Shown: positions 1-64,000 of the stretch, piece by piece
Layout: each line of letters opens with the position of its first letter
Position numbering within the stretch: the stretch's first letter is position 1
From: Glutinoglossum americanum
Lineage: Eukaryota > Ascomycota > Geoglossomycetes > Geoglossales > Geoglossaceae
Reading direction: 5' to 3'
Assembly: GCA_020080175.1 (NCBI GenBank)
Contig: JAGHQL010000129.1
Location: forward strand, 8,009 to 72,008
DNA length: 64,000 bases
Notes under the pieces: model-generated
What the model was told of the DNA's origin: nothing
Database searches by the model: none
What the model saw: the letters and a program-made list of their open reading frames with translations, nothing else
Program-made: the position numbers and the translations under genes

Positions 1-2588
1 CGTTGACATTGGCCCCCTTCTCGAGCAGCCGCCGGACGACCTGGTCGTGGCCTCCGTACGAAGCCGCCTGCAGCGCGTTGGCATTGGCCCCCTTCTCGAG
101 CAGCCGCTGGACGACCTGGTCGTGGCCTCCGTACGAAGCCGCCTGCAGCGCGTTGCCGTACCACCCACCCTGCGCGTTGGCTTCGGCCCCCTTCTCGAGC
201 AGCCGCTGAACGACCTGGTCGTGGCCTCCGTACGAAGCCGCCTGCAGCGCATTAGTGTACCACCCACCCTGCGCGTTGGCTTCGGCCCCCTTCTCGAGAA
301 GCCGCTGGACGACCTGGTCGTGGCCTCCGTACGAAGCCGCCTGCAGCGCGTTGCCGTACCACCCACCCTGCGCGTTGGATTCGGCCCCCTTCTCGAGCAG
401 CCGCTGGACGACCTGGTCGTGGCCTTTGTACGAAGCCGCCTGCAGCGCGTTGCCGTACCGTCCGCCCTGCGTGTTGGCATCGGCCCCCTTCTCGAGCAGC
501 AGTCTGACTGACTCAATTAAGCCAGCCAGTGACGCGTAGTACAGTGGAGGGGCGACTTTCTCCAGACCCTTAGTTATTTCTGGCCCTTGCCATGGCTCAT
601 CTAGATCGAAAAGCCGGACCCAATTGACATAGGCATCTCTCTTGGACCAAAAAAGCTGGATAATCAGTTGGTGGATTGTTTCCGCATCCCCTTCAGCCGC
701 TCGAGCATGTTGAGTCCAGTACTCCGCTGCATACCTAGCCAGTGGATATTCCTCGGTGGTTTGACGTGTCAAACAATTGGCTTTGTCAAACTGTAAAAGA
801 TATGCAAGGCAGATCTCGCCTATAGATGCATTTGCAGGTATCTCCTGAATGCTGTACTGACGCGCTGGTCCATTTTGAATTCGCTCCGACACAAGATACT
901 CCTTGACAGAGAAATGGGCTAGCTTGATCTCCACTCCAGCTATAGTGACCAAACTAGAACATATTTCCAGGATGTCTTGTGGGTCCGGAAGTCGACTCTC
1001 GGGGTCAAATCGGGGACCGCCGTCACCATAGACTGCAATAGCGTCGACAATCTCGCCGATTCGCAGCGGCCGAGCAGAGTAGACCAGCCACTGCAGGATT
1101 TTGAAGGCATCTTGGCTATATTCTTTGTGGATGGCACACAAAATACGATCATATGTACCGTCCAATGTATCTGGCAGACGTTCCAGTGCTTCCCGAAGCT
1201 TACGAAGATTAAGGCACCTCCCTAATGCATCAAGCTGGCACACAGCCCATCGAAACCTGGCTTGGTGCATGAGCGTTCTCAAACTCCTTGAAAGGGTAAA
1301 GGATGTAATCTTACATTCCGTCAGCTTTGCCCATCAGCTTCGTCTCAATTTCCTGTTGCACCTCTGGCTTGCCCCGCCACCTTTTTAGATTTTGATCACT
1401 CTGGAGTCTTTTTTGAATGTATACTCGAATATCATCACTCACGAGCGTACTCTGAATGCAGATTTTTCCTTGGCCATTGATTAGAGAATCAAGTGACTCT
1501 TCAATATCTTTCTCTCTTCGACTAGTGGCTAGTATATGCAACTTTTCTGTATTCCATCCAATGATCTTACTAATATCTTCCAGAAGCTCTTGTCTTTCTT
1601 CACATTCATCTAGAGCGTCGAGAATAACAAAAATCCCGTCAAATTCGCGAATCATTTGTTGCAGAGTCGTCAGAAGTGCGTCAGATGTTGGTTGCCGCTC
1701 CCCGTCCGTACAGGAAGAGAACAGGGTCGCAAGGACTCTAGGTGTACTTTTGTACCGTAAGGAGAGTTGCATAATAAGCGAACGTACCATTTTCTCATAT
1801 TGCTGCTTTTCGACATCGTTGAAATCAAAGTAGAAATAGATAACCACCATAGTAGGGTCGTGATGACAATGGTAGAGAACATCTTCGATGATAGTGGAGC
1901 TCAGAATAGTTTTTCCACATCCAGGAATACCATGGAGCCAGAGAAACGAGCCAGAGTTCGTTTTCCAATTAGTATACTGTTTGCTGTTGATAAACCAGGT
2001 GCCGGTTCCTGCTTGCCTCTCTCTGAGTGCTTTATTGTAGTTAAACCATGGATCCGGTGCTGATAGCCACCGGTGAATCCTTTTACGATTATCATCTATA
2101 CCATACAGGTCAGCATTTTCCCCAAAGAAAGAAGTCTGGCGAGTACCAATTGAAGAGCCGGTGGCTTGATGATATGTTAATGTCTGAACATAATTTCGGA
2201 AAGTCGTTGTTATTTGCTGAATTTTCTTCTCTTGGGCAATGCTTGAGAGAGCCTTCTTTCCTCTTCTCCATGATGAGTCACCCTTTGATGGTAACGTCTC
2301 TTCCAAGACATCATCAAGCTGCTCCACCTGCGATTGACAGCCCTTCACAACGCTCCATATTGCTTCTTGGGTATCCTTGCTAAAGTGGCCATCCTCCGTT
2401 TGTTTCTTTGTCCGCTCAATAGTATCAACTAATAGTGGTAGCTCGATTTTGATATCTCGAAAGGATTTCGGAACTTCATCCAGGCTAGAATGGAACTCGT
2501 TGAGTCGATGCACAATCTTTGAGCTAAAATCGACAAACTGAACTATGGATGAGACGAGGCCAACAATAGCAAGGGCTTCTACCATCAT
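1..2588 (-). CDS. NACHT-ankyrin STAND (NLR-like) protein, C-terminus beyond window
   Basis: Fungal NOD-like receptor of the kind linked to non-self recognition and heterokaryon incompatibility. Exon 1 is 2588-1315 and exon 2 is 1256-1 (continuing off the window), with a 58-bp GT-AG intron at 1314-1257. Splicing restores the family-typical KADGMFRWAVCQLDAL stretch. Residues 1-140 are a helical N-terminal domain (VSSIVQFVDFSSKIV) like those that precede fungal NACHT domains (SesA/HeLo-like class, inferred). The P-loop GIPGCGKT is at 220-227 and Walker B FVILDALDEC at about 320-329. A winged-helix-like region follows (LPDTLDGTYDRIL, AHFSVKEYL). Ankyrin units start near base 560 and run to the edge. 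Exon 2 is open throughout, so at least 840 residues look intact. I take the start at 2588 because the N-terminus aligns with family starts; the next Met is one codon later. The exact effector class is uncertain. The family assignment is firm. Confidence 0.93.
20..520 (-). repeat. Near-identical 99-bp ankyrin-coding tandem repeats with one 75-bp unit
   Basis: CTCGAG recurs at 20, 95, 194, 293, 392 and 491, giving spacings of 75, 99, 99, 99 and 99 bp. Each 99-bp unit codes on the minus strand for one 33-residue ankyrin repeat (core NALQAASYGGHDQVVQRLLE). Units are almost identical in DNA. The differences cluster around the GA-x-x-N and GGWY-x-N positions. The 75-bp unit lacks 24 bp and remains in frame. 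More units may lie left of the window. Confidence 0.95.
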
Positions 2589-3189
2589 AGGTGAGAAGGC
2601 CTGTATTACAGACTAATCGATGTTAGATAGAAGCCCCACCTGCAATCCCTCGCTTAACTTACTGCCGTCATCTGACCCTGCAACAATTAACGAGCTTGCC
2701 ATACATTTCTGTACGCTTGGTACAGCCCAAGAGTTACTCTATCTGTCCACATCAGGTATTTCACTCTCTAGTTCTGGGGCGGGATATAAACTTAATAAAA
2801 TCTTTATTGGGAAATTGTCTGAAGGCTAGCCATATAACCATGATATAGATATGTAACGCAGCAGTACATAGTATAAAATTAATATATAATAGTTATTTTT
2901 TATAATTTGCATGTATCCGTTAAACCCTTATAATGTCATCTAATCTTGTAAATAATATGATTTACATTAGAAGACAAACTAGTATTAAGATGATCATATA
3001 AGCTTTCATTAATATTTATTCTATATACTATATTCTAGGAGATTATTATAATAATTAGCCTTATAAGTGTTGCAAGGGTTAAGTCATTAATATTATCTGA
3101 CCATTGTATTGTTACTATTGTAAATACTACTCCATTTGTTCTTTGTAATATAGCAATAGTTTCTTTTCCTTTGACTATATGTTACGGGT
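2589..3189. other. Gene-free stretch with AT-rich, TA-dinucleotide-rich block (about 2830-3190)
   Basis: No credible coding region. Bases 2589-2830 are the 5' flank of the NACHT-ankyrin gene. From about 2830 to 3190 the sequence turns strongly AT-rich with many TA steps and almost no GC-rich words, unlike every other stretch here. This resembles a repeat eroded by repeat-induced point mutation, but no terminal repeats or transposase remnant can be recognised. Confidence 0.5.
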
Positions 3190-3674
3190 TTATCCTATAA
3201 TACTGGTGCTTCCGAATGAGCTAGGTTGGCCTCTGGAGGGTAGTGAAGTGGCCGTCCTTGCCCAGGACAGGATATGGTCTTCGACCACGATTGTACAACC
3301 ACCGAGAATCTGAATTTCCCGAGACTGCGTTACTGGAGCCCCACTAAGACCCCGCATTATGCCTGCCTCGATAATAGCAGTCCGAGGACTAAGGTTCCAA
3401 GCTTCCAGCGCAGTGCAGCAGACGAGAATGCTTGCAACGCACGTTTGCCACTTGAGAGCCTCGTCCGACAATGGACCACTCCATACCACTGCATCCACGC
3501 GGATGGGATCCTTGATGTCGGGGGGCTTGCCCCACAAAGGCCAAGTACATTGAGACGGCGCAGATAACATGGACGAGAGTATGAATCTCCGAGAGCGAGG
3601 GTGGGGAGACTTTCAGCTTTCCTTGCGCTAACTTGGACGACAAGGAAGAGGACTTGGATGAACGAGACCATTAG
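3190..3674 (-). pseudogene. Frameshifted relic of a fungal membrane-protein family
   Basis: Two adjoining minus-strand frames read as one protein of a fungal multi-pass membrane family that I recognise only by style. The first frame (about 3674-3540) gives SLSEIHTLVHVICAVSMYLA. The second (about 3550-3190) continues with KPPDIKDPIRVDAVVW and SGPLSDEALKWQTCVASILV. Related proteins usually read HTLAHV..MYLLWW.KP.D..DP without a break, so a single-base shift seems to lie around 3540-3555 at a G/C-rich run. No intact start or end is visible. Its position beside the AT-rich block suggests decay in an accessory region. A short intron in place of the frameshift cannot be excluded. Confidence 0.45.
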
Positions 3675-3719
3675 CAAGGAAGTCCGCCTTGGGTTTATCT
3701 CTAATTCTATCATCTAGGA

Positions 3720-4569
3720 TTATCAGAAAGAGGCCCCTTCTTTGCAAAATCGAGTACAGCATAGCGAGTCACAGTCATGGCACCATAATTACCATGAAGT
3801 CGCAATACATCGAGGACAATGCTTCCCGTAACGATGTACCAGGCGCAAGCCCCCAGAAGGTGACGAGTAAATATATCAGCCTTCTTGTTGGTCGCCCCGC
3901 TTACCTAAGCCGGGTGCGGGGAGCGAACCTGAAGATGGCAACAACGACAACGACTTAGTCCAGCTAGACTCAAAGTTTGCACAGAAGCAAATCCAGGCCA
4001 GTCTTCTGCCCGCGCCCAGCCGGAACCAGGAAAACCTCTGGCTCACACTTCCGCGACGTCTCCGAGGGCTCCTTCACCAAACGTGCAGCTCTTGCAACAG
4101 CTTGCTTGATCATAAGCACCTGGAACTTTACGGAATGGACGGTTTAAAAAAAAAGCGGTTGGCCATGCCCGGCCCAGCTGTGGGGCTGGTGGGGGCGCTG
4201 GCGTGTTGGCACCTTGACGATTTCATCACCGGGAGATATAAAGTGCGTAGGTAGTAGCCCTTTTCTGGCACGTAACTGCTGGACGAGATGCTCTTCGCGA
4301 CTTCCGATTCTCTCAGCCATTACGGACCTCTTCCTGGCCACGGCGAATAAATTGCTACTAGCACCCGCCTTCCCGGGAGCTGCTGCTAGAGTCGGCTAGC
4401 GGCGGGCACGTCCTAAGGGTGGAACTTTTAAAACCTTCAAGAGGCTTCAAGGGCACAGCACTGTGAGCGGAAACGATTGATTAATGAACAAGAATGTTTG
4501 CGTTTAAAGAAAGAGCAAACTCGATGAATCTTCCCTGTATCGGTACATGACGGTGTAAAATTCGTTCGA
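3720..4569. other. Intergenic, nothing recognised
   Basis: About 850 bp without a supportable gene. It holds an A9 tract near 4146 and GC-rich low-complexity sequence just after it. It probably includes the 3' flank of the Cys-rich gene to its right. Confidence 0.5.
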
Positions 4570-5879
4570 CTACCCACAGTATATCAATTGACTACATTCT
4601 TGCGCTGTACATCTGGAGCCCGTAGAAACAGGGACGCAACGCCCAGTAGCATCCATCACACAACTCTCTTCGCAACACTTAGTAGGATTGCCGACGGTGT
4701 GCCAACCCAAAAGACAACACTCGGAGCCATTGAGCAGCTCGCTACCGGCCGGACAGCACACCCACGGCCCATTCTTCGGATCATTCGCAATGCATTCCGA
4801 CTCCCAGGTGTGTCCACCTACTCCGTGCTCGTAGTAGCAGCACTTGGGCCCGCAGCCTTTGAGGCGGTCCGGAGTGCAGCAGAGTTTACCAGTAGTGCAG
4901 GTTGAGGGGTTCGCTGGATCACCGGGACAAATAGTCCCAGGCGCGCAAGCAGGTGAAGCGACACAGGCATCACTCGCTCCATTTGTTCCTTTCGCGCAAG
5001 CCCAGACATCCGTCAGGTTGTCGTCTGGGCAGCAAGTCGAGCCGCACATCCTCTCCGGGGCACAACATCCTACGGTGCTTCCGTACCACAGCGTGCCTTC
5101 CGGACAGCACAGCCTGAAATGCATCCCATGAGCTCGCTCCCGAGGGCAACATTTACCATCATGGATTCGGAATGACGGGCAACAATCGCCACGTCCGTTG
5201 GTATCGCAAGGTGTGCCAATAGGACAGAGCGTCGGTCGGGTCCCAAGGCCTATCACTGCGGGCCAACATTCGTTAGTGGTTGCGACGCATTCTCGTCGGA
5301 CGGGGTCGTAGTTGTATTGATGGTAGGCGTCATCCGGAGGACAGCAGACTTTGGAGAGCCCGTCTGAGTGAGACCGCTCTGGAGGGCAACAGCCCTCGCC
5401 GGATGTATCGCATGGCGTTAAGAAGCTACAACAACTACGTCCACAGCTTTTCATTCCCCTGAGGAGACAATGGGGAATGGGGATTTGCCAGGGAAATGGC
5501 CAGGGAAGCGGTAGCCAGGGAAGCGAGGGATCCGGTAGCCAGGGGAATGGCGGCCACCAAGCTGGGTTCAAGGGAGGCGGTGGTGGTGTTGATTTTCGCG
5601 GTATGCATCCTTGAGTTTTATCGCACACCTCTAGGACAGGTTCACAGCAGGCGTGAACGGCTGCGTTACTAGAGGAATCCAAGTACTCGCAAGGGAGCTC
5701 AAAACGTTCGCAGCAAACCTTCCCATCAGGGCATGCTAACATTTGTCAGTCGCAAAACGTCGGAACGTATACGTGGGTACGTGTAGCATACTTCCAGCAA
5801 GGGACCGCGCCGCATCGGCGACGAGAAAACTCCACAAAAGGATCTGAAGCAACGGTTTCAAAGAGAAATGGGTCTGCAT
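4570..5879 (-). CDS. Secreted CC-rich (granulin-like) protein with Pro/Trp hinge
   Basis: Exon 1 is 5879-5792 and exon 2 is 5735-4570, with a 56-bp intron (gtatgc...ttag), giving 417 residues. Exon 1 codes for a clear signal peptide (MQTHFSLKPLLQILLWSFLV, then ADA). The mature protein opens with CPDGKVCCERFELPC, then has a Pro/Trp-rich spacer (PPPPPLNPAWWPPFPW, LPWLPLPWPFPW), then about 280 residues dense in paired cysteines. At least three units share a CC-P-x-E-R...CCP pattern (CCPPERSH, CCPRERAH, CCAPERM). Paired-cysteine spacing recalls granulin or carbohydrate-binding folds, but no family is certain. It is likely extracellular or wall-associated and disulfide-rich. No neighbour suggests a pathway. 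The joining codon (GGA ACA TGC) fixes the splice frame. Confidence 0.8.
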
Positions 5880-7148
5880 CGTGGAGTGCGGAGCGTTTTT
5901 GCGTATGTGGCCGAAAGGCCAAAATGATGTCGAGCTATGGATGAGAAGGATCGACTCTCTCTCTCTCTCTCCCTTTACCCGTTTGGTTTTGCTTATTTTA
6001 AAGCTTAAGACCCTTCATTCCTTTGCTAGCTCGCCATGCCCGATTTAGTGTCTTGGAATGTCTCGTTCAAATGGTCTCGGCCCAAGTCATGGCCAAAAGC
6101 ACCAGGTTATCCCTCGTAAGACCGCGTTGAACGTGACACCGGCCATAGCTGAGAACAATGGTATATGCTCTCTCATTAGCTCACGAGCCGAGGCGGTACA
6201 AAGAAGAAAAAGAGGCGCTCATCCCGAGATTGGATGAGTTGGAATAGAGTGGCCCATCGGAGGTAATCAGGCCCGATGCGTTCTTTTAAGCTTTATACTA
6301 GCTAATTAGGTCAGGTGAACCAACTAAGCCCGAAGGTTCGACTCACGACAACAAAACCAAAATCACAGAGAAGACAGTTTTGAGCATGTCCGCACCACTA
6401 AACCCTAGTTTAGGCGTGAGCTCGAATCACTAACATCGAGATCGAAACCTCATTCATGAGCGATTTTCCCAATCAACTAGACGATGGATGGTGGGTTAAC
6501 CTGCTTACGCGATAGAGAGTTACCAGCGCCGCGCGAACCGGCATTTTTAGGCAAGGCGGTAGGATGCTCGCTCGACTAGGCTCCAGTTGAGAGTCTGATT
6601 TTACTTCTCTTCTTGCTCTGTATATACATATACATATAAACCTGCAATCGAAGCGCGCACGCACGCATGTACCGGGGCATTCGAAGAAACTTTTAGGACT
6701 ATGGTGAATATGTAACATATAATAGATGTATATGGGTTGGCTAACCATCGTATCTTTCATTGCATTTTATTTTGCGGAAAAACGACCGAACCACCACGAT
6801 TTTTTGATAAAGAATTCCTTGCGTACCATACCCGCGAACCGGCCTTTTAGCCACGGAGGACCGCTACGGATGTAGTGAGGGTTTTTCCATTTTAGGCGAC
6901 TCTAGTCAAATAGATGCCTAGCGCCCAATTGAAGCGCCCCGGGTGGGCTTTTGCGGGTAAGGGGTCCTCGAATCGGGGTGTTGTGATCGGAAGTATGCAT
7001 GCTCGTAAATAACACAGGGCTAGCGAAGCCAGGACCGGTCATTCCCCGTCCACCTCGATATTTTTTTTTTTTTAGTCGCCAACCTCTCCCTTCGAGGTGA
7101 AAACAACGACGCACGCCCAACCCGCACGCCCAACCACCACGGCGAGCC
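5880..7148. other. Long divergent intergenic region
   Basis: About 1.27 kb between the secreted protein (minus) and SDHAF3 (plus), so it carries both promoters. It holds a (CT)8 microsatellite at 5955-5970, alternating TATACA at 6615-6640, and a T12 tract near 7061. No gene, tRNA or repeat element recognised. Confidence 0.5.
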
Positions 7149-7711
7149 ATGCCTCCTCCCAGCCCGGTCCCCCTCTACCGCCGCCTCCTCCGCGCCCACC
7201 GCAACAGGCTCCCCCCGGCCCAGCGCGCGCTCGGCGACCGCTACGTCAAGAGCGAGTTCCGCGCCCACAGGTCCGTCGGGAATCCGCTGCACGTCGTAAG
7301 TCTTTTTTTTTTCTCTCTCTCTCTCTCGCTTCCATCCACCTACACTCAAACACGCACACACTTGCTCACGAGAGACGAGAGGCGCTGATTCCTCCGGCGG
7401 GTAGGCCGGGTTCCTGAGCGAATGGCTGAGATACTTGGAGAAGCTGGAGGGGGCGGGGGATGAGGCGGGGAGGGGGGAGAGGATGGACGGGCGGGTCGTG
7501 GAGGGGATGAGCGGTTTGTTTGTTTTTTTTTATTTTATCTTATTTTATTTTCTGGGGGTAGGGGTAGGGGGTTGTCGTTGTTGTGTTTTGGCTGATCTTT
7601 TGGCCCGGGTGGGGCGCCGGGGGGTTTTTAGATCAGCAGTTGGGGCAGTTGTTCGAGCTGAGGAGGGCTATATTGGGGAAGAAAGGGGAGGGGGAGGGGG
7701 CGGAGGGGTAG
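7149..7711 (+). CDS. SDH7: Succinate dehydrogenase assembly factor 3 (ACN9/Sdh7), LYR-motif protein
   Basis: Mitochondrial-matrix chaperone that protects the iron-sulfur subunit of complex II during assembly. Three exons: 7149-7295, 7405-7513 and 7632-7711 (111 residues). Introns are 109 and 118 bp. The LYR-type motif is at residues 9-13 (LYRRL). It is followed by [20 protein letters not shown] and NPLHV, then after splicing [15 protein letters not shown] and [16 protein letters not shown], the ACN9 family order. The length fits the family (110-130). Exon 2 and intron 2 are strongly purine/G-rich on the plus strand. The tail after RRAILGKK is low-complexity Gly/Glu. It converges with the small Cys-rich gene, leaving about 155 bp between stops. 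Confidence 0.92.
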
Positions 7712-7866
7712 TAGCTATCTGTTGCTTGCAGCCGGAGGGGGGGGATGTCTCGGGTTGGGTGTACATACACGAAGGAGGCGCGCGCACATACATACATAGC
7801 CACCACCCACTACCACCACCACCCCAGCCAGCCTGACTCCCTCTCTCCCCTTACCCACACCCCAAC

Positions 7867-8175
7867 TCACATAACCCCACAACAACACCCCACAACCTCC
7901 ACCCCCGCACCCACCCTGACCCCATACCTCCGCCCAACAACCACCCTGACCACCCTCGAATCGTACCGCCCCCCCAGATCGCACCGCGGACAGCTCCCCA
8001 CCGGCGCCCGGAAATACCGCCCCCCGCCCGCGGACCCCCACTCGAGCGTCACCACCGCCCCGCGGCCCGTGAGCGCCGGGCAGCTCGTGAAGTCGCGGTT
8101 GGGCCCGCAGGGCGCGTGGATGGTGAGCCAGTCGTGCCGGCAGGTTTGGGAGCGGAAGAGGCGGACGGCGCACAT
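7867..8175 (-). CDS. Small conserved Cys-rich fungal protein, function unknown
   Basis: A 102-residue protein starting MCAVRLFRSQTCRHDW. It has spaced cysteines (CxxH-type start, then CGPNRDFTSCPAL and GSCPRCDLGGRYD) that resemble a family of short fungal proteins with putative zinc-binding Cys pairs. Gly/Val-rich low complexity fills the last 30 residues, so a small 3' intron or a slightly different end is possible. I do not recognise a function. It overlaps antisense C-rich sequence downstream of SDHAF3. Confidence 0.5.
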   Translation of the reverse strand: MCAVRLFRSQTCRHDWLTIHAPCGPNRDFTSCPALTGRGAVVTLEWGSAGGGRYFRAPVGSCPRCDLGGRYDSRVVRVVVGRRYGVRVGAGVEVVGCCCGVM

Positions 8176-8667
8176 GGTGGGGGGGTGGGTGGAGGTGTTC
8201 TGTGCTGGGGTGGTTGGTTGATTGGTTGTGAGGGTGCTTCTGCTGCTGGGTTGCCAAGTGTGGAGTTTGGAGAGAGAGGGAAGGGGCTATATATGTTGTT
8301 GTTGTGGTGTGTGCGTTATTCACTTTCTCTTTTGCAGGGTAAATTCACCGAACCCTAGTGAAGGGGGGTTGGTTCCCTTTGGGCCATGCCGCATGACGCC
8401 CGCCTAGGACTGTGGCACTGGGACCGATATGCCGTAGAATTGAATAGAGGATTTGGCATTCCCGGTGCACCCCTATCCACGGTGTACAGAGTATGTCTAC
8501 CCAAACGTCTCCGTTGGAGTAGCACATCATGATAGTGCACGCTGCATACAAATCTACTATACATCCGTGTACGCCGCTCTCTCACCCCCCATTACGTGAG
8601 ACGGTTTACGCAGCTAGATATGATATAACAAATACATGGGGCAATGCTATCCGTTCTGGACAGCCTC
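8176..8667. other. Intergenic, nothing recognised
   Basis: About 490 bp between the small Cys-rich gene and the 3' end of the PPR-like gene. It includes GT/GGTT-rich low complexity at 8200-8330, likely the 5' flank of the minus-strand small gene. No other feature seen. Confidence 0.45.
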
Positions 8668-10933
8668 TTACGCCGAATCTCGTTTTGGATAACGGCCTAC
8701 CAGGGCAAATGAAGTATCCATGTCGAAACCCCTCAGTCTCATAATCAGCGCGACCCATGCCGGTACTTCGCTGTGGCCGTCAGTTTCTGCGTCTCTAGTC
8801 CAATGCTTCCCGTTACCCTGCTTAGTTTGCGGCAAGGACTTGCCGTCCTTTGGTGCCCGGTCGATCTTGTTCGCATTTTCAGCCTCGTGGCGCTCGGACT
8901 CGACAAGGAGCTGATTGATAGCCTTCCAGTTCTGATAGCGGAGCTCGGCCAAAGTGAAGCCTGTAGACATTTGAGTGACAGCTGTTTCCTTGCCGTTCGC
9001 CATCTTGGATTTGATGTCGGTCGAGAGTGCTTTGTAAAAGCCTCGATACTCCGAGTCGGCTACCTCATCAAATGGCAGCGGTTCCGGGAATATTGTCATA
9101 GGGAGTGGCGAGTCATAGAAATTAGCTTTAGGGGCCGTAGCGAGATCTTGAATCTCTTTCAGTTTATCGAAGATGCCATCAGCGGCTCGCTCTATTGTTG
9201 GCAGTTGATCCATGGGTAGCGCCTTTAGTATGTCCTGTTTCGTCTCGTGCGAAACATCTTTCTCCTCTGCTGGATCCACACCGACTTTGGTCTGTTGGAA
9301 GCCCTCCTCTTCCGGAACCGCATGCTCCGGCAATTTTACCTGGTATTTCGTGAGCTGCTCTTTGACAAAGGCCATATTCCCTGATCTCTTTCCTGCGTTT
9401 ACTAACGCCTTCCAGGCTGCGGGACTGATCTTCCTGCCGACCAAACCCGAACCTGGCGTCGGATTTGGTCCTGCCTCAGATTCGACTATTGAATGCCAGG
9501 CAGCTTTGATCCCTTCTGCGTCCCCGAGTCTCCCAGCCGCACCGAGAAGGCAGTAGTGAGTCACCAAATCCGGTTCCAGACCAGCCTCACTTAGGCTCCT
9601 AAGGGCACCAGCGACTAGATCTGGCCGTCCAAGTTTGCCTCCCATGGATATAATAACATTGAATGTACCTGGGCTAGCTGGAACTCCGAGTTCGAAGAAG
9701 GCGACTATCAGAGGCTCCATTGCCGAACTGAGCCTTTTGTATTGCGGTTCGCAGGCGTTTACTCCTGCGGGACTCGGTGTAGCCTGTAACACCGCTTCGA
9801 TAATCTTGTTCAGATGCCGTACGTTGGTTTTGCCGCCGGCACTAAAATATGCTTGCAAGCTGGTAAGCATGCGCTTTAAGATACGAATCCTATCTAAAAC
9901 GTGCGGTGAACGCTGCTGGAGCTCTGTCAACTTCGACAGTAGGTGTGTGAACGTAGCAGGTGTGACGGGACATCCAGAGCGGCATGCTACTTGAAAGATA
10001 TGGAAGCTCTCCCTAACAGGTCGCTCGAATATGAAAAGCTCGAAAAACCTCGAGGGCACCTGATCGGGGTAGAGTCTTAAAGCGGTGTCGAGGGCGAGGT
10101 ACGCGTTTCTCCAGTCGCCGTGCAAGGCACGAGCTGTTAGAATCCCTTGAAGTAAAACCAGTCGAGATCCGGGGGCATTCGACGGGCGAGAAGGGTCTGT
10201 GACAATAGCCTGCGGCGATAAATGGTATTCACTAAATGCCCCTGGATACCGCCTGAGGGCCTCTATGTAAAGGGATTCCAAGTGGTGTAGCGGCTTTCCA
10301 TAGTAGGCAAGGAGCTCGATTCCCGCTCCATACGTCCGGGCATCCATGAAGCCACGATCTTGAAGCAAAATCCACTCCCAGAAATCCACACCAATGTCGA
10401 ATTGCTTCGACGCCTTGCAGTAAGAGAGAATGTGGAGGCTGGCCATGGGATGAGGTTGAATTTTCCGCTGCTTCAGGTCCTTGATCAATATTTGCATGTA
10501 CTTGAGGACCTGGTCCCTTGATCCTCCCCCTGGCGAATTTCGGAATCGATTGTGAAGGAGCCTCGCGAGTTCGAATGTGTCTCTTGCCATCAGCAGGGAA
10601 CTTTTTTTCAACAGTGGATACAGCTCCATCGCCGCCGGCCCGTCTCCCGCAGCGACATTGCTACGGAAATCCAGCAACTGTCGCTCTTGCGTTAGGACTT
10701 GTGCTTCTGGGGGGGATTGGACTAGAGCGAACCTCCTGAGTGTATTCTCCACCAGCTTTTGGAACGACAAGCTTTGGCGCAACAGCTCTCTTATCTAGAG
10801 GTCGACGAACCGCTTTATGTGATACCGCCCTTGTAAGAGGGGGCCGAGATAACAGTGGTAGCGCTGGAGGACATGCTAGTCTCGACGCGGGTGCCAGCAA
10901 TTGAATGGCACGCTTCGAGCATATTTTGGACAT
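8668..10933 (-). CDS. Mitochondrial PPR-like helical-repeat protein (possible complex I intermediate protein CIA84)
   Basis: A long open frame from about 10796 to 8668 gives some 700 residues of helical-hairpin repeats typical of fungal pentatricopeptide proteins (for example GTFNVIISMGGKLGRPDLV and DLVTHYCLLGAAGRLGDAEG). These proteins bind mitochondrial RNA or, like CIA84, assist complex I assembly. Size and style fit CIA84 but I cannot confirm orthology. A likely start lies in another frame at 10933 (MSKICSKRAIQLLAPASRL, basic and amphipathic, like a mitochondrial presequence). The frames must be joined by a small intron ending at the CTCTAG around 10797-10802, or by a one-base change in a C7 run near 10713-10719. 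The best GT donor would leave only 31 bp, while a GC donor (gcatgt) would give 82 bp in phase. The exon 1 model is unresolved. It is divergent from RET3. Confidence 0.72.
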
Positions 10934-11541
10934 TTTGGTAGAAAATGCACATCCTCACTTTCACGCATATAGGTAGATTATCCGGGAGGCGAAAAGTGGT
11001 AGGCAACATGAACAACAGTAGTCGACCCTAAACCACATTACGAAACTACAACACGGGCTCCAAAAATTTCAAAATCATACCAAAAAATGCCCCAAGTTAG
11101 CAGCCACAAACATGTAGCCTTTAAGAATACAATATTTAGTTGTAGTTATAGCATGGCACATAAGAGGTGTGTCTTAAGGCTAACTTGTATTGCAAAAGAT
11201 GTTGCCCGGCTAAACAAATCGCCGGAGCTTCATATGGTAAAGGGTGATTGGTGGGGGTGGTAAACCGAGATTGTCATCACACACGAAGCCCGTTTGCGAG
11301 CTTTTTTTCTGACCAACAGAGTTAATTCTTCAACCTCTGTTGATTGACACACTTCTTATATATGTATATAATTCACCAAATAGAACTATATTCATATTTC
11401 TCTACATCTGCTTTATTGCCCTACTATACCATACAGCTAACCTTCACCCGCCTCCCACTTTCTAGTCATCGAACAGACTAGCGCCCGGCAGACAGTCCAC
11501 CTACACCGTAAACCCCCTCTATCAAATAGACGCAAGCGATC
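10934..11541. promoter_or_regulatory. Divergent promoter region between PPR-like gene and RET3
   Basis: About 600 bp separating two divergent starts. It has CT-rich sequence just upstream of RET3 (11400-11530) and alternating TATATGTATATA at about 11356. No specific factor site is clear. Confidence 0.45.
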
Positions 11542-12224
11542 ATGCCGTCCGACATCTCACTCTTCTCTGTCAACGCGATCTTGATCCTATCGACCGATGA
11601 CTCATCACGTATTCTAGCAAAATATTACTCCGTCCCGCACCCTCCGGCGGGCGCCTCTCCTAATGCCACAAACTACCCCGGTGCGAACCCTTATCCGAGT
11701 CTGAAGGACCAGAAGGCGTTTGAAAAGGGATTGCTGGAGAAGACGGCAAAACAGACTAGCGATATCATTCTCTATGACAATCGCGTTGTGGTCTTCAAGA
11801 TGGAGAGCGATGTTATGCTGTACGTGGTCGGAGGTGTCGACGAAAACGAGATACTGCTGTATAACGTGGTTCTCGCACTCCGGGATTCTCTGAATCTCCT
11901 TCTCAAGTACGCACAGAGCATAACGACGCCCGCCGCAGGGAGGCGAACCCCTTCTTTTGGTACGAAAGGCTCATATTGTACAGGTCAACCGACAAACGCA
12001 CAATCATCGAAAACTACGATCTAGTCTCCCTGGCAATCGACGAGATCGTGGATGATGGCATCGTTCTGGAGACGGACCCGGTTGCAATTGCCTCGAGAGT
12101 GAGCCGCCCTCCTGTTCAAGATATTACGGCTGTCAAGGGTATCGACTTGTCGGAACAAGGAATCATGAATGCGTGGGAATTTGGCAAGATGAAACTCAGC
12201 GAGAAGTTGCGGCAAGGGCTGTGA
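11542..12224 (+). CDS. RET3: Coatomer subunit zeta (zeta-COP)
   Basis: Small subunit of the COPI F-subcomplex, which coats Golgi-to-ER retrograde vesicles. Two exons, 11542-11906 and 11984-12224 (201 residues), with a 77-bp intron (gtacgc...acag) that splits a Lys codon and restores LLLKSTDKRTIIENYDL. The longin-type N-terminus (SLFSVNAILILSTDDSSRIL) and the conserved central segment (VVFKMESDVMLYVVGG) are present. The length matches yeast Ret3 (189) and other fungi. It converges with RQC2, leaving 181 bp that hold a G-run near 12312 and an A-run near 12360. Confidence 0.95.
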
Positions 12225-12405
12225 GAAATGCGGGACGCGGGGATTTTGTGCTTGGGTTTTGTCGGTTTGCGAAGGGGTCTCTTCGCTTTGCTTATTAGCT
12301 GGCGGAGTAACGGGGGGGGGGGTCGGAGAGGTATCAGCATCAAGGGGCTCCTTTAGGGAAAAAAAAAAAAAAAAAACTTTATAAGTTCATTGATAAGTCT
12401 CTACA

Positions 12406-15400
12406 TTAACGGCGCTTCTTGCTACCCTTCCCACCCTTAGCCTTACTCTCATTTGAAACCCATTTGGAAGATACCCCCGAACCACTGGTGCCCGACATTA
12501 GGACCTTCACATTTCCCACTGGGATAGTATTGGTTAGCTCGCTGTACCTCCAGCCTTTGAGAAGTTCACTCTCCCGGGGCCACATCTTCTCCACATCCTC
12601 ACTCTTCTGGTCAATCTTCCTCCGCTCACCCTCCGTGATCCATGAGGTGACGATTCCTCTGACCGCCTTCCCTTTCTTAACTATCCCAGGTTGTAACTTA
12701 GCCTTGTATTTGTACCTGCTTAGTGCAGTCCATGGGGCGCATACTGGGATGGCGTCGAGGATCTCATCACCGGGTAAGGGGGTTCCTACAAAACCGTCAA
12801 GCGGAGTTGCCGGTAATTGCTCCTCATCATCAAGGGCTTCCGGGTTCTCCTCGAGCATCGTCCGGCGTGCTTCCTCGTATTCCTTTCCTTTGGCGGCGGC
12901 TCGATCGTGCTGCTCTCTCCTCTGCTTTTGGGCAGCGAGCTCCTTTTCCTTTGCGGCTTTAACCTTCTCTGCCTCTTCTGTTTTCTCCTTTGTTGCAGTT
13001 GATCCCAGAAATCTCATGGCCAGTGCTCTGTCTTCTTCGTCCTGGTTTGCATATTTGGTTGCGAGCTTCTTCTGCTTGCCACGCTTACCGCGCACTTGTG
13101 GTTTCTGGGCAATAATAGTATTCGGGGTGCCCCGCCCACCCGCCTCAGGGTCGACCAATATAAGGTGTGCTCCGGTTGATCCTGTATTCACACTCTTATC
13201 ATCATCGCCGACGCCAGCTTCGTGGATACTGGACATCCCATCCCGTGCCTTCCGAAGTAACCGTCTCTCCCTCGCCGACATGTGACGATCGCCTCCCTTC
13301 CCTAAGCCGCTAGCAGACCCATACTTGTCTTCGGCTGTGTCGTCATTTCTCGAACTACTCTCGCTGATGTCACCGCCCTTATCTTGGGTCGTTGTTGCTT
13401 GCAGCCTCGAATCAATCTGATCGGGATTACCGCCCTGGAATGGATCGCCACCGCCAACCCCAGATTGACCTCCATCTTCGTCCTCCGACCCAGATTCTAG
13501 CCTCGCGTCAGGGAAGTCCTCGTCGTCACTTTCAAGAGTAGGCGTCGGGCCCTCTGCATCCACGGTAGTGTGTTCGTCCGGCATTTCCACAGCTGCTTCT
13601 GCGGTCGAGATACCATCTGTATCTGTCTGGCCATCCAGTCTGTGCTTCATATGGTGCGCTTTGCTTTCTTCGCTAATCCGGAACATGACTGCAAACCCCA
13701 AGAGTAGCTGGGCTGGGGGTAGGAAATTTTTCTCCCCTCGGATCACGAAACCTCCAGTCGTAAGATACTCCCCTGTTGGCGCTGTCTTAGACACTTGATC
13801 TGAGTTCACCCACCAAGCAGACAAAATAGCTTTTGAATCCCATGCTTTCGACGGGGCAACAGCAAGGTTCCCAGCTTGAGACAGTGTTGATGGGGGTATT
13901 GGCGCATCTGGAGTTGCGGGATTATTCTTAATGATGACGCTAGCGGCCCCTTGAATATCTGCATGAACGTAGACATCACCACGCTTTAGGTAACGTTTGT
14001 ATAAGATCTCGGTTTGCATCATGTCTCTGCCGCTGTGCATACTGTTAGAAAAAGTTAAGACTAGCGAGCGGGCGCGAAATAATACCCTAAAACGAGATAG
14101 CCATCTGAAGATATGAAAAAATAGAATTTCTCAAACCACTGGGGAGCCCGAATGGGCCGTAAGACTTGCTTTTCCTGCTTCAGGCCTTTCTTGAGGTCTG
14201 CTGTAATCTTCTTCTCAGTGCTCTTTAGAGCCTTCGATGATGACTGCAGTGTCTTTTGCTCCTTCACGGCGGCACTCCTTTTCTGGTCATAGTATTGACG
14301 GGCATTCGCCCATGGCGAGAGCCCAAGGTCGATATCAACGGATAATCGCTTGTCAATATTTGTCCCGGCCTTGGGTTTGTTCGGGGCAGTATCCTTGTCG
14401 CTGTCGACCACATCGCTATCCGTTTCGTCTCCCTCAAAGTCTTCTTCACCCTCTTCCGCTTCCCCCAACAGTAGCGTTGCTGTATTCTCATAGAGCTTCA
14501 AAGGGAGTTTTATTATTTCTGCCACAGGATTTTTTCGAGTTTTCTCCATTTCGACGAGCCTGGCAATTTCCATCCAGTCCATGCCCTGTCCGATCAGGCT
14601 GTTAATCGCAGTCATTGTTTCCTCTACCCTCGCAAGATTGGCTTCTATCGCCTGTGCCTTTCGGACATTCAACAGCTGTACCTCCTTTAAACCGTCAACC
14701 CGTTTTTCGTGATCATTTCTAGCCTAGATGTTGCCATTCAGATTAGCCCTGAATGTTGGTAGATAGCTTGGAGGGTATACCTACGGTCTCGAGTCTCTTC
14801 TTTGCGTTATCATCCCTATCGTTCAGGCGTGACTCAAGCTTCTGCCCCTCGATGGAGGAGTACTGGAAGAGTCAGCTAACAGTCTCTATATATTTCGCAG
14901 GTTCACATACAAACTCGTCTACGGTTTTATTGAAGCCATCGAAGGTAAATACTTTCAACGATGGATCATCTTCAATCTGCCGTGGCAAAAAGGGATGGAA
15001 ATCCTCGTATGTAAATTGCCTTCGCTCGTCGCTCTCATCGACCTTTTCTGGGCCGTCGCCTAAGGTGGGAGTATCGCTTGATGTAGCCACGCTCTTTACC
15101 CTAGGCTTTGCGATAATGTAGCCTTTTGAAACTTCTGCGCTTGTTATGTCTTGTATTATGCGCCCCGCTTCGTAGAGGGCGAGTAATAACTTCTCTATTA
15201 ACTCGTCGTCCTCAAGGACCTCTCCTGGACGAGTGCTATTACCAAACCCCGAAACTCGAAGCACATGCTCCACAAGCATCGGAGGGTATTCTGTTATACT
15301 TACCGCTAGTGCTTTTCTCAGAACATCCGCACCCCTTTTTGGCTTCTTGTCAGAGCCCAGGTCTGGGACTTGCTTCTTACCAGCGGCCTTCTCAAGCGCA

Positions 15401-16013
15401 TTTTTGAGCCGCTCCTTTGTTAAGGGTGGCACACCTTCAACATTCTGGCGGTTTTCCAGGGAGTATTTCAATCCGACTCTAAGTTCTTCCTGCTCATTGA
15501 CTATTCGCAGGAGTGCCAGTATGTTGTATTCCTTATCAGTGAGGACTATATTCCCTCCGGCGTAAAATTCCAAGAAAAGCCGATATTGACCATCGCTAAA
15601 TTGAATCTCGATGATCCGATCGGTCCCGATTTGGGAAACAGCAGTGACTCTTCTCGAACGAAGAAACTTCCGTAATCGGACAACAAATGGTGACGGTGCC
15701 GGAGCGGTGGTCCTTGAGAAGCTCGTTAGATGACAGCGAAAGCCAGACTCTATTATCATCTGCTGTTTTTGATCTGATCTGGCAAATTTAAGAAGGAAAA
15801 CACGCTACACTATCGCTATTAGAAGAGACCGTACAAATTGTTTTGTGGCAATTAGGTGCGTACCGAAGAGAGATCATAGACATTGGCCAGACGGAGGTTG
15901 CACAATGCATTGGACAGCTCATGAGTGATTATCTGGAATTGTTAACTCTATTGCGAAAGGAACAGAGACTCAAAGCAAACCTTCACGTCTAAGGAGGAGA
16001 ACCTCTGCTTCAT
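12406..16013 (-). CDS. RQC2: Ribosome quality control complex subunit 2 (NEMF/Tae2)
   Basis: Binds stalled 60S-peptidyl-tRNA complexes, recruits Ltn1 and drives CAT-tailing. Six exons: 16013-15981, 15932-15864, 15804-14911, 14862-14785, 14723-14086 and 14041-12406, giving 1115 residues. Introns are 44-61 bp and all phases agree. The start MKQRFSSLDVK and next exon IITHELSNALCNLRLANVYD match the NFACT-N opening; exon 3 opens RVFLLKFARSDQKQQ. The middle is a coiled coil (YSSIEGQKLESRLNDRD, then RNDHEKRVDGLKEVQ). The NFACT-R segment starts near residue 571 (HSGRDMMQTEILYKRYLKRG, VYVHADIQGA). An acidic linker and basic coil follow, then the NFACT-C region (IPVCAPWTALSRYKYKAK) and a Lys-rich tail (GGKGSKKRR). 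All family parts are present. Confidence 0.96.
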
Positions 16014-16395
16014 GTCGGCAACTGTAGTTCCGATTTTATTTGTTGTTGTTGTTTCGTGCTTAGCACGCAAGTTATGGTGATCAGCCTTTCTTTCGCCTTA
16101 CGTCAGGCTGCAGAAATACCGTTTTTCAGGCCTTAAGAGATTTCTAAAAGGTTTCATATTCTCACAATGGGTATGGGATAATTTCGGGAATTAAAGCGTA
16201 ATATTAATAGTGCGTCTGCAGACGTGTTTTAGGCACACGATTCTAAATTACTGGGCGGAGGGCTGTGCGAAAATGCCACGCATGATATTTGGCCTCCTGA
16301 GCTTTAGTCAAGGGTAGCTTAAACCGTGCTTTTGGGAGTCATGGGATTCTAGGTGGTAAAAAAGATTCTAGAAAGCCGATCCTTCATTCTATTAG
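16014..16395. other. Intergenic between RQC2 start and SUA5 end
   Basis: About 380 bp. It must hold the RQC2 promoter and the SUA5 3' region. A GTT/GTTGTT run lies near 16040-16055. No other feature recognised. Confidence 0.4.
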
Positions 16396-18216
16396 CTATT
16401 TAATCTTTACCTCAGCCGCTTTCCGGAGCCTATTCATCACAGCGGCCGCGATATCTCCTTCGTCTTTGATGCCTTCGATAAAGATATTGTCTACGCCTTT
16501 ACTATCAAGTTCTCTAAGAGCGGCAAATAGCCCTCGAGCGATGTCTTCTGTTTTGCTACCTAGCGCTATATCCCAAATGGTAACCCGATCTTCAGGGGTA
16601 CTGTACGTGATAGCGGTGCAGTAGGTCGAAGGAGCCCTTCCCGGACGGACCGCGTTCATTTGCATCGTAGGGATAGTATGTGCTTCGCCGTTGGCACGAT
16701 GCGGTGGTGGGCCATTAGACCTTGTCCTTGGAGGTGTGATGAGACTGGGGGAGAGAGCTGGCGGGAGACTCTCACAATGAGTGGTGAACCCGCCCTCCAC
16801 GGTTGTCTTGGTGGTAGGCGTAGTAGATTTGTCAATGTCCAGGCCAAGCGCCACAGGCCATTTTCTGGTTCTGACTACTCCAATACTTCCTCGAATTTCA
16901 GAGAGGTTCGGAGGGTCACTATCCGCCTCGTGAAGGATAACTCTCGCCCTAGGGGAGTAGTGCTTGTATTTCATGCCAGGCGCTTTTGGCTTTGATCCTT
17001 CCTCGGAGGTATCCTTATATCCTATGAGGACGTCTTCCCAGCCAGGACAAGCTTGGAGTTGTTCGATGCTAATGCCCCCTGGGCGTAGAATTGCTGGAGG
17101 GTTCGAAAGTCCATCGACTACAGTACTCTCCACACCGACATCACAAGGCCCACCATCTAGAATCAGGTCAATTCGGCCCTCGAGGTCATGTTTCACATGT
17201 TCGGCTGTGGTTGTAGAAGGCTTAGTGGATGCGTTAGCAGACGGTGCTGCAAGCGGTACGCCTGCCATATGTATCAGCGCCAAGGCGAGAAAGCTTTTAG
17301 GCATGCGTGCGCCAAACGTGCTTAGCCCTGCCGTGACTTCTGGCGCTAGCCTCGAGTTCTTTGGAGTTGGCAAAATTATTGTCAGAGGGCCAGGCCAGAA
17401 TTTTCGGATCAATGGCTTGTAGATTTCCGGTATAGGATCGTGGGGATTAAGCAGAGAAGACTTATACGTTATGTATGAGTCGAGTTCTTGGGGTAGGCTT
17501 CTATTGAGTATGCCGTGGTTGGTGCCCGTTCCTGCAATGCTATTAAATTCGTATTCTGGCAGCAGAAGTTTTCTCAATTGCGTCAAGGAGCAGATATGCA
17601 CAATCAAGGGATTGTCCGACGGTCTTTGTTTTGCTTTGTATATGCCCTGAACAGCCTCACTTCTTGTGGCATCCGCACCAAGTCCATAAACGGTTTCTGT
17701 CGGAAAAGCTATAGGCACGCTAGAAGTTTGCAGCCGATGGGCAGCTTCTCTCATATAGAAGGCAGAGGCTGTGTCGTCTCGTATTTCGAACTCCCAATCC
17801 TGTGGGAGTTGGTGCTCGTCCGTACCATGGAATATCATGTGTCCAATATCAGAGGGATCGATAGGCAAGATAATAGCGCTCCTGGGGGGTTGAAGCGCCC
17901 ACGGCGGGTTCCTTTGTATCTCGCATAACTCGGAGCCATGGCCGGGAGCTTTCGAGTGTCCGTTGGTGGCGGCGTTGGGCCCTCTAGTGTTTATGGGCTT
18001 AGACTTCCAAATGGCTGGTATTTCTTCTATGGACAGCCAATCTCGTAAAGTCTGCTTTCTCATCCCATAAGCCATTTCTCTACCCGGCTTGGACGTATCT
18101 TCGTTATCAATGGCCGAATATTCTATCCCAACTTTGGCCGAGGCAGATGTTCCCGAAAGCGGTTGATCCTTTGTCAAGGCATTCCTTCTCGTCGAGGTAA
18201 CGTTCCCATGCGCCAT
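16396..18216 (-). CDS. SUA5: Threonylcarbamoyl-AMP synthase Sua5 (YrdC plus Sua5 domains)
   Basis: Makes threonylcarbamoyl-AMP from threonine, bicarbonate and ATP, the first step of the t6A37 modification in ANN-decoding tRNAs. Single exon, 606 residues. The YrdC domain spans about 150-380: PTETVYGLGADA, YKAKQRPSDNPLIVH (KxR plus SDNPL), APSANASTKPS and GGPCDVGVESTVVDG are all present. The Sua5 C-terminal domain (about 400-600) follows a linker containing PGMKYKHYSPRARV and ends near the family pattern GIKDEGDIAAAVMNRLRKAA. About 140 residues precede the core, longer than in yeast Sua5 (426 residues in total). This N-terminal part is low-complexity and could be an extension or an over-long start choice; Met codons at later positions (MAYGMRKQ) are alternatives. 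Confidence 0.93.
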   Translation of the reverse strand: MAHGNVTSTRRNALTKDQPLSGTSASAKVGIEYSAIDNEDTSKPGREMAYGMRKQTLRDWLSIEEIPAIWKSKPINTRGPNAATNGHSKAPGHGSELCEIQRNPPWALQPPRSAIILPIDPSDIGHMIFHGTDEHQLPQDWEFEIRDDTASAFYMREAAHRLQTSSVPIAFPTETVYGLGADATRSEAVQGIYKAKQRPSDNPLIVHICSLTQLRKLLLPEYEFNSIAGTGTNHGILNRSLPQELDSYITYKSSLLNPHDPIPEIYKPLIRKFWPGPLTIILPTPKNSRLAPEVTAGLSTFGARMPKSFLALALIHMAGVPLAAPSANASTKPSTTTAEHVKHDLEGRIDLILDGGPCDVGVESTVVDGLSNPPAILRPGGISIEQLQACPGWEDVLIGYKDTSEEGSKPKAPGMKYKHYSPRARVILHEADSDPPNLSEIRGSIGVVRTRKWPVALGLDIDKSTTPTTKTTVEGGFTTHCESLPPALSPSLITPPRTRSNGPPPHRANGEAHTIPTMQMNAVRPGRAPSTYCTAITYSTPEDRVTIWDIALGSKTEDIARGLFAALRELDSKGVDNIFIEGIKDEGDIAAAVMNRLRKAAEVKIK

Positions 18217-18943
18217 CCCACGTGGTCTGTATTTGTGGTCCTGCCCGTATATCCCGAGGGTGGTACGGACGTGCGAGAATCTCTTGGGTCGTCTAGATTG
18301 TGGATAGGGGATCTTTTTTATAGGCGTTTGAATGTGTCGGAAGTGGGAAATAGTGGCTATCGAGAACGGCCCTCGAGCGATAGGAAAGTCGCTCGATGCC
18401 GTATGGTGTCACTAAGGCTACACATTAGATTGGGAGGTAACAATTTACTTCGGTGGTGGGGTTTGGTGGGTGCTGTGTAAATTATCGGTTGACTCAGGGC
18501 CTGGCACCTTATGTCATCAGTCTGTAAGCTAGAATCCTCAAATAAGAATTACACCCCTATATTAGAGTCACTGTGCTAGTTTATTCATGCAATTCCTCAT
18601 AACTTTCCTCAGACATAATTTTGATTAGGTATACCGTTACGAAATGATACGCAAAAGAAACCCCCCATCGAGAACCAGGAAAAACTAACACTCATCCGTA
18701 TATGAATGAATCCCTATACATGCCCAAGTAACGAAAACCGACACTCGTGTCAGAAGGGAGAGAAAGTAGATTGACCTATAGCCACCGTAGACCCGGTAGC
18801 GGAATATAAGTCAACCCAAAATGGAGCATGTCGTATTTATGTACAGTGCAGCCACCGCTGTAACACCTAGAAATATTTGTCTAAATTTGACCCCTATACC
18901 GGTTGATTGAAGCCGACAAAGGTCCCGCAAAAAGCATTGATGT
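18217..18943. other. Intergenic between SUA5 start and RAD21 end
   Basis: About 730 bp between two minus-strand genes. It is expected to hold the SUA5 promoter and the RAD21 3' UTR. No gene or repeat seen. Confidence 0.4.
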
Positions 18944-20946
18944 TCAGTTCTCGGAGATACCAGCTGCAGTCTCTGTAAGAGGCTCTTGGCTAGCAATCTC
19001 ACCGCCAGCTTCTCGCTCAGCCCAGTCACCCCACAGGCCTCTCTTCCCTCTAACCCGAATAGGGCCGCCTAGTGCTCCCTGCTGCTGCTCCACCTTTACT
19101 GCATCTTTAGTTGCCAAAACGAGTACCTCGAAGAACATCTTGGTTGCGTCAGCCTTGGTGGTAGTTGCCTCTGGAAGGAGCTCCTGGAATAGAATGCTAG
19201 CCTTTTTAAGCTGGGATGGGTTTTCTGAAGCAGAATTTCCAAAACGCTCTCTAAGTAGGTGAACCGCGTGCTTTGTGCCGATGGAAACCGGGCCGCTATC
19301 AGCGGGGTGGATGAGTGGTGCTACGGTGTCATCAAAATTATCCGGGACTGGGGACAAGGCGTCCTCTTCGTCCTCTTCCTCCTGTTGCCTTAATGGTACT
19401 CCCTCTTCTTCATCTTGACGCAGGAATCCATCATCAGCTGGGAGCTCGATGATTTCTCCATCTTGCCCCATCGATGCATCTCCGTCTAGACCCATAACCC
19501 TATCTCCAAAGTCTAGCTCCTCCTCTTCAGCAATTTCAAGCCTTGGTTGCTTTTCTTTCAGACTCTTCTCGGGATCATCGTCGATATCTTCGACCCCGCT
19601 ATCCCGCTTTCGTTTCAACTCTCCCACCTTCCGCACGACTTCGAGCGATAGAATCCCTTTTAATTCAGGTGCCCATCCCTTGCCACGCCCATCGCCAAGG
19701 ATACTGGAAACGAAGCCACCGCTGCGCTGCATAGCCATAAGAGTCAAAATCATTGGATCCCGTGGAAGAAATGAAAGCGGCTTCAAGATGCGAGAACGGT
19801 CGTCTTGTTGCTGTTTAATTTGTGTACTATGCAATACCGTGTCTGTATCCGGCTGAAGGACTTTGCGCTTTTTCACGCGGTAACTATGATGTATTGATTC
19901 ATCCTCCTCTTCTGGCTCAAATATGGTGGAGTCGAGGTTGCGCTGGTAATTGTTTTCGAGATCCCGCTCCATACTCGATCTGATTGAGGACAAAGGGGAT
20001 TGTGAATCCCGCTCAAGTCTGGGAGGTGTCTGGCGAGCTACTGAATGGGTGCCGTCTGCCTGGTCGTCCATGTTAAGCTCAAAGCCTTCCCCGGCTCCCA
20101 TGTCGAAATCTTCACCCCCCCCGAAGTTGAAATCATTGTCCTCGGGATCCCGCATTTGTTCGTCACCGATGTCTAGGTCAAGCATGTCTCCATCATGTAG
20201 TTTCATATCTTCGCTGACGAGGTCATCCTCAATGGGTCTCGACGGAGCAGCTTCCCTCCCAACATGCATACTAGTGTCCTCTCCAGCTGCGCCAAGGTCA
20301 TCCCCGATATCTAGATCTAGCTCGTCCCCTTCCTCAAGTTGCAGCATCTCATCTGCACCACCCCTTCCTTGCTCGATCATGCTATATGGATCAAGCATGC
20401 TACTCTGAAGAGTGATGTCTTCATCTCTACCGACACGCGACCGATCAAAATCAAATTCGGGGGCTGAGCCAGATGGTTGTGTAAGAAGTAAAGAGGCATC
20501 GGGGAGTGGAGGAAGTAAATCAAGCTCAGTAAGAACGTCGGGTAGAGTGAGGGTTGCTGGGTTTGGAGCATGCATGTGGTTGGACGGCAGATCAACATTT
20601 CCAGGCCGAAAAGCCTGCCGCAATGGTAAACGTTAATAATGGACGCGATTGTATGCATTGGTTTGCGGGGGAAAATTCTTACCATTTTAATCTTCATCAA
20701 GGCCTCGTTGCAGTCATCAAGTAAATAACGCGCCTTCCGACTGTATATCCTAACAACACCTAATAAGAGCTGTCCGCTCAAACGTAGAGCCATAGGTGCT
20801 TGACCCTGGTCTACAATCGCGCTAACACTGCTCTCGATATTTGATTGCAAGATATGTGTTTTAGAGAGTTTGCGCTCCAGGTTCGCAGATAGCCAGACAC
20901 GAGCCAAAGGCCCGGTCTTGGAGAGCAGAGTTTCGGAGTAAAACAT
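18944..20946 (-). CDS. RAD21: Cohesin kleisin subunit Rad21/Scc1/Mcd1
   Basis: Kleisin that closes the Smc1-Smc3 ring and is cut by separase at anaphase. Two exons, 20946-20683 and 20614-18944 (644 residues), with a 68-bp intron (gtaaga...gcag) in phase 0. The N-terminal kleisin domain is classical: [32 protein letters not shown], then [19 protein letters not shown], residues 1-100. The middle is acidic and disordered, with several D/E clusters. The C-terminal winged helix that binds the Smc1 head is present ([39 protein letters not shown]). I could not assign separase sites by eye. It is divergent from PMR1 across about 700 bp. Confidence 0.95.
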
Positions 20947-21644
20947 CCTGCGAATTTGGATTGAGGTGCTCTGAACCGAATGGACCCTAAATGCTTGCTA
21001 ACAGCGGGCCAACAAGTTGTTGGCGTGGAGCGCAAAGCTCTAATGTAATGTGGGTAGGGAAAAAGGGTCGCGTCAGTGCGTTGTTGCGGATGTTATGTTT
21101 ATAACATGCGGGATGCGACGCGAGGATTGTTGGCTCAACAACGCGAACCAAACACCTCTGATGGCCGCAACAGCCGAAGAGAGCTAAGCAAAACTCGAAT
21201 CGCGAGATCAGCGGCGAGATGCGATACTGTTGTACACGCTGTTGCGTAAATAGACTGAAGAAGAATGGCAACGAAAGTATGGCGCTTACGTTAGAAGATG
21301 GTGATGATGGCGAGAAATTGGGGGGGCTGGATTTGTTGGCTGACAGGTCACGGGAATGCCAAGGGGCTTTGGTTTGCTAACCGTAAGCGGCGCGGCCAGG
21401 GGCAAAGGGAATCTCGAGGACCGCAGATCCAAGTATGGCAATTAGCTGCGACCGCAGAAACTTGTCATCAAATTCAATATAGCGAAGAAATCGGAACGAG
21501 GGCAAGAGACTACTCTCTATCCTAACCTCCGCTCTTAACCACTTTTTCAAATCCTGTGTACCATCTACCCAGATGAAATCATTTTGAATAACGCTGTGTC
21601 CTCCGTCGGTTGGTCGTTGAGGTCTTTATTTCCGGGATGAGAAT
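20947..21644. promoter_or_regulatory. RAD21/PMR1 divergent promoter with three ACGCGA elements
   Basis: Contains TCGCGT at 21068-21073 (the reverse complement of ACGCGA) and ACGCGA at 21118-21123 and 21141-21146, all within 80 bp on the RAD21 side. ACGCGN is the core of the MluI-box family bound by APSES-type MBF/SBF factors at G1/S genes. The match is partial (not ACGCGT), so the role is inferred. Confidence 0.45.
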
Positions 21645-24600
21645 ATGTCTAGATCATCGACGCCTATGATACCACTGTATAATGTCTCGACATCTTCAAA
21701 CCTGCGGCCTCCGAGCCCAAGACCGTCTCCGAGCAGATTATCTTCCCCTGTATACTCCCCTTTTTATCTGTCTTTCCCTACCGCAAATGCCTGCATCAAA
21801 ACCAAAAGCAGAAAAAAAAAAAAGCTAACTCTTCCGTAGTCGATAACATCAACCTACTCGCTCCTGTCGGCCCAAGAAACCGCATCCCACTTATCTTCGT
21901 CCCTTGCCCATGGTCTGTCTCCTTCTCATGCAGCCTCCCTAAGGCTTACCCATGGCCCGAATGAGCTCCCTCGCCATGAGCCCGATCCGCTCTGGCTGCG
22001 GTTTCTCAAGCAGTTTCAAGAGCCGCTGATCCTTCTACTACTTGCGTCGGCGGTGATATCATTCGTAATGGGCAACTTGGACGATGCTGTTAGTATTACC
22101 ATTGCGGTCACAATAGTTGTGACTGTTGGGTTTATACAGGAGTACCGGTCTGAACAATCTCTGCAAGCGCTGAATCGCCTAGTGCCACATTATGCTCATC
22201 TGCTTCGGGAGAGGAGCGACCGAACTCTAAATTCTAGGGAACAAGATGCTCTAATGGATTCATCACCATCCCTATCCGTTGAAGTCACCAAGACAGTCCC
22301 GGCCTCGCAATTGGTCCCGGGCGACCTAATCGTCTTCTCGACAGGTGATCGGATCCCTGCTGATATACGCATTACTAAGGCTTCTGACCTTACGATCGAT
22401 GAATCCAACCTTACAGGCGAGAACGAGCCTGTGAGAAAAACAGAAGAGGCCATCAATCGTTCGCTCGCAAACTCTAACTTGAATGGCGAGCCGCGTTCTG
22501 GGAATCCACCCTCTTCGCCGCACTACTACTCTCCAGCGACGGGGACAGTGGGAGTGGACATAAGATTAAACGATAAGAAAAATATTGCTTTCATGGGTAC
22601 GCTTGTGCGGACTGGGCACGGACAAGGCCTTGTGGTTGCAACAGGTGCGAAGACCGAGTTTGGGGCAATTTCTACCTCGCTGGGGGAGATTGAGAGTCCT
22701 CGAACACCACTGCAGCTCTCTATGGATCGACTGGGACAAGAACTGAGTTGGATGTCATTTGGGGTCATCGCTGTGATTGTCGTTGTTGGCTTGTGGCAGG
22801 GCAGAAAGTTGTTGGATATGTTCACAATTGGAGTTTCGCTGGCTGTGGCAGCCATTCCAGAAGGGCTTCCTATCATTGTTACTGTTACCTTGGCTCTTGG
22901 GGTGCTAAGGATGGCAAAAAGTGGTGGAATTGTCAGGAGGCTCCCTAGCGTGGAAACGCTAGGTTGTGTCAATGTTATTTGTAGCGACAAAACAGGTATG
23001 TACTGATCTCACCTCGACTCCATGTTATAGGCTAAGCAAATTCGTATTAAACTTACCTTTGCAGGCACATTGACAATGAATCATATGACCGTCACAAAGC
23101 TTTGGCACTTTGACCTTCCTTTGCCTACGGATATTCCGAAAGAACTATCTCCGCAAGACGCTGCAACTCGAACCATTCTTCGTATCGGTAATATTGCAAA
23201 TAACTCGCGCCTCTCCCACGCCCTGGAAAATTCTCCGGCAACTGCAGCCTCTTCGGCCGTACTCTCTTCAACCCTCGGGGATGGCCAGTCCCACCCAGGT
23301 GCGCGTAGCAGGTGGGTCGGTCAGCCTACGGATGTAGCAATGCTCGATCTTCTTGATGCATTTGGTGAAGAAGACGTCCGCCACCGCATTGGTGGACGCA
23401 TCGCGGAGACGCCATTCAGTTCAGACAGGAAGTGGATGGGTGCCATTATTGGGGCAGGCTCTGGGGGCGATTCTGGGAACAATATCGGAAGGGGTGGATC
23501 CGAGATGGTGTATATCAAAGGGGCTCTAGAACAAGTACTCGGACGTTGTGACAGCTACCTCACAAAGGATGGTCGTGAAGTTGTGTTGGACGATACTCGG
23601 CGGCAGGTTGCCTTACAAGCTGCAGATAGAATGGCAGAAGAAGGTCTGAGAGTTCTGGGGTTTGCCTGTGGACCCAATGCCAGGCCCAATGGCAAGTCTC
23701 TAACGGTCAAGTCTGGAACCAGTACTCCTAGACTATCAGCCGAGAGAAGTCCACCAAGATATTCGAGCCCGCCAGTCGGCGGCGAAGATACTTATCAAGG
23801 CTTGGTGTTCGCAGGAATGGTTGGGATGAACGATCCCCCGCGGAAAGGCGTAGACCGTTCCATTAGTCGCTTATTGGCCGGCCGTGTAAGGGTAATTATG
23901 ATTACTGGAGACGCCGAAAACACCGCGGTTGCAATTGGAAAGAAGCTCGGGATCCAATCCAGTCCCAATTCCGCAGCTGCTAAATCCGTTATCACAGGCG
24001 ATGAACTTGACCGTATGACAGATTCAGAGCTTACGCAGGCAATATCGACAGCTTCGATATTCGCGCGTACTAGCCCAGAACATAAAATGAGGATCGTCCG
24101 TGCCTTACAATCTCGCGGCGATGTAGTCGCGATGACCGGGGATGGCGTTAATGACGCGCCTGCACTCAAAATGGCCGATATTGGTATTTCGATGGGTTTG
24201 CTGGGAACGGACGTCGCGAAGGAAGCTGCTGATATGATATTGACGGATGATGATTTCTCGACCATATTGGGCGCTATTGAGGAGGGGAAAGGGATCTTCT
24301 ACAACATCCAAAACTTTCTCACCTTTCAGCTTAGCACAAGTGTTGCAGCGCTGAGCCTGGTCCTTTTGAGCACGTTTTTTGGTTTGAAGACCCCGCTTAA
24401 CCCGATGCAAATCTTATGGATCAGTAAGTATCGCCTACCAGAAGAATCCTTCCGAACATTTCACTAGTATATAAAGGTTAATGTTGGGTGAAAAGATATC
24501 ATAATGGACGGCCCGCCAGCTCAGTCCCTCGGCGTTGAGCCTGTAGACCCAGCTGTAATGACCCGGCCCCCTCGGTCTCGTAAAGCCCGGGTCCTCACTC

Positions 24601-25034
24601 GCGCGGTTATTCAAAGAGTCCTCACATCAGCCTTTATCATTATGGTGGGCACCATGGTGATATACATTCGGGAGATGTCCCTCGACGGGAAAATCACCGC
24701 TAGGGACACAACCATGACCTTCACGTGCTTCGTTCTCTTCGATATGTTCAATGCACTGACGTGCCGTTCGGAATCGAAATCCGTGCTGCGGGGTGAAGTG
24801 GGGGTGTTCAGCAACAAGATGTTCAACTTCGCCGTTGCGGCGAGTCTGGCAGGGCAGCTAGCGGTGATATATCTGCCGTGGTTGCAGACAGTGTTTCAGA
24901 CGGAAGCCCTTGGGCTCTTTGATCTAATTGGGTTGGTTATGGTGGCTAGTACAGTGTTTTGGGCCGATGAGGGTAGAAAATGGATCTCTGCAAGGCGTGG
25001 AAGAAGGCTAAGTGGATATAGCACAACTGTTTAA
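21645..25034 (+). CDS. PMR1: Golgi Ca2+/Mn2+-transporting P-type ATPase (SPCA)
   Basis: Pumps Ca2+ and Mn2+ into the Golgi to support glycosylation and sorting. Four exons: 21645-21749, 21840-22995, 23065-24423 and 24496-25034 (1052 residues). Introns are 90, 69 and 72 bp and all phases agree. The first intron contains an A-run and a GCTAAC branch-like site. Key parts are the cation N-domain ([16 protein letters not shown]), LTGENEPV near residue 227 (the PMR1-type TGEN), [16 protein letters not shown] in TM4, the phosphorylated Asp in CSDKTGTLT near residue 418 (split by intron 2), [18 protein letters not shown], and TM6 [15 protein letters not shown] with the Asn and Asp that bind metal. 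Length and all motifs fit an active pump. Its 3' end faces COG4, 97 bp away. Confidence 0.96.
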
Positions 25035-25131
25035 AATATAGATAGTAACCTTTTTGGAATGTCAATCCATTGGGTCCAGTCCCGTCTACTATACGCTGAC
25101 ACATTACGAAATTCCTGCTTTGCTAAAGGGG

Positions 25132-27654
25132 TCATCTACCATCCCTGATCATGGCTCTCGCCCTATTCCTCTCGTCCAAGCTCAGTTTCCAGTGCATCTC
25201 GCCTTCACTCTCATCGCCAGCAGCTTTGAGCTCATCCCACTCATCCTCTTCCATGTTCATCACGAGACAGATCTGCGTGCACTTCATGAATACTTCCCGA
25301 ATCCCATATCGACCACCACGGACCACCGTGCCGACCACGCCGGCAATGTCACGCTCCAGACGCACCGCACCAAGCTCGTTAGCTCTCCCGTAATAGCTCC
25401 AAATGCGCTTTTCGAGCACCCTACTCAAATAAGATGCCGTCATCGACAGCAGTTTATCGAAATTACGCTCTGTCAAAAGTCTGTTCAGAGGTTTGATGAG
25501 GCTGTCCCATCCTTGCTCAAAGCGTCGTTTTACAGCATCCTCATCTATTGCGCCGTCCCCATCGCCATCGTCATCACCGTTGTGGTTACGTTCCGCCAGG
25601 TCTTCCTCCTTGAGGAGGTAGTCAATATCGCGGAATGCGTCGGATAGGATGGGTCTGAGCCGAGGCTTTACAATTTGATTAAATGTGACTTGGATTCCGT
25701 CGCCGATAAGTTCTGATGTTTTCCCTGCAAAGCTGCTCTCCATTGATTTGAGTGCGTTTGCAGCGAACGCCGCATCATTACCGAACGGGAAGAGCTCCTC
25801 TAGCGGTGTGGAAGGCCCCTCTTCGCCGTTGGCTGGGCCGGAGAATGAAGCAGGTTCTAGCCTACTTTGTACGATTCGCTTTGTGTAGTCCGTGGCCACG
25901 TCTAGGTTATTGATGAGGACTAGGAAGGCAACAACTTTATCCTCAGGTGGTGGGGCACCTTGTACCGCGCTTTTGGGGTAGCTCTCGTCACGCATCTTTC
26001 GTTGGATCATGCCCACAAAATCAGAACCGAGGACTCTACCTACAGTAGGAATCACATTGGACACAACAGCACATTGCGATGTTGCAAGAGACCTCTGAAG
26101 AACCTTGTTGACAATATACATTACGTCGTCCACAGCCGAAGTAATGTAAGGCGGGTTTGGCTGCGGCGGATTGCTGCTAAAAGATAGGTCCGCAGGTGGT
26201 TCGTCTAGCTGGAAAGCCTTTTCGACAGATCGTCGAAAAAAGAAGGTTGTCATCGTGTTGAAGGGGTTGATGAGACGGTCTGCAACTTTCCTACTCAAAT
26301 TGGAGTTTAAGATGACGGAAGGAAGCGAGAGTGTCATATTATTAGACTCCTCCTGATGATGGTGATCCTGCCTCATCTTAGCGGACTTTTTGGAGGCTAG
26401 GGATAGGTGATTGTCTCTTACTCTGCACTTGCTAGCCAGAAAACGAGAATAAAGGGACCATCTCGCAAGCATGATACCAGCCTCACTAAGAAACCCATCG
26501 ACTTCCTTCATGTCCACGCCTTCATCCTCACTAGCATGCCCGCCCCCTACACCGTCCTTATGTGCCGGAGAATTGGATCGCGGCACCCCGGTAGTCACCC
26601 TTTGTGCGGAAAGGAAGCTCTGCACTAAGAACGAGAAGGCGTAAGACTTTATATCAGTAAGCTTCCTATCAATATGTCTCTCGTCGGCCCACGTATCAAG
26701 AATAATGCCGCCTTGAACGTCCACTTCTTTTTGTAGTCGTTCAATGACCTTCACCATCTTTCCGATGCCATAATGCCTCTCCACAAGGCCACCATGCCCT
26801 TCTACTATCTGAGCAATGTGCTCAAACAATTTTGTAAGTGCATTGGCGTAAAAAAAGCTGTCTTTTCGCTGGCTCCCTCCAGTTCCCGCATGTAGGTTTG
26901 CCCGTGCTCGCGATGTCACACCCTGGCAGACATACCGTCCATATATGTCAAGGCCAACATCTGACTTCCCGATGAGAGGGAACAATTTGAAGAACCGTGT
27001 GACTTTAGTGCCATCTCCTTCTTTAGCGGCTTTCTCGAACTCTCTGATGAAAAGACCACAAAGAGACTCCGCCGCGGCCTCTAAGGTGACACTGGGCGGG
27101 TCTGGCACTTCTGCCGTTGGCACAGTCTCCTCCGCAAATTGTCCATTTATTATGTCTTTGGGTATTTTGGACGCGCGGCTTAAATACACAGCTGCAGTCT
27201 CCCAATCTTGCGGAGCCCCCATAGAGCCTGTGACACCTAGGACGCATGCTTTAAGCTCCACGACCTGCTCAACTACTTCTAGAGTGGCTTTGACTCGGGA
27301 CTGCTCAAGGTCAAGACGCTTGACAGTGCTAGAGGTCCGCTTCGCCGTTGACGCTGCATCAGAGAGCATGCCATTGCTGACTGATCTCGTAGTGGCAACC
27401 TGGGATCCTAAGTGAGCACGCAAAAAATCTAATCGACCAAGTTCTCGAGAGAGGTCTTTTTGGGAAGCGATTAGAGAATTGAGACGATTGGTCACGATAG
27501 CTTCCTGGTCACCGAGATGAGCGAGCGTAGCCTGAATCTCCGCGATAGAATTGGCTTCTAAAATGTTTGGTGACTCTGAGGATTGACCATTTATCTGACT
27601 AGGAGGCGACATTGGGCTTTGCAGACTCGTGCGAGGTTTGGCTGCGTGTGTCAA
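25132..27654 (-). CDS. COG4: Conserved oligomeric Golgi complex subunit 4
   Basis: Subunit of lobe A of the COG tether, which captures retrograde vesicles within the Golgi and contacts SNAREs and Sly1. Single exon, 840 residues. The N-terminal coiled coil is clear (SIAEIQATLAHLGDQEAIV, then LSRELGRLDFLRAHLGSQV). Conserved COG4 stretches follow: FEKAAKEGDGTKVTRFFKLF, GKSDVGLDIYGRYVCQGV, and C-terminally FEQGWDSLIKPLNRLLTERN. Length fits the family (about 785-860). A TCACGTGA palindrome lies 7 bp upstream of the ATG. Confidence 0.95.
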   Translation of the reverse strand: MTHAAKPRTSLQSPMSPPSQINGQSSESPNILEANSIAEIQATLAHLGDQEAIVTNRLNSLIASQKDLSRELGRLDFLRAHLGSQVATTRSVSNGMLSDAASTAKRTSSTVKRLDLEQSRVKATLEVVEQVVELKACVLGVTGSMGAPQDWETAAVYLSRASKIPKDIINGQFAEETVPTAEVPDPPSVTLEAAAESLCGLFIREFEKAAKEGDGTKVTRFFKLFPLIGKSDVGLDIYGRYVCQGVTSRARANLHAGTGGSQRKDSFFYANALTKLFEHIAQIVEGHGGLVERHYGIGKMVKVIERLQKEVDVQGGIILDTWADERHIDRKLTDIKSYAFSFLVQSFLSAQRVTTGVPRSNSPAHKDGVGGGHASEDEGVDMKEVDGFLSEAGIMLARWSLYSRFLASKCRVRDNHLSLASKKSAKMRQDHHHQEESNNMTLSLPSVILNSNLSRKVADRLINPFNTMTTFFFRRSVEKAFQLDEPPADLSFSSNPPQPNPPYITSAVDDVMYIVNKVLQRSLATSQCAVVSNVIPTVGRVLGSDFVGMIQRKMRDESYPKSAVQGAPPPEDKVVAFLVLINNLDVATDYTKRIVQSRLEPASFSGPANGEEGPSTPLEELFPFGNDAAFAANALKSMESSFAGKTSELIGDGIQVTFNQIVKPRLRPILSDAFRDIDYLLKEEDLAERNHNGDDDGDGDGAIDEDAVKRRFEQGWDSLIKPLNRLLTERNFDKLLSMTASYLSRVLEKRIWSYYGRANELGAVRLERDIAGVVGTVVRGGRYGIREVFMKCTQICLVMNMEEDEWDELKAAGDESEGEMHWKLSLDERNRARAMIRDGR

Positions 27655-27661
27655 GATGGGT

Positions 27662-27669
27662 TCACGTGA
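27662..27669. promoter_or_regulatory. TCACGTGA bHLH-type palindrome at COG4 start
   Basis: Perfect 8-bp palindrome directly upstream of the COG4 ATG (27654). The same 8-mer occurs upstream of BUB1 (55657-55664). RTCACGTG is the Cbf1-type site in yeasts; use here is inferred. Confidence 0.4.
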
Positions 27670-27893
27670 TGAATATATCCAGTATGGTGGGCCTGACTAC
27701 ACAGGGGAATTTTACTTGTTTTTATCACAGCTCTAGAATCCTATATTAGCCCAAGCTACAAGCCCGATCAGTATTCAACACTCTTATCACTATTGTGTCA
27801 CTCCAACCCAGCTGTTGCCGCTGTGAGAGCCAGCCTTAGACTTCATTACTTCGTAAACAACGGGTAAATGCCAACACCCCACCCGCAAAAGAT

Positions 27894-29320
27894 CTAAATA
27901 TGAGGGAAGACATGTTTCAACCCGCCTAGTGATTCTGACTTTGACGCATCTTCATCTCTAGATTTGGCGGTCTGTGACTCTGGTTTATCGACGCCAGAGT
28001 CTTTCACTATCTCGTCATCCACCAGCTGATTTTTAACTCGGTTTGTGTGTTCATTCGAGATTTTCAAAGCAGTATCCAGCTCTTGTGTGAGCTTATCCAC
28101 TTTTGCCTCTAACTCTTCGTCCCTAGACTGTGGTGCTTCTTTCTGGTCTACCTCCTTCATTTCTGGATTAGCTGCTTTCCACAACGCTTCGAGCTCCTCC
28201 AACCATCCGAGAGCGGCAGCAAGCTTCCGCACTCCAGCATCACAGTCACCGAGCAACAAGGCATCATTTGGCCGTGAACCTATGCCTCCCACTTGCTCAA
28301 GATTAATTAGCATTCTGGAGAAGAGGCTATCAGATATTACCCTCCAGTAAAGCTGAATACCAACAGAGCAGCTTACCTGGGGACCCCCTCTGAGCAAAGA
28401 CTAGGCAGGCTTGCGAATGGGTGAACAGTCAAGCTCGTCCCCATCACGATGCATAGATCTGCGGTTTGGAGAAGAGACACATTCTTTAGGAATTCCTCTG
28501 GGAGTTGTTCACCAAAGAAAACGATTTCTGGTTTTACTAAACCGTTGCATTGTGGCGTCGTGCAGTAAGGAACCTCCTTGCGTTGGATGGCTTCCTTCAT
28601 TAGATCACCTGGATATGCAGCCTTACACTCTATGCAACTCTGCCGGGCAAAGCTCCCGTGCGCTTCCACGATTTTGTGACCCGGGACTCCAGCTTCACGT
28701 TCAAGGCAGTCGATATTTTGGGTGAAGAGCTTGAAAAGGAGATCCTTGTCTGATAGAAGACGGATGAAGTAGTGAGTTATAGTCGGCCGGTACTTTCCTG
28801 GATACAGTTCATGTGCAAGGGCGTAAAAAGGTAATGGGTTTTGCCTAAAAAAGTTTAGATCAAACACCGCTTCTGGAAACGGTAGATTGAGCCTAGCCAG
28901 GTTGGCATAAAGGCCCGTATCTGGGGATCGAAAGTCTGGTATCCCGGCAGACGTGCTTATTCCTGTGATATGAGAGAGGTTTAGTACACATACAGTTCGG
29001 AACTGCTCCGGACCCTCAAAATCAAACCCCTGTTTAAGCAGTGGACCTCGCCGTAACAAGCGGACTTTATAAAGTTGGCTTGAAGTTGCCGGAACAGCCT
29101 CAACTATGCCAGCTAAAGAAATCTGGCTATCCAAGGGGGATGGGAATAATTCACCTGCGCCAGTCTGCACGACAGTCAGTACCAACATCATTCCAGAGGC
29201 TATAAAGACCCAGCATTAATGGCCTACCAAAACGATAATGCGACGTGCTTTCCCTTCTTTAATGAATTTTGTAACATCGAAGTTGCTGGCCCCCTTCAAA
29301 GCGGATTCTTCTTGCCCCAT
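27894..29320 (-). CDS. HST2: NAD-dependent protein deacetylase, Hst2-type sirtuin
   Basis: Class I sirtuin that removes acetyl groups from histone H4 and other targets, usually shuttling between cytoplasm and nucleus. Four exons: 29320-29228, 29164-29155, 28962-28377 and 28314-27894 (369 residues). Exon 2 is only 10 nt and codes the TGAG core, so splicing yields RRIIVLTGAGISTSAGIPDF. Other motifs are TQNIDCLEREAGV, the catalytic His in VEAHGSFA, zinc cysteines in QSCIECKAAY and YCTTPQCNG, and MGTSLTVHPFA with LINLEQVG near the NAD site. The C-terminal 90 residues form a charged coiled coil (EELEAKVDKLTQELDTALKI), a common Hst2 tail. Intron 2 is 192 bp, longer than most here. It is divergent from MCM4 across 251 bp. 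Confidence 0.93.
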
Positions 29321-29428
29321 GCTGCTCCAGTGCGCCACCTATCGTCGTCGGGTCGCGGGGAAGAATTGAACTCGTACTGCGTGAGTTAGATGAATTTGTG
29401 GATGGCGCCGGAAATTGCCGCTCCAAAA

Positions 29429-29464
29429 ACGCGTCACGAAACCACTTTAAACGCGTTAACGCGT
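29429..29464. promoter_or_regulatory. Three MluI cell-cycle boxes between HST2 and MCM4
   Basis: ACGCGT occurs at 29429-29434, 29451-29456 and 29459-29464. The last two form the perfect palindrome AACGCGTTAACGCGTT. They sit about 110-145 bp upstream of the MCM4 ATG, in the HST2/MCM4 divergent promoter. ACGCGT is the classical MBF (Mbp1/Swi6) site controlling G1/S genes including MCM genes. Confidence 0.75.
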
Positions 29465-29571
29465 TGCACCTCCTCCGTCTCACACACTTTTACCACCACA
29501 ACAATTGTCACTACCTTTATGTAGTACGCCTGATAGAATCACCGAGCTGCACTTAAGTCCATATTAAAGCC

Positions 29572-32500
29572 ATGTCTTCACCAACATCTCGTCGCTCTCA
29601 ACGCAGCTCCCAAGCGGGTACACCCCGTCGATCAGCACGACAAGCTCAGCGACCTCCGAGCAGCCCACCCGGGACGGCGCCAGACAATGCCCAACTCCGG
29701 AGCGAAGCTACTGCATCTCAACCTCCTAGTACTCCTAGGGCTTTGAGGCGGAATATTCCAACTTCATCACCTATCCTATTCTCCTCTTCACCAACCCACG
29801 GATCAGCTGCTGGGCTTGCTGATAGAATGCAAATAAGCCCTCCGGCGCAGCAGGCATCAGATGCCACTGATGGAGACACTACACCTAAAGCAAGACAGGC
29901 TATCGGTGGTGAGTACTCTCGCATTCAGCTCCACTACAACAAGAGATCGATCCACTGATGCCCTCTAAAGACTCATCGCCCGTGCACTACGCTTCAAGTT
30001 CCAGTCCGACTCGGGCTGCTTTTGCAATTAACGAACGGAGGACTGAGATTCCGAGTAGCAGCAGTGGGCTTTTTTTTCGTTCTTCCAGATCGGCCCCTGG
30101 CAGCTCTACTCAGAATATCTCGCGACGTGGAGACATTCATTCAGATCTCCTTGGATCAGTCCCTAATCGACCGCGACGCCTTTTCGTCAATGAGAATGGT
30201 GAGACTGTGCATGACTCTGTGTCTGACGCGCCAACCTTTCCACAGCATGATTCCACCCTGTCAGACTCCCCGGCCGTCGGGAGCAACTCTATCCGCATGA
30301 TCTGGGGCACCAATGTATCGATGCAGGATAGCATGTCCTCATTTCGTAACTTCTTAACCAACTTCAAACGCAAATACCGGATGTGGGCCGAGGGAGCGGA
30401 AGAAGTAGACACCGCACGCGCTGGTGATATCGCGGAGGAGTTACAGTATGTGGATATGATGCGCAATATGCGTTTACTTGGAGTCACCAGCTTGAATTTG
30501 GATGCACGAGACTTGAAAGCCTACCCTCCAACAAACAAATTCTGGCACCAAATGCAGGCTTACCCGCAGGAAATAATTCCGATCATGGATCAGACAATCA
30601 AGGATGTAATGGTTGAGCAAATTACTGAGGAGCTGCAAAAAAAAAGAGCACGGCAGCTTCAATCTCGAGCTCGGGCTGATGTATCAAGTTCACAACCAGC
30701 AGTTCCCAGCTCCGAGAGAAACGGCCCTACTATGGAAAATGGGCAAAGGGCAAGCAATCAGGAAGAACCTGACTTGCTTGCCGACGTGGAAACTAGAACT
30801 TACAAAGTCAGAATTTTTGGACTTGACTCTACAGTCAATCTGAGAGATCTCAACCCCGCTGGTTTGTCTATCCTTTATGCTTGGCCGGGAACCTGGCTAA
30901 CTAGGTTATAGATATGGACAAGATGATTAGCATTAAAGGGTTGGTTATTCGAACAACTCCCATAATTCCAGATATGAAAGAAGGTAAGGTACTTAGTCTC
31001 GACACTTCGGTTTCTTAGTTTACTGACTAAGTTGGGTAAAGCATTTTTTCGATGTCAGATTTGCAATCACACTGTCACAGTTGAGATAGATAGGGGCAAA
31101 ATCGCTGAGCCTACTGTATGCCCACGACAAGTGTGTAAATCTCAAAATTCTATGCAGATTGTGCACAACCGGTCCGCATTCTCGGACAAACAGGTTATCA
31201 AGTTACAGGAAACCCCAGACAGTGTACCGGATGGCCAAACCCCTCACTCTGTTTCCCTCTGCTGCTATGACGAACTAGTGGACATCTGCAAGGCAGGTGA
31301 TAGAGTGGAAGTCACGGGAATTTTCAGATGCAATCCAGTTCGTATCAACCCGAGACAGAGAACGATCAAAAACCTATTTAAAACCTATGTAGATGTTGTC
31401 CACATACAGAAGGTGGATAAAAGGAGAATGGGGCTCGATCCCTCGACTCTTGAGGAACAGGTTTCTGAACAGGTTTCCGGAGACATAGAGGAAACGAGGA
31501 AGGTCACAGCTGCAGAGGAGCAAAAAATCAAAGACACTGGAGCTCGGCCAGACGTCTACGAATTACTTGCGAGGTCACTCGCGCCAAGTGTTTACGAGAT
31601 GGACGATGTTAAGAAAGGGATTCTACTCCAGCTATTTGGAGGCACGAACAAGACCTTTGAGAAGGGAGGCAGCCCTAGATACAGAGGAGACATCAATGTC
31701 CTTCTCTGTGGGGACCCCTCCACGTCGAAATCGCAGATATTACAGTATGTCCATAAAATAGCCCCTCGAGGCGTCTACACTAGCGGCAAAGGGTCTTCAG
31801 CGGTCGGTCTCACCGCTTATGTTACACGAGACCCGGAGACTCGCCAACTTGTACTCGAGTCTGGAGCTTTAGTTCTATCAGATGGAGGTGTATGTTGTAT
31901 TGACGAGTTCGATAAAATGTCCGATTCCACTCGTTCGGTCTTACACGAAGTCATGGAGCAGCAGACCGTTTCCATCGCAAAGGCAGGAATCATCACAACA
32001 CTGAACGCCAGAACAAGCATACTCGCTTCAGCCAATCCAATTGGTAGCAAATACAATCCAAACCTACCTATCCCCCAAAACATCGACCTTCCGCCGACTC
32101 TCTTGTCCAGATTTGACTTGGTCTACCTGGTGCTAGACAGGATTGACGAACAAGCTGACCGGAGACTCGCAAGACATTTAGTGGGCATGTATCTTGAAGA
32201 TGCCCCCGAGAACGCTGCTGGCAGTCAAGAAATTCTGGTAAGATCATAGGCGTCGTTCCTATCTGAGGCTGACTAACACTGTCACAGCCAGTTGAATTTT
32301 TAACGTCATATATATCCTATGCTCGCGCAAATATTCAGCCCCGCATAACTGAGGAAGCCTCAGAGGAACTTGTCCGCTCGTACGTGGAGATGCGGAAGCT
32401 GGGTGAAGATGTCCGTGCCGCTGAACGTCGTATAACCGCCACGACTAGGCAGCTGGAGTCGATGATCCGACTCGCTGAAGCGCACGCAAAAATGCGACTT

Positions 32501-32869
32501 TCAGAGCATGTCACTGTAGCTGATGTTTCTGAGGCCGCTCGGTTGATTAAGTCTGCTATCAAGGAGTCTGCTACAGACGCACGGACTGGTTTGATTGACA
32601 TGGGTCTTCTGACTGAAGGCACAAGCGCGAGCGAGAGGCGGAGAAAGCAAGACCTAAAGAATGCTATAGTATCGCTACTAGATGAGATGACGAGGCAGGG
32701 CGGGGCAGCGAGATATAGCGACGTCTTGAGAAGACTAGGAGAGCAGAGCGGCGGACAGGTTGAAGGAAATGAATTCGCAGAAGCACTTCGAACTCTAGAG
32801 CAGGAAGGGCAGGCAATGGTCATCGGAGAAGGAGCTAGGAAGAGTATTAGAAGAGTTACTGGTCTTTGA
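29572..32869 (+). CDS. MCM4: DNA replication licensing factor Mcm4
   Basis: Subunit of the MCM2-7 replicative helicase. Five exons: 29572-29908, 29971-30861, 30912-30983, 31042-32237 and 32288-32869 (1025 residues). Introns are 50-62 bp and all phases agree. The Ser/Pro-rich N-tail is the usual DDK and CDK target region of Mcm4. The zinc finger is near 438-465 ([10 protein letters not shown] and [11 protein letters not shown]2C...CX4C). Walker [10 protein letters not shown] is near 656, Walker [10 protein letters not shown] near 718, and the arginine finger [12 protein letters not shown] near 787. The C-terminal winged helix is present. Exon 3 is just 72 nt. Three MCB sites precede the gene. 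VTC4 follows in tandem 257 bp downstream. Confidence 0.97.
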
Positions 32870-33126
32870 TTTGTTATGGCTGTAATACGGTAAATAGTGG
32901 ATAGGATTGATGTTTTAAAATGGTCAAGTGTTTGGTTTGCACTGTTTGTCTCTAAGAAGCTTTGTAGCACGTTCCTCGGTAAGACATGCGATTCGCTAGA
33001 ACAAGCTCCCGAAGTTCCAATGCTCGAGCTATCCTACGGCAATTTATCGACCCCCGCAATCTAATCAATCCTAACCACTACTCAACCTCTCGTACACACA
33101 GCTACGTTGTAGGAACTCAATTCAAT

Positions 33127-35895
33127 ATGAAGTAAGTTGCATTACGACAGTGAAATGCCACGAATCCAAATCAGTTACAACATAGACAATTGCTTCTGCT
33201 AACCCATTTCTCTTCGACCAAAGATTTGGACAGCAACTCCGAACCTCTTTGATCCGAGGCTACCTTTACTACTATATCGCCTACGATGACCTCAAGAACA
33301 GCCTGAAGACACCCCATGTCACTCCACCGACAGCCGATAATCCGCACCCTAAACGCAAACCATGGACTGAGGACGATGAGAAGCGCTTCGTCTCTGAACT
33401 CGAAGGGGAGCTCGATAAAGTCTTCACTTTCCAGAGAGTCAAAAGCGGGGAAATCGTACGAAGGATAAAGGCTTCAGAAAAGGAAGTTAACGATGTTGTT
33501 GGTAAACTTGAACAGCAGGGTCCGAGGCGGCCTTCACACGCAAATCCAGAGGCTTTAGCAGATGTCCCCACTGAGGAAGATTTCATGTTGTTGGAAGAAG
33601 ATTTGAGTGATATCATTGCCGATGTGCATGATCTAGCAAAATTCACCCAGTTGAATTACACAGGTTTCCAGAAGATAATAAAAAAACACGATGTAAGCTA
33701 TTCCATCGTAACCTAGCATCGCAAATTCTAACCATGCCTTAATGGTAGAAACAAACCAATTGGCACCTAAAGCCTGTCTTTGCAGCTAGGCTAAAAGCCA
33801 AGCCATTCTTCAAGGACAATTACGACGCATTCATCGTGAAACTGTCAAAGCTTTACAATTTGGTGCGGACAAGGGGAAATCCAGCTCGCGGTGATAGCGC
33901 CGCTGGAGGTGGGCAACAGAACTTTGTCAGGCAGACAACCAAGTACTGGGTACATCCTGACAATATCACTGAGCTCAAGTTGATTATATTGAAGGTACAA
34001 GTGCGCCCGCGACGAACGAGTACCATCAAGTGCTAATTGCATCTAGCATCTCCCTGTCCTAGTGTTCAATCCTAGTAAAGAGTTCGAAACGGAGGACTCG
34101 GCAATCTCTTCTATTTATTATGACAACCCCGACACCTGGGAGCTATATACAGGTCGTCTCAAAAAGACTGAAGGGGCAGAAGCCATCCGTCTGCGATGGT
34201 ATGGCGGTATGAAAACTGAGACTATCTTTGTGGAACGCAAAACCCATCGCGAAGATTGGACTGGGGAGAAATCGGTGAAAGCTAGATTCGTGCTCAAGGA
34301 GAAGAATGTGAACGCCTTCTTAGAAGGGAAATTGACAGTAGAGAGTGTATTCGAAAAATCGAGGCGCGAGGGAAAGAAGAGCGAAAAGGAGATTGAAGAC
34401 TTGGAGCAGCTGGCACGAGAGATCCAGTACAGAGTGATTACCCGCAGGCTGCAGCCTGGTTTGTCTCAATCTCGCGTCCTTAGCTGACCCCCCTACTAAC
34501 TTTGACTAGTCGTTCGATCATTCTACAATCGTACGGCGTTCCAGCTCCCCGGGGATGCTCGTGTTCGTATTTCTCTGGACACCGAGTTGACTATGGTCCG
34601 CGAGGACAACTTGGATGGCAAAAGCCGTGCAGGAAATAATTGGCGAAGGATGGACATTGGAGTCGACTACCCCTTCTCACAACTTCCTGCAGAGGATGTT
34701 GAACGGTTTCCTTATGCTGTTCTCGAAGTCAAGCTCCAGACTCAGGCAGGGCAAGAACCGCCCGAATGGGTGAAAGACCTCACCAGCAGTCATTTAGTCG
34801 AGGCTGTCCCCAAGTTCAGTAAATTTATCCACGGCACCGCCATGCTATTTCCAACGAGGATCAATCTCCTAGCTTTCTGGATCCCACAAATGGATACAGA
34901 TATTCGAAAGCCTGTTACCCACCGTTTTGGTATAGAGCGGCCAGGGCAGTCCGCAAGCTACTCGACGAGCGATAGTCTCGAAGATTCTGATGACGAGGAA
35001 GATAGCGGCGCCGAGCTAGCAGACGGATCAGACCGAGGCGCGCCAGGCCACTCCCGTAACGATGAAGGGCTACGCGATACAATTGAACAGAACGGCAGCG
35101 ACCGCGCCACAGAATTTACTGGAAATGGCAATTTCCTGGATGCCGAGGAGCGCATCTCTGCCAGCCAGTTAGAAAACCCAGATGACTATCCCATCTACGA
35201 TTCCGACGACGAGGATGACGATCTGGAAGAGTCCCGGAGAATCGGAGGATGGCAATATCGACGAAAACTTTTCACGAGGGCGGTGAACACTGCGGGCGAA
35301 TACTTTGTTGCTGGCCTGGGGGCGCTCGTGTCAAGCCCAAGATCGTCAATGCCAGGAGGTTTGACTGGAGCGGCGGGTGGCCAGGTGGAGGCAAGGAGGT
35401 TCAAAGCACCAAAGGGAAAGCGTGAGAATTTAAAGCTTGAGATAGCCATTTCGACCCGAACTAATCATTTATGCAGGCATACACGTTCTAGTACGAGTAG
35501 AACCCAAAGTGTACTTTGCCGCCGAACGCACATTCCTCTCCTGGGTAAGATGAATCCCCGCCCCCTAACAACCCCTTAACTACTCACTAACCCCACCTCG
35601 CCAAACACAACAGCTCGAATTCTCTATCATCCTAGGCGCTATCGCTGCTTCCTTGCTTAACTTCGGTGATAGTATCTCCCTACTCTCAGCGTGGGGTTTC
35701 ACGGCCATTGCTTGCCTTGCTCTGCTCTATAGCATGGCCCTATACTTGTGGCGTGTTGACAAGATCAGGAAAAGGAGGGCCGTGAGATACCATGACAAGT
35801 ATGGCCCGACGTTACTGTGTGTTGGCTTGTTTGCGGCTGTTACCGTGAATTTCGTGTTTCGAATTAGGGAAGATGGCTGGTTTACAAAGGGGTAG
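33127..35895 (+). CDS. VTC4: Vacuolar transporter chaperone 4, polyphosphate polymerase
   Basis: Makes inorganic polyphosphate from ATP and feeds it into the vacuole; its SPX domain senses inositol pyrophosphates. Seven exons: 33127-33131, 33224-33692, 33749-33994, 34047-34458, 34510-35421, 35477-35544 and 35614-35895 (797 residues). Exon 1 is only 5 nt (ATG AA), joined to give [19 protein letters not shown], the SPX start. SPX ends with [20 protein letters not shown]. The catalytic tunnel domain has [48 protein letters not shown] and [18 protein letters not shown], all near-identical to yeast Vtc4. An acidic insert precedes three C-terminal transmembrane helices. The protein is about 75 residues longer than yeast Vtc4, mostly from that insert. 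It converges with OST1. Confidence 0.97.
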
Positions 35896-36061
35896 TGGGA
35901 TAGATATTCACAAACCATTTATGTTGTATGTATGTACATACGTTCGCATCGAGGACTCATCGTCTCCTTGACTTTTACCTAGCTTAAACCCATTTTTCTT
36001 CTACTTTTACATGGACAAAGATAACAAAACTTTCAATGGAAATATTAATTCAGAGACCATC

Positions 36062-37756
36062 TCATTTCCGTTTACCGATGCTAGTGTCCAGTTGCCCGAT
36101 GCCCCACGCAGCGATGAAGAGGCTAATAACTCCCAAAGAAATGGTAAAGGGTTTACGGAGACTTGCGATCAGCGGATAGTCGTAGGTTACCTAACGCATA
36201 GTTAGTCAATAAGTGTATATTAAATACTGAATCTAAAATCGAGCGAGGGCTCCTTACTACGAGAACTGTATCTCGCAAGTCATCCACAACGTTCAACGCT
36301 GTGAGCTTGAGGGTCGTGCGGCCGAGTGTGTCCATAAAAGCATGACGGAGTAATACCTCCGCAGAGACCAGGGGAACAGAGGTATGGTATTTTACGTTTC
36401 TGTTTAGGGCTTAGCACAGATTGAGAAAATGGTGATCCGAGGCCGGATAAGCCTACCGGGCGCCTTCTGGCAATATCACTCTAACCTCCACCCTTCCATA
36501 TTCAATACCTTCGGGCTGCTTGGGTCCTTCCATGAACGGTACCTTCAACACATAACTATCCCCAGAGCCAACCCTGCGTAGGAAGTTCTTCAAGTCGGCG
36601 TCCCAACCCACACGGAAATTATATTTCCAACCACCGAAGACTGGGTATCTCGGGGTTAGCTCTAAGTGTGCCTCTCGGGTGTTGCTCCTGAATCTGCTGG
36701 TCGATACATTTCCGATTTCGTCTGTGAAGTAGGGGTTCAGAGATCCCACGAGCAGAGGCATCTTTAAAGACGACACTGCAACTGTAGCCGGCTTATAATA
36801 TGATGTCGTCTGCCATGTGACGCGTGAAAATTGGCTCGAAAGGTTGGCCCCTTTGTTGACCGTCCAGTACCGATCTTCCGTAGCGAGGTTTCCACCCCAG
36901 TGGCTTACCTCTAAATCGCGCTCCAGAGTCGAGACGTGTAAAAGTGGTTTTGTGAACTCATAGCGCACTCGCACCGGTTCTTGAGCTCCAGCGGGCAATT
37001 CGCCGTATGGTCCATAGGTAAAGGTAGAGCCCTGTTTCTGGGGGTCTTCTGATCCATCCACACCTGTACCCTTAGGCATAATCGTATATTCCTTGATCTC
37101 CGTGCCAGGGAACTTGAGCTTCGTTTTCTGTTTTAATGTCGTGTACGCAGAGGGGGAATAGGCGGAAAACGTGTGAACAAGATATTGCTTGTCCATTTGA
37201 CCAATAGCCGCGGGGACTGGGAAAAGAGACGAGAGCAAGGAGTATGAGATACTAAGGGTTTGCTGGTTGGATGGTTTGAGTGGTTCCGGGAGACGAATAT
37301 GGTAGAACTGCGTTGAGCTTTTGACAATTGTAGATTTAGCAATCGCACACTAAAACGAGGAGGTATTGTGGGCTAAGGAGGTAACATGTGGCCAACCAAC
37401 CTTTGCGGATCGTACTCCACAACTCCTATCTCGAAACCCCCCTTCTCTGGGTTCTTCTTGTCCCTGACCTCGAATGCACCGACCTTCTCTAGCAGAGCAG
37501 ATTCGAAAGGTAGGAAATACTCATCCTGTGGCTTCTTGTCGACATTCTCAATAATCACATTTATTGTGTCTCTTGGGTATGCTTTCTCGAGGTTAATTGT
37601 TCGCACCAAGTTAACATTTCGAAAGACTTGCGGCGGTTTGAAGTTAGAGGGAAGTATCAATCGCGAATCCAGCGGTTGGGAGATGTTTGACCCCAAAGAA
37701 CATAAAACAGAGGATAGGAGTGAGAAGAGGCTTGCGGTAATAATGAGGGGCCTCAT
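36062..37756 (-). CDS. OST1: Oligosaccharyltransferase alpha subunit Ost1 (ribophorin I)
   Basis: ER subunit of the N-glycosylation complex. Four exons: 37756-37397, 37349-36457, 36399-36258 and 36190-36062 (507 residues). A signal peptide opens the protein (MRPLIITASLFSLLSSVLC). Conserved parts are TINVIIENVDKKPQDEYFLP, HWGGNLATEDRYWTVNKGAN, SRFRSNTREAHLELTPRYPV and FGGWKYNFRVGWD, then after splicing FMDTLGRTTLKLTALNVVD and TYDYPLIASLRKP. A transmembrane helix (SLGVISLFIAAWGIG) and a short tail (SIGKRK) end the protein. The donor of intron 1 (gttggc after AGGTTG) is weak and inferred from phase, while the last two junctions are strongly supported. It is divergent from the pseudouridine gene, 271 bp away. 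Confidence 0.93.
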
Positions 37757-38027
37757 AATTGGTGCTGGGAGGACCGAAGAAGCTTGGTATATAGAGTGAC
37801 GGCAATAATTGTGCCCTGTTAGTGCAAGGGGCTAGACGGGAAACTTCGTCTTTTGATAAGCTTCTCAGGTGTACCACAGAAGGTGTCCTTTTGTTTGCAG
37901 CAGTACAACTGAGCACGGTTGCGGTTTCACAGCTGAGCCTCATCGTCGAAACCCCACGCTATTATTATGCCGAGTCCGGAAATCAACAATTTGGAATACC
38001 CCTGCCAAAGTATGCAACCAGAGCCCA

Positions 38028-40684
38028 ATGGCTTTGGCAAGTATTGGAGGGTGGAAGCTAGCTGCCTTGAGGTATGCTATTCGCGGCCAGAGGGGCATTC
38101 ACTTAGACAATCGTTGTTTCAAAATCTCCGACGAGGTTCGAGAAGCAATCCATTCTCGGAAGCCAGTCGTAGCTCTAGAAAGCACTATCTACACCCATGG
38201 TATATATGGACTTAATCCCAGCTCCAGTTATACCGCTATACCGGCTAATATTATAGGCAGGCTTTCCATACCCAGATAACGTCGCCTTGGCTTCACATCT
38301 TGAATCTACCGTCCGTGTGCATGGTGGGGTACCGGCTACAATTGGAGTGATAGATGGCATAGCTCGCGTAGGAATGGGGACCGAGGAACTAGTTAGGCTT
38401 GCTGCCTCCGCTGGGAAGGACACTACACTAAAATTATCCCGACGGGACCTGGGCTTCATTTGCGGAATGGTACGGCACAATTAGCCCATAATGGGAGCAC
38501 CATCTTATACCAGCGAGATCATAATTGCTTTGCTGACTGTTGCGTGTGATCCTTAGGGTCTTAGTGGCAAGACCAGAAGCGGTGGAACCACGGTGGCTGG
38601 GACAATGCTGCTTGCTCATCTAGCTGGTATCAAAGTCTTTGCAACAGGTGGTCTAGGAGGCGTTCACCGTGGTGGAGAGAGTTCGTTGGATATTTCCGCC
38701 GATTTAACTGAACTTGGCCGCACTCCTATTGCCGTAGTTAGCAGCGGATGCAAGAGCTTTCTGGACATACCAAGAACTCTCGAATATCTAGAGACGCAGG
38801 GTGTGGGTGTCGCGACGTTTGCAGATGGAAGGAAAGGGCACACCAACTTCCCAGCATTCTGGACCAGAGAAAGTAGAGTTAGCAGTCCAGCTGTCGTCCA
38901 TGACGAAAAAGAGGCGGCTGCGATGATATGTTCGTGCTACCCCCTGAAGACTTTAGGGAAAGAATAACGCTCATAATGCAGACGCACAGAGGTCGCTTTC
39001 AATAACATCTGGTCTTCTATTTGCAAACCCCATACCGGCCGAGCATTCTATCCCGCTCAAACAAATGGACGGTGTCATTGCCACTGCCATCCGTGAAGCG
39101 GAGCAGCGAGGGGCCACCGGAAAGGACAACACCCCTTTCATTCTAAGAAAAATCAAAGAATTAACAAGCGGGCAAAGTCTTCCCGCAAATAGGGCATTGA
39201 TTGAATCTAACGTCATAAGAGGGACGAGGGTGGCCGTCGAGCTTTCGAGACTCGAAATAGAATCAGTGACGGCTCGACGGTGAGTGAGATATTATTAGAT
39301 TGCGTAACCTGACTAGGAAGAACTGATGGAGCATGTTCGTAGAGAAGGCAAGTCTATGTACGGCGCCTTGGGTGAGAATACCACATCGACAAGCTATCCA
39401 ATACTACATCACAAACAGCAACTTTCACAAAACATCCAACCTGTGGCGTTGACAGATCAATCATCGCCTTTTGGGAAAACCGAAATGGTCGAAAGTCATG
39501 CAGACATTCTCGTGGCTGGCTCTCTGGCGATTGATCTATCCTGCGATTTTACTCCACTAGCATCTCCGCCTAACAAAGCAGAGATCTCGCCACAGCCCCA
39601 CACCTCAAACCCATCCATCATCAGCCAAACCATAGGTGGGGTAGGATTTAACATCACAACCGCTGCCTACCTATGTGGAACATCTACGCGCCTTTGCAGT
39701 GTCGTGGGGGATGACCTGAGCGGTCGAACAGCGCTAGAGATGCTATGCAATCTTGGACTACAGACCAGCGCGGTACAAATTCTGGGCAAAGGCACAGGAA
39801 AGAGAACAGCCCACTACGTTGCAGTGAATGACGCGAAGAGAGATTTAGTTCTCGCAATGGCGGATATGGCCATCCTCGAAGACCACCCTGGAAGCTTTGC
39901 TAACATATGGGAGCCAGAGATCACCCGTGCAAAACCAAAATGGCTCGTTGTCGATGCAAATTGGGACGCGGAGACTTTACGCAAATGGATCTCTTCTGGA
40001 AAGGCGTCAGGAGCAGGCGTAGCCTTTGAACCCGTATCTGCTGAAAAATCCACAAGATTATTCTATAGCTCTACGAAACATCCGCTAGAGGTCTTCCCCA
40101 ACCACCAGATTGACATTGCAACCCCCAATTCCATTGAGCTGTCAGCCATGCATACCGCAGCCCATGAAGCCGGAATGCTCGACCGGCAAGACTGGTGGCA
40201 GATAGTCAACTCCTTAGGGATCCATGGTAGTACCCGAGACCGGCTCGTCGCGCTCACATCTCCTTTGCTTGTTGATCGGGGAACTCCACAGCAATCCATC
40301 CAGCTACTCCCATTCTTCCCCTGTCTCCTTACCAAACTCGGTCCACAAGGGGTCCTTCTGACTTGGCTTCTTAAACCTGGTGATGAGCGGCTCTCCTCGC
40401 CGGATGCAGCGCGCTACATCCTAACCCGATCATCCAATGGATCCGAGGTCGGTGGTGTCTATATGCGTCTGTTCCCCGCGGCTGAGGTCGTACCAGAAGA
40501 AGACGTTGTCAGTGTCACGGGGGTGGGAGATACGTTTTTGGGGGTAATGATATCAGGTCTAAAAAAAGGAAAGACTTTGGAGGAACTAGTGGAAATCGCG
40601 CAGAGAGGGAGTGTTATGACGTTAAAGAGTCGCGAGTCAGTAAATCCGAGGTTAGGGGAGCTGAGAAAGGAGCTGGAGAATTGA
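38028..40684 (+). CDS. Bifunctional pseudouridine-5'-phosphate glycosidase / pseudouridine kinase (PsuG-PsuK fusion)
   Basis: Fuses the two steps of pseudouridine breakdown: a PfkB-type kinase makes pseudouridine 5'-phosphate, and a PsuG (indigoidine synthase A-like) domain splits its C-glycosidic bond to uracil and ribose 5-phosphate. Five exons: 38028-38199, 38261-38469, 38557-38929, 38982-39265 and 39317-40684 (801 residues). PsuG is residues about 30-345: VVALESTIYTHGFPYP, GGVPATIGVIDG, SGGTTVAGTMLLAHLAGI, VFATGGLGGVHRGGE, SSGCKSFLDI and LLFANPIP. The kinase is residues about 395-801: ILVAGSLAIDLSCD, IGGVGFNITTAAYLCG, CSVVGDDLSGR, and GVGDTFLG with the catalytic Asp. The last donor (gtgacg) is atypical but gives correct phase and a 51-bp intron. 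The MALASIGGW start suggests a possible short targeting sequence. Confidence 0.92.
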
Positions 40685-43600
40685 ATGGATTGTTCCTTCA
40701 CAGCCTCTCGGGAACAATAAGTGGAATAGTTGCCCATAATAGATAGTACAAGGGTCCTAGTGTTAGTGACCGGACTGTGGAATTTCAAGCTGGACTGTCC
40801 GATCACATATCCCAGAACCCTTGTACCCCTGTCAACCAGGGCCACGCAGAGTACCTCAGCGGAACAAGTCTTAGCAGTCATGGTGATACATTCGTGACTT
40901 TTATTATTATCCCAGTATCGTGACTGAGTCATTCTAATCCTATAACACTCCGGCTACCTCAGCTGTCGCACGTACATGTACATAGAATTTTTGCATTGCA
41001 TTTGCTTCCATCTTCGACGCAAAGCAAGAAGTGAAAATGCTGAGAACCAAATGAAAACCTAAAAAACACTTTTCCGTCTCTCAAACTACGCCGAACTTCT
41101 ATGCAAGGATTTCCGGAGAGCAGATGCGACCATCACCGCCCCCGCCGACCCTTCAAAGAGATATAAATATGTTATAGTTTCGGAATACACTGGTCGCTTC
41201 AATATGCAATGCAAGGAAAAGTGCCATGCCTGGCCATGTGTGATGTCGCCCTTGGAATGTTCTACAATCCCAGTCAGTTTTCGAAATGCCGAGGTACTAG
41301 GCACACCACAAGTACTTACCGAATTTGATAGAAACGAATACATCCGAATTCATACAGCACGCACTCGTTCCCGAGAGCACTCGTGATTCCTCGACCGATC
41401 CGATCCCCAACTAGGCATGGAGGAAGGGAAATCAACGGGAGATGGAGGAGGAGCTGGTGGCTGCTGATGCTTGACAGATCGAATATCTACGGAGCAATCG
41501 AGAGCGAGTCTCGGTGGCGCTTTCATCGCAACAGAGATATCCTCACTAAGTGTTTCAGATGAAAGGACCGACAGTCGGCGGCGGGAGTATGAGAGTGAGG
41601 AAGCCAGCTTGACTGATGTTCGTTGGGTAGGCGTTTGGGTGGATAGGTGTTCCGGCGCTTGACCAGACTGTAGTCGAGTGGCAAGGGCTTATATAGGGCT
41701 TTTGTTGACACCGACTCTGGAGGGTTCGCCCGAAAGTATTACCCGAGGTATCACAAGTGCTCTTCAGAGAAAGCGATTGATACAATGATATGTTACTGTG
41801 GCATTCGGTGGTTAGCGGAAGGAAGAGAAAACAACAACATCCTTTGGGGGAGGACAGAGTTCCTTACAAACTTGTCAGGCTTTGGTTGGTGCGGTTGCAC
41901 TACGTGCGTATACAAACAACAAGACAGAGAGTGAACGTGCGCGTGTGTGACGGAGTGTGACGGAGAGTGTGATAATGTGTGATGTGTAGCTATTTTGTGT
42001 GACAATCAAAGAGAGCAAAATAAAAACACAAAGGAACAACCGCAAGGCTGGGGGGGGGGGAAGCCAGGTTTTTATCTTGGACCTCTGTCTGCTCCCGGAA
42101 ATCAAACGAATGAAGGGGTAATAAGTGTGGGAATGAACAACTCTGGTTTCGAACTATGCGCAGGTAAATCCGAGCATGCGCAAGGTGAAGCCTCATCCCG
42201 CGCGTCCGGCCGTCACCGGCGGTATGGTAACAAGCTTCCCCCATTGGCGGCATCGACGTGGGCATGAGCGTTGTGCTTCCATGTTCCCCGTCTGCCGGGC
42301 CCGCGAATCCAATACGGGCAGCTGAACCAAGAAGCTGGGGGAAGCTCATCTCACCTAGTCAACCAGCTTAGCGCACCACACGCTTCCTTTTTTTCCCATT
42401 TTTTCTCTTTTTTTTTTTTTTTTTCCCTCATCTAACCTCTCATTTATCAATTTTTTTTTTCTTTTTAGAGTTTTACCAACGCTCCAAGCCCAGGCGCTGG
42501 GATCCAGTGGCTCGAAGTCTCGACAGTCGACTCTCGATAAGTTTACCCTACTCGTGGCTGCGAGTGCCTGCTACTTTACTAAATGCACTCGCAATTCTCT
42601 TACCCCAGGATACTCCAGCCTGCATCCTGTCGGCGGGCCGGGGATCGAGGTTCTATAGGCTTTTCCACGAGGCATGTCCTATGTAGGTCCGGGACTAGCT
42701 CCGTCCCAGGGGATTGAAAAGTGGATCGAGATCCCGGGTCCGTGGGGCAAGGCAACAGATTTCAGATTGCAAGGCACCGCCCGGGCTGCAGTGGAATGCC
42801 GGTGGAATGTTGGAACATTTTCCTTGTCCCAGTTACATAAACCGAGACGAATCCGACACCGACAAACGACGCAACCGCTAATCGCGTTTCCCCGGGTACC
42901 CGGGACCTTACCGGGAGAACCGGCTCATCTGCACGAAGGCACAGTGATCTTTGCGACTGGTCATCACTTGGATCATCAAGCCCTTTCATCCGTAGGCTTA
43001 AACACAGGGTGTGGGGGATAAAGTACAGTCTTACAGTAACGGGGCCAGGAAAAGGAGGTATGGTCGGAATTCGTCACTTCGTGGTTTCGTTCCGGATTCC
43101 AATCCCCATGGTTTCGGGCTTTGACTCATAATTTGTGGGGTGCATGAGCGTACAACGTAGAACGCAGTACGATACAAGCACATGTAAGTCTCTCCTGGGC
43201 AATAAAGGTAGATCTATCCCCCCACGCCATTAAAACTCACTAGCGGTCTTCGAAGCTCCTTGGGTTATCGACCAGACCGAAGATATAGAATCCTACGACA
43301 AACAGTGGGATGTACCCAGGACAAATATGCGAGATAGGAGAGATGGGTGGTACCCCCAAACGATCAAGCATCAGGCGTTGCTTCTTTCGTGGGGAAGGAG
43401 CGAACATTCGGTTCGTTCAGCTTGGCGTGGGGTTGTGCTCCTCCAAGTTTCAGCCCTCCCTGTTGGCCCTTGATCCTGGACGAATGGGACTTGCATGATC
43501 CCCTAGCCTTAATACGACTTGCCTCAAACGCCAAATTGCCCTGCTGTGAAAATCCCCTGGGCTCCCAAGTAAGGCTTCGTAACCACATAAACAGATCACG

Positions 43601-44587
43601 TACCCGCTGGTTTCGGGGCAACAGGCACAGGTGAGCGGTTTATTGCAGAAGTAAATATACGAGCTCTTGCACAACGCCGGAGTACAACCGGCGAATACGA
43701 TCGATGCATACTCGGCGCTGGGACACGACAAGCAAGATGGTTCGCAGCGCGGGTATCGACCAAGCGTGTAGTATTATATGGTGGATGGCCAGCGTTGCTG
43801 CTGCTCGTAAACCGACAACAAGCAACAACAACATCTAGACCGAAAACCAACGCTCTCACGCCAGGTCTATATCAATACCCTACGTGAAGACTCGGGTTCT
43901 GGAATTTCGCTCCGACCGGGTAAAAAAAAAAATATTTATCGCACCCGCAGCTCCCTCGAACAGCGCAATCTAATCTGAATACAACATGAATCTGGCTCGG
44001 AGCCCGAGGTCTGTGTTTCGTTTTGTTGGGTGCCGAGCGTTTTAAAATCAGCAATGGGGCAAAGAAGCAATGAGTATCACCTGCCCCGAAGGCCTTGGTA
44101 ATTTTCCCAACCGTCCTCGACAATCTCTGTGCCCGAGTTTTGTTGTTCCTTGTCTAAATCACGCGTCCGGCAAGGTTTTGTTGTACAAGCTGATGCTGCA
44201 GAAAATTCTGATTACAAGTGGAGGTTGATTTTGTGCCCCTCACTCCTTTGCCCCACCATCGAACTTCGGCCCCGTCCCGCGACCAGCCAGACACCTAACA
44301 ATTAGAGGCTAACACGTTTTCTTACATATCTAAGGTCCGCAGTAGATAGCGCCCTCGTTCCTTTCGCTTTCGATAAGGCCTTCAATTGAGGTTGAGGCTG
44401 CAGGACCTTTGTGCAACGCTCGAACAGCACCTTGCTGGCATCGAAGCGACAATATCATACTCCTCTGGTTCCTACAACTACGTGCAACGCGAACCACACC
44501 CAATTTAAGATTTGCCCGCGCTCACGGAAACTTCGCCGTTATATACCATCGCCCGTAAAACCAACAAGGGCGATAAGATAAGTCAAG
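40685..44587. other. Largest gene-free region (3.9 kb), upstream of hexokinase
   Basis: No open frame here looks like a conserved protein. It contains a pyrimidine/T-rich belt at about 42383-42472, typical of fungal core promoters, about 2.1 kb before the hexokinase ATG. Short GC-rich words matching the degenerate CreA consensus SYGGRG occur at 42603-42608 (reverse), 42638-42643 and 42742-42747, with more near 42891 and 43011. An A10 tract lies near 43923. It may hold a long hexokinase regulatory region, a non-coding transcript or short unrecognised genes. Confidence 0.45.
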
Positions 44588-46479
44588 ATGGTTGGACCTT
44601 GGAGGAAGCCCCCCTCGCGCAGAGGCAAGTCATGATCCTCGACACCATCTCTGCCTCTGTTTGCCTGTTTACGTGTTGACGCATGTTTTCACACATCAAT
44701 TCTTGCTCGCATGTCCCCAATGCAAACGAAAGTCCAAGTACCACCATTATCCACACATAACCAACCGACAGGCACAATCCAAAGGCCAACCCCCTGTTTG
44801 CTAATGGTTCTGTGCGCTGCCACACAGGGTCGATGGTGGATGTGCCCAAGGATCTTGTTGAACAGATCAAACGATTGGAGGAACTCTTCTCCATCGATAC
44901 AGCCAAGCTGAAACACATCACGGGCCATTTTGTTTCCGAATTAGAGAAAGGTGGGCCACTACCTGACATAGGAAATTATTGTGAGCAAAAGCGCCTGATA
45001 ATGAAATAGGCTTGAGCGTCGAAGGCGGGAGCATCGTCGGTATCCCGAATCACTCAAGCGCGAAAGGCGAGCTGACCCGTCGACGATCTAGCCTATGAAT
45101 CCTACTTGGTGCATTGGGTATCCAACTGGCCACGAGACCGGGACTTTTCTTGCCCTTGACATGGGTGGTACCAACCTTCGGGTTTGCGAGATCACCCTTC
45201 CAGAGGAAAAGTCGGAGTTCGACATTATCCAGTCTAAGTACCGGATGCCCGAAGAACTGAAGACTGGTAAATCCGAAGAACTCTGGGAGTACATAGCGGA
45301 CTGTGTTCAGCAATTCTTTGAGTTTCACCATGAGGAAGAAACGGGTGTAGTCCCGCTCGGATTTACGTTTTCATATCCCGCCACCCAGAACTATATAAAC
45401 CACGGTATTCTACAGACATGGACAAAAGGGTTCGATATTGAGGGAGTGGAAGGACATGATGTTGTGCCAATGCTTGAAGATGCTATTGCCAAGAGAGTAA
45501 GCGCCACTATTACCAGGGGCAGGTCCATGGTTCTGACAGCATTTACAGGGCCTTCCAATCAAGGTTTCCGCATTGATCAACGATACCACGGGAACTCTAA
45601 TTGCATCTGCTTATACTGATATCTCGACGAAGATTGGGTGCATCTTTGGTACTGGGTGTAATGCGGCATACATGGAGAATGTCGGCTCGATACCCAAACT
45701 TGCGCACCTGAAACTTGACCCTGACACGTCGATGGCAATCAATTGTGAATGGGGGGCGTTTGACAATGAGCACCTCGTGCTCCCACGCACTGCCTATGAT
45801 GTCAAGATCGACCGGGATTCCCCACGTCCAGGGCAACAGGCCTTCGAAAAAATGGTGGCCGGACTATACCTAGGAGAGATCTTCCGCCTTGTGCTTGTCG
45901 ACCTTCACGACAACAACGAGGTCAATATTTTTGAGGGTCAGAACATCGAGCGGCTCAGAAAACCATACTCGCTCGATGCATCGTTTTTATCTTCAATCGA
46001 AGAGTATGTAAACCCTCTAATGTTTTCGTTCACCCCTGTCATATCCACCAAACAAAGTTAACGTCAGCAGGGACCCCTATGAGAATCTTTCTGAAACGCA
46101 GGACCTTCTCCTAAAATATCTGGATATCAACACCAATAGGTCTGAGCTCGAACTTATCCGTCGCCTCACAGAGCTCATCGGAACACGCGCTGCCCGACTC
46201 TCCGCATGCGGCATCGCGGCTATCTGTAAGAAAAAGAACATCAAATCATGCCACGTTGGGGCGGACGGATCTGTTTTCAACAAATACCCACACTTCAAGG
46301 AACGTAATGCAGCAGCTCTCCGCGAGATCCTCGATTGGCCAAGCGATACGAGGAAAGACCCTATTGAAGTCGTGGCCTCGGAGGACGGAAGCGGCGTCGG
46401 AGCTGCCGTTATTGCAGCTCTGACAAATCAGAGAATCAGGGATGGAAACCTGGCGGGCGTGAAGCCCCCTGCTGCGTAA
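44588..46479 (+). CDS. Hexokinase
   Basis: Phosphorylates glucose and fructose at the head of glycolysis; fungal hexokinases can also take part in carbon repression. Six exons: 44588-44624, 44828-44950, 45010-45035, 45092-45496, 45549-46003 and 46071-46479 (484 residues). Intron 1 (203 bp) needs a GC donor (G|gcaagt) to give the conserved PPSRRGSMVDVPKDL. Exon 3 is only 26 nt (GLSVEGGSI) and its donor gtcggt is unusual. Motifs are LALDMGGTNLRVCEI (phosphate 1), LGFTFSYPATQ and WTKGFDIEGVEG (sugar site), LINDTTGTLIASAY, IFGTGCNAAYMEN, INCEWGAFDNEHLVLPRT and CHVGADGSVFNKYPHF. All family parts are present and the length is right. The C-tail AGVKPPAA is slightly extended. Confidence 0.95.
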
Positions 46480-47845
46480 GGTACAATACAGCGCCCACTA
46501 GCCGCGCGGGCTCCCTTTCCTAAAGGCGCCTATCTTGAGCAAGGCCACCACGTTCACCTTTTTTCTCTCGCGAAAACCACATATTACTGGTTCTCGATTT
46601 ACTGAGGGTTTTGCACCCCACGGTAACCTTCGCGGGGCTATGTATATTCAACCATTCATTCCATATGTAGTATAGAACAACGAATTCTATCCACCGCCCT
46701 TTCGAGTCTAGAATCCCGCCCCACCACCAAGAACCATGTTTGTCCACCCGGTCCTTCTGTCTGCATACCCCTGTCCTATCCTGTATCAAACTCGCGTGCG
46801 CAATCAACATACATATACATGCCCTTACTTACCAACAGTTCATGCACGTTTAAAAAAAATTTTTTTTTTTTTTTTGAAAGACATACATACCTCATGCAAG
46901 CCCTACGCCACGCCGCAAGCTTGACTCTCCAATAAATAGAAACAAAGGAACAAATAATACCCGGTCCTTCGAACACGCAGATTGCGTACTCATATACACG
47001 CACACACACATACACGCATATTAAACGCCGTCCACCGAACCCAACACCACCCCTCCGTTCCCTCCACCCTCGGCAGGGGAAAAAAAAAAAAAAATTTTTT
47101 TTTATATTTATCATGACGCTCGGACCGTAGGGTACGTACATACCCTAACTGCCGGTTTTGCGGGCCTGCCCGCCACCGCTCACCGCTCACCGCCCGCCCC
47201 CCCCCTACCCCCCTACCCTCCCCCCCCCCTTGCCCCTACGAATGCGCACATCCAAACATCCTCCCCCGCCGACGGAGGCCTTGGGACACGGACCGGATCT
47301 GCTCCGGGATGGGTGGTCGGCCCTTTTACGTCAATGGGGCCGGGTTTTCCGGGTCCGCCATCCCCGCGGGGGTGGGTTTCTCTTTATGCCTTATTTTAGA
47401 AGGAGGGGTGTTTCGTTCCAGGTAAAAGTTTTTTTTTTATTGTTTTGATTCCCGGGTTTGGAGAGCTTTGGTTCGGCGGGGAGGGGGGGGGCTTTGACCG
47501 TCCGATGTCTGAGCGAAACGGAATAGGCAAACGAGTTTATCCTTAAAAATAAAAATAAAGATAAAGTTTTTTCTTCTTCTCCCCCTTATCTTTTCCTTGG
47601 CTTCTATTTTGTTTCAATTCTCGAGGAAATGTTTCAAGCCCTATTTGTGGCGGGCTACTATATTTCTTACTCCTCACGGTGTTGAGAGCGCGGACCTTAA
47701 GAGTCCGGTGGGCTTTTCTATTCAAACGCGGGGCGAGCGGGGAAATATATACAAAGAGTTCAGATCTAAGAGATGGAGGCTGGGGTGAATTATGAGACGG
47801 GTTGATTCTGAATATTCCTCAGTGCTGCCGCCAAGGCTGGTTTTC
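46480..47845. other. Intergenic low-complexity region
   Basis: About 1.37 kb between the convergent 3' ends of hexokinase and UTP18. It has an A8-T16 tract at 46852-46875, an A15-T9 tract at 47080-47103, and a C-rich stretch at 47190-47235. No gene recognised, and the length is unusual for convergent genes here. Confidence 0.5.
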
Positions 47846-49880
47846 TTAACTCCGTATTTCCCATAGGCGGATTCTTCCTTGTTCGTTGCCTACCGCCAAC
47901 ATGTTCGACGCTGGAGAGAAGGCCACGGAGGAGATACGCCCCAGCGGGGTTGAGGATGTCGGCCAGTTCTTGTAGACGGTGCAGGATGGAAGGTGTACTG
48001 TTCGTTTCACTTATCAGGGTCTTATTTCGTTTTTGAGTGAAGGGCGGAATACAAAATGGAGAAGATCCGTACTTAGCCTGAGAGAGTCTCTTTTCCACCG
48101 GCTGCTCATAGCGAGAATTTGCCCATCTGAGGAGAATACAAGGCTGCTTGTTGCCGTGACCAACTGCTCAAATGTCTTTGCCGGCTTCGGGTTCTCGGGA
48201 ATCCCCGCTGTACCACAGCTCCAAGCCCTCCGATCATAGATATTCACGATCCCGCTTGAGCTCCCTACTGCCACCCACCGGTCGCCACCCAGCCCCTCCC
48301 TCCCGCTCTTGCCCCCTAATGCGATAACTGTTGTGCCCACCGCACCTTCATCATTCCATCGGCCCACAAATGCCTTTTGTCTGATATCCCACTCCCCGAC
48401 CTCGCCACCCTTGCTAGCAATGCACATGCCTTCACCATCAGCCCACCACACAAAGTCCGCCACCCCACCACGGCCTTCAATGCGTGCTTGCGCGACCCAT
48501 TGCAGAGTCTCCGCGTCAAGCACATTGATGACCCCGCCACCCTTTCGGCTCGAGCCCACCAGGCCCATCCAACGACCGCAGGGCGAGAGCTTAAACCGCT
48601 CCATACTTCGTTGCTCTTCCTGGTGACCGTAAACGCGGCTGATTTTCTCGAATATCCCAGATTTGAGGTCCCATGTGTGGAAGTAGCGGCGGCGGCCGGA
48701 GAGAAAGATACGATTGCCAATTGGATAATCGAAGGCTGTAGTAGTGAGCGGAGTAGAGCGGATGTGGATAGATGTTAGGATCGGGTTTGGACAAGGGCTG
48801 GAGGGGGATATTTCATGGAGGAAAAGTGTCGAAGCAGGACCAGAGGAGAGGAGGAGAGGGTAACGGGGATGAAATGAAAGGGAGGTGATGGCAGACTTTG
48901 AGTGGTTTGCGTTAGCGGGTTTATGTGATGAAAAATCTGTAGTTTGTGTAGAAGCCTACCGGTTGTGGGCCTCCCACGTCCTTAGTCCGCTGTATGTCAA
49001 GAACCTCTGGCCGTAGCTTCCTAGTTCTGGCTGCGCTAGTTTCCCTATCTCGGGTAAGACTATTCGCATCTTGCAATAGCTTTGCTAGGGGTTGAGCAGA
49101 TAACTCTCCCTCGTCAAGCTCCATGCCTTCTTCTGAAGATATCTCCTCATCTGTAGAAGAGAGAGTACCCTCTGAGTTCCGCCGCCGCCTTTTCTTTGCT
49201 GGCTCTTTTGCATGCGATGCCCATTCAGGAAAAGGGTACAAACGTTCAAATCTAGGTAAGAACTATAACATTAGCATTTATAAACGCATATTCGGTCGGT
49301 CTTGAGCTTACTGCTGACGCAATCTCTTTGAATATTCCTTCCCGCTAACCAAGTCTTCCGACTCCATGAGCCTTAGTTTGCGTAGCCGTGGGTTTGAAGC
49401 CAAAGAAACCACCATTCTCTCGTCGTCACTGTCTTCCCACACCGGCGCATTCGCTGTCATTTGGGTGGTTTCACCTGCCTTCGTAACGACGAGGGCCCCT
49501 TCGCCCACTCCAGGTGACCCAGAGTCAAGGAAAAAGAGCTGTGTCATGCAATTAACAATGTACGTTGAATAGTGCTATTTGGTGCCTACATCGGCGTCAT
49601 CAACATCCCCCAATCCCTCATCATCTCCAGATTCCTTTTCGCCCTCGCCGCGAAGGGGCAAGTCTCCTGGCCGATCGTTTTCTTCGGGAATACGTTCTGA
49701 GCTGTGTCGCTTGTGCGATCTTACACCCTCTCGAAAGCCGGATTCATCTCCGAAGACGAGCTTTTCTAATTCGATTTCGGTGGCATCCTTTCCCGCAGAG
49801 TCACTACCGCTTTCGTTATAATTATTCTGTGGAGGTTGCCGTAGCATTCGGGCCTTGTTTCTTGATCTTTGCCCTGCCAT
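47846..49880 (-). CDS. UTP18: U3 snoRNA-associated WD40 protein Utp18
   Basis: Component of the UTP-B module of the small-subunit processome. It recruits the exosome helicase Mtr4 in yeast through an arch-interacting motif. Five exons: 49880-49590, 49538-49312, 49251-48960, 48895-48073 and 47997-47846 (594 residues). Introns are 51-75 bp and all phases agree. The acidic N-terminal half includes EIELEKLVFGDESGF and PVWEDSDDERMVVSL, typical of Utp18, then LRQQFERLYPFPEWA. The WD40 propeller includes SAITSLSFHPRYPLLLSSG, KISRVYGHQEEQRSMERF, LSPCGRWMGLVGSSRKGG, PAKTFEQLVTATSSLVFSSD, GQILAMSSRWKRDSLRL and MLAVGNEQGRIRLWEIRS. I did not find a certain arch-interacting motif by eye. Confidence 0.95.
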
Positions 49881-50362
49881 TGTGACGGTTTAGTTGCGTC
49901 GAACCAATCGCGGAAATTTATCGGTTTGTGCGTTGCGGCTCGTTGCGGCTCAAAAATAAATATTTAAAATAGGACCGATATAGGGGAGCATTATTTTCTT
50001 AGGGTTCCACGAAATATGATGGTAGGAGAATACATTGGTGCTGGGAAAGGATATTTTAGATCTCACATATTGCAAGTGTACATACACCAGCCTCTGCTCA
50101 CAATAAACTATCCCGCTTCCGGTCTCCGATCACGTAAGGGGCTCTCTCCCATCCAGGCCCTTAAATTTGCATTAAAATAATGAGATTTTAGGGTACACTA
50201 CACCGACGACATGCAGTCCGGATACACAATGCAATCCTCAACACTAATTACTCATCCACCGAACCGGTATCATCTCGATCACAATTAGTTTTGCGCCAGG
50301 TAATAGTAGTAGACAGATCACCGCCTGAGGGATCTTCCGTACACGGTACACAAGCGGAAATA
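49881..50362. promoter_or_regulatory. UTP18 upstream region with a 10-bp tandem duplication
   Basis: About 480 bp between UTP18 (start 49880) and the LSM12 stop. The 10-mer GTTGCGGCTC is directly duplicated at about 49932-49951, some 55 bp upstream of the UTP18 ATG. No PAC or RRPE element of the yeast type is evident. Nothing else seen. Confidence 0.4.
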
Positions 50363-51080
50363 TCAGCCACCCTTCCTGCCCATGCGGTCCGCGAGTTTCT
50401 TCCTCTCTTCTCCAAGCTATTTAACTAGTTAGTAGTGCGCTAGGTCAAGGTTATAGGGTGTAGGAGAAATGATCACACACCACCACCTTAACTCTCTGAA
50501 GCGCGGCGAAATCTTTGTCAGTCTTGCAATTCTCCACTTCGTAGGGAGGAGAAATCATAACTCTATCCAGAACAATAATTCTGGTCTCATGCCAGCGGCT
50601 TGGCAGACTGTATATCCTCGTGTATTAATATCGTATATGATCACACAGGAAAATGGGCCCAGAAACGTACGTCTTGCTTATCGCATCGAAGATCTCTTGT
50701 CCCTCCCTGCTCACACCTTTGCCAAGCCTCTGTTCATTTTCCTGCAGTCTCCTTACAGCGGCCTCTTCCCTCTGCTTCGCTGCAGCTAGGTTGACGTTAC
50801 TGATCTTAGGGAACGCTGATTCGAAGCTCGACTCTTTAGAACTGCTAGAATCGCCCAGGAAGAGAATCTTGAAGCTGTTGATCTGATTGACATGGATGAT
50901 ATGATAATCACCCGGTTGGGCTGCGGAATTGGTGTTGTTGCTGGAGGGGGTGGGAGGCGGAGGGGCGGTGTTGATGGCGATGAGGTTTGTAATAGGGTCG
51001 GCGACAAATAGTGTCCCTTCGAGGGTGTTGGATAGGGTAGTTGTGAGTCTGACGCTATGGTGTGTATCGTTTATCAGCAT
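50363..51080 (-). CDS. LSM12: LSM12-like protein (Lsm plus anticodon-binding-like AD domain)
   Basis: RNA-binding adaptor linked in yeast and animals to Pbp1/ataxin-2 granules. Three exons: 51080-50671, 50607-50487 and 50416-50363 (194 residues), phases consistent. The Lsm-like start reads VRLTTTLSNTLEGTLFVADP with ITNLIAINT. The AD part covers NVNLAAAKQREEAAVRRLQE, GVSREGQEIFDAISKTLPSR, WHETRIIVLDRVMISPPYEV and DFAAALQRVK-like ALQRVK. The last exon gives LGEERKKLADRMGRKGG. The first Met (51080) is immediately upstream of the Lsm fold. A short upstream exon is possible because CATAG at the fold edge could serve as an acceptor. Confidence 0.87.
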
Positions 51081-51976
51081 GCTATCTAATGCGAAGGGTT
51101 GAGGCGCTTCCCCCCCATAACCCTCAGTTTGCGGGCATAAAAGGCCAGCATCAACGAAGTTTATGGTCGTCTATGCCGCCGAGAAAGGGGATAGCGCAAG
51201 ACCCACCGAGCGCCAATTGCTCCAACAAGAGGGGCTTCAAGAGACAAAGGGTTTGTGCTACCCGTATTCGCTGGAGAACCAGGGCCAGAAGCTTTTCCTC
51301 CGACGGTTCCTGATTGGCGCTTCAGATCTGCCATCATTGTTCCAACGTTGTCTCGTTATCAAGGGCCTGTAGAGCTCAATAGGCCATTAGCTACGATCCA
51401 CTTGGACCTTTCGCAAATAGACCTTTCAACAGACCTTTATTAGTCGCGTGGATTCGCCGCGTTCCAACTACTCCTGCGTAGTCTTCTTAAAGCATGGGCA
51501 GCTTCGACTCAACGAAGTTCAATCCGCTGAAAATAGAATGCACAAAGGAACGACAGGAAGAAGGTGCTTAGTTGAATCAAAGTAAAATCAGAATGCAGCT
51601 ACGGAGGCTCCCACCTCAGCGTTCTTCCTTCAGGTAGTGAAAGAACGCCTGACTTCTTGAAGCTGATCTGCTGTGGATTCTCCAACACAAGCGAGTTGGT
51701 GGTCGATGCTTATGCCTGAAAGGGACTAGCGAAGCCCTACGAATCTCAATCAAGACGGGCTACATTCATTACACGCGTCAACGGAGTTTGCAATTTTATG
51801 CATTTTAAAAGGCTGGCCATTCTTTGCGTATGATATCCTCCTCCTCTACTAAGATCAGTCTGGTTTAATATTTAATTTTCCACAGTTCGCGTTGAAATAT
51901 GTGGAAGACAAGAGGCCGCCCGTTATCATCTTCTACCTCCCAAGATGAACGCCCCTTATACGAGCCTTCCTAGAAT
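51081..51976. other. Intergenic between GND1 end and LSM12 start
   Basis: About 900 bp. It is expected to carry the LSM12 promoter and the GND1 3' UTR. Short open frames have no recognisable protein. Nothing further seen. Confidence 0.4.
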
Positions 51977-53777
51977 TTATGCCTGGTAAGTGGAAGCCGA
52001 AACATTACCTCCCTTACCAGTCCAATTAACGTGAATGTCCTTGCCTTCGGGCATCTTCTCGGTGGCGCATTCCGGCTTGATCCTGAAGGTGTGAGCCCCA
52101 AAATAATCTCTTTGAGCCTGAAGTAAATTGGCAGGTAGGTCCTTCGCGCGATAACCATCATAGAAGCTTAAGGCAGTGCTAAAGGCAGGTGTGGGGATCC
52201 CCCAAAGAGCGCCCTTGCTGACTACATCTCTCCAGCCTGGCTGGGCTTTGTGGATAGCCTTGTTGAAAAAGTCATCAAATAGAAGGTTCTCAAGGTCAGG
52301 GTTCTTGCGGTAGGCAGCGGTGATATCCTTCAAGAAAACAGATCGGATGATGCATCCGCCGCGCCACATAAGAGCGATTGATGGCTTGTTGAGCTTCCAT
52401 CCAAAATCTTTCGCCGCCTAAGGATATTATATTATCAGCATAGCCCGAGCGGCCGGACGCAATCCTTAACGTAGACAGTGGAAGATTTGGTTTCTTACAG
52501 TCTGCATCAGCATGAAACCCTGAGCATAGGATATGATCTTTGAAGCGTAGAGTGCTTGTTCCAAGTTCTCGAGGAACTCAGCCTTGTCGCCCTCGAACTT
52601 AGGAGTGGGCCCACCAAGGACTTTCGCGGCGCGTCCGCGCTCGGCCTTGAGTGAACTCAAGCACCTAGCAAAAACGGCTTCTCCAATCAAAGTCACGGGC
52701 ATACCGAGATCCAAGGCGTTGATTGCGGTCCATTTTCCGGTGCCCTTCTGGCCAGCAGAATCGAGAATCTTCTCCACGAGCGGCGCGCCGTCTTCGTCGT
52801 TGTAGTAAAGGACATCGCGGCTAATTTCGATGAGGAAGGAGTCGAGGACACCCGTGTTCCACTTGGCAAATACATCTCCGATCTCCTTGTTGGGCATACC
52901 GAGACCACGCTTCATGATGTCGTAGGCCTAAAAATGGAATTGACAAACGATCACACGTCTACCTGAGACTGGACGTACCTCGGATATCAGTTGCATATCG
53001 CCATATTCAATACCGTTGTGCACCATCTTAACATAGTGGCCAGCACCATCATCACCAACCCAGTCGCAGCATGGCTCGCCGTCGCTCTTTGCAGCAATAG
53101 CTTGGAAGATGTCCTTGATGTAAGGCCAGGCTTCCTCATTCCCGCCGGGCATTAAACTTGGCCCATACCTCGCGCCTTCTTCGCCGCCAGAAACGCCAGT
53201 GCCGACAAACCGGATCCCTTTCTCTGCCAGGTACTTGGTCCTGCGGTTGCTGTCCGGGAAGTGAGAGTTTCCACCGTCAATAATGATATCACCCTGCTCC
53301 AAGAATGGGAGTATGGCCTCGATAAATTGGTCCACGGGCTTTCCGGCCATAACGAGAAGCATAATTTTGCGGGGTTTCTTGAGCTTTTTGCAGAGCTCTT
53401 CGATAGACCATGCACCAATGATCGATTTTCCTGCGATAAACAGTCTTCAGCATGGATGAACTCTTGGGGCATTGCTAGTGCAGGTTGGAAGCATACCTTG
53501 GGCTTCATTCGCTAGAAAGCGGTCAACCTTGGAAATTGTACGGTTGTGGGCCACGACGGTATAGCCTAAAATGATCTTTAGCATGCGCCCTTGCGCGCTA
53601 TAAGCTATTTTCTGGCAGGCACTTTCCACTAACCATGGTCAGCCATGTTCAAGATTAGGTTCTACAATGATTGGTGTCAGCAAATCCTAATGATAGTTTC
53701 TATTTATTTTCTTTTTTGGTCCTTACTTGACCCATGACGGCCAGACCGATCAGGCCAAAATCTCCCTCGGCACTCAT
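51977..53777 (-). CDS. GND1: 6-phosphogluconate dehydrogenase, decarboxylating
   Basis: Third enzyme of the oxidative pentose phosphate pathway; yields NADPH and ribulose 5-phosphate in the cytosol. Six exons: 53777-53727, 53661-53634, 53565-53497, 53430-52979, 52927-52499 and 52417-51977 (489 residues). Introns are 51-81 bp and all phases agree. Exon 2 is only 28 nt. The NADP fold starts at residue 5 ([20 protein letters not shown]), with [14 protein letters not shown] after it. Catalytic and substrate segments are present: [56 protein letters not shown] and [13 protein letters not shown]. The C-tail ends [15 protein letters not shown]. The length matches the eukaryotic family. It is divergent from the RBM42-like gene. 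Confidence 0.97.
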
Positions 53778-54194
53778 GGTGAGATTCTCTACTCGCACGG
53801 TTTGCTAAGGCTTAGCGGTGAGGTTCGTGAGGTCTACAATGCTGGCTATAAGTAATTGCGCCGTTGTTGGGAGGGGGTGAAGAGTGGGCGTCGAAGGAGG
53901 GGTCGCTTCCGCTCAACGGACATAAATCCGCGGGCTTACATAAACAGTCTATTTGCCAAGCATTCGATAGAGCAAGAGGCTTCACAGTAAGAATCGCGTC
54001 GTAAACATCGACATCGTTCACAAAACCCCGCATTTTACAGATACAGTACCCATCTTCTCGCCGGTACATTGCGTTGCATCACTCTCTGCGTCACAGCTGT
54101 CACTGGTTGTTTTATCCTGCGGTAGGGGTGGTGCTCTGACGCAACAGGTACGTGCCTTGCTGCTCTATCAAGGGTCACCGTACAATCATTCATC
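53778..54194. promoter_or_regulatory. Divergent promoter between GND1 and RBM42-like gene
   Basis: 417 bp separating two divergent ATGs. No TATA box or named factor site stands out. Confidence 0.45.
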
Positions 54195-55466
54195 ATGTCA
54201 ATCCCACCGCCTCCAGGTCTCAAAACCGCGCAAGCAATCTCAACCACAGCGGCACCGCAACACTCGTCACTGCCTCCAAGACCGCCGCCACCAGCCGGCC
54301 CAGTACCGTCATTCAAACCAGCGTTTTCAGCATCACCATCTTTTTCTGGAGCCCCAGGTACCGCATCTGGAGGATATAATGGCACTTCAAGTGGGTCTGC
54401 GGGGCTCGCAGTTTTTAGACCGCGTCAAGTGGCCGGCGGGGGCTCGGACTGGCGGAATCATAGTCCAGCAACGTCAGCCCCCCCAACTTCTGCCGTAGGG
54501 TACGGATTCTCTTCTCAAGCAGGATTCGCTGGAGCTGGGTACGACACGCAACAGCAATACCAACAGCCACAACAACAGCAGCAACATTACTACCAGCAAC
54601 CAGCGCCGGATGCATACACTCATGTATCCCCACCTCAGATTCGTAATCCCTTCCCTCTTCCGGGTCAAGATCAAGGCCTTGGCTACGGGCGCGGACAAGG
54701 TGGTGGTCGAGACCGATACCAGGACGGTGGGTTAGACCCTGAGATGGAGCAACAGATTGCTCAATGGCAAAGTGCATATGCTGGCAAAGACGCTACTGAT
54801 CAACCCGCTGGAAGGGGCGGGGGCCGAGGTAGTCGCGGGCAAGGCTTTGAGGGGCCTGGTGCTGCAAGTGGCGCAAACGCTGGACCACTTGGTGGCCGTA
54901 CTGAGACATCACAGTCTACGTTAAGTGGTACCACTGTTGCCTCTGCAGTCGACGGGGACTCGGGCATTGCAGCCGTAGTGAGCGCTGATGGAAAGCAAAA
55001 GACAGTGGTCCGCAGTGGAGGTGGGCAGACGTGGACGGATACTACACTTCTAGAGTGGGATCCAGCGCACTTTCGTCTCTTTGTGGGCAATCTTGCCGGA
55101 GAAGTCACAGACGACTCACTGCTCAAAGCCTTTTCGCGCTATCCTTCCGTTCAAAAGGCGCGGGTGGTCAGAGACAAGCGATCTACAAAGAGCAAAGGAT
55201 ATGGCTTCGTTAGCTTTAGTGATGGGGAGGAGTACTTCCAAGCCGCAAGGGAAATGCAGGGCAAGTACATTGGAAGTCATCCAGTATTACTACGAAGAAG
55301 TACGACGGAAATTCGACCGGTCCTTCCCAATGATAGGAAGGGTGGGAAGTATGGTAAAGGGGTAAAGGGCGGTGGCAACAGCTCGGCGCTGGGTGCGAAA
55401 GCTGGTGCAGGTGTACACAAGAAGAAGCACAGCAAAACTAAGGGTGGACTACATGTGCTTGGTTGA
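54195..55466 (+). CDS. RRM protein of the RBM42 family
   Basis: RNA-binding protein; RBM42 homologues bind pre-mRNA and associate with the spliceosome or stress granules. Single exon, 423 residues. The first 60% is Pro/Gly/Gln-rich and disordered, with a glutamine tract (QQQYQQPQQQQQHYYQQP at about 119-136). The RRM lies near 285-375: RLFVGNLAGEVTD (RNP2), SKGYGFVSFSDG (RNP1), followed by the family sign MQGKYIGSHPVLLRRS. A Lys/Gly-rich tail (HKKKHSKTKGGLHVLG) ends the protein. The DPAHFRLFVGNLAGEV context is diagnostic for RBM42. It lies in tandem with BUB1 downstream. Confidence 0.92.
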   Translation: MSIPPPPGLKTAQAISTTAAPQHSSLPPRPPPPAGPVPSFKPAFSASPSFSGAPGTASGGYNGTSSGSAGLAVFRPRQVAGGGSDWRNHSPATSAPPTSAVGYGFSSQAGFAGAGYDTQQQYQQPQQQQQHYYQQPAPDAYTHVSPPQIRNPFPLPGQDQGLGYGRGQGGGRDRYQDGGLDPEMEQQIAQWQSAYAGKDATDQPAGRGGGRGSRGQGFEGPGAASGANAGPLGGRTETSQSTLSGTTVASAVDGDSGIAAVVSADGKQKTVVRSGGGQTWTDTTLLEWDPAHFRLFVGNLAGEVTDDSLLKAFSRYPSVQKARVVRDKRSTKSKGYGFVSFSDGEEYFQAAREMQGKYIGSHPVLLRRSTTEIRPVLPNDRKGGKYGKGVKGGGNSSALGAKAGAGVHKKKHSKTKGGLHVLG

Positions 55467-55882
55467 ATTTTGTGAATATCTCATCAGCGGTGGTTCCCGT
55501 GGTTATAACACGCCTTCAAGCCTGAACCTACGATCAGGTCAGGTAAAGGAATTAAGGGTCTCAGATGGATGTGTCTCTAATTAGCTGGTACTAGATGGTA
55601 CTAACTATTCGAATTGGTTCCCCTGCCCACTTCCTCGCCTCATGATGTAAACCAAATCACGTGACGAACATGGTCTGTGCTCGGTTTGTTTACTCGCCCA
55701 GATCGCAACTCGCAGCGCACAACACAAACACTCTGCGTTACAATAGCGGTGCGTATGCAACCGTCTTGGTGGGCATTCCAGCATCAATCTCCTCTATGAA
55801 AAGTCATATGAAGCTCATGGGATCTTGTGTGATTAGGCAATTTTCTTAGCAGACTGATAATAATATTTCCGCAACACTAGCC
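55467..55882. promoter_or_regulatory. BUB1 upstream region with TCACGTGA palindrome
   Basis: About 415 bp. The palindrome TCACGTGA is at 55657-55664, some 220 bp before the BUB1 ATG. It is the same 8-mer as at the COG4 start. No MCB box is seen here. Confidence 0.4.
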
Positions 55883-58800
55883 ATGGCTGCGTCAGAGGAC
55901 TTGATTAATTTCGACGTTATCGAGGAACAAAAAGAGAACATCCAATCCCTTCCTGGAGGGCGATCAGCTCGCTATCTCGCATCAATGTTTTCTCCATCCC
56001 CATCTCTCCACAAAGGAGCTCTATCGCCAACCCCAGGCGAAACACAGAATCTACATGAATCCATTCGTCGTGAATATGAGGCCGAACTGCTCACCATATC
56101 CGAATCTGACGACCCTTTGGACATTTACGATCGCTACATTAAGTGGACCCTTTACGCATATCCCTCAGCGCAAGCAACACCTCAGTCTCAGCTACTACCT
56201 CTCCTCGAACGTGCTACTAAAGCATTCCTCAACTCTAGTCACTATAAGAACGATCCTCGATACCTGAAAATGTGGCTCCACTACATCCGTTTCTTTTCCG
56301 ATTCACCCCGCGAAACATTTGCATTTCTAGCACGGCACGGTGCTGGAGACGGCCTTGCGCTTTTCTATGAGGAGTTCGCAGCATGGCTTGAAAGTGCTGG
56401 AAGATGGGCCCAAGCAGACGAAATATATGTGCTGGGAATTCAACGCGAAGCTCGACCTACGGAACGATTGGTTCGCAAGTACAGCCAGTTTCAGGAACGC
56501 TATAGCCAACGACCACAGGATGACCATGAGCCCTCATCACCCGCTTTGCCAGCTGTGCGGCCTGCGCTTGCAGCCAAAGTCGACCCTTTTGCTAGCTCCA
56601 CGCCGGGATCAGTTGATCCACAGGCTCGTCCACCATCGAGTATCGGCGGTGGATCCTCTCGGCCTCCACGTCAAAAACTCGCTGTGTTTTCGGATGCAGA
56701 TGCCCCTGAACCCGCAATTAGAATGGGAGCTGGCGAAGGTTCAAAGGGATGGGAAAATATTGGCTCGTTAGCGCATCGGAAGAAGGAAAATGTGATGGAA
56801 GCTCGACCTTGGGCTGGGGAAATCCTGAAGGCGGGGAGGAAGGCAAGTGGCCCTAAGATGGCTGTGTTCAAGGATCAAGTAAGCTTCCACTTCATTGCGC
56901 TTGCGGCTGGCCCGCGCGTTTTACAATCTCCATTCTCCAGATGTTTGCTCTTATATTTACGAATACAGGACTAATGAACTGGCAAACTTTTGTTATATAC
57001 ATTAGTCATTTTCACAGGGACCAATTCAAGAGATAAAGGCTCCCAAAATCGCAAAGAGCGAACTACACCAGCAGGAACAAATTAACCCGAGAACAGGAAA
57101 AGCAGAACTTGTATTCGTGAACCTTGAGGCATGCTATCCTAACCCTGAAGATCCAAGCACAGAATTAAGTTTCGAGGAGTTAAGGGCCATTCGGAGGGGC
57201 TGGGTAGATAAGATTTGGACTAAGGAGGGTAAAAACCACCAGACACGCCGGGAAAACGCTACCAGCGATAGGATGGAAACCCTTGTCTCTGTGGCAGATA
57301 GACCGGGCCAAGCCGACACAGCACCAAGACCCCGAGAGGCGGCACTTGGACCGAATAATACAACGATACCACCACCAGAGACAATCATTCCCGAACGGCA
57401 GAATATCATACTATCCTCAAAAAAGGAGGCATTCCCTGGCGCCCAAACGCTAGAAAATGCTCTCAATGACGAGAACCAGCGATTGCCGGACGAGAATTAT
57501 GGGGTTCAGGATAGAAGTCGAGAGATGCGCAATAGCCGTCCAAGGAAACTTAAGGTGAAGGAGATCAAGGGAGAAACACAAATCAGTTAGTCTTCCGCCA
57601 AGGCAGAGTTGTAGTTAGATATGATCGTGTATAACCCATACCTCATCGCCGAATATTTAGTGATGCATGTGGTGTAAGTGTTTAGTGGCTGACTTTTGCT
57701 ACAGTCAAGATCAACCTAGAATCACCCACGGGGCCGAAGCTGAGGAGGAAAGCACCTGCGGAGCCTACAATGACGTTCCATACGAAAGCTGCTACAGACG
57801 AGATATATAGCATATTCAATCAGCCGTTGGATGATGCGGGAGAGCAAAATGAAGACCCCGGAGATGACACAGGTGACGACGACTATGACGACTGCACGAG
57901 CGGAGGGGAAAGTACGGGCACTGGGCTGATTGAGAGTCGCGGAACAAGTCGAGCGCCGAGCGAAGTCGGGGATGGGGACGATGCAAAGAGCGCTAGCGAG
58001 TGGTCCGACTTCACGGCCTTAAAGCATGCCTCTATGCAGGACGACGGCGACGACGACGACGATGGCGACAGGGAGGACATCGGTGTTTCTGGCCACGAAG
58101 CAGACGATCTTGAGATCCTAACGGATATTGTGGCCACAGCACCCATCTCTGAGAGGCTTGTAACTCCTACCTCGCCTAAGCCAGAATCTGCTCAAGTAAG
58201 GACGAAGTTCGTGCCGATACCCCCAGAAGACTATGAACCTCCTGCTCGACCAAGTCGGGATCACCCGAAGCCTTCCCAGAACCGATTACCGTTCATGACA
58301 CCAATCGTCGAGAGAACCGAGTCATCCTTGGGTATGTCAACACGTAACGATACTCGTAACGGACGGCGGAGCTTTACAGCCGCAAAGACTCCATCAAGGT
58401 CAAACGGGCCCCGGCACTCTACTCTCCCCGGCATTTCTAATGATGACGATCTGATGAGTAGCCCCTTCCAGGAGATGATCGATAATACAGCCGCAGACCC
58501 AAACAAGATATCACAACCACCATTGCTGAAACTAGCCAGTGCCAAAACGTCTACTCTTCCAACAATAGAGCATATGCCAGCACGCGGAATAGCCACAGGT
58601 AAAGAGGCTGCGCCGAAGGGGCCCATTATCAAAGATGCGCAGTGTAATCCGACGGATGATTATATTCGTAATCTCATATTCGAGAACCTGCAGCCGCCAA
58701 TTTCGTCATATGATGGCTTCTTCGATTGTAGGGACCAGACCTCGGGAAAGGGCGCAGAGATCCGGAAGTTCGCAAAGACTGTAGAAAAGAAATGTGGTGA

Positions 58801-59914
58801 TAGGACCACTACAAGCATTGTTATGCCGCCGGTATTGCGGTTTGAGGGTACAGATCGAGAATACATGGTGAAAAAAGAAATCGGGAAGGGAGCTTTCGCA
58901 CCTGTGTATCTCGTTGAGAATACAGGCATGGAAGACGATGCTGAGAGCGAAGATGAGCCTGCCGTCATGGGAAAAGGCAAGTTCGGCCTTGAGCGCAGGA
59001 AGCTTGAGGCAGTTAAGATGGAAGACCCACCCACAATGTGGGAGTTTTACATCATGCGACAGGCCAAACGGAGATTAGGCGTCTCTCGGCCGGCAGACTC
59101 GGTCATCCACGCTTACGAAATGCATTTGTTTGCGGATGAGGGATTCCTTGTCGAGGAGTATCGTAATCAGGGCACACTCCTCGATCTAGTTAACATTGCT
59201 AAGACGGACACTTCTGGATCGGGTGTCATGGACGAATCTCTGGTAATATTCTTTACCATCGAGCTCTTTCGCACGGTCGAAGCTCTCCATTCGAAAGGGA
59301 TTCTCCATGGTGATCTCAAAGCCGATAATTGCCTGGTGCGCTTCACCCCTGTCTCAGACAATGAGTGGAACCCCAAATACAGACGTGACGGTACGGCAGG
59401 CTGGCATAGGAAGGGCCTAGCACTCATCGACTTTGGCCGTGGTATCGACATGAAACTATTTGTTCCTACAGTTCAGTTTATCGCAGATTGGAAAACTGGC
59501 GCCCAGGACTGCGCTGAGATGCGCGAGATGAGACCCTGGACATACCAAATAGACTACCACGGCCTCGCGGGAATTGTGCACTCTATGTTGTTCGGTAAGT
59601 ATATTGATACGGTCGCAGACCGCGACGGTAGGATAGGTGGCGGAGCGACCAAGACCTATCGCACCCAACTACCATTGAAACGGTACTGGCAGCAGGATAT
59701 CTGGAACGCCGTGTTCGGTGTATTATTAAATCCGCTGCAACATGTCGAGAACGAAGAGAAGGGCACGCTGCCAATAGTGAAGAGCATGAGGCTTGTCAGG
59801 GAGAAGATGGAGGATTGGTTAGAGGGGAATTGTGAGAGGGGCATTGGGTTAAAGAACGTGATAAGGAGATTAGAGGGAGTTATTAAGGAAAAGATCCGGC
59901 CTAGTGGGAAATAA
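55883..59914 (+). CDS. BUB1: Spindle checkpoint kinase BUB1 with MAD3-like KEN boxes
   Basis: Checkpoint protein that docks at kinetochores through Bub3 and restrains APC/C-Cdc20. Three exons: 55883-56878, 57018-57585 and 57705-59914 (1257 residues). Introns are 139 and 119 bp, phases consistent. An N-terminal KEN box is at 17-19 (FDVIEEQKENIQSLPGGRSA) before the TPR-like Mad3/BUB1 homology region (LDIYDRYIKWTLYAYP, FYEEFAAWLESAGRWAQADE). A second KEN is at 301-303 (KKENVMEARPWAGEILKAG). The conserved motif AEPTMTFHTKAATDEIYSIF follows in exon 3. The kinase domain starts near residue 905: GKGAFAPVYLVEN, EAVKMEDP, HGDLKADNCLVR and LIDFGRGID, all catalytic residues present. Having both KEN boxes and a kinase suggests one bifunctional BUB1/MAD3-type gene. 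Confidence 0.95.
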
Positions 59915-61236
59915 GGCGGTTTTCGTCATCTCTGCTCCTTCTTTCTCTCCCTTCCCTTGCTTATTTTGCTGCATGGTCTTAGGAAGAGGGCGTTTTGCGG
60001 TGATGTCGGCGCATGAGGCATGGAGCTTTCCTTTTTTTACTCTTGGTGATCATATGGCTTATTACGATTTGCAAGTATGAAGCGATAATATTAAGATCGG
60101 GGTGATTCCTTAATGATACTTTAGTCCCAGTATTCCCACGTTATTTCGTTAGCCTAGCTCCTCCGAAAATCAGAATTGTATGCCCGGGAGTGATCCACAT
60201 ATTCGCCCTTTTTGCAGACGTGTACAAAACGAACATTGGCGCAAGCCGCACCCACTCAGGAGATCTCCTCCGGGGTTTATTTGAGCTTGGAATACGAGGC
60301 TTTCCGCAAAGTAAATGGGATAGAATCTATCTAATTGAGATGATATAGATCGTTGAAGATATGGAGAGGGCCGGGCCAACACGATCGAGTGATTAACTTG
60401 CCTCTCTGCGTAGGAGCGCAATATACGAATACGACTATATGAAAATCACCGTTTCGAGATTTCAGCAGAAACGGCAAGGCAGAGTTGTTCTCGAGGCCCT
60501 CCACGTGGGTGGCGATCTGGAGAGGCGGGAAGCTAGGAATACGAAGGAGCCTTGGCTAACCGCGAGGCAGAGAGGCGGGAGGCGAACGGTTCCTCCTCCC
60601 CCATCCGCGTATAGCATAGCCTCGCTGCAGCCGTCGCTCAGCGATCGGTTATCCGCGTGTTGTTTAACGAGCCACCACTTATGGTCGCGCCCAGCTACTT
60701 CGCATAGAAATCGCCCTCAGCTTCGCCCAGCCCTAAGAGCTTCTCAATGAGGAAGCTCAATATTAAAATCCCAACCTTACTGGCAATTGGCCAATCCCAT
60801 GGTGAGAGGAACTTGACTGCCTAGTTTCGCCCCGGGTAAGGTCAGCTAAAAAACCAGCCTTGGACGCAAAGGTATTCTAGAAGCTCGGTAGAGCGAGCGG
60901 CTCTTTGGGAGAAGGTCATGGGTCGTGGGTTGCTACAGTCTACTCGATATGGCAACTGCGTGACATAAATGGCGGGGGCTTTGCCGTGTATACGGAGGTT
61001 TGTCCTGAACACCGCCTCGCAGCTTCGGAGGAATTGTGTATCACCCTAAACCTCAAGGCAACAGGAACACAACCTGCGTCCGCGGTCTTTCCCCCGCACA
61101 TGTACCCCCTGCAATACTGCAATCCGAATGAACCCTATATAATCGGAACGTGGTCCCGACATTCCATTCTGCATCTCCATCCTTCGCTCTTCATTTCCCA
61201 TTCTCCTACATTTCACAGTAGACTTATCTCTCAAAG
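59915..61236. other. Intergenic between BUB1 and the glycine-rich-domain gene
   Basis: About 1.3 kb without a recognisable gene. A tRNA A-box-like string near 60882 has no matching B box. CT-rich sequence just before 61237 fits a promoter. Nothing else seen. Confidence 0.45.
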
Positions 61237-63517
61237 ATGGTCGAAGAGAAAACTCCTCAGGGTTCAAACGGCCTTAGGGCTGAAGAAGACTCCAAGAAGA
61301 AACGATTCTCTTTTGCCTCGATCATATCATCTGCCGCATCTGTCCCTCCTCCCGAGTATAGCGAACGAGATGTTACAGCTGACCTGGCAAACCTCAACCT
61401 CTCCTCGACTGATTCTCCTACAGTCGATCAGTGCATTGCGCATTTGAGGCTCCTGGAGGCTTTCAATGTCCTTCGCCAGTCTGTTAGCAAGATGGATGGA
61501 CTCTTTGGTATCCACGACGAGCTTACGTCGGGAAAGTACGAGGAGGAGGTCCTGAAGGTCTACGAGAAACGGTGGGCGGTCTATGTCGCTCGAGCCGCCG
61601 ATCGATTTGAGACCTGGTGGTCAACATGTGTGCCGAGCAGCTACAAGGGTCAATCTAAAGGCCGGCTCGTCCAGACGGACCTGATGGGTAATGAGGGGTT
61701 GGAGTTCTCCGATTTTCCGAAGGGTGGTGTTCCTATCAAATTTACGGCGGACGATCTGCCCCCACTGGGTATGTTCTACCAGACATCTCCCCCTTTGGCT
61801 CCTTCGAGTGAGTGCTGAGCTGAGATCAACACACATAGATATCTTGATGGTGTGGCATTCCTACATGCTCAACCCAAGATGCTTCTTAGAAGACTGCCTT
61901 CGACATGGGAAGATTGACTTTTGGGCGACCGGGATGCCCTGGGCAGCCGTCGCTCCCCTAATCAATGGCGCCTCGTTCACGTACGAACCCTCCACCCGGG
62001 CAGCCTCGCTGTTTGAGTCAAAAACTGGCCTCGCATGGGATAACCTCAACGATCCCACAAAGAAGGAGGTTGTCTGCCCGATCTGTCGCTCTCACGTCGA
62101 CGTTCCCTGGACGACCTGCACTGAAAAGGTTTCTGGTGATCTTGGGTCTTATTTTGCATCTGGAACTGGTTATGCTGAGAAAGAATTCCGCTACACGTGC
62201 CCTGGCTGTCAATTGACGCTACGCCATGAGCTGCTGCGGGTCCAAAAGTTCAAAAAAGATGTTCAGCGGTTGCTAATTAACGACTACCCAATGCCGGGCA
62301 CAGTTCTCTCGGTCACCGGCAAGGCAGAGCCCTGCAAGCAGCCAACCACTGCCTTACATGATGTCTATTTCCCGAACCGCCTAGTAGTGTCGATCACGAA
62401 ACATTCAATACTAGCACTTGCGGACACATGGGAGAAGGCAGAGGCGGTAACTGTGGACGACATCAAGAAAATCGTGGAAGCTGCCATGTCGAACAAAGCA
62501 GAACTCCGAAGGATCAGCGCGAAATTCTCTTATACCGTGCCGAACGATTCGAGGATCGCAACGAGACGCATGATGTCTTGCTACTGGAACAACTCCTCCG
62601 CCTTTTCCTTGGATCTCGTCGGTGCGGTAATTCGTCAAGGATCCTTCATCGAGAAGATGCACTCGATCGACTGGTATCACTCGCCTGTTGTGGGCTCAAC
62701 GATGGATCGCCTCATCAAGAAGTACGACCGATTCTTCACGATTATGAAAAACAACCCTGGCAAGGTCGTCGTCCCGACTCTCGATGTTGATCTCGCCTGG
62801 CACACTCAGCAGCTGAGTCCAAGTGCTTATTATGCGTATTCCGTCGAGAAAACAGAGATCTTCATCGACCACGATGACAAGATCGAGGAGAGCAAGCTCT
62901 CTGACGCTTTCGAATGGACCTCCAAAACATATCAGAGGATGTATAACCAGGCGTATTCCGAATGCACTTGCTGGTACTGCGAATCCGTCCGCGCATCCCA
63001 CGACTCGGGCCTCTCCCGCCTCCACCCCAGCGTCCGCTCGGTTGAGCGTTCCATAGACCGAGCCGGCTATCCCGCCGACGTCCGCTCCTCCCCGCACATC
63101 TCCTCCCACAACGCCGTCCGCAACGAGGATACCGATCCGGACAAACAAGCCAGAGCCCTCGACGCCGCCTACGAGAAAGCCTGCAAGCGCGCTCGCAAGA
63201 GGGGCAAGAAGGAACCGGAGAAGGGCGAGTACTCGTATCTGTATTACTCGAGCTACGGGTATGCGATGTATCTGCCGTTTTATGCGCCGTACATGGCGGA
63301 TCCGTGCATTAACGGTGCGGCTTACGCTGCCAACCCAGCTTGCATGTCTACGGCCGCGGGAGCGCATGGGAACTGCGCGATTGGGACTTGTGGGGTTGGG
63401 GGTTCGTCGATTGGGGGGAGCGGAGGGGGGTGTGGAGGTGGGGGAGGATGTAGCGGCGGCGGTGGTGGGTGTGGTGGTGGAGGTGGGTGTGGCGGTGGAT
63501 GTGGAGGTGGTGGGTGA
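61237..63517 (+). CDS. Glycine-rich domain-containing protein (GRDP-like, DUF1399)
   Basis: Member of the GRDP/DUF1399 family found in plants and fungi; molecular role unknown in fungi. Two exons, 61237-61768 and 61839-63517 (736 residues), with a 70-bp intron (gtatgt...atag) in phase 1 that restores DILMVWHSYMLNPRCFLEDC, the family signature. A second HxxW-like signature occurs later (PTLDVDLAWHTQQLSPSAY). Cys pairs (VCPICRSHV and YTCPGCQLTL; also CTCWYCESV) may bind zinc. A basic stretch (KACKRARKRGKKEPEKG) precedes a Tyr-rich patch, and the protein ends in a Gly/Cys low-complexity tail of about 45 residues. Similar fungal proteins are often loosely labelled as dioxygenases; I see no support for that here. 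Confidence 0.88.
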
Positions 63518-64000
63518 TTGGGAGTGAGTGATTAGGATTGGGTTGGCGGGTTGGCGGGTTGGCGGAGTGTGGATTCTATGGAGTCTCTCTGTAGCTACTG
63601 CATACTCTCCTTTCTCCTTTCCTGAGAAGGGGGTGGACCAGCTCAGTTTGCTACTTTAACTGGGGGGTTTTTTTTTCCTCTTTTGCTTGCCGTGTGGATA
63701 TTTTATCAAGCCTTTGCTCACGCCCTATTAATTAACTGAGCTTTCTCTCTCTCTTTCTCTCACTATATTCCCACGATTATTATTATTATTATTATTTCTT
63801 CTTTTATCGCGTCGGGTGGGATAGTGAATACGTTGTAGTCCACGAATTTTTATAGCTCCTTCCCCTTAAACTACTACTACTAACGTAAAAAAAAAAAAAA
63901 AAAAAAGGGGGGGGGGAAGGGAAAATACGATGGAAAATTTAATTTTATTTATTTATTTATTTTTCTTTCTTTCTTTCTTCTACTATCGTTGCTGCTGTGC
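63518..64000. repeat. 3' flank with several simple repeats
   Basis: After the GRDP stop: a GGCGGGTT tandem near 63543-63565, a CT-rich tract at 63741-63760, an (ATT)n microsatellite at about 63776-63796, an A20 run at 63887-63906 directly followed by G10, and TTTA then TTTC repeats at about 63940-63980. No gene recognised. Confidence 0.7.

What the first reader, a model, noticed from the sequence alone, without database searches (positions are those of the whole stretch)
1..2588. NLR-like gene with nearly identical ankyrin repeats, a candidate non-self recognition locus
The ankyrin units are almost identical in DNA, while the rest of the gene shows normal divergence in sequence texture. Differences concentrate at two or three positions per unit. 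Highly internally conserved repeats in fungal STAND proteins are known to evolve by unequal exchange and to vary between strains (established for WD40 HNWD genes and reported for ankyrin and TPR NLRs). The gene is intact as far as it is visible. Strain-to-strain changes in repeat number and in these positions would make it a polymorphic immune-type receptor.
Basis: partly seen in the sequence, partly recalled or inferred. Interest (0 to 1): 0.75.

Follow-up and report, generated by a model that had tools for sequence, protein, structure and literature searches.

The report
Fungal immune-type receptor, near-identical repeats
The window starts inside a fungal gene for an NLR-type (immune-receptor-like) protein whose ankyrin repeats are almost identical copies, as in a known class of fast-evolving fungal recognition genes; it is a good example of a known kind, not a new system.

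Summary
On the minus strand, 2588 to 1 encodes 843 visible residues without a stop: SesA domain, NACHT-type NTPase, then ankyrin repeats, with one 58-nt intron. Four full 33-aa units are 92% identical in DNA; a fifth has lost 24 nt. The array runs off the window, and the 8008 bases to its left read N, so its length is unknown.

The same genome holds a large family: matches to this unit lie on 16 contigs. In six arrays compared, units group by gene and one paralogue has DNA-identical units. Related NACHT-ankyrin genes carry other N-termini. These are known features of fungal NLRs with 'high internal conservation' (Dyrka et al. 2014).

The polymorphic-receptor claim is only partly supported. Amino-acid differences concentrate at putative binding positions, but four other ankyrin arrays of this genome, at least two of them probably NLRs too, show the same bias, and this gene shows no dN/dS above 1. 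No second strain is held, and repeat numbers in a fragmented assembly are unreliable. New member of a known kind.

The parts
1315..2588 (-). Exon 1 of the NLR gene, from ATG (2588): SesA domain and NACHT-type NTPase
   Evidence: Open frame, start and splice site; domains
1257..1314 (-). Intron of 58 nt, GTAAGA...CCAG (inferred)
   Evidence: Joins two overlapping frames into one uninterrupted reading...KADGM|FRWAV.... Paralogues C198 (L032), C112 (L034), C231 (L035) and C268 (L036) also change frame at this place, seen in the ORF lists. No transcript data
1..1256 (-). Exon 2, open at the window edge: rest of NOD region and ankyrin array
   Evidence: No stop to the edge; bases further left read N
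2178..2555 (-). SesA domain (PF17107), N-terminal effector-type domain
   Evidence: Pfam E=2.7e-22, 79.6 bits, cut-off 26.3; coordinates converted from residues 20-145
1518..2009 (-). NPHP3_N/NACHT NTPase domain, with GIPGCGKT P-loop and VILDALDEC Walker-B-like motif
   Evidence: Pfam NPHP3_N E=7.4e-46, NACHT E=8.9e-07; motifs read, motif names recalled
875..1102 (-). GPIID_WHD winged-helix-like region after the NTPase
   Evidence: Pfam E=2.5e-04, 21.9 bits, below its cut-off of 27: weak
104..499 (-). Four 33-aa ankyrin units, 92% identical in DNA
   Evidence: Pfam Ank_2 E=8.8e-57
29..103 (-). 25-aa ankyrin unit lacking 24 nt (8 residues of the hairpin region) relative to the others
   Evidence: Unit split; two GCGCGTTG direct repeats at the ends of the missing stretch in the full units, read
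1..28 (-). Start of a further unit, cut by the window edge

Best explanation
This is a fungal STAND/NLR receptor of the class with high internal repeat conservation. The ankyrin array is the sensor: a ligand binds its concave/hairpin face, the NACHT domain then exchanges nucleotide and oligomerises, and the SesA domain (a distant relative of the pore-forming HeLo domain) acts as the death-inducing output. Units are duplicated, lost and homogenised within the gene by unequal exchange or gene conversion, so the sensor surface can change quickly. Shown here: domain order, intact visible frame, unit identity, grouping of units by gene, identical unit copies in a paralogue, other N-termini on related NACHT-ankyrin parts. 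Inferred: splicing, ligand binding, oligomerisation, cell death, variation between strains.
For: Domains. Four units at 92.4% DNA identity. Genome-wide, 84 matches to the unit on 16 contigs, its own included, and 103 matches to the exon-1 protein, its own included. FastTree of 70 units from 6 genes: 5 gene-label changes, the minimum for six genes, against a shuffled mean of 43.9 and minimum of 35 in 500 shuffles. In C11, units 4=5=6, 2=7 and 9=10 are identical in DNA. The nearest NACHT relatives (C198 64%, C286 64%, C112 63%) match only from residue 163-164 on, so the SesA part is not shared; C112 and C231 have PNP_UDP. Nearest SesA relatives (60, 53, 50%) lie in genes whose next frames look NB-ARC/TPR-like (by eye; Pfam gave SesA-NB-ARC-TPR in L046, a 42% relative, and DUF7779 alone in the next frame of L038).
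Against: No second strain, so no polymorphism. dN/dS at the putative binding positions is not above 1 in this gene. The position bias is shared by 4 of 4 other ankyrin arrays (two of them probably NLRs). The C-terminal end is unseen. The SesA model gave no PDB match at E<=0.001, so a HeLo-like fold is not shown.
Confidence: 0.8

Rival explanations
1. An NLR whose array is young: it expanded recently and is near-identical simply because there was no time to diverge, without continuing exchange or selection for a changing sensor.
For: Only four full units are visible here; dN/dS below 1 overall (0.51). The tree fits recent expansion in each gene as well as continuing homogenisation.
Against: All six arrays compared group by gene, including four whose units are only 76-82% identical, and C11 has identical units that are not neighbours (2 and 7), which one simple expansion does not give.
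Confidence: 0.25
2. A NACHT-ankyrin protein with a role other than immunity, for example in secretion or development.
For: A NACHT-domain protein Ncp of Penicillium herquei is reported to act in unconventional secretion (PMC13311144; start of abstract in the search listing only). Of ten neighbouring frames scanned, the eight with Pfam matches are housekeeping or kinase genes, not effector genes.
Against: Highly conserved repeats are specifically enriched in fungal NLRs (PMC4986451, passages); the SesA domain often occurs as an N-terminal effector domain of NLRs (PMC4518210, passages).
Confidence: 0.15
3. The near-identity, repeat count or the short unit is partly an assembly artefact (collapsed or miscopied repeats).
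For: 317 contigs for 25.8 Mb. Unit-family arrays run to the end of contigs C231 (match from base 1) and C28 (match to its last base), and the C198 array runs to the contig end. In Podospora, short-read assemblies omit or create such repeats (PMC12222747, passages).
Against: The four units differ from one another, so they are not simple copies; the reading frame is kept. The sequencing method of this assembly is unknown to me.
Confidence: 0.2

Closest known systems
Fungal NLRs with highly conserved ankyrin repeats, e.g. Podospora Pa_3_8560 and Pa_2_8180 (Dyrka et al. 2014, PMC4986451; abstract, passages and sections 11 and 17 read)
   Same: NACHT plus ankyrin units of high internal conservation, variable residues at hairpin and inner-helix positions
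   Different: Those have PNP_UDP N-termini and measured repeat-number polymorphism between isolates; here the N-terminus is SesA and no other strain is held
Podospora HNWD family (het-d, het-e, het-r; PMC12222747, passages)
   Same: NLR with near-identical sensor repeats and homogenisation of units
   Different: WD40 sensor, genetically shown incompatibility function and known ligand HET-C; none shown here
SesA/HeLo-like NLR effector domains (PF17107)
   Same: Pfam match well above the cut-off, helical model
   Different: No convincing structural match in the PDB; no activity tested
DARPins (designed ankyrin repeat proteins)
   Same: 33-residue units, among the best PDB sequence matches; differing residues overlap the randomised positions (positions recalled)
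   Different: Engineered; the similarity is of the general ankyrin kind, shared with natural ankyrins in the same listings

Membership tests
Fungal STAND NLR | N-terminal effector domain, NACHT or NB-ARC, C-terminal repeats | tested here: met
   SesA, NPHP3_N, NACHT and Ank_2 above Pfam cut-offs
Fungal STAND NLR | Intact P-loop and frame | tested here: met
   GIPGCGKT present, no stop in 843 visible codons; the part left of the window is unseen
NLR with high internal conservation (Dyrka criterion) | Repeats over 85% identical over at least 100 residues | tested here: met
   Four units, 132 residues, mean pairwise aa identity 90.9%; T-REKS itself, used by Dyrka et al., was not run
NLR with high internal conservation | Concerted evolution of units | tested here: met
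   5 gene-label changes on the tree of 70 units, minimum possible; recent expansion in each gene would look alike
NLR with high internal conservation | Positive selection at binding positions | tested here: inconclusive
   dN/dS at six positions: this gene 0.81, C11 1.15, C185 1.04, C41 3.23, C112 1.27, C155 0.84; bootstrap range clear of 1 only in C41; four other arrays share the position bias
NLR with high internal conservation | Repeat-number polymorphism between strains | not testable with these tools
   No relatives held; scans of genome contigs and viral contigs, which hold prokaryotes and viruses, gave no relative
Heterokaryon incompatibility gene | Cell death on fusion of unlike strains | not testable with these tools
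   Needs experiment
HeLo-type pore former | HeLo fold in the N-terminal domain | tested here: inconclusive
   Single-sequence model, mean pLDDT 73.2, helical; 0 PDB matches at E<=0.001

The most novel reading that the evidence does not exclude
The fungus keeps a shared stock of one ankyrin-unit type (matches on at least 16 contigs) under interchangeable effector heads, and diversifies it like a natural DARPin library: a fixed frame with change at hairpin and inner-helix positions, and length change in the hairpin (the 25-aa unit here; 34- and 36-aa spacings in C112). The non-synonymous excess at these positions is 2.2 to 6.2-fold in the six arrays against 1.6 to 2.1-fold in the four other ankyrin arrays, which leaves room for this reading.
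Probability: 0.15. Interest if true: 0.5.

Novelty: new member of a known kind. Interest (0 to 1): 0.3.

Why it matters
Fungal NLRs with near-identical sensor repeats are among the known receptors whose binding surface can be rebuilt by recombination. A genome with a family of related ankyrin sensors on different effector heads is good material for testing how such receptors diversify. The gene itself is ordinary for its class.

Tried and rejected
GC bias from gene conversion: array GC at fourfold sites is 0.82 against 0.46 upstream in this gene, and higher than upstream in all six arrays (only 16 upstream sites in C155), but homogeneity does not predict it: L006, with units about 80% alike, has 0.43, and C11, as homogeneous as this gene, has 0.41 at core fourfold sites against 0.83 here. 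Dropped.

Repeat-induced point mutation: the array's composite index is 0.98, but it is GC-rich (68%) and built of a repeated 99-mer, so I do not trust the index; the AT-rich flank (27% GC) has 0.10. No conclusion.

DARPin-like selection: the share of non-synonymous differences at six positions was 0.42 against 0.18 expected, permutation p=0.0009, synonymous p=0.20, and the true register was best of 33 offsets. Four other ankyrin arrays then showed shares of 0.28-0.34, p 0.0003-0.006. Two of these (L003 on C6, L006 on C51) have a NACHT match just upstream on the same strand and may be NLR sensors too; for L001 and L004 one search lists none nearby. So much of the bias may be general ankyrin tolerance; the fold excess is higher in the six arrays (2.2-6.2) than in the four (1.6-2.1). 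The interface/frame dN/dS ratio has a bootstrap range above 1 in C185, C41, C112 and C155, not in this gene or C11; in the four others it is above 1 in L001 and L003, reaches 1.0 in L004 (212 of 300 replicates unusable) and spans 1 in L006. The exact six positions are recalled; PMC9611651 (passages) gives the number six and the anchor residues T4, P5, H7, G2, G13, G25. PMC8683736 (passages) added nothing on positions.

Structure: the ankyrin model (mean pLDDT 58.3) was too weak to use. The SesA model found no convincing PDB match; sequence search gave 3 matches at E<=1, the best 0.18.

Rows dropped: in the dN/dS tests, the 25-aa unit of this gene, C11 unit 12 (runs into the C-terminus), units failing a pattern filter (C112 13 of 14 kept, C155 12 of 13), and duplicate units (C11 7 unique of 11). 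The pattern also missed some units (spacings of 65 in C185 and C41), so unit numbers there are low. The tree kept C11 unit 12, which sits apart from the other C11 units; the 5 changes include it.

Full report
What is there. The window is G000:C34:8009-72008 of a 25.8-Mb genome in 317 contigs, by its genes a filamentous fungus (inference; the species was not identified). The minus strand from 2588 encodes 843 visible residues: exon 1 (2588-1315), a 58-nt GT-AG intron (1314-1257) and exon 2 (1256 to the edge), without a stop. Pfam finds SesA (E=2.7e-22), NPHP3_N (7.4e-46), NACHT (8.9e-07), a weak GPIID_WHD (2.5e-04, below its cut-off) and ankyrin repeats (8.8e-57).

The array. Four 33-aa units have 92.4% mean DNA identity. 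A fifth lacks 24 nt; in the full units the missing stretch is bounded by two copies of GCGCGTTG (read), and the loss keeps the frame and removes eight residues of the hairpin region. A sixth is cut by the edge. The 8008 bases to the left of the window all read N, so total unit number and C-terminus are unknown; I cannot tell whether that stretch is withheld or a gap.

The family. A 99-base unit query found 84 matches on 16 contigs, the exon-1 protein 103 matches, own gene included in both; the tool calls such counts lower bounds. In six arrays (this gene, C11, C185, C41, C112, C155), mean DNA identity of units within a gene was 0.76-0.92 and between genes 0.62-0.82. A FastTree tree of 70 units gave 5 gene-label changes, the minimum for six genes, against a shuffled mean of 43.9 and minimum of 35. 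In C11 units 4, 5 and 6 are identical in DNA, as are 2 and 7, and 9 and 10. This fits copying and homogenisation of units within genes; recent separate expansion would look similar for the tree, less so for the non-adjacent identical units.

Mosaic architecture. The closest NACHT relatives (C198 64%, C286 64%, C112 63%) match only from residue 163-164 on. C112 and C231 carry PNP_UDP domains at the N-terminus; the N-terminal frames of C198 and C286 have no Pfam match at E<=0.01; the frame tested in C11 has a DUF7708 match below its cut-off. The closest SesA relatives are 60, 53 and 50% identical and lie in genes whose next frames look NB-ARC/TPR-like by eye; Pfam gave SesA, NB-ARC and TPR in L046, a 42% relative, and only DUF7779 in the next frame of L038. 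So the same modules occur in different combinations, as reported for fungal NLRs (PMC4986451, abstract, passages and sections 11 and 17; PMC12258605, passages).

Selection. Differences in amino acid concentrate at six positions that are, from memory, the randomised positions of DARPins: share 0.42 against 0.18 expected, p=0.0009, while synonymous differences do not (p=0.20). But 4 of 4 other ankyrin arrays of this genome show the same bias; two of these have a NACHT match just upstream, so they are not clean controls. The fold excess of non-synonymous differences is 2.2-6.2 in the six arrays and 1.6-2.1 in the four. dN/dS at these positions is 0.81 in this gene (bootstrap 0.59-1.06) and clearly above 1 only in C41 (3.23, 1.98-9.6); at the other positions it is 0.33-0.50 in the six arrays. 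The data show a conserved frame with freer surface positions, and do not establish positive selection here.

Literature. Dyrka et al. report that 10% of ankyrin repeats of fungal NLRs show high internal conservation, that in Podospora such genes vary in repeat number between isolates, and that, with one exception, variable residues map to the inner helices and hairpin/loop. A 2025 Podospora study (PMC12222747, passages) reports that short-read assemblies of such repeats are unreliable; here arrays run to the ends of contigs C231 and C28 and C198. SesA is described as remotely homologous to the pore-forming HeLo domain (PMC4518210, passages); my model of it is helical (mean pLDDT 73.2) without a convincing PDB match.

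Surroundings. Of ten other window frames scanned, eight had Pfam matches at E<=1e-4: NFACT (two frames), Sua5, Rad21/Rec8, a P-type ATPase (two frames), COG4 and a protein kinase. No further effector or receptor gene was recognised among those ten. One search lists 24 largely non-overlapping frames of at least 220 codons; two are the receptor itself, ten were scanned, 12 were not.

Verdict. A real fungal NLR gene with near-identical ankyrin units and a clear family in its own genome. New member of a known kind, interest 0.3.

Noticed in passing
window 4573-5745, minus strand: Open frame of 391 codons rich in CC pairs and proline, without a Pfam match at E<=1e-4; looks like a secreted cysteine-rich protein, by eye.
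   Followed up: partly
L033 (G000:C286:45629-49414): An NLR paralogue whose visible reading ends soon after the NOD region, followed on the same strand by frames that resemble an isocyanide/dityrosine-type synthase by eye; not searched.
   Followed up: no
G000 C231, C28, C198: Arrays of this unit family run to the ends of contigs, as expected if tandem repeats broke the assembly.
   Followed up: partly
L025 (G000:C185): Array of at least 17 units in which non-adjacent units resemble each other (units 3 and 9 93%, 7 and 9 92%, 3 and 11 91%), which may be multi-unit duplications.
   Followed up: partly
window 2760-3200: AT-rich stretch (27% GC) upstream of the gene.
   Followed up: no
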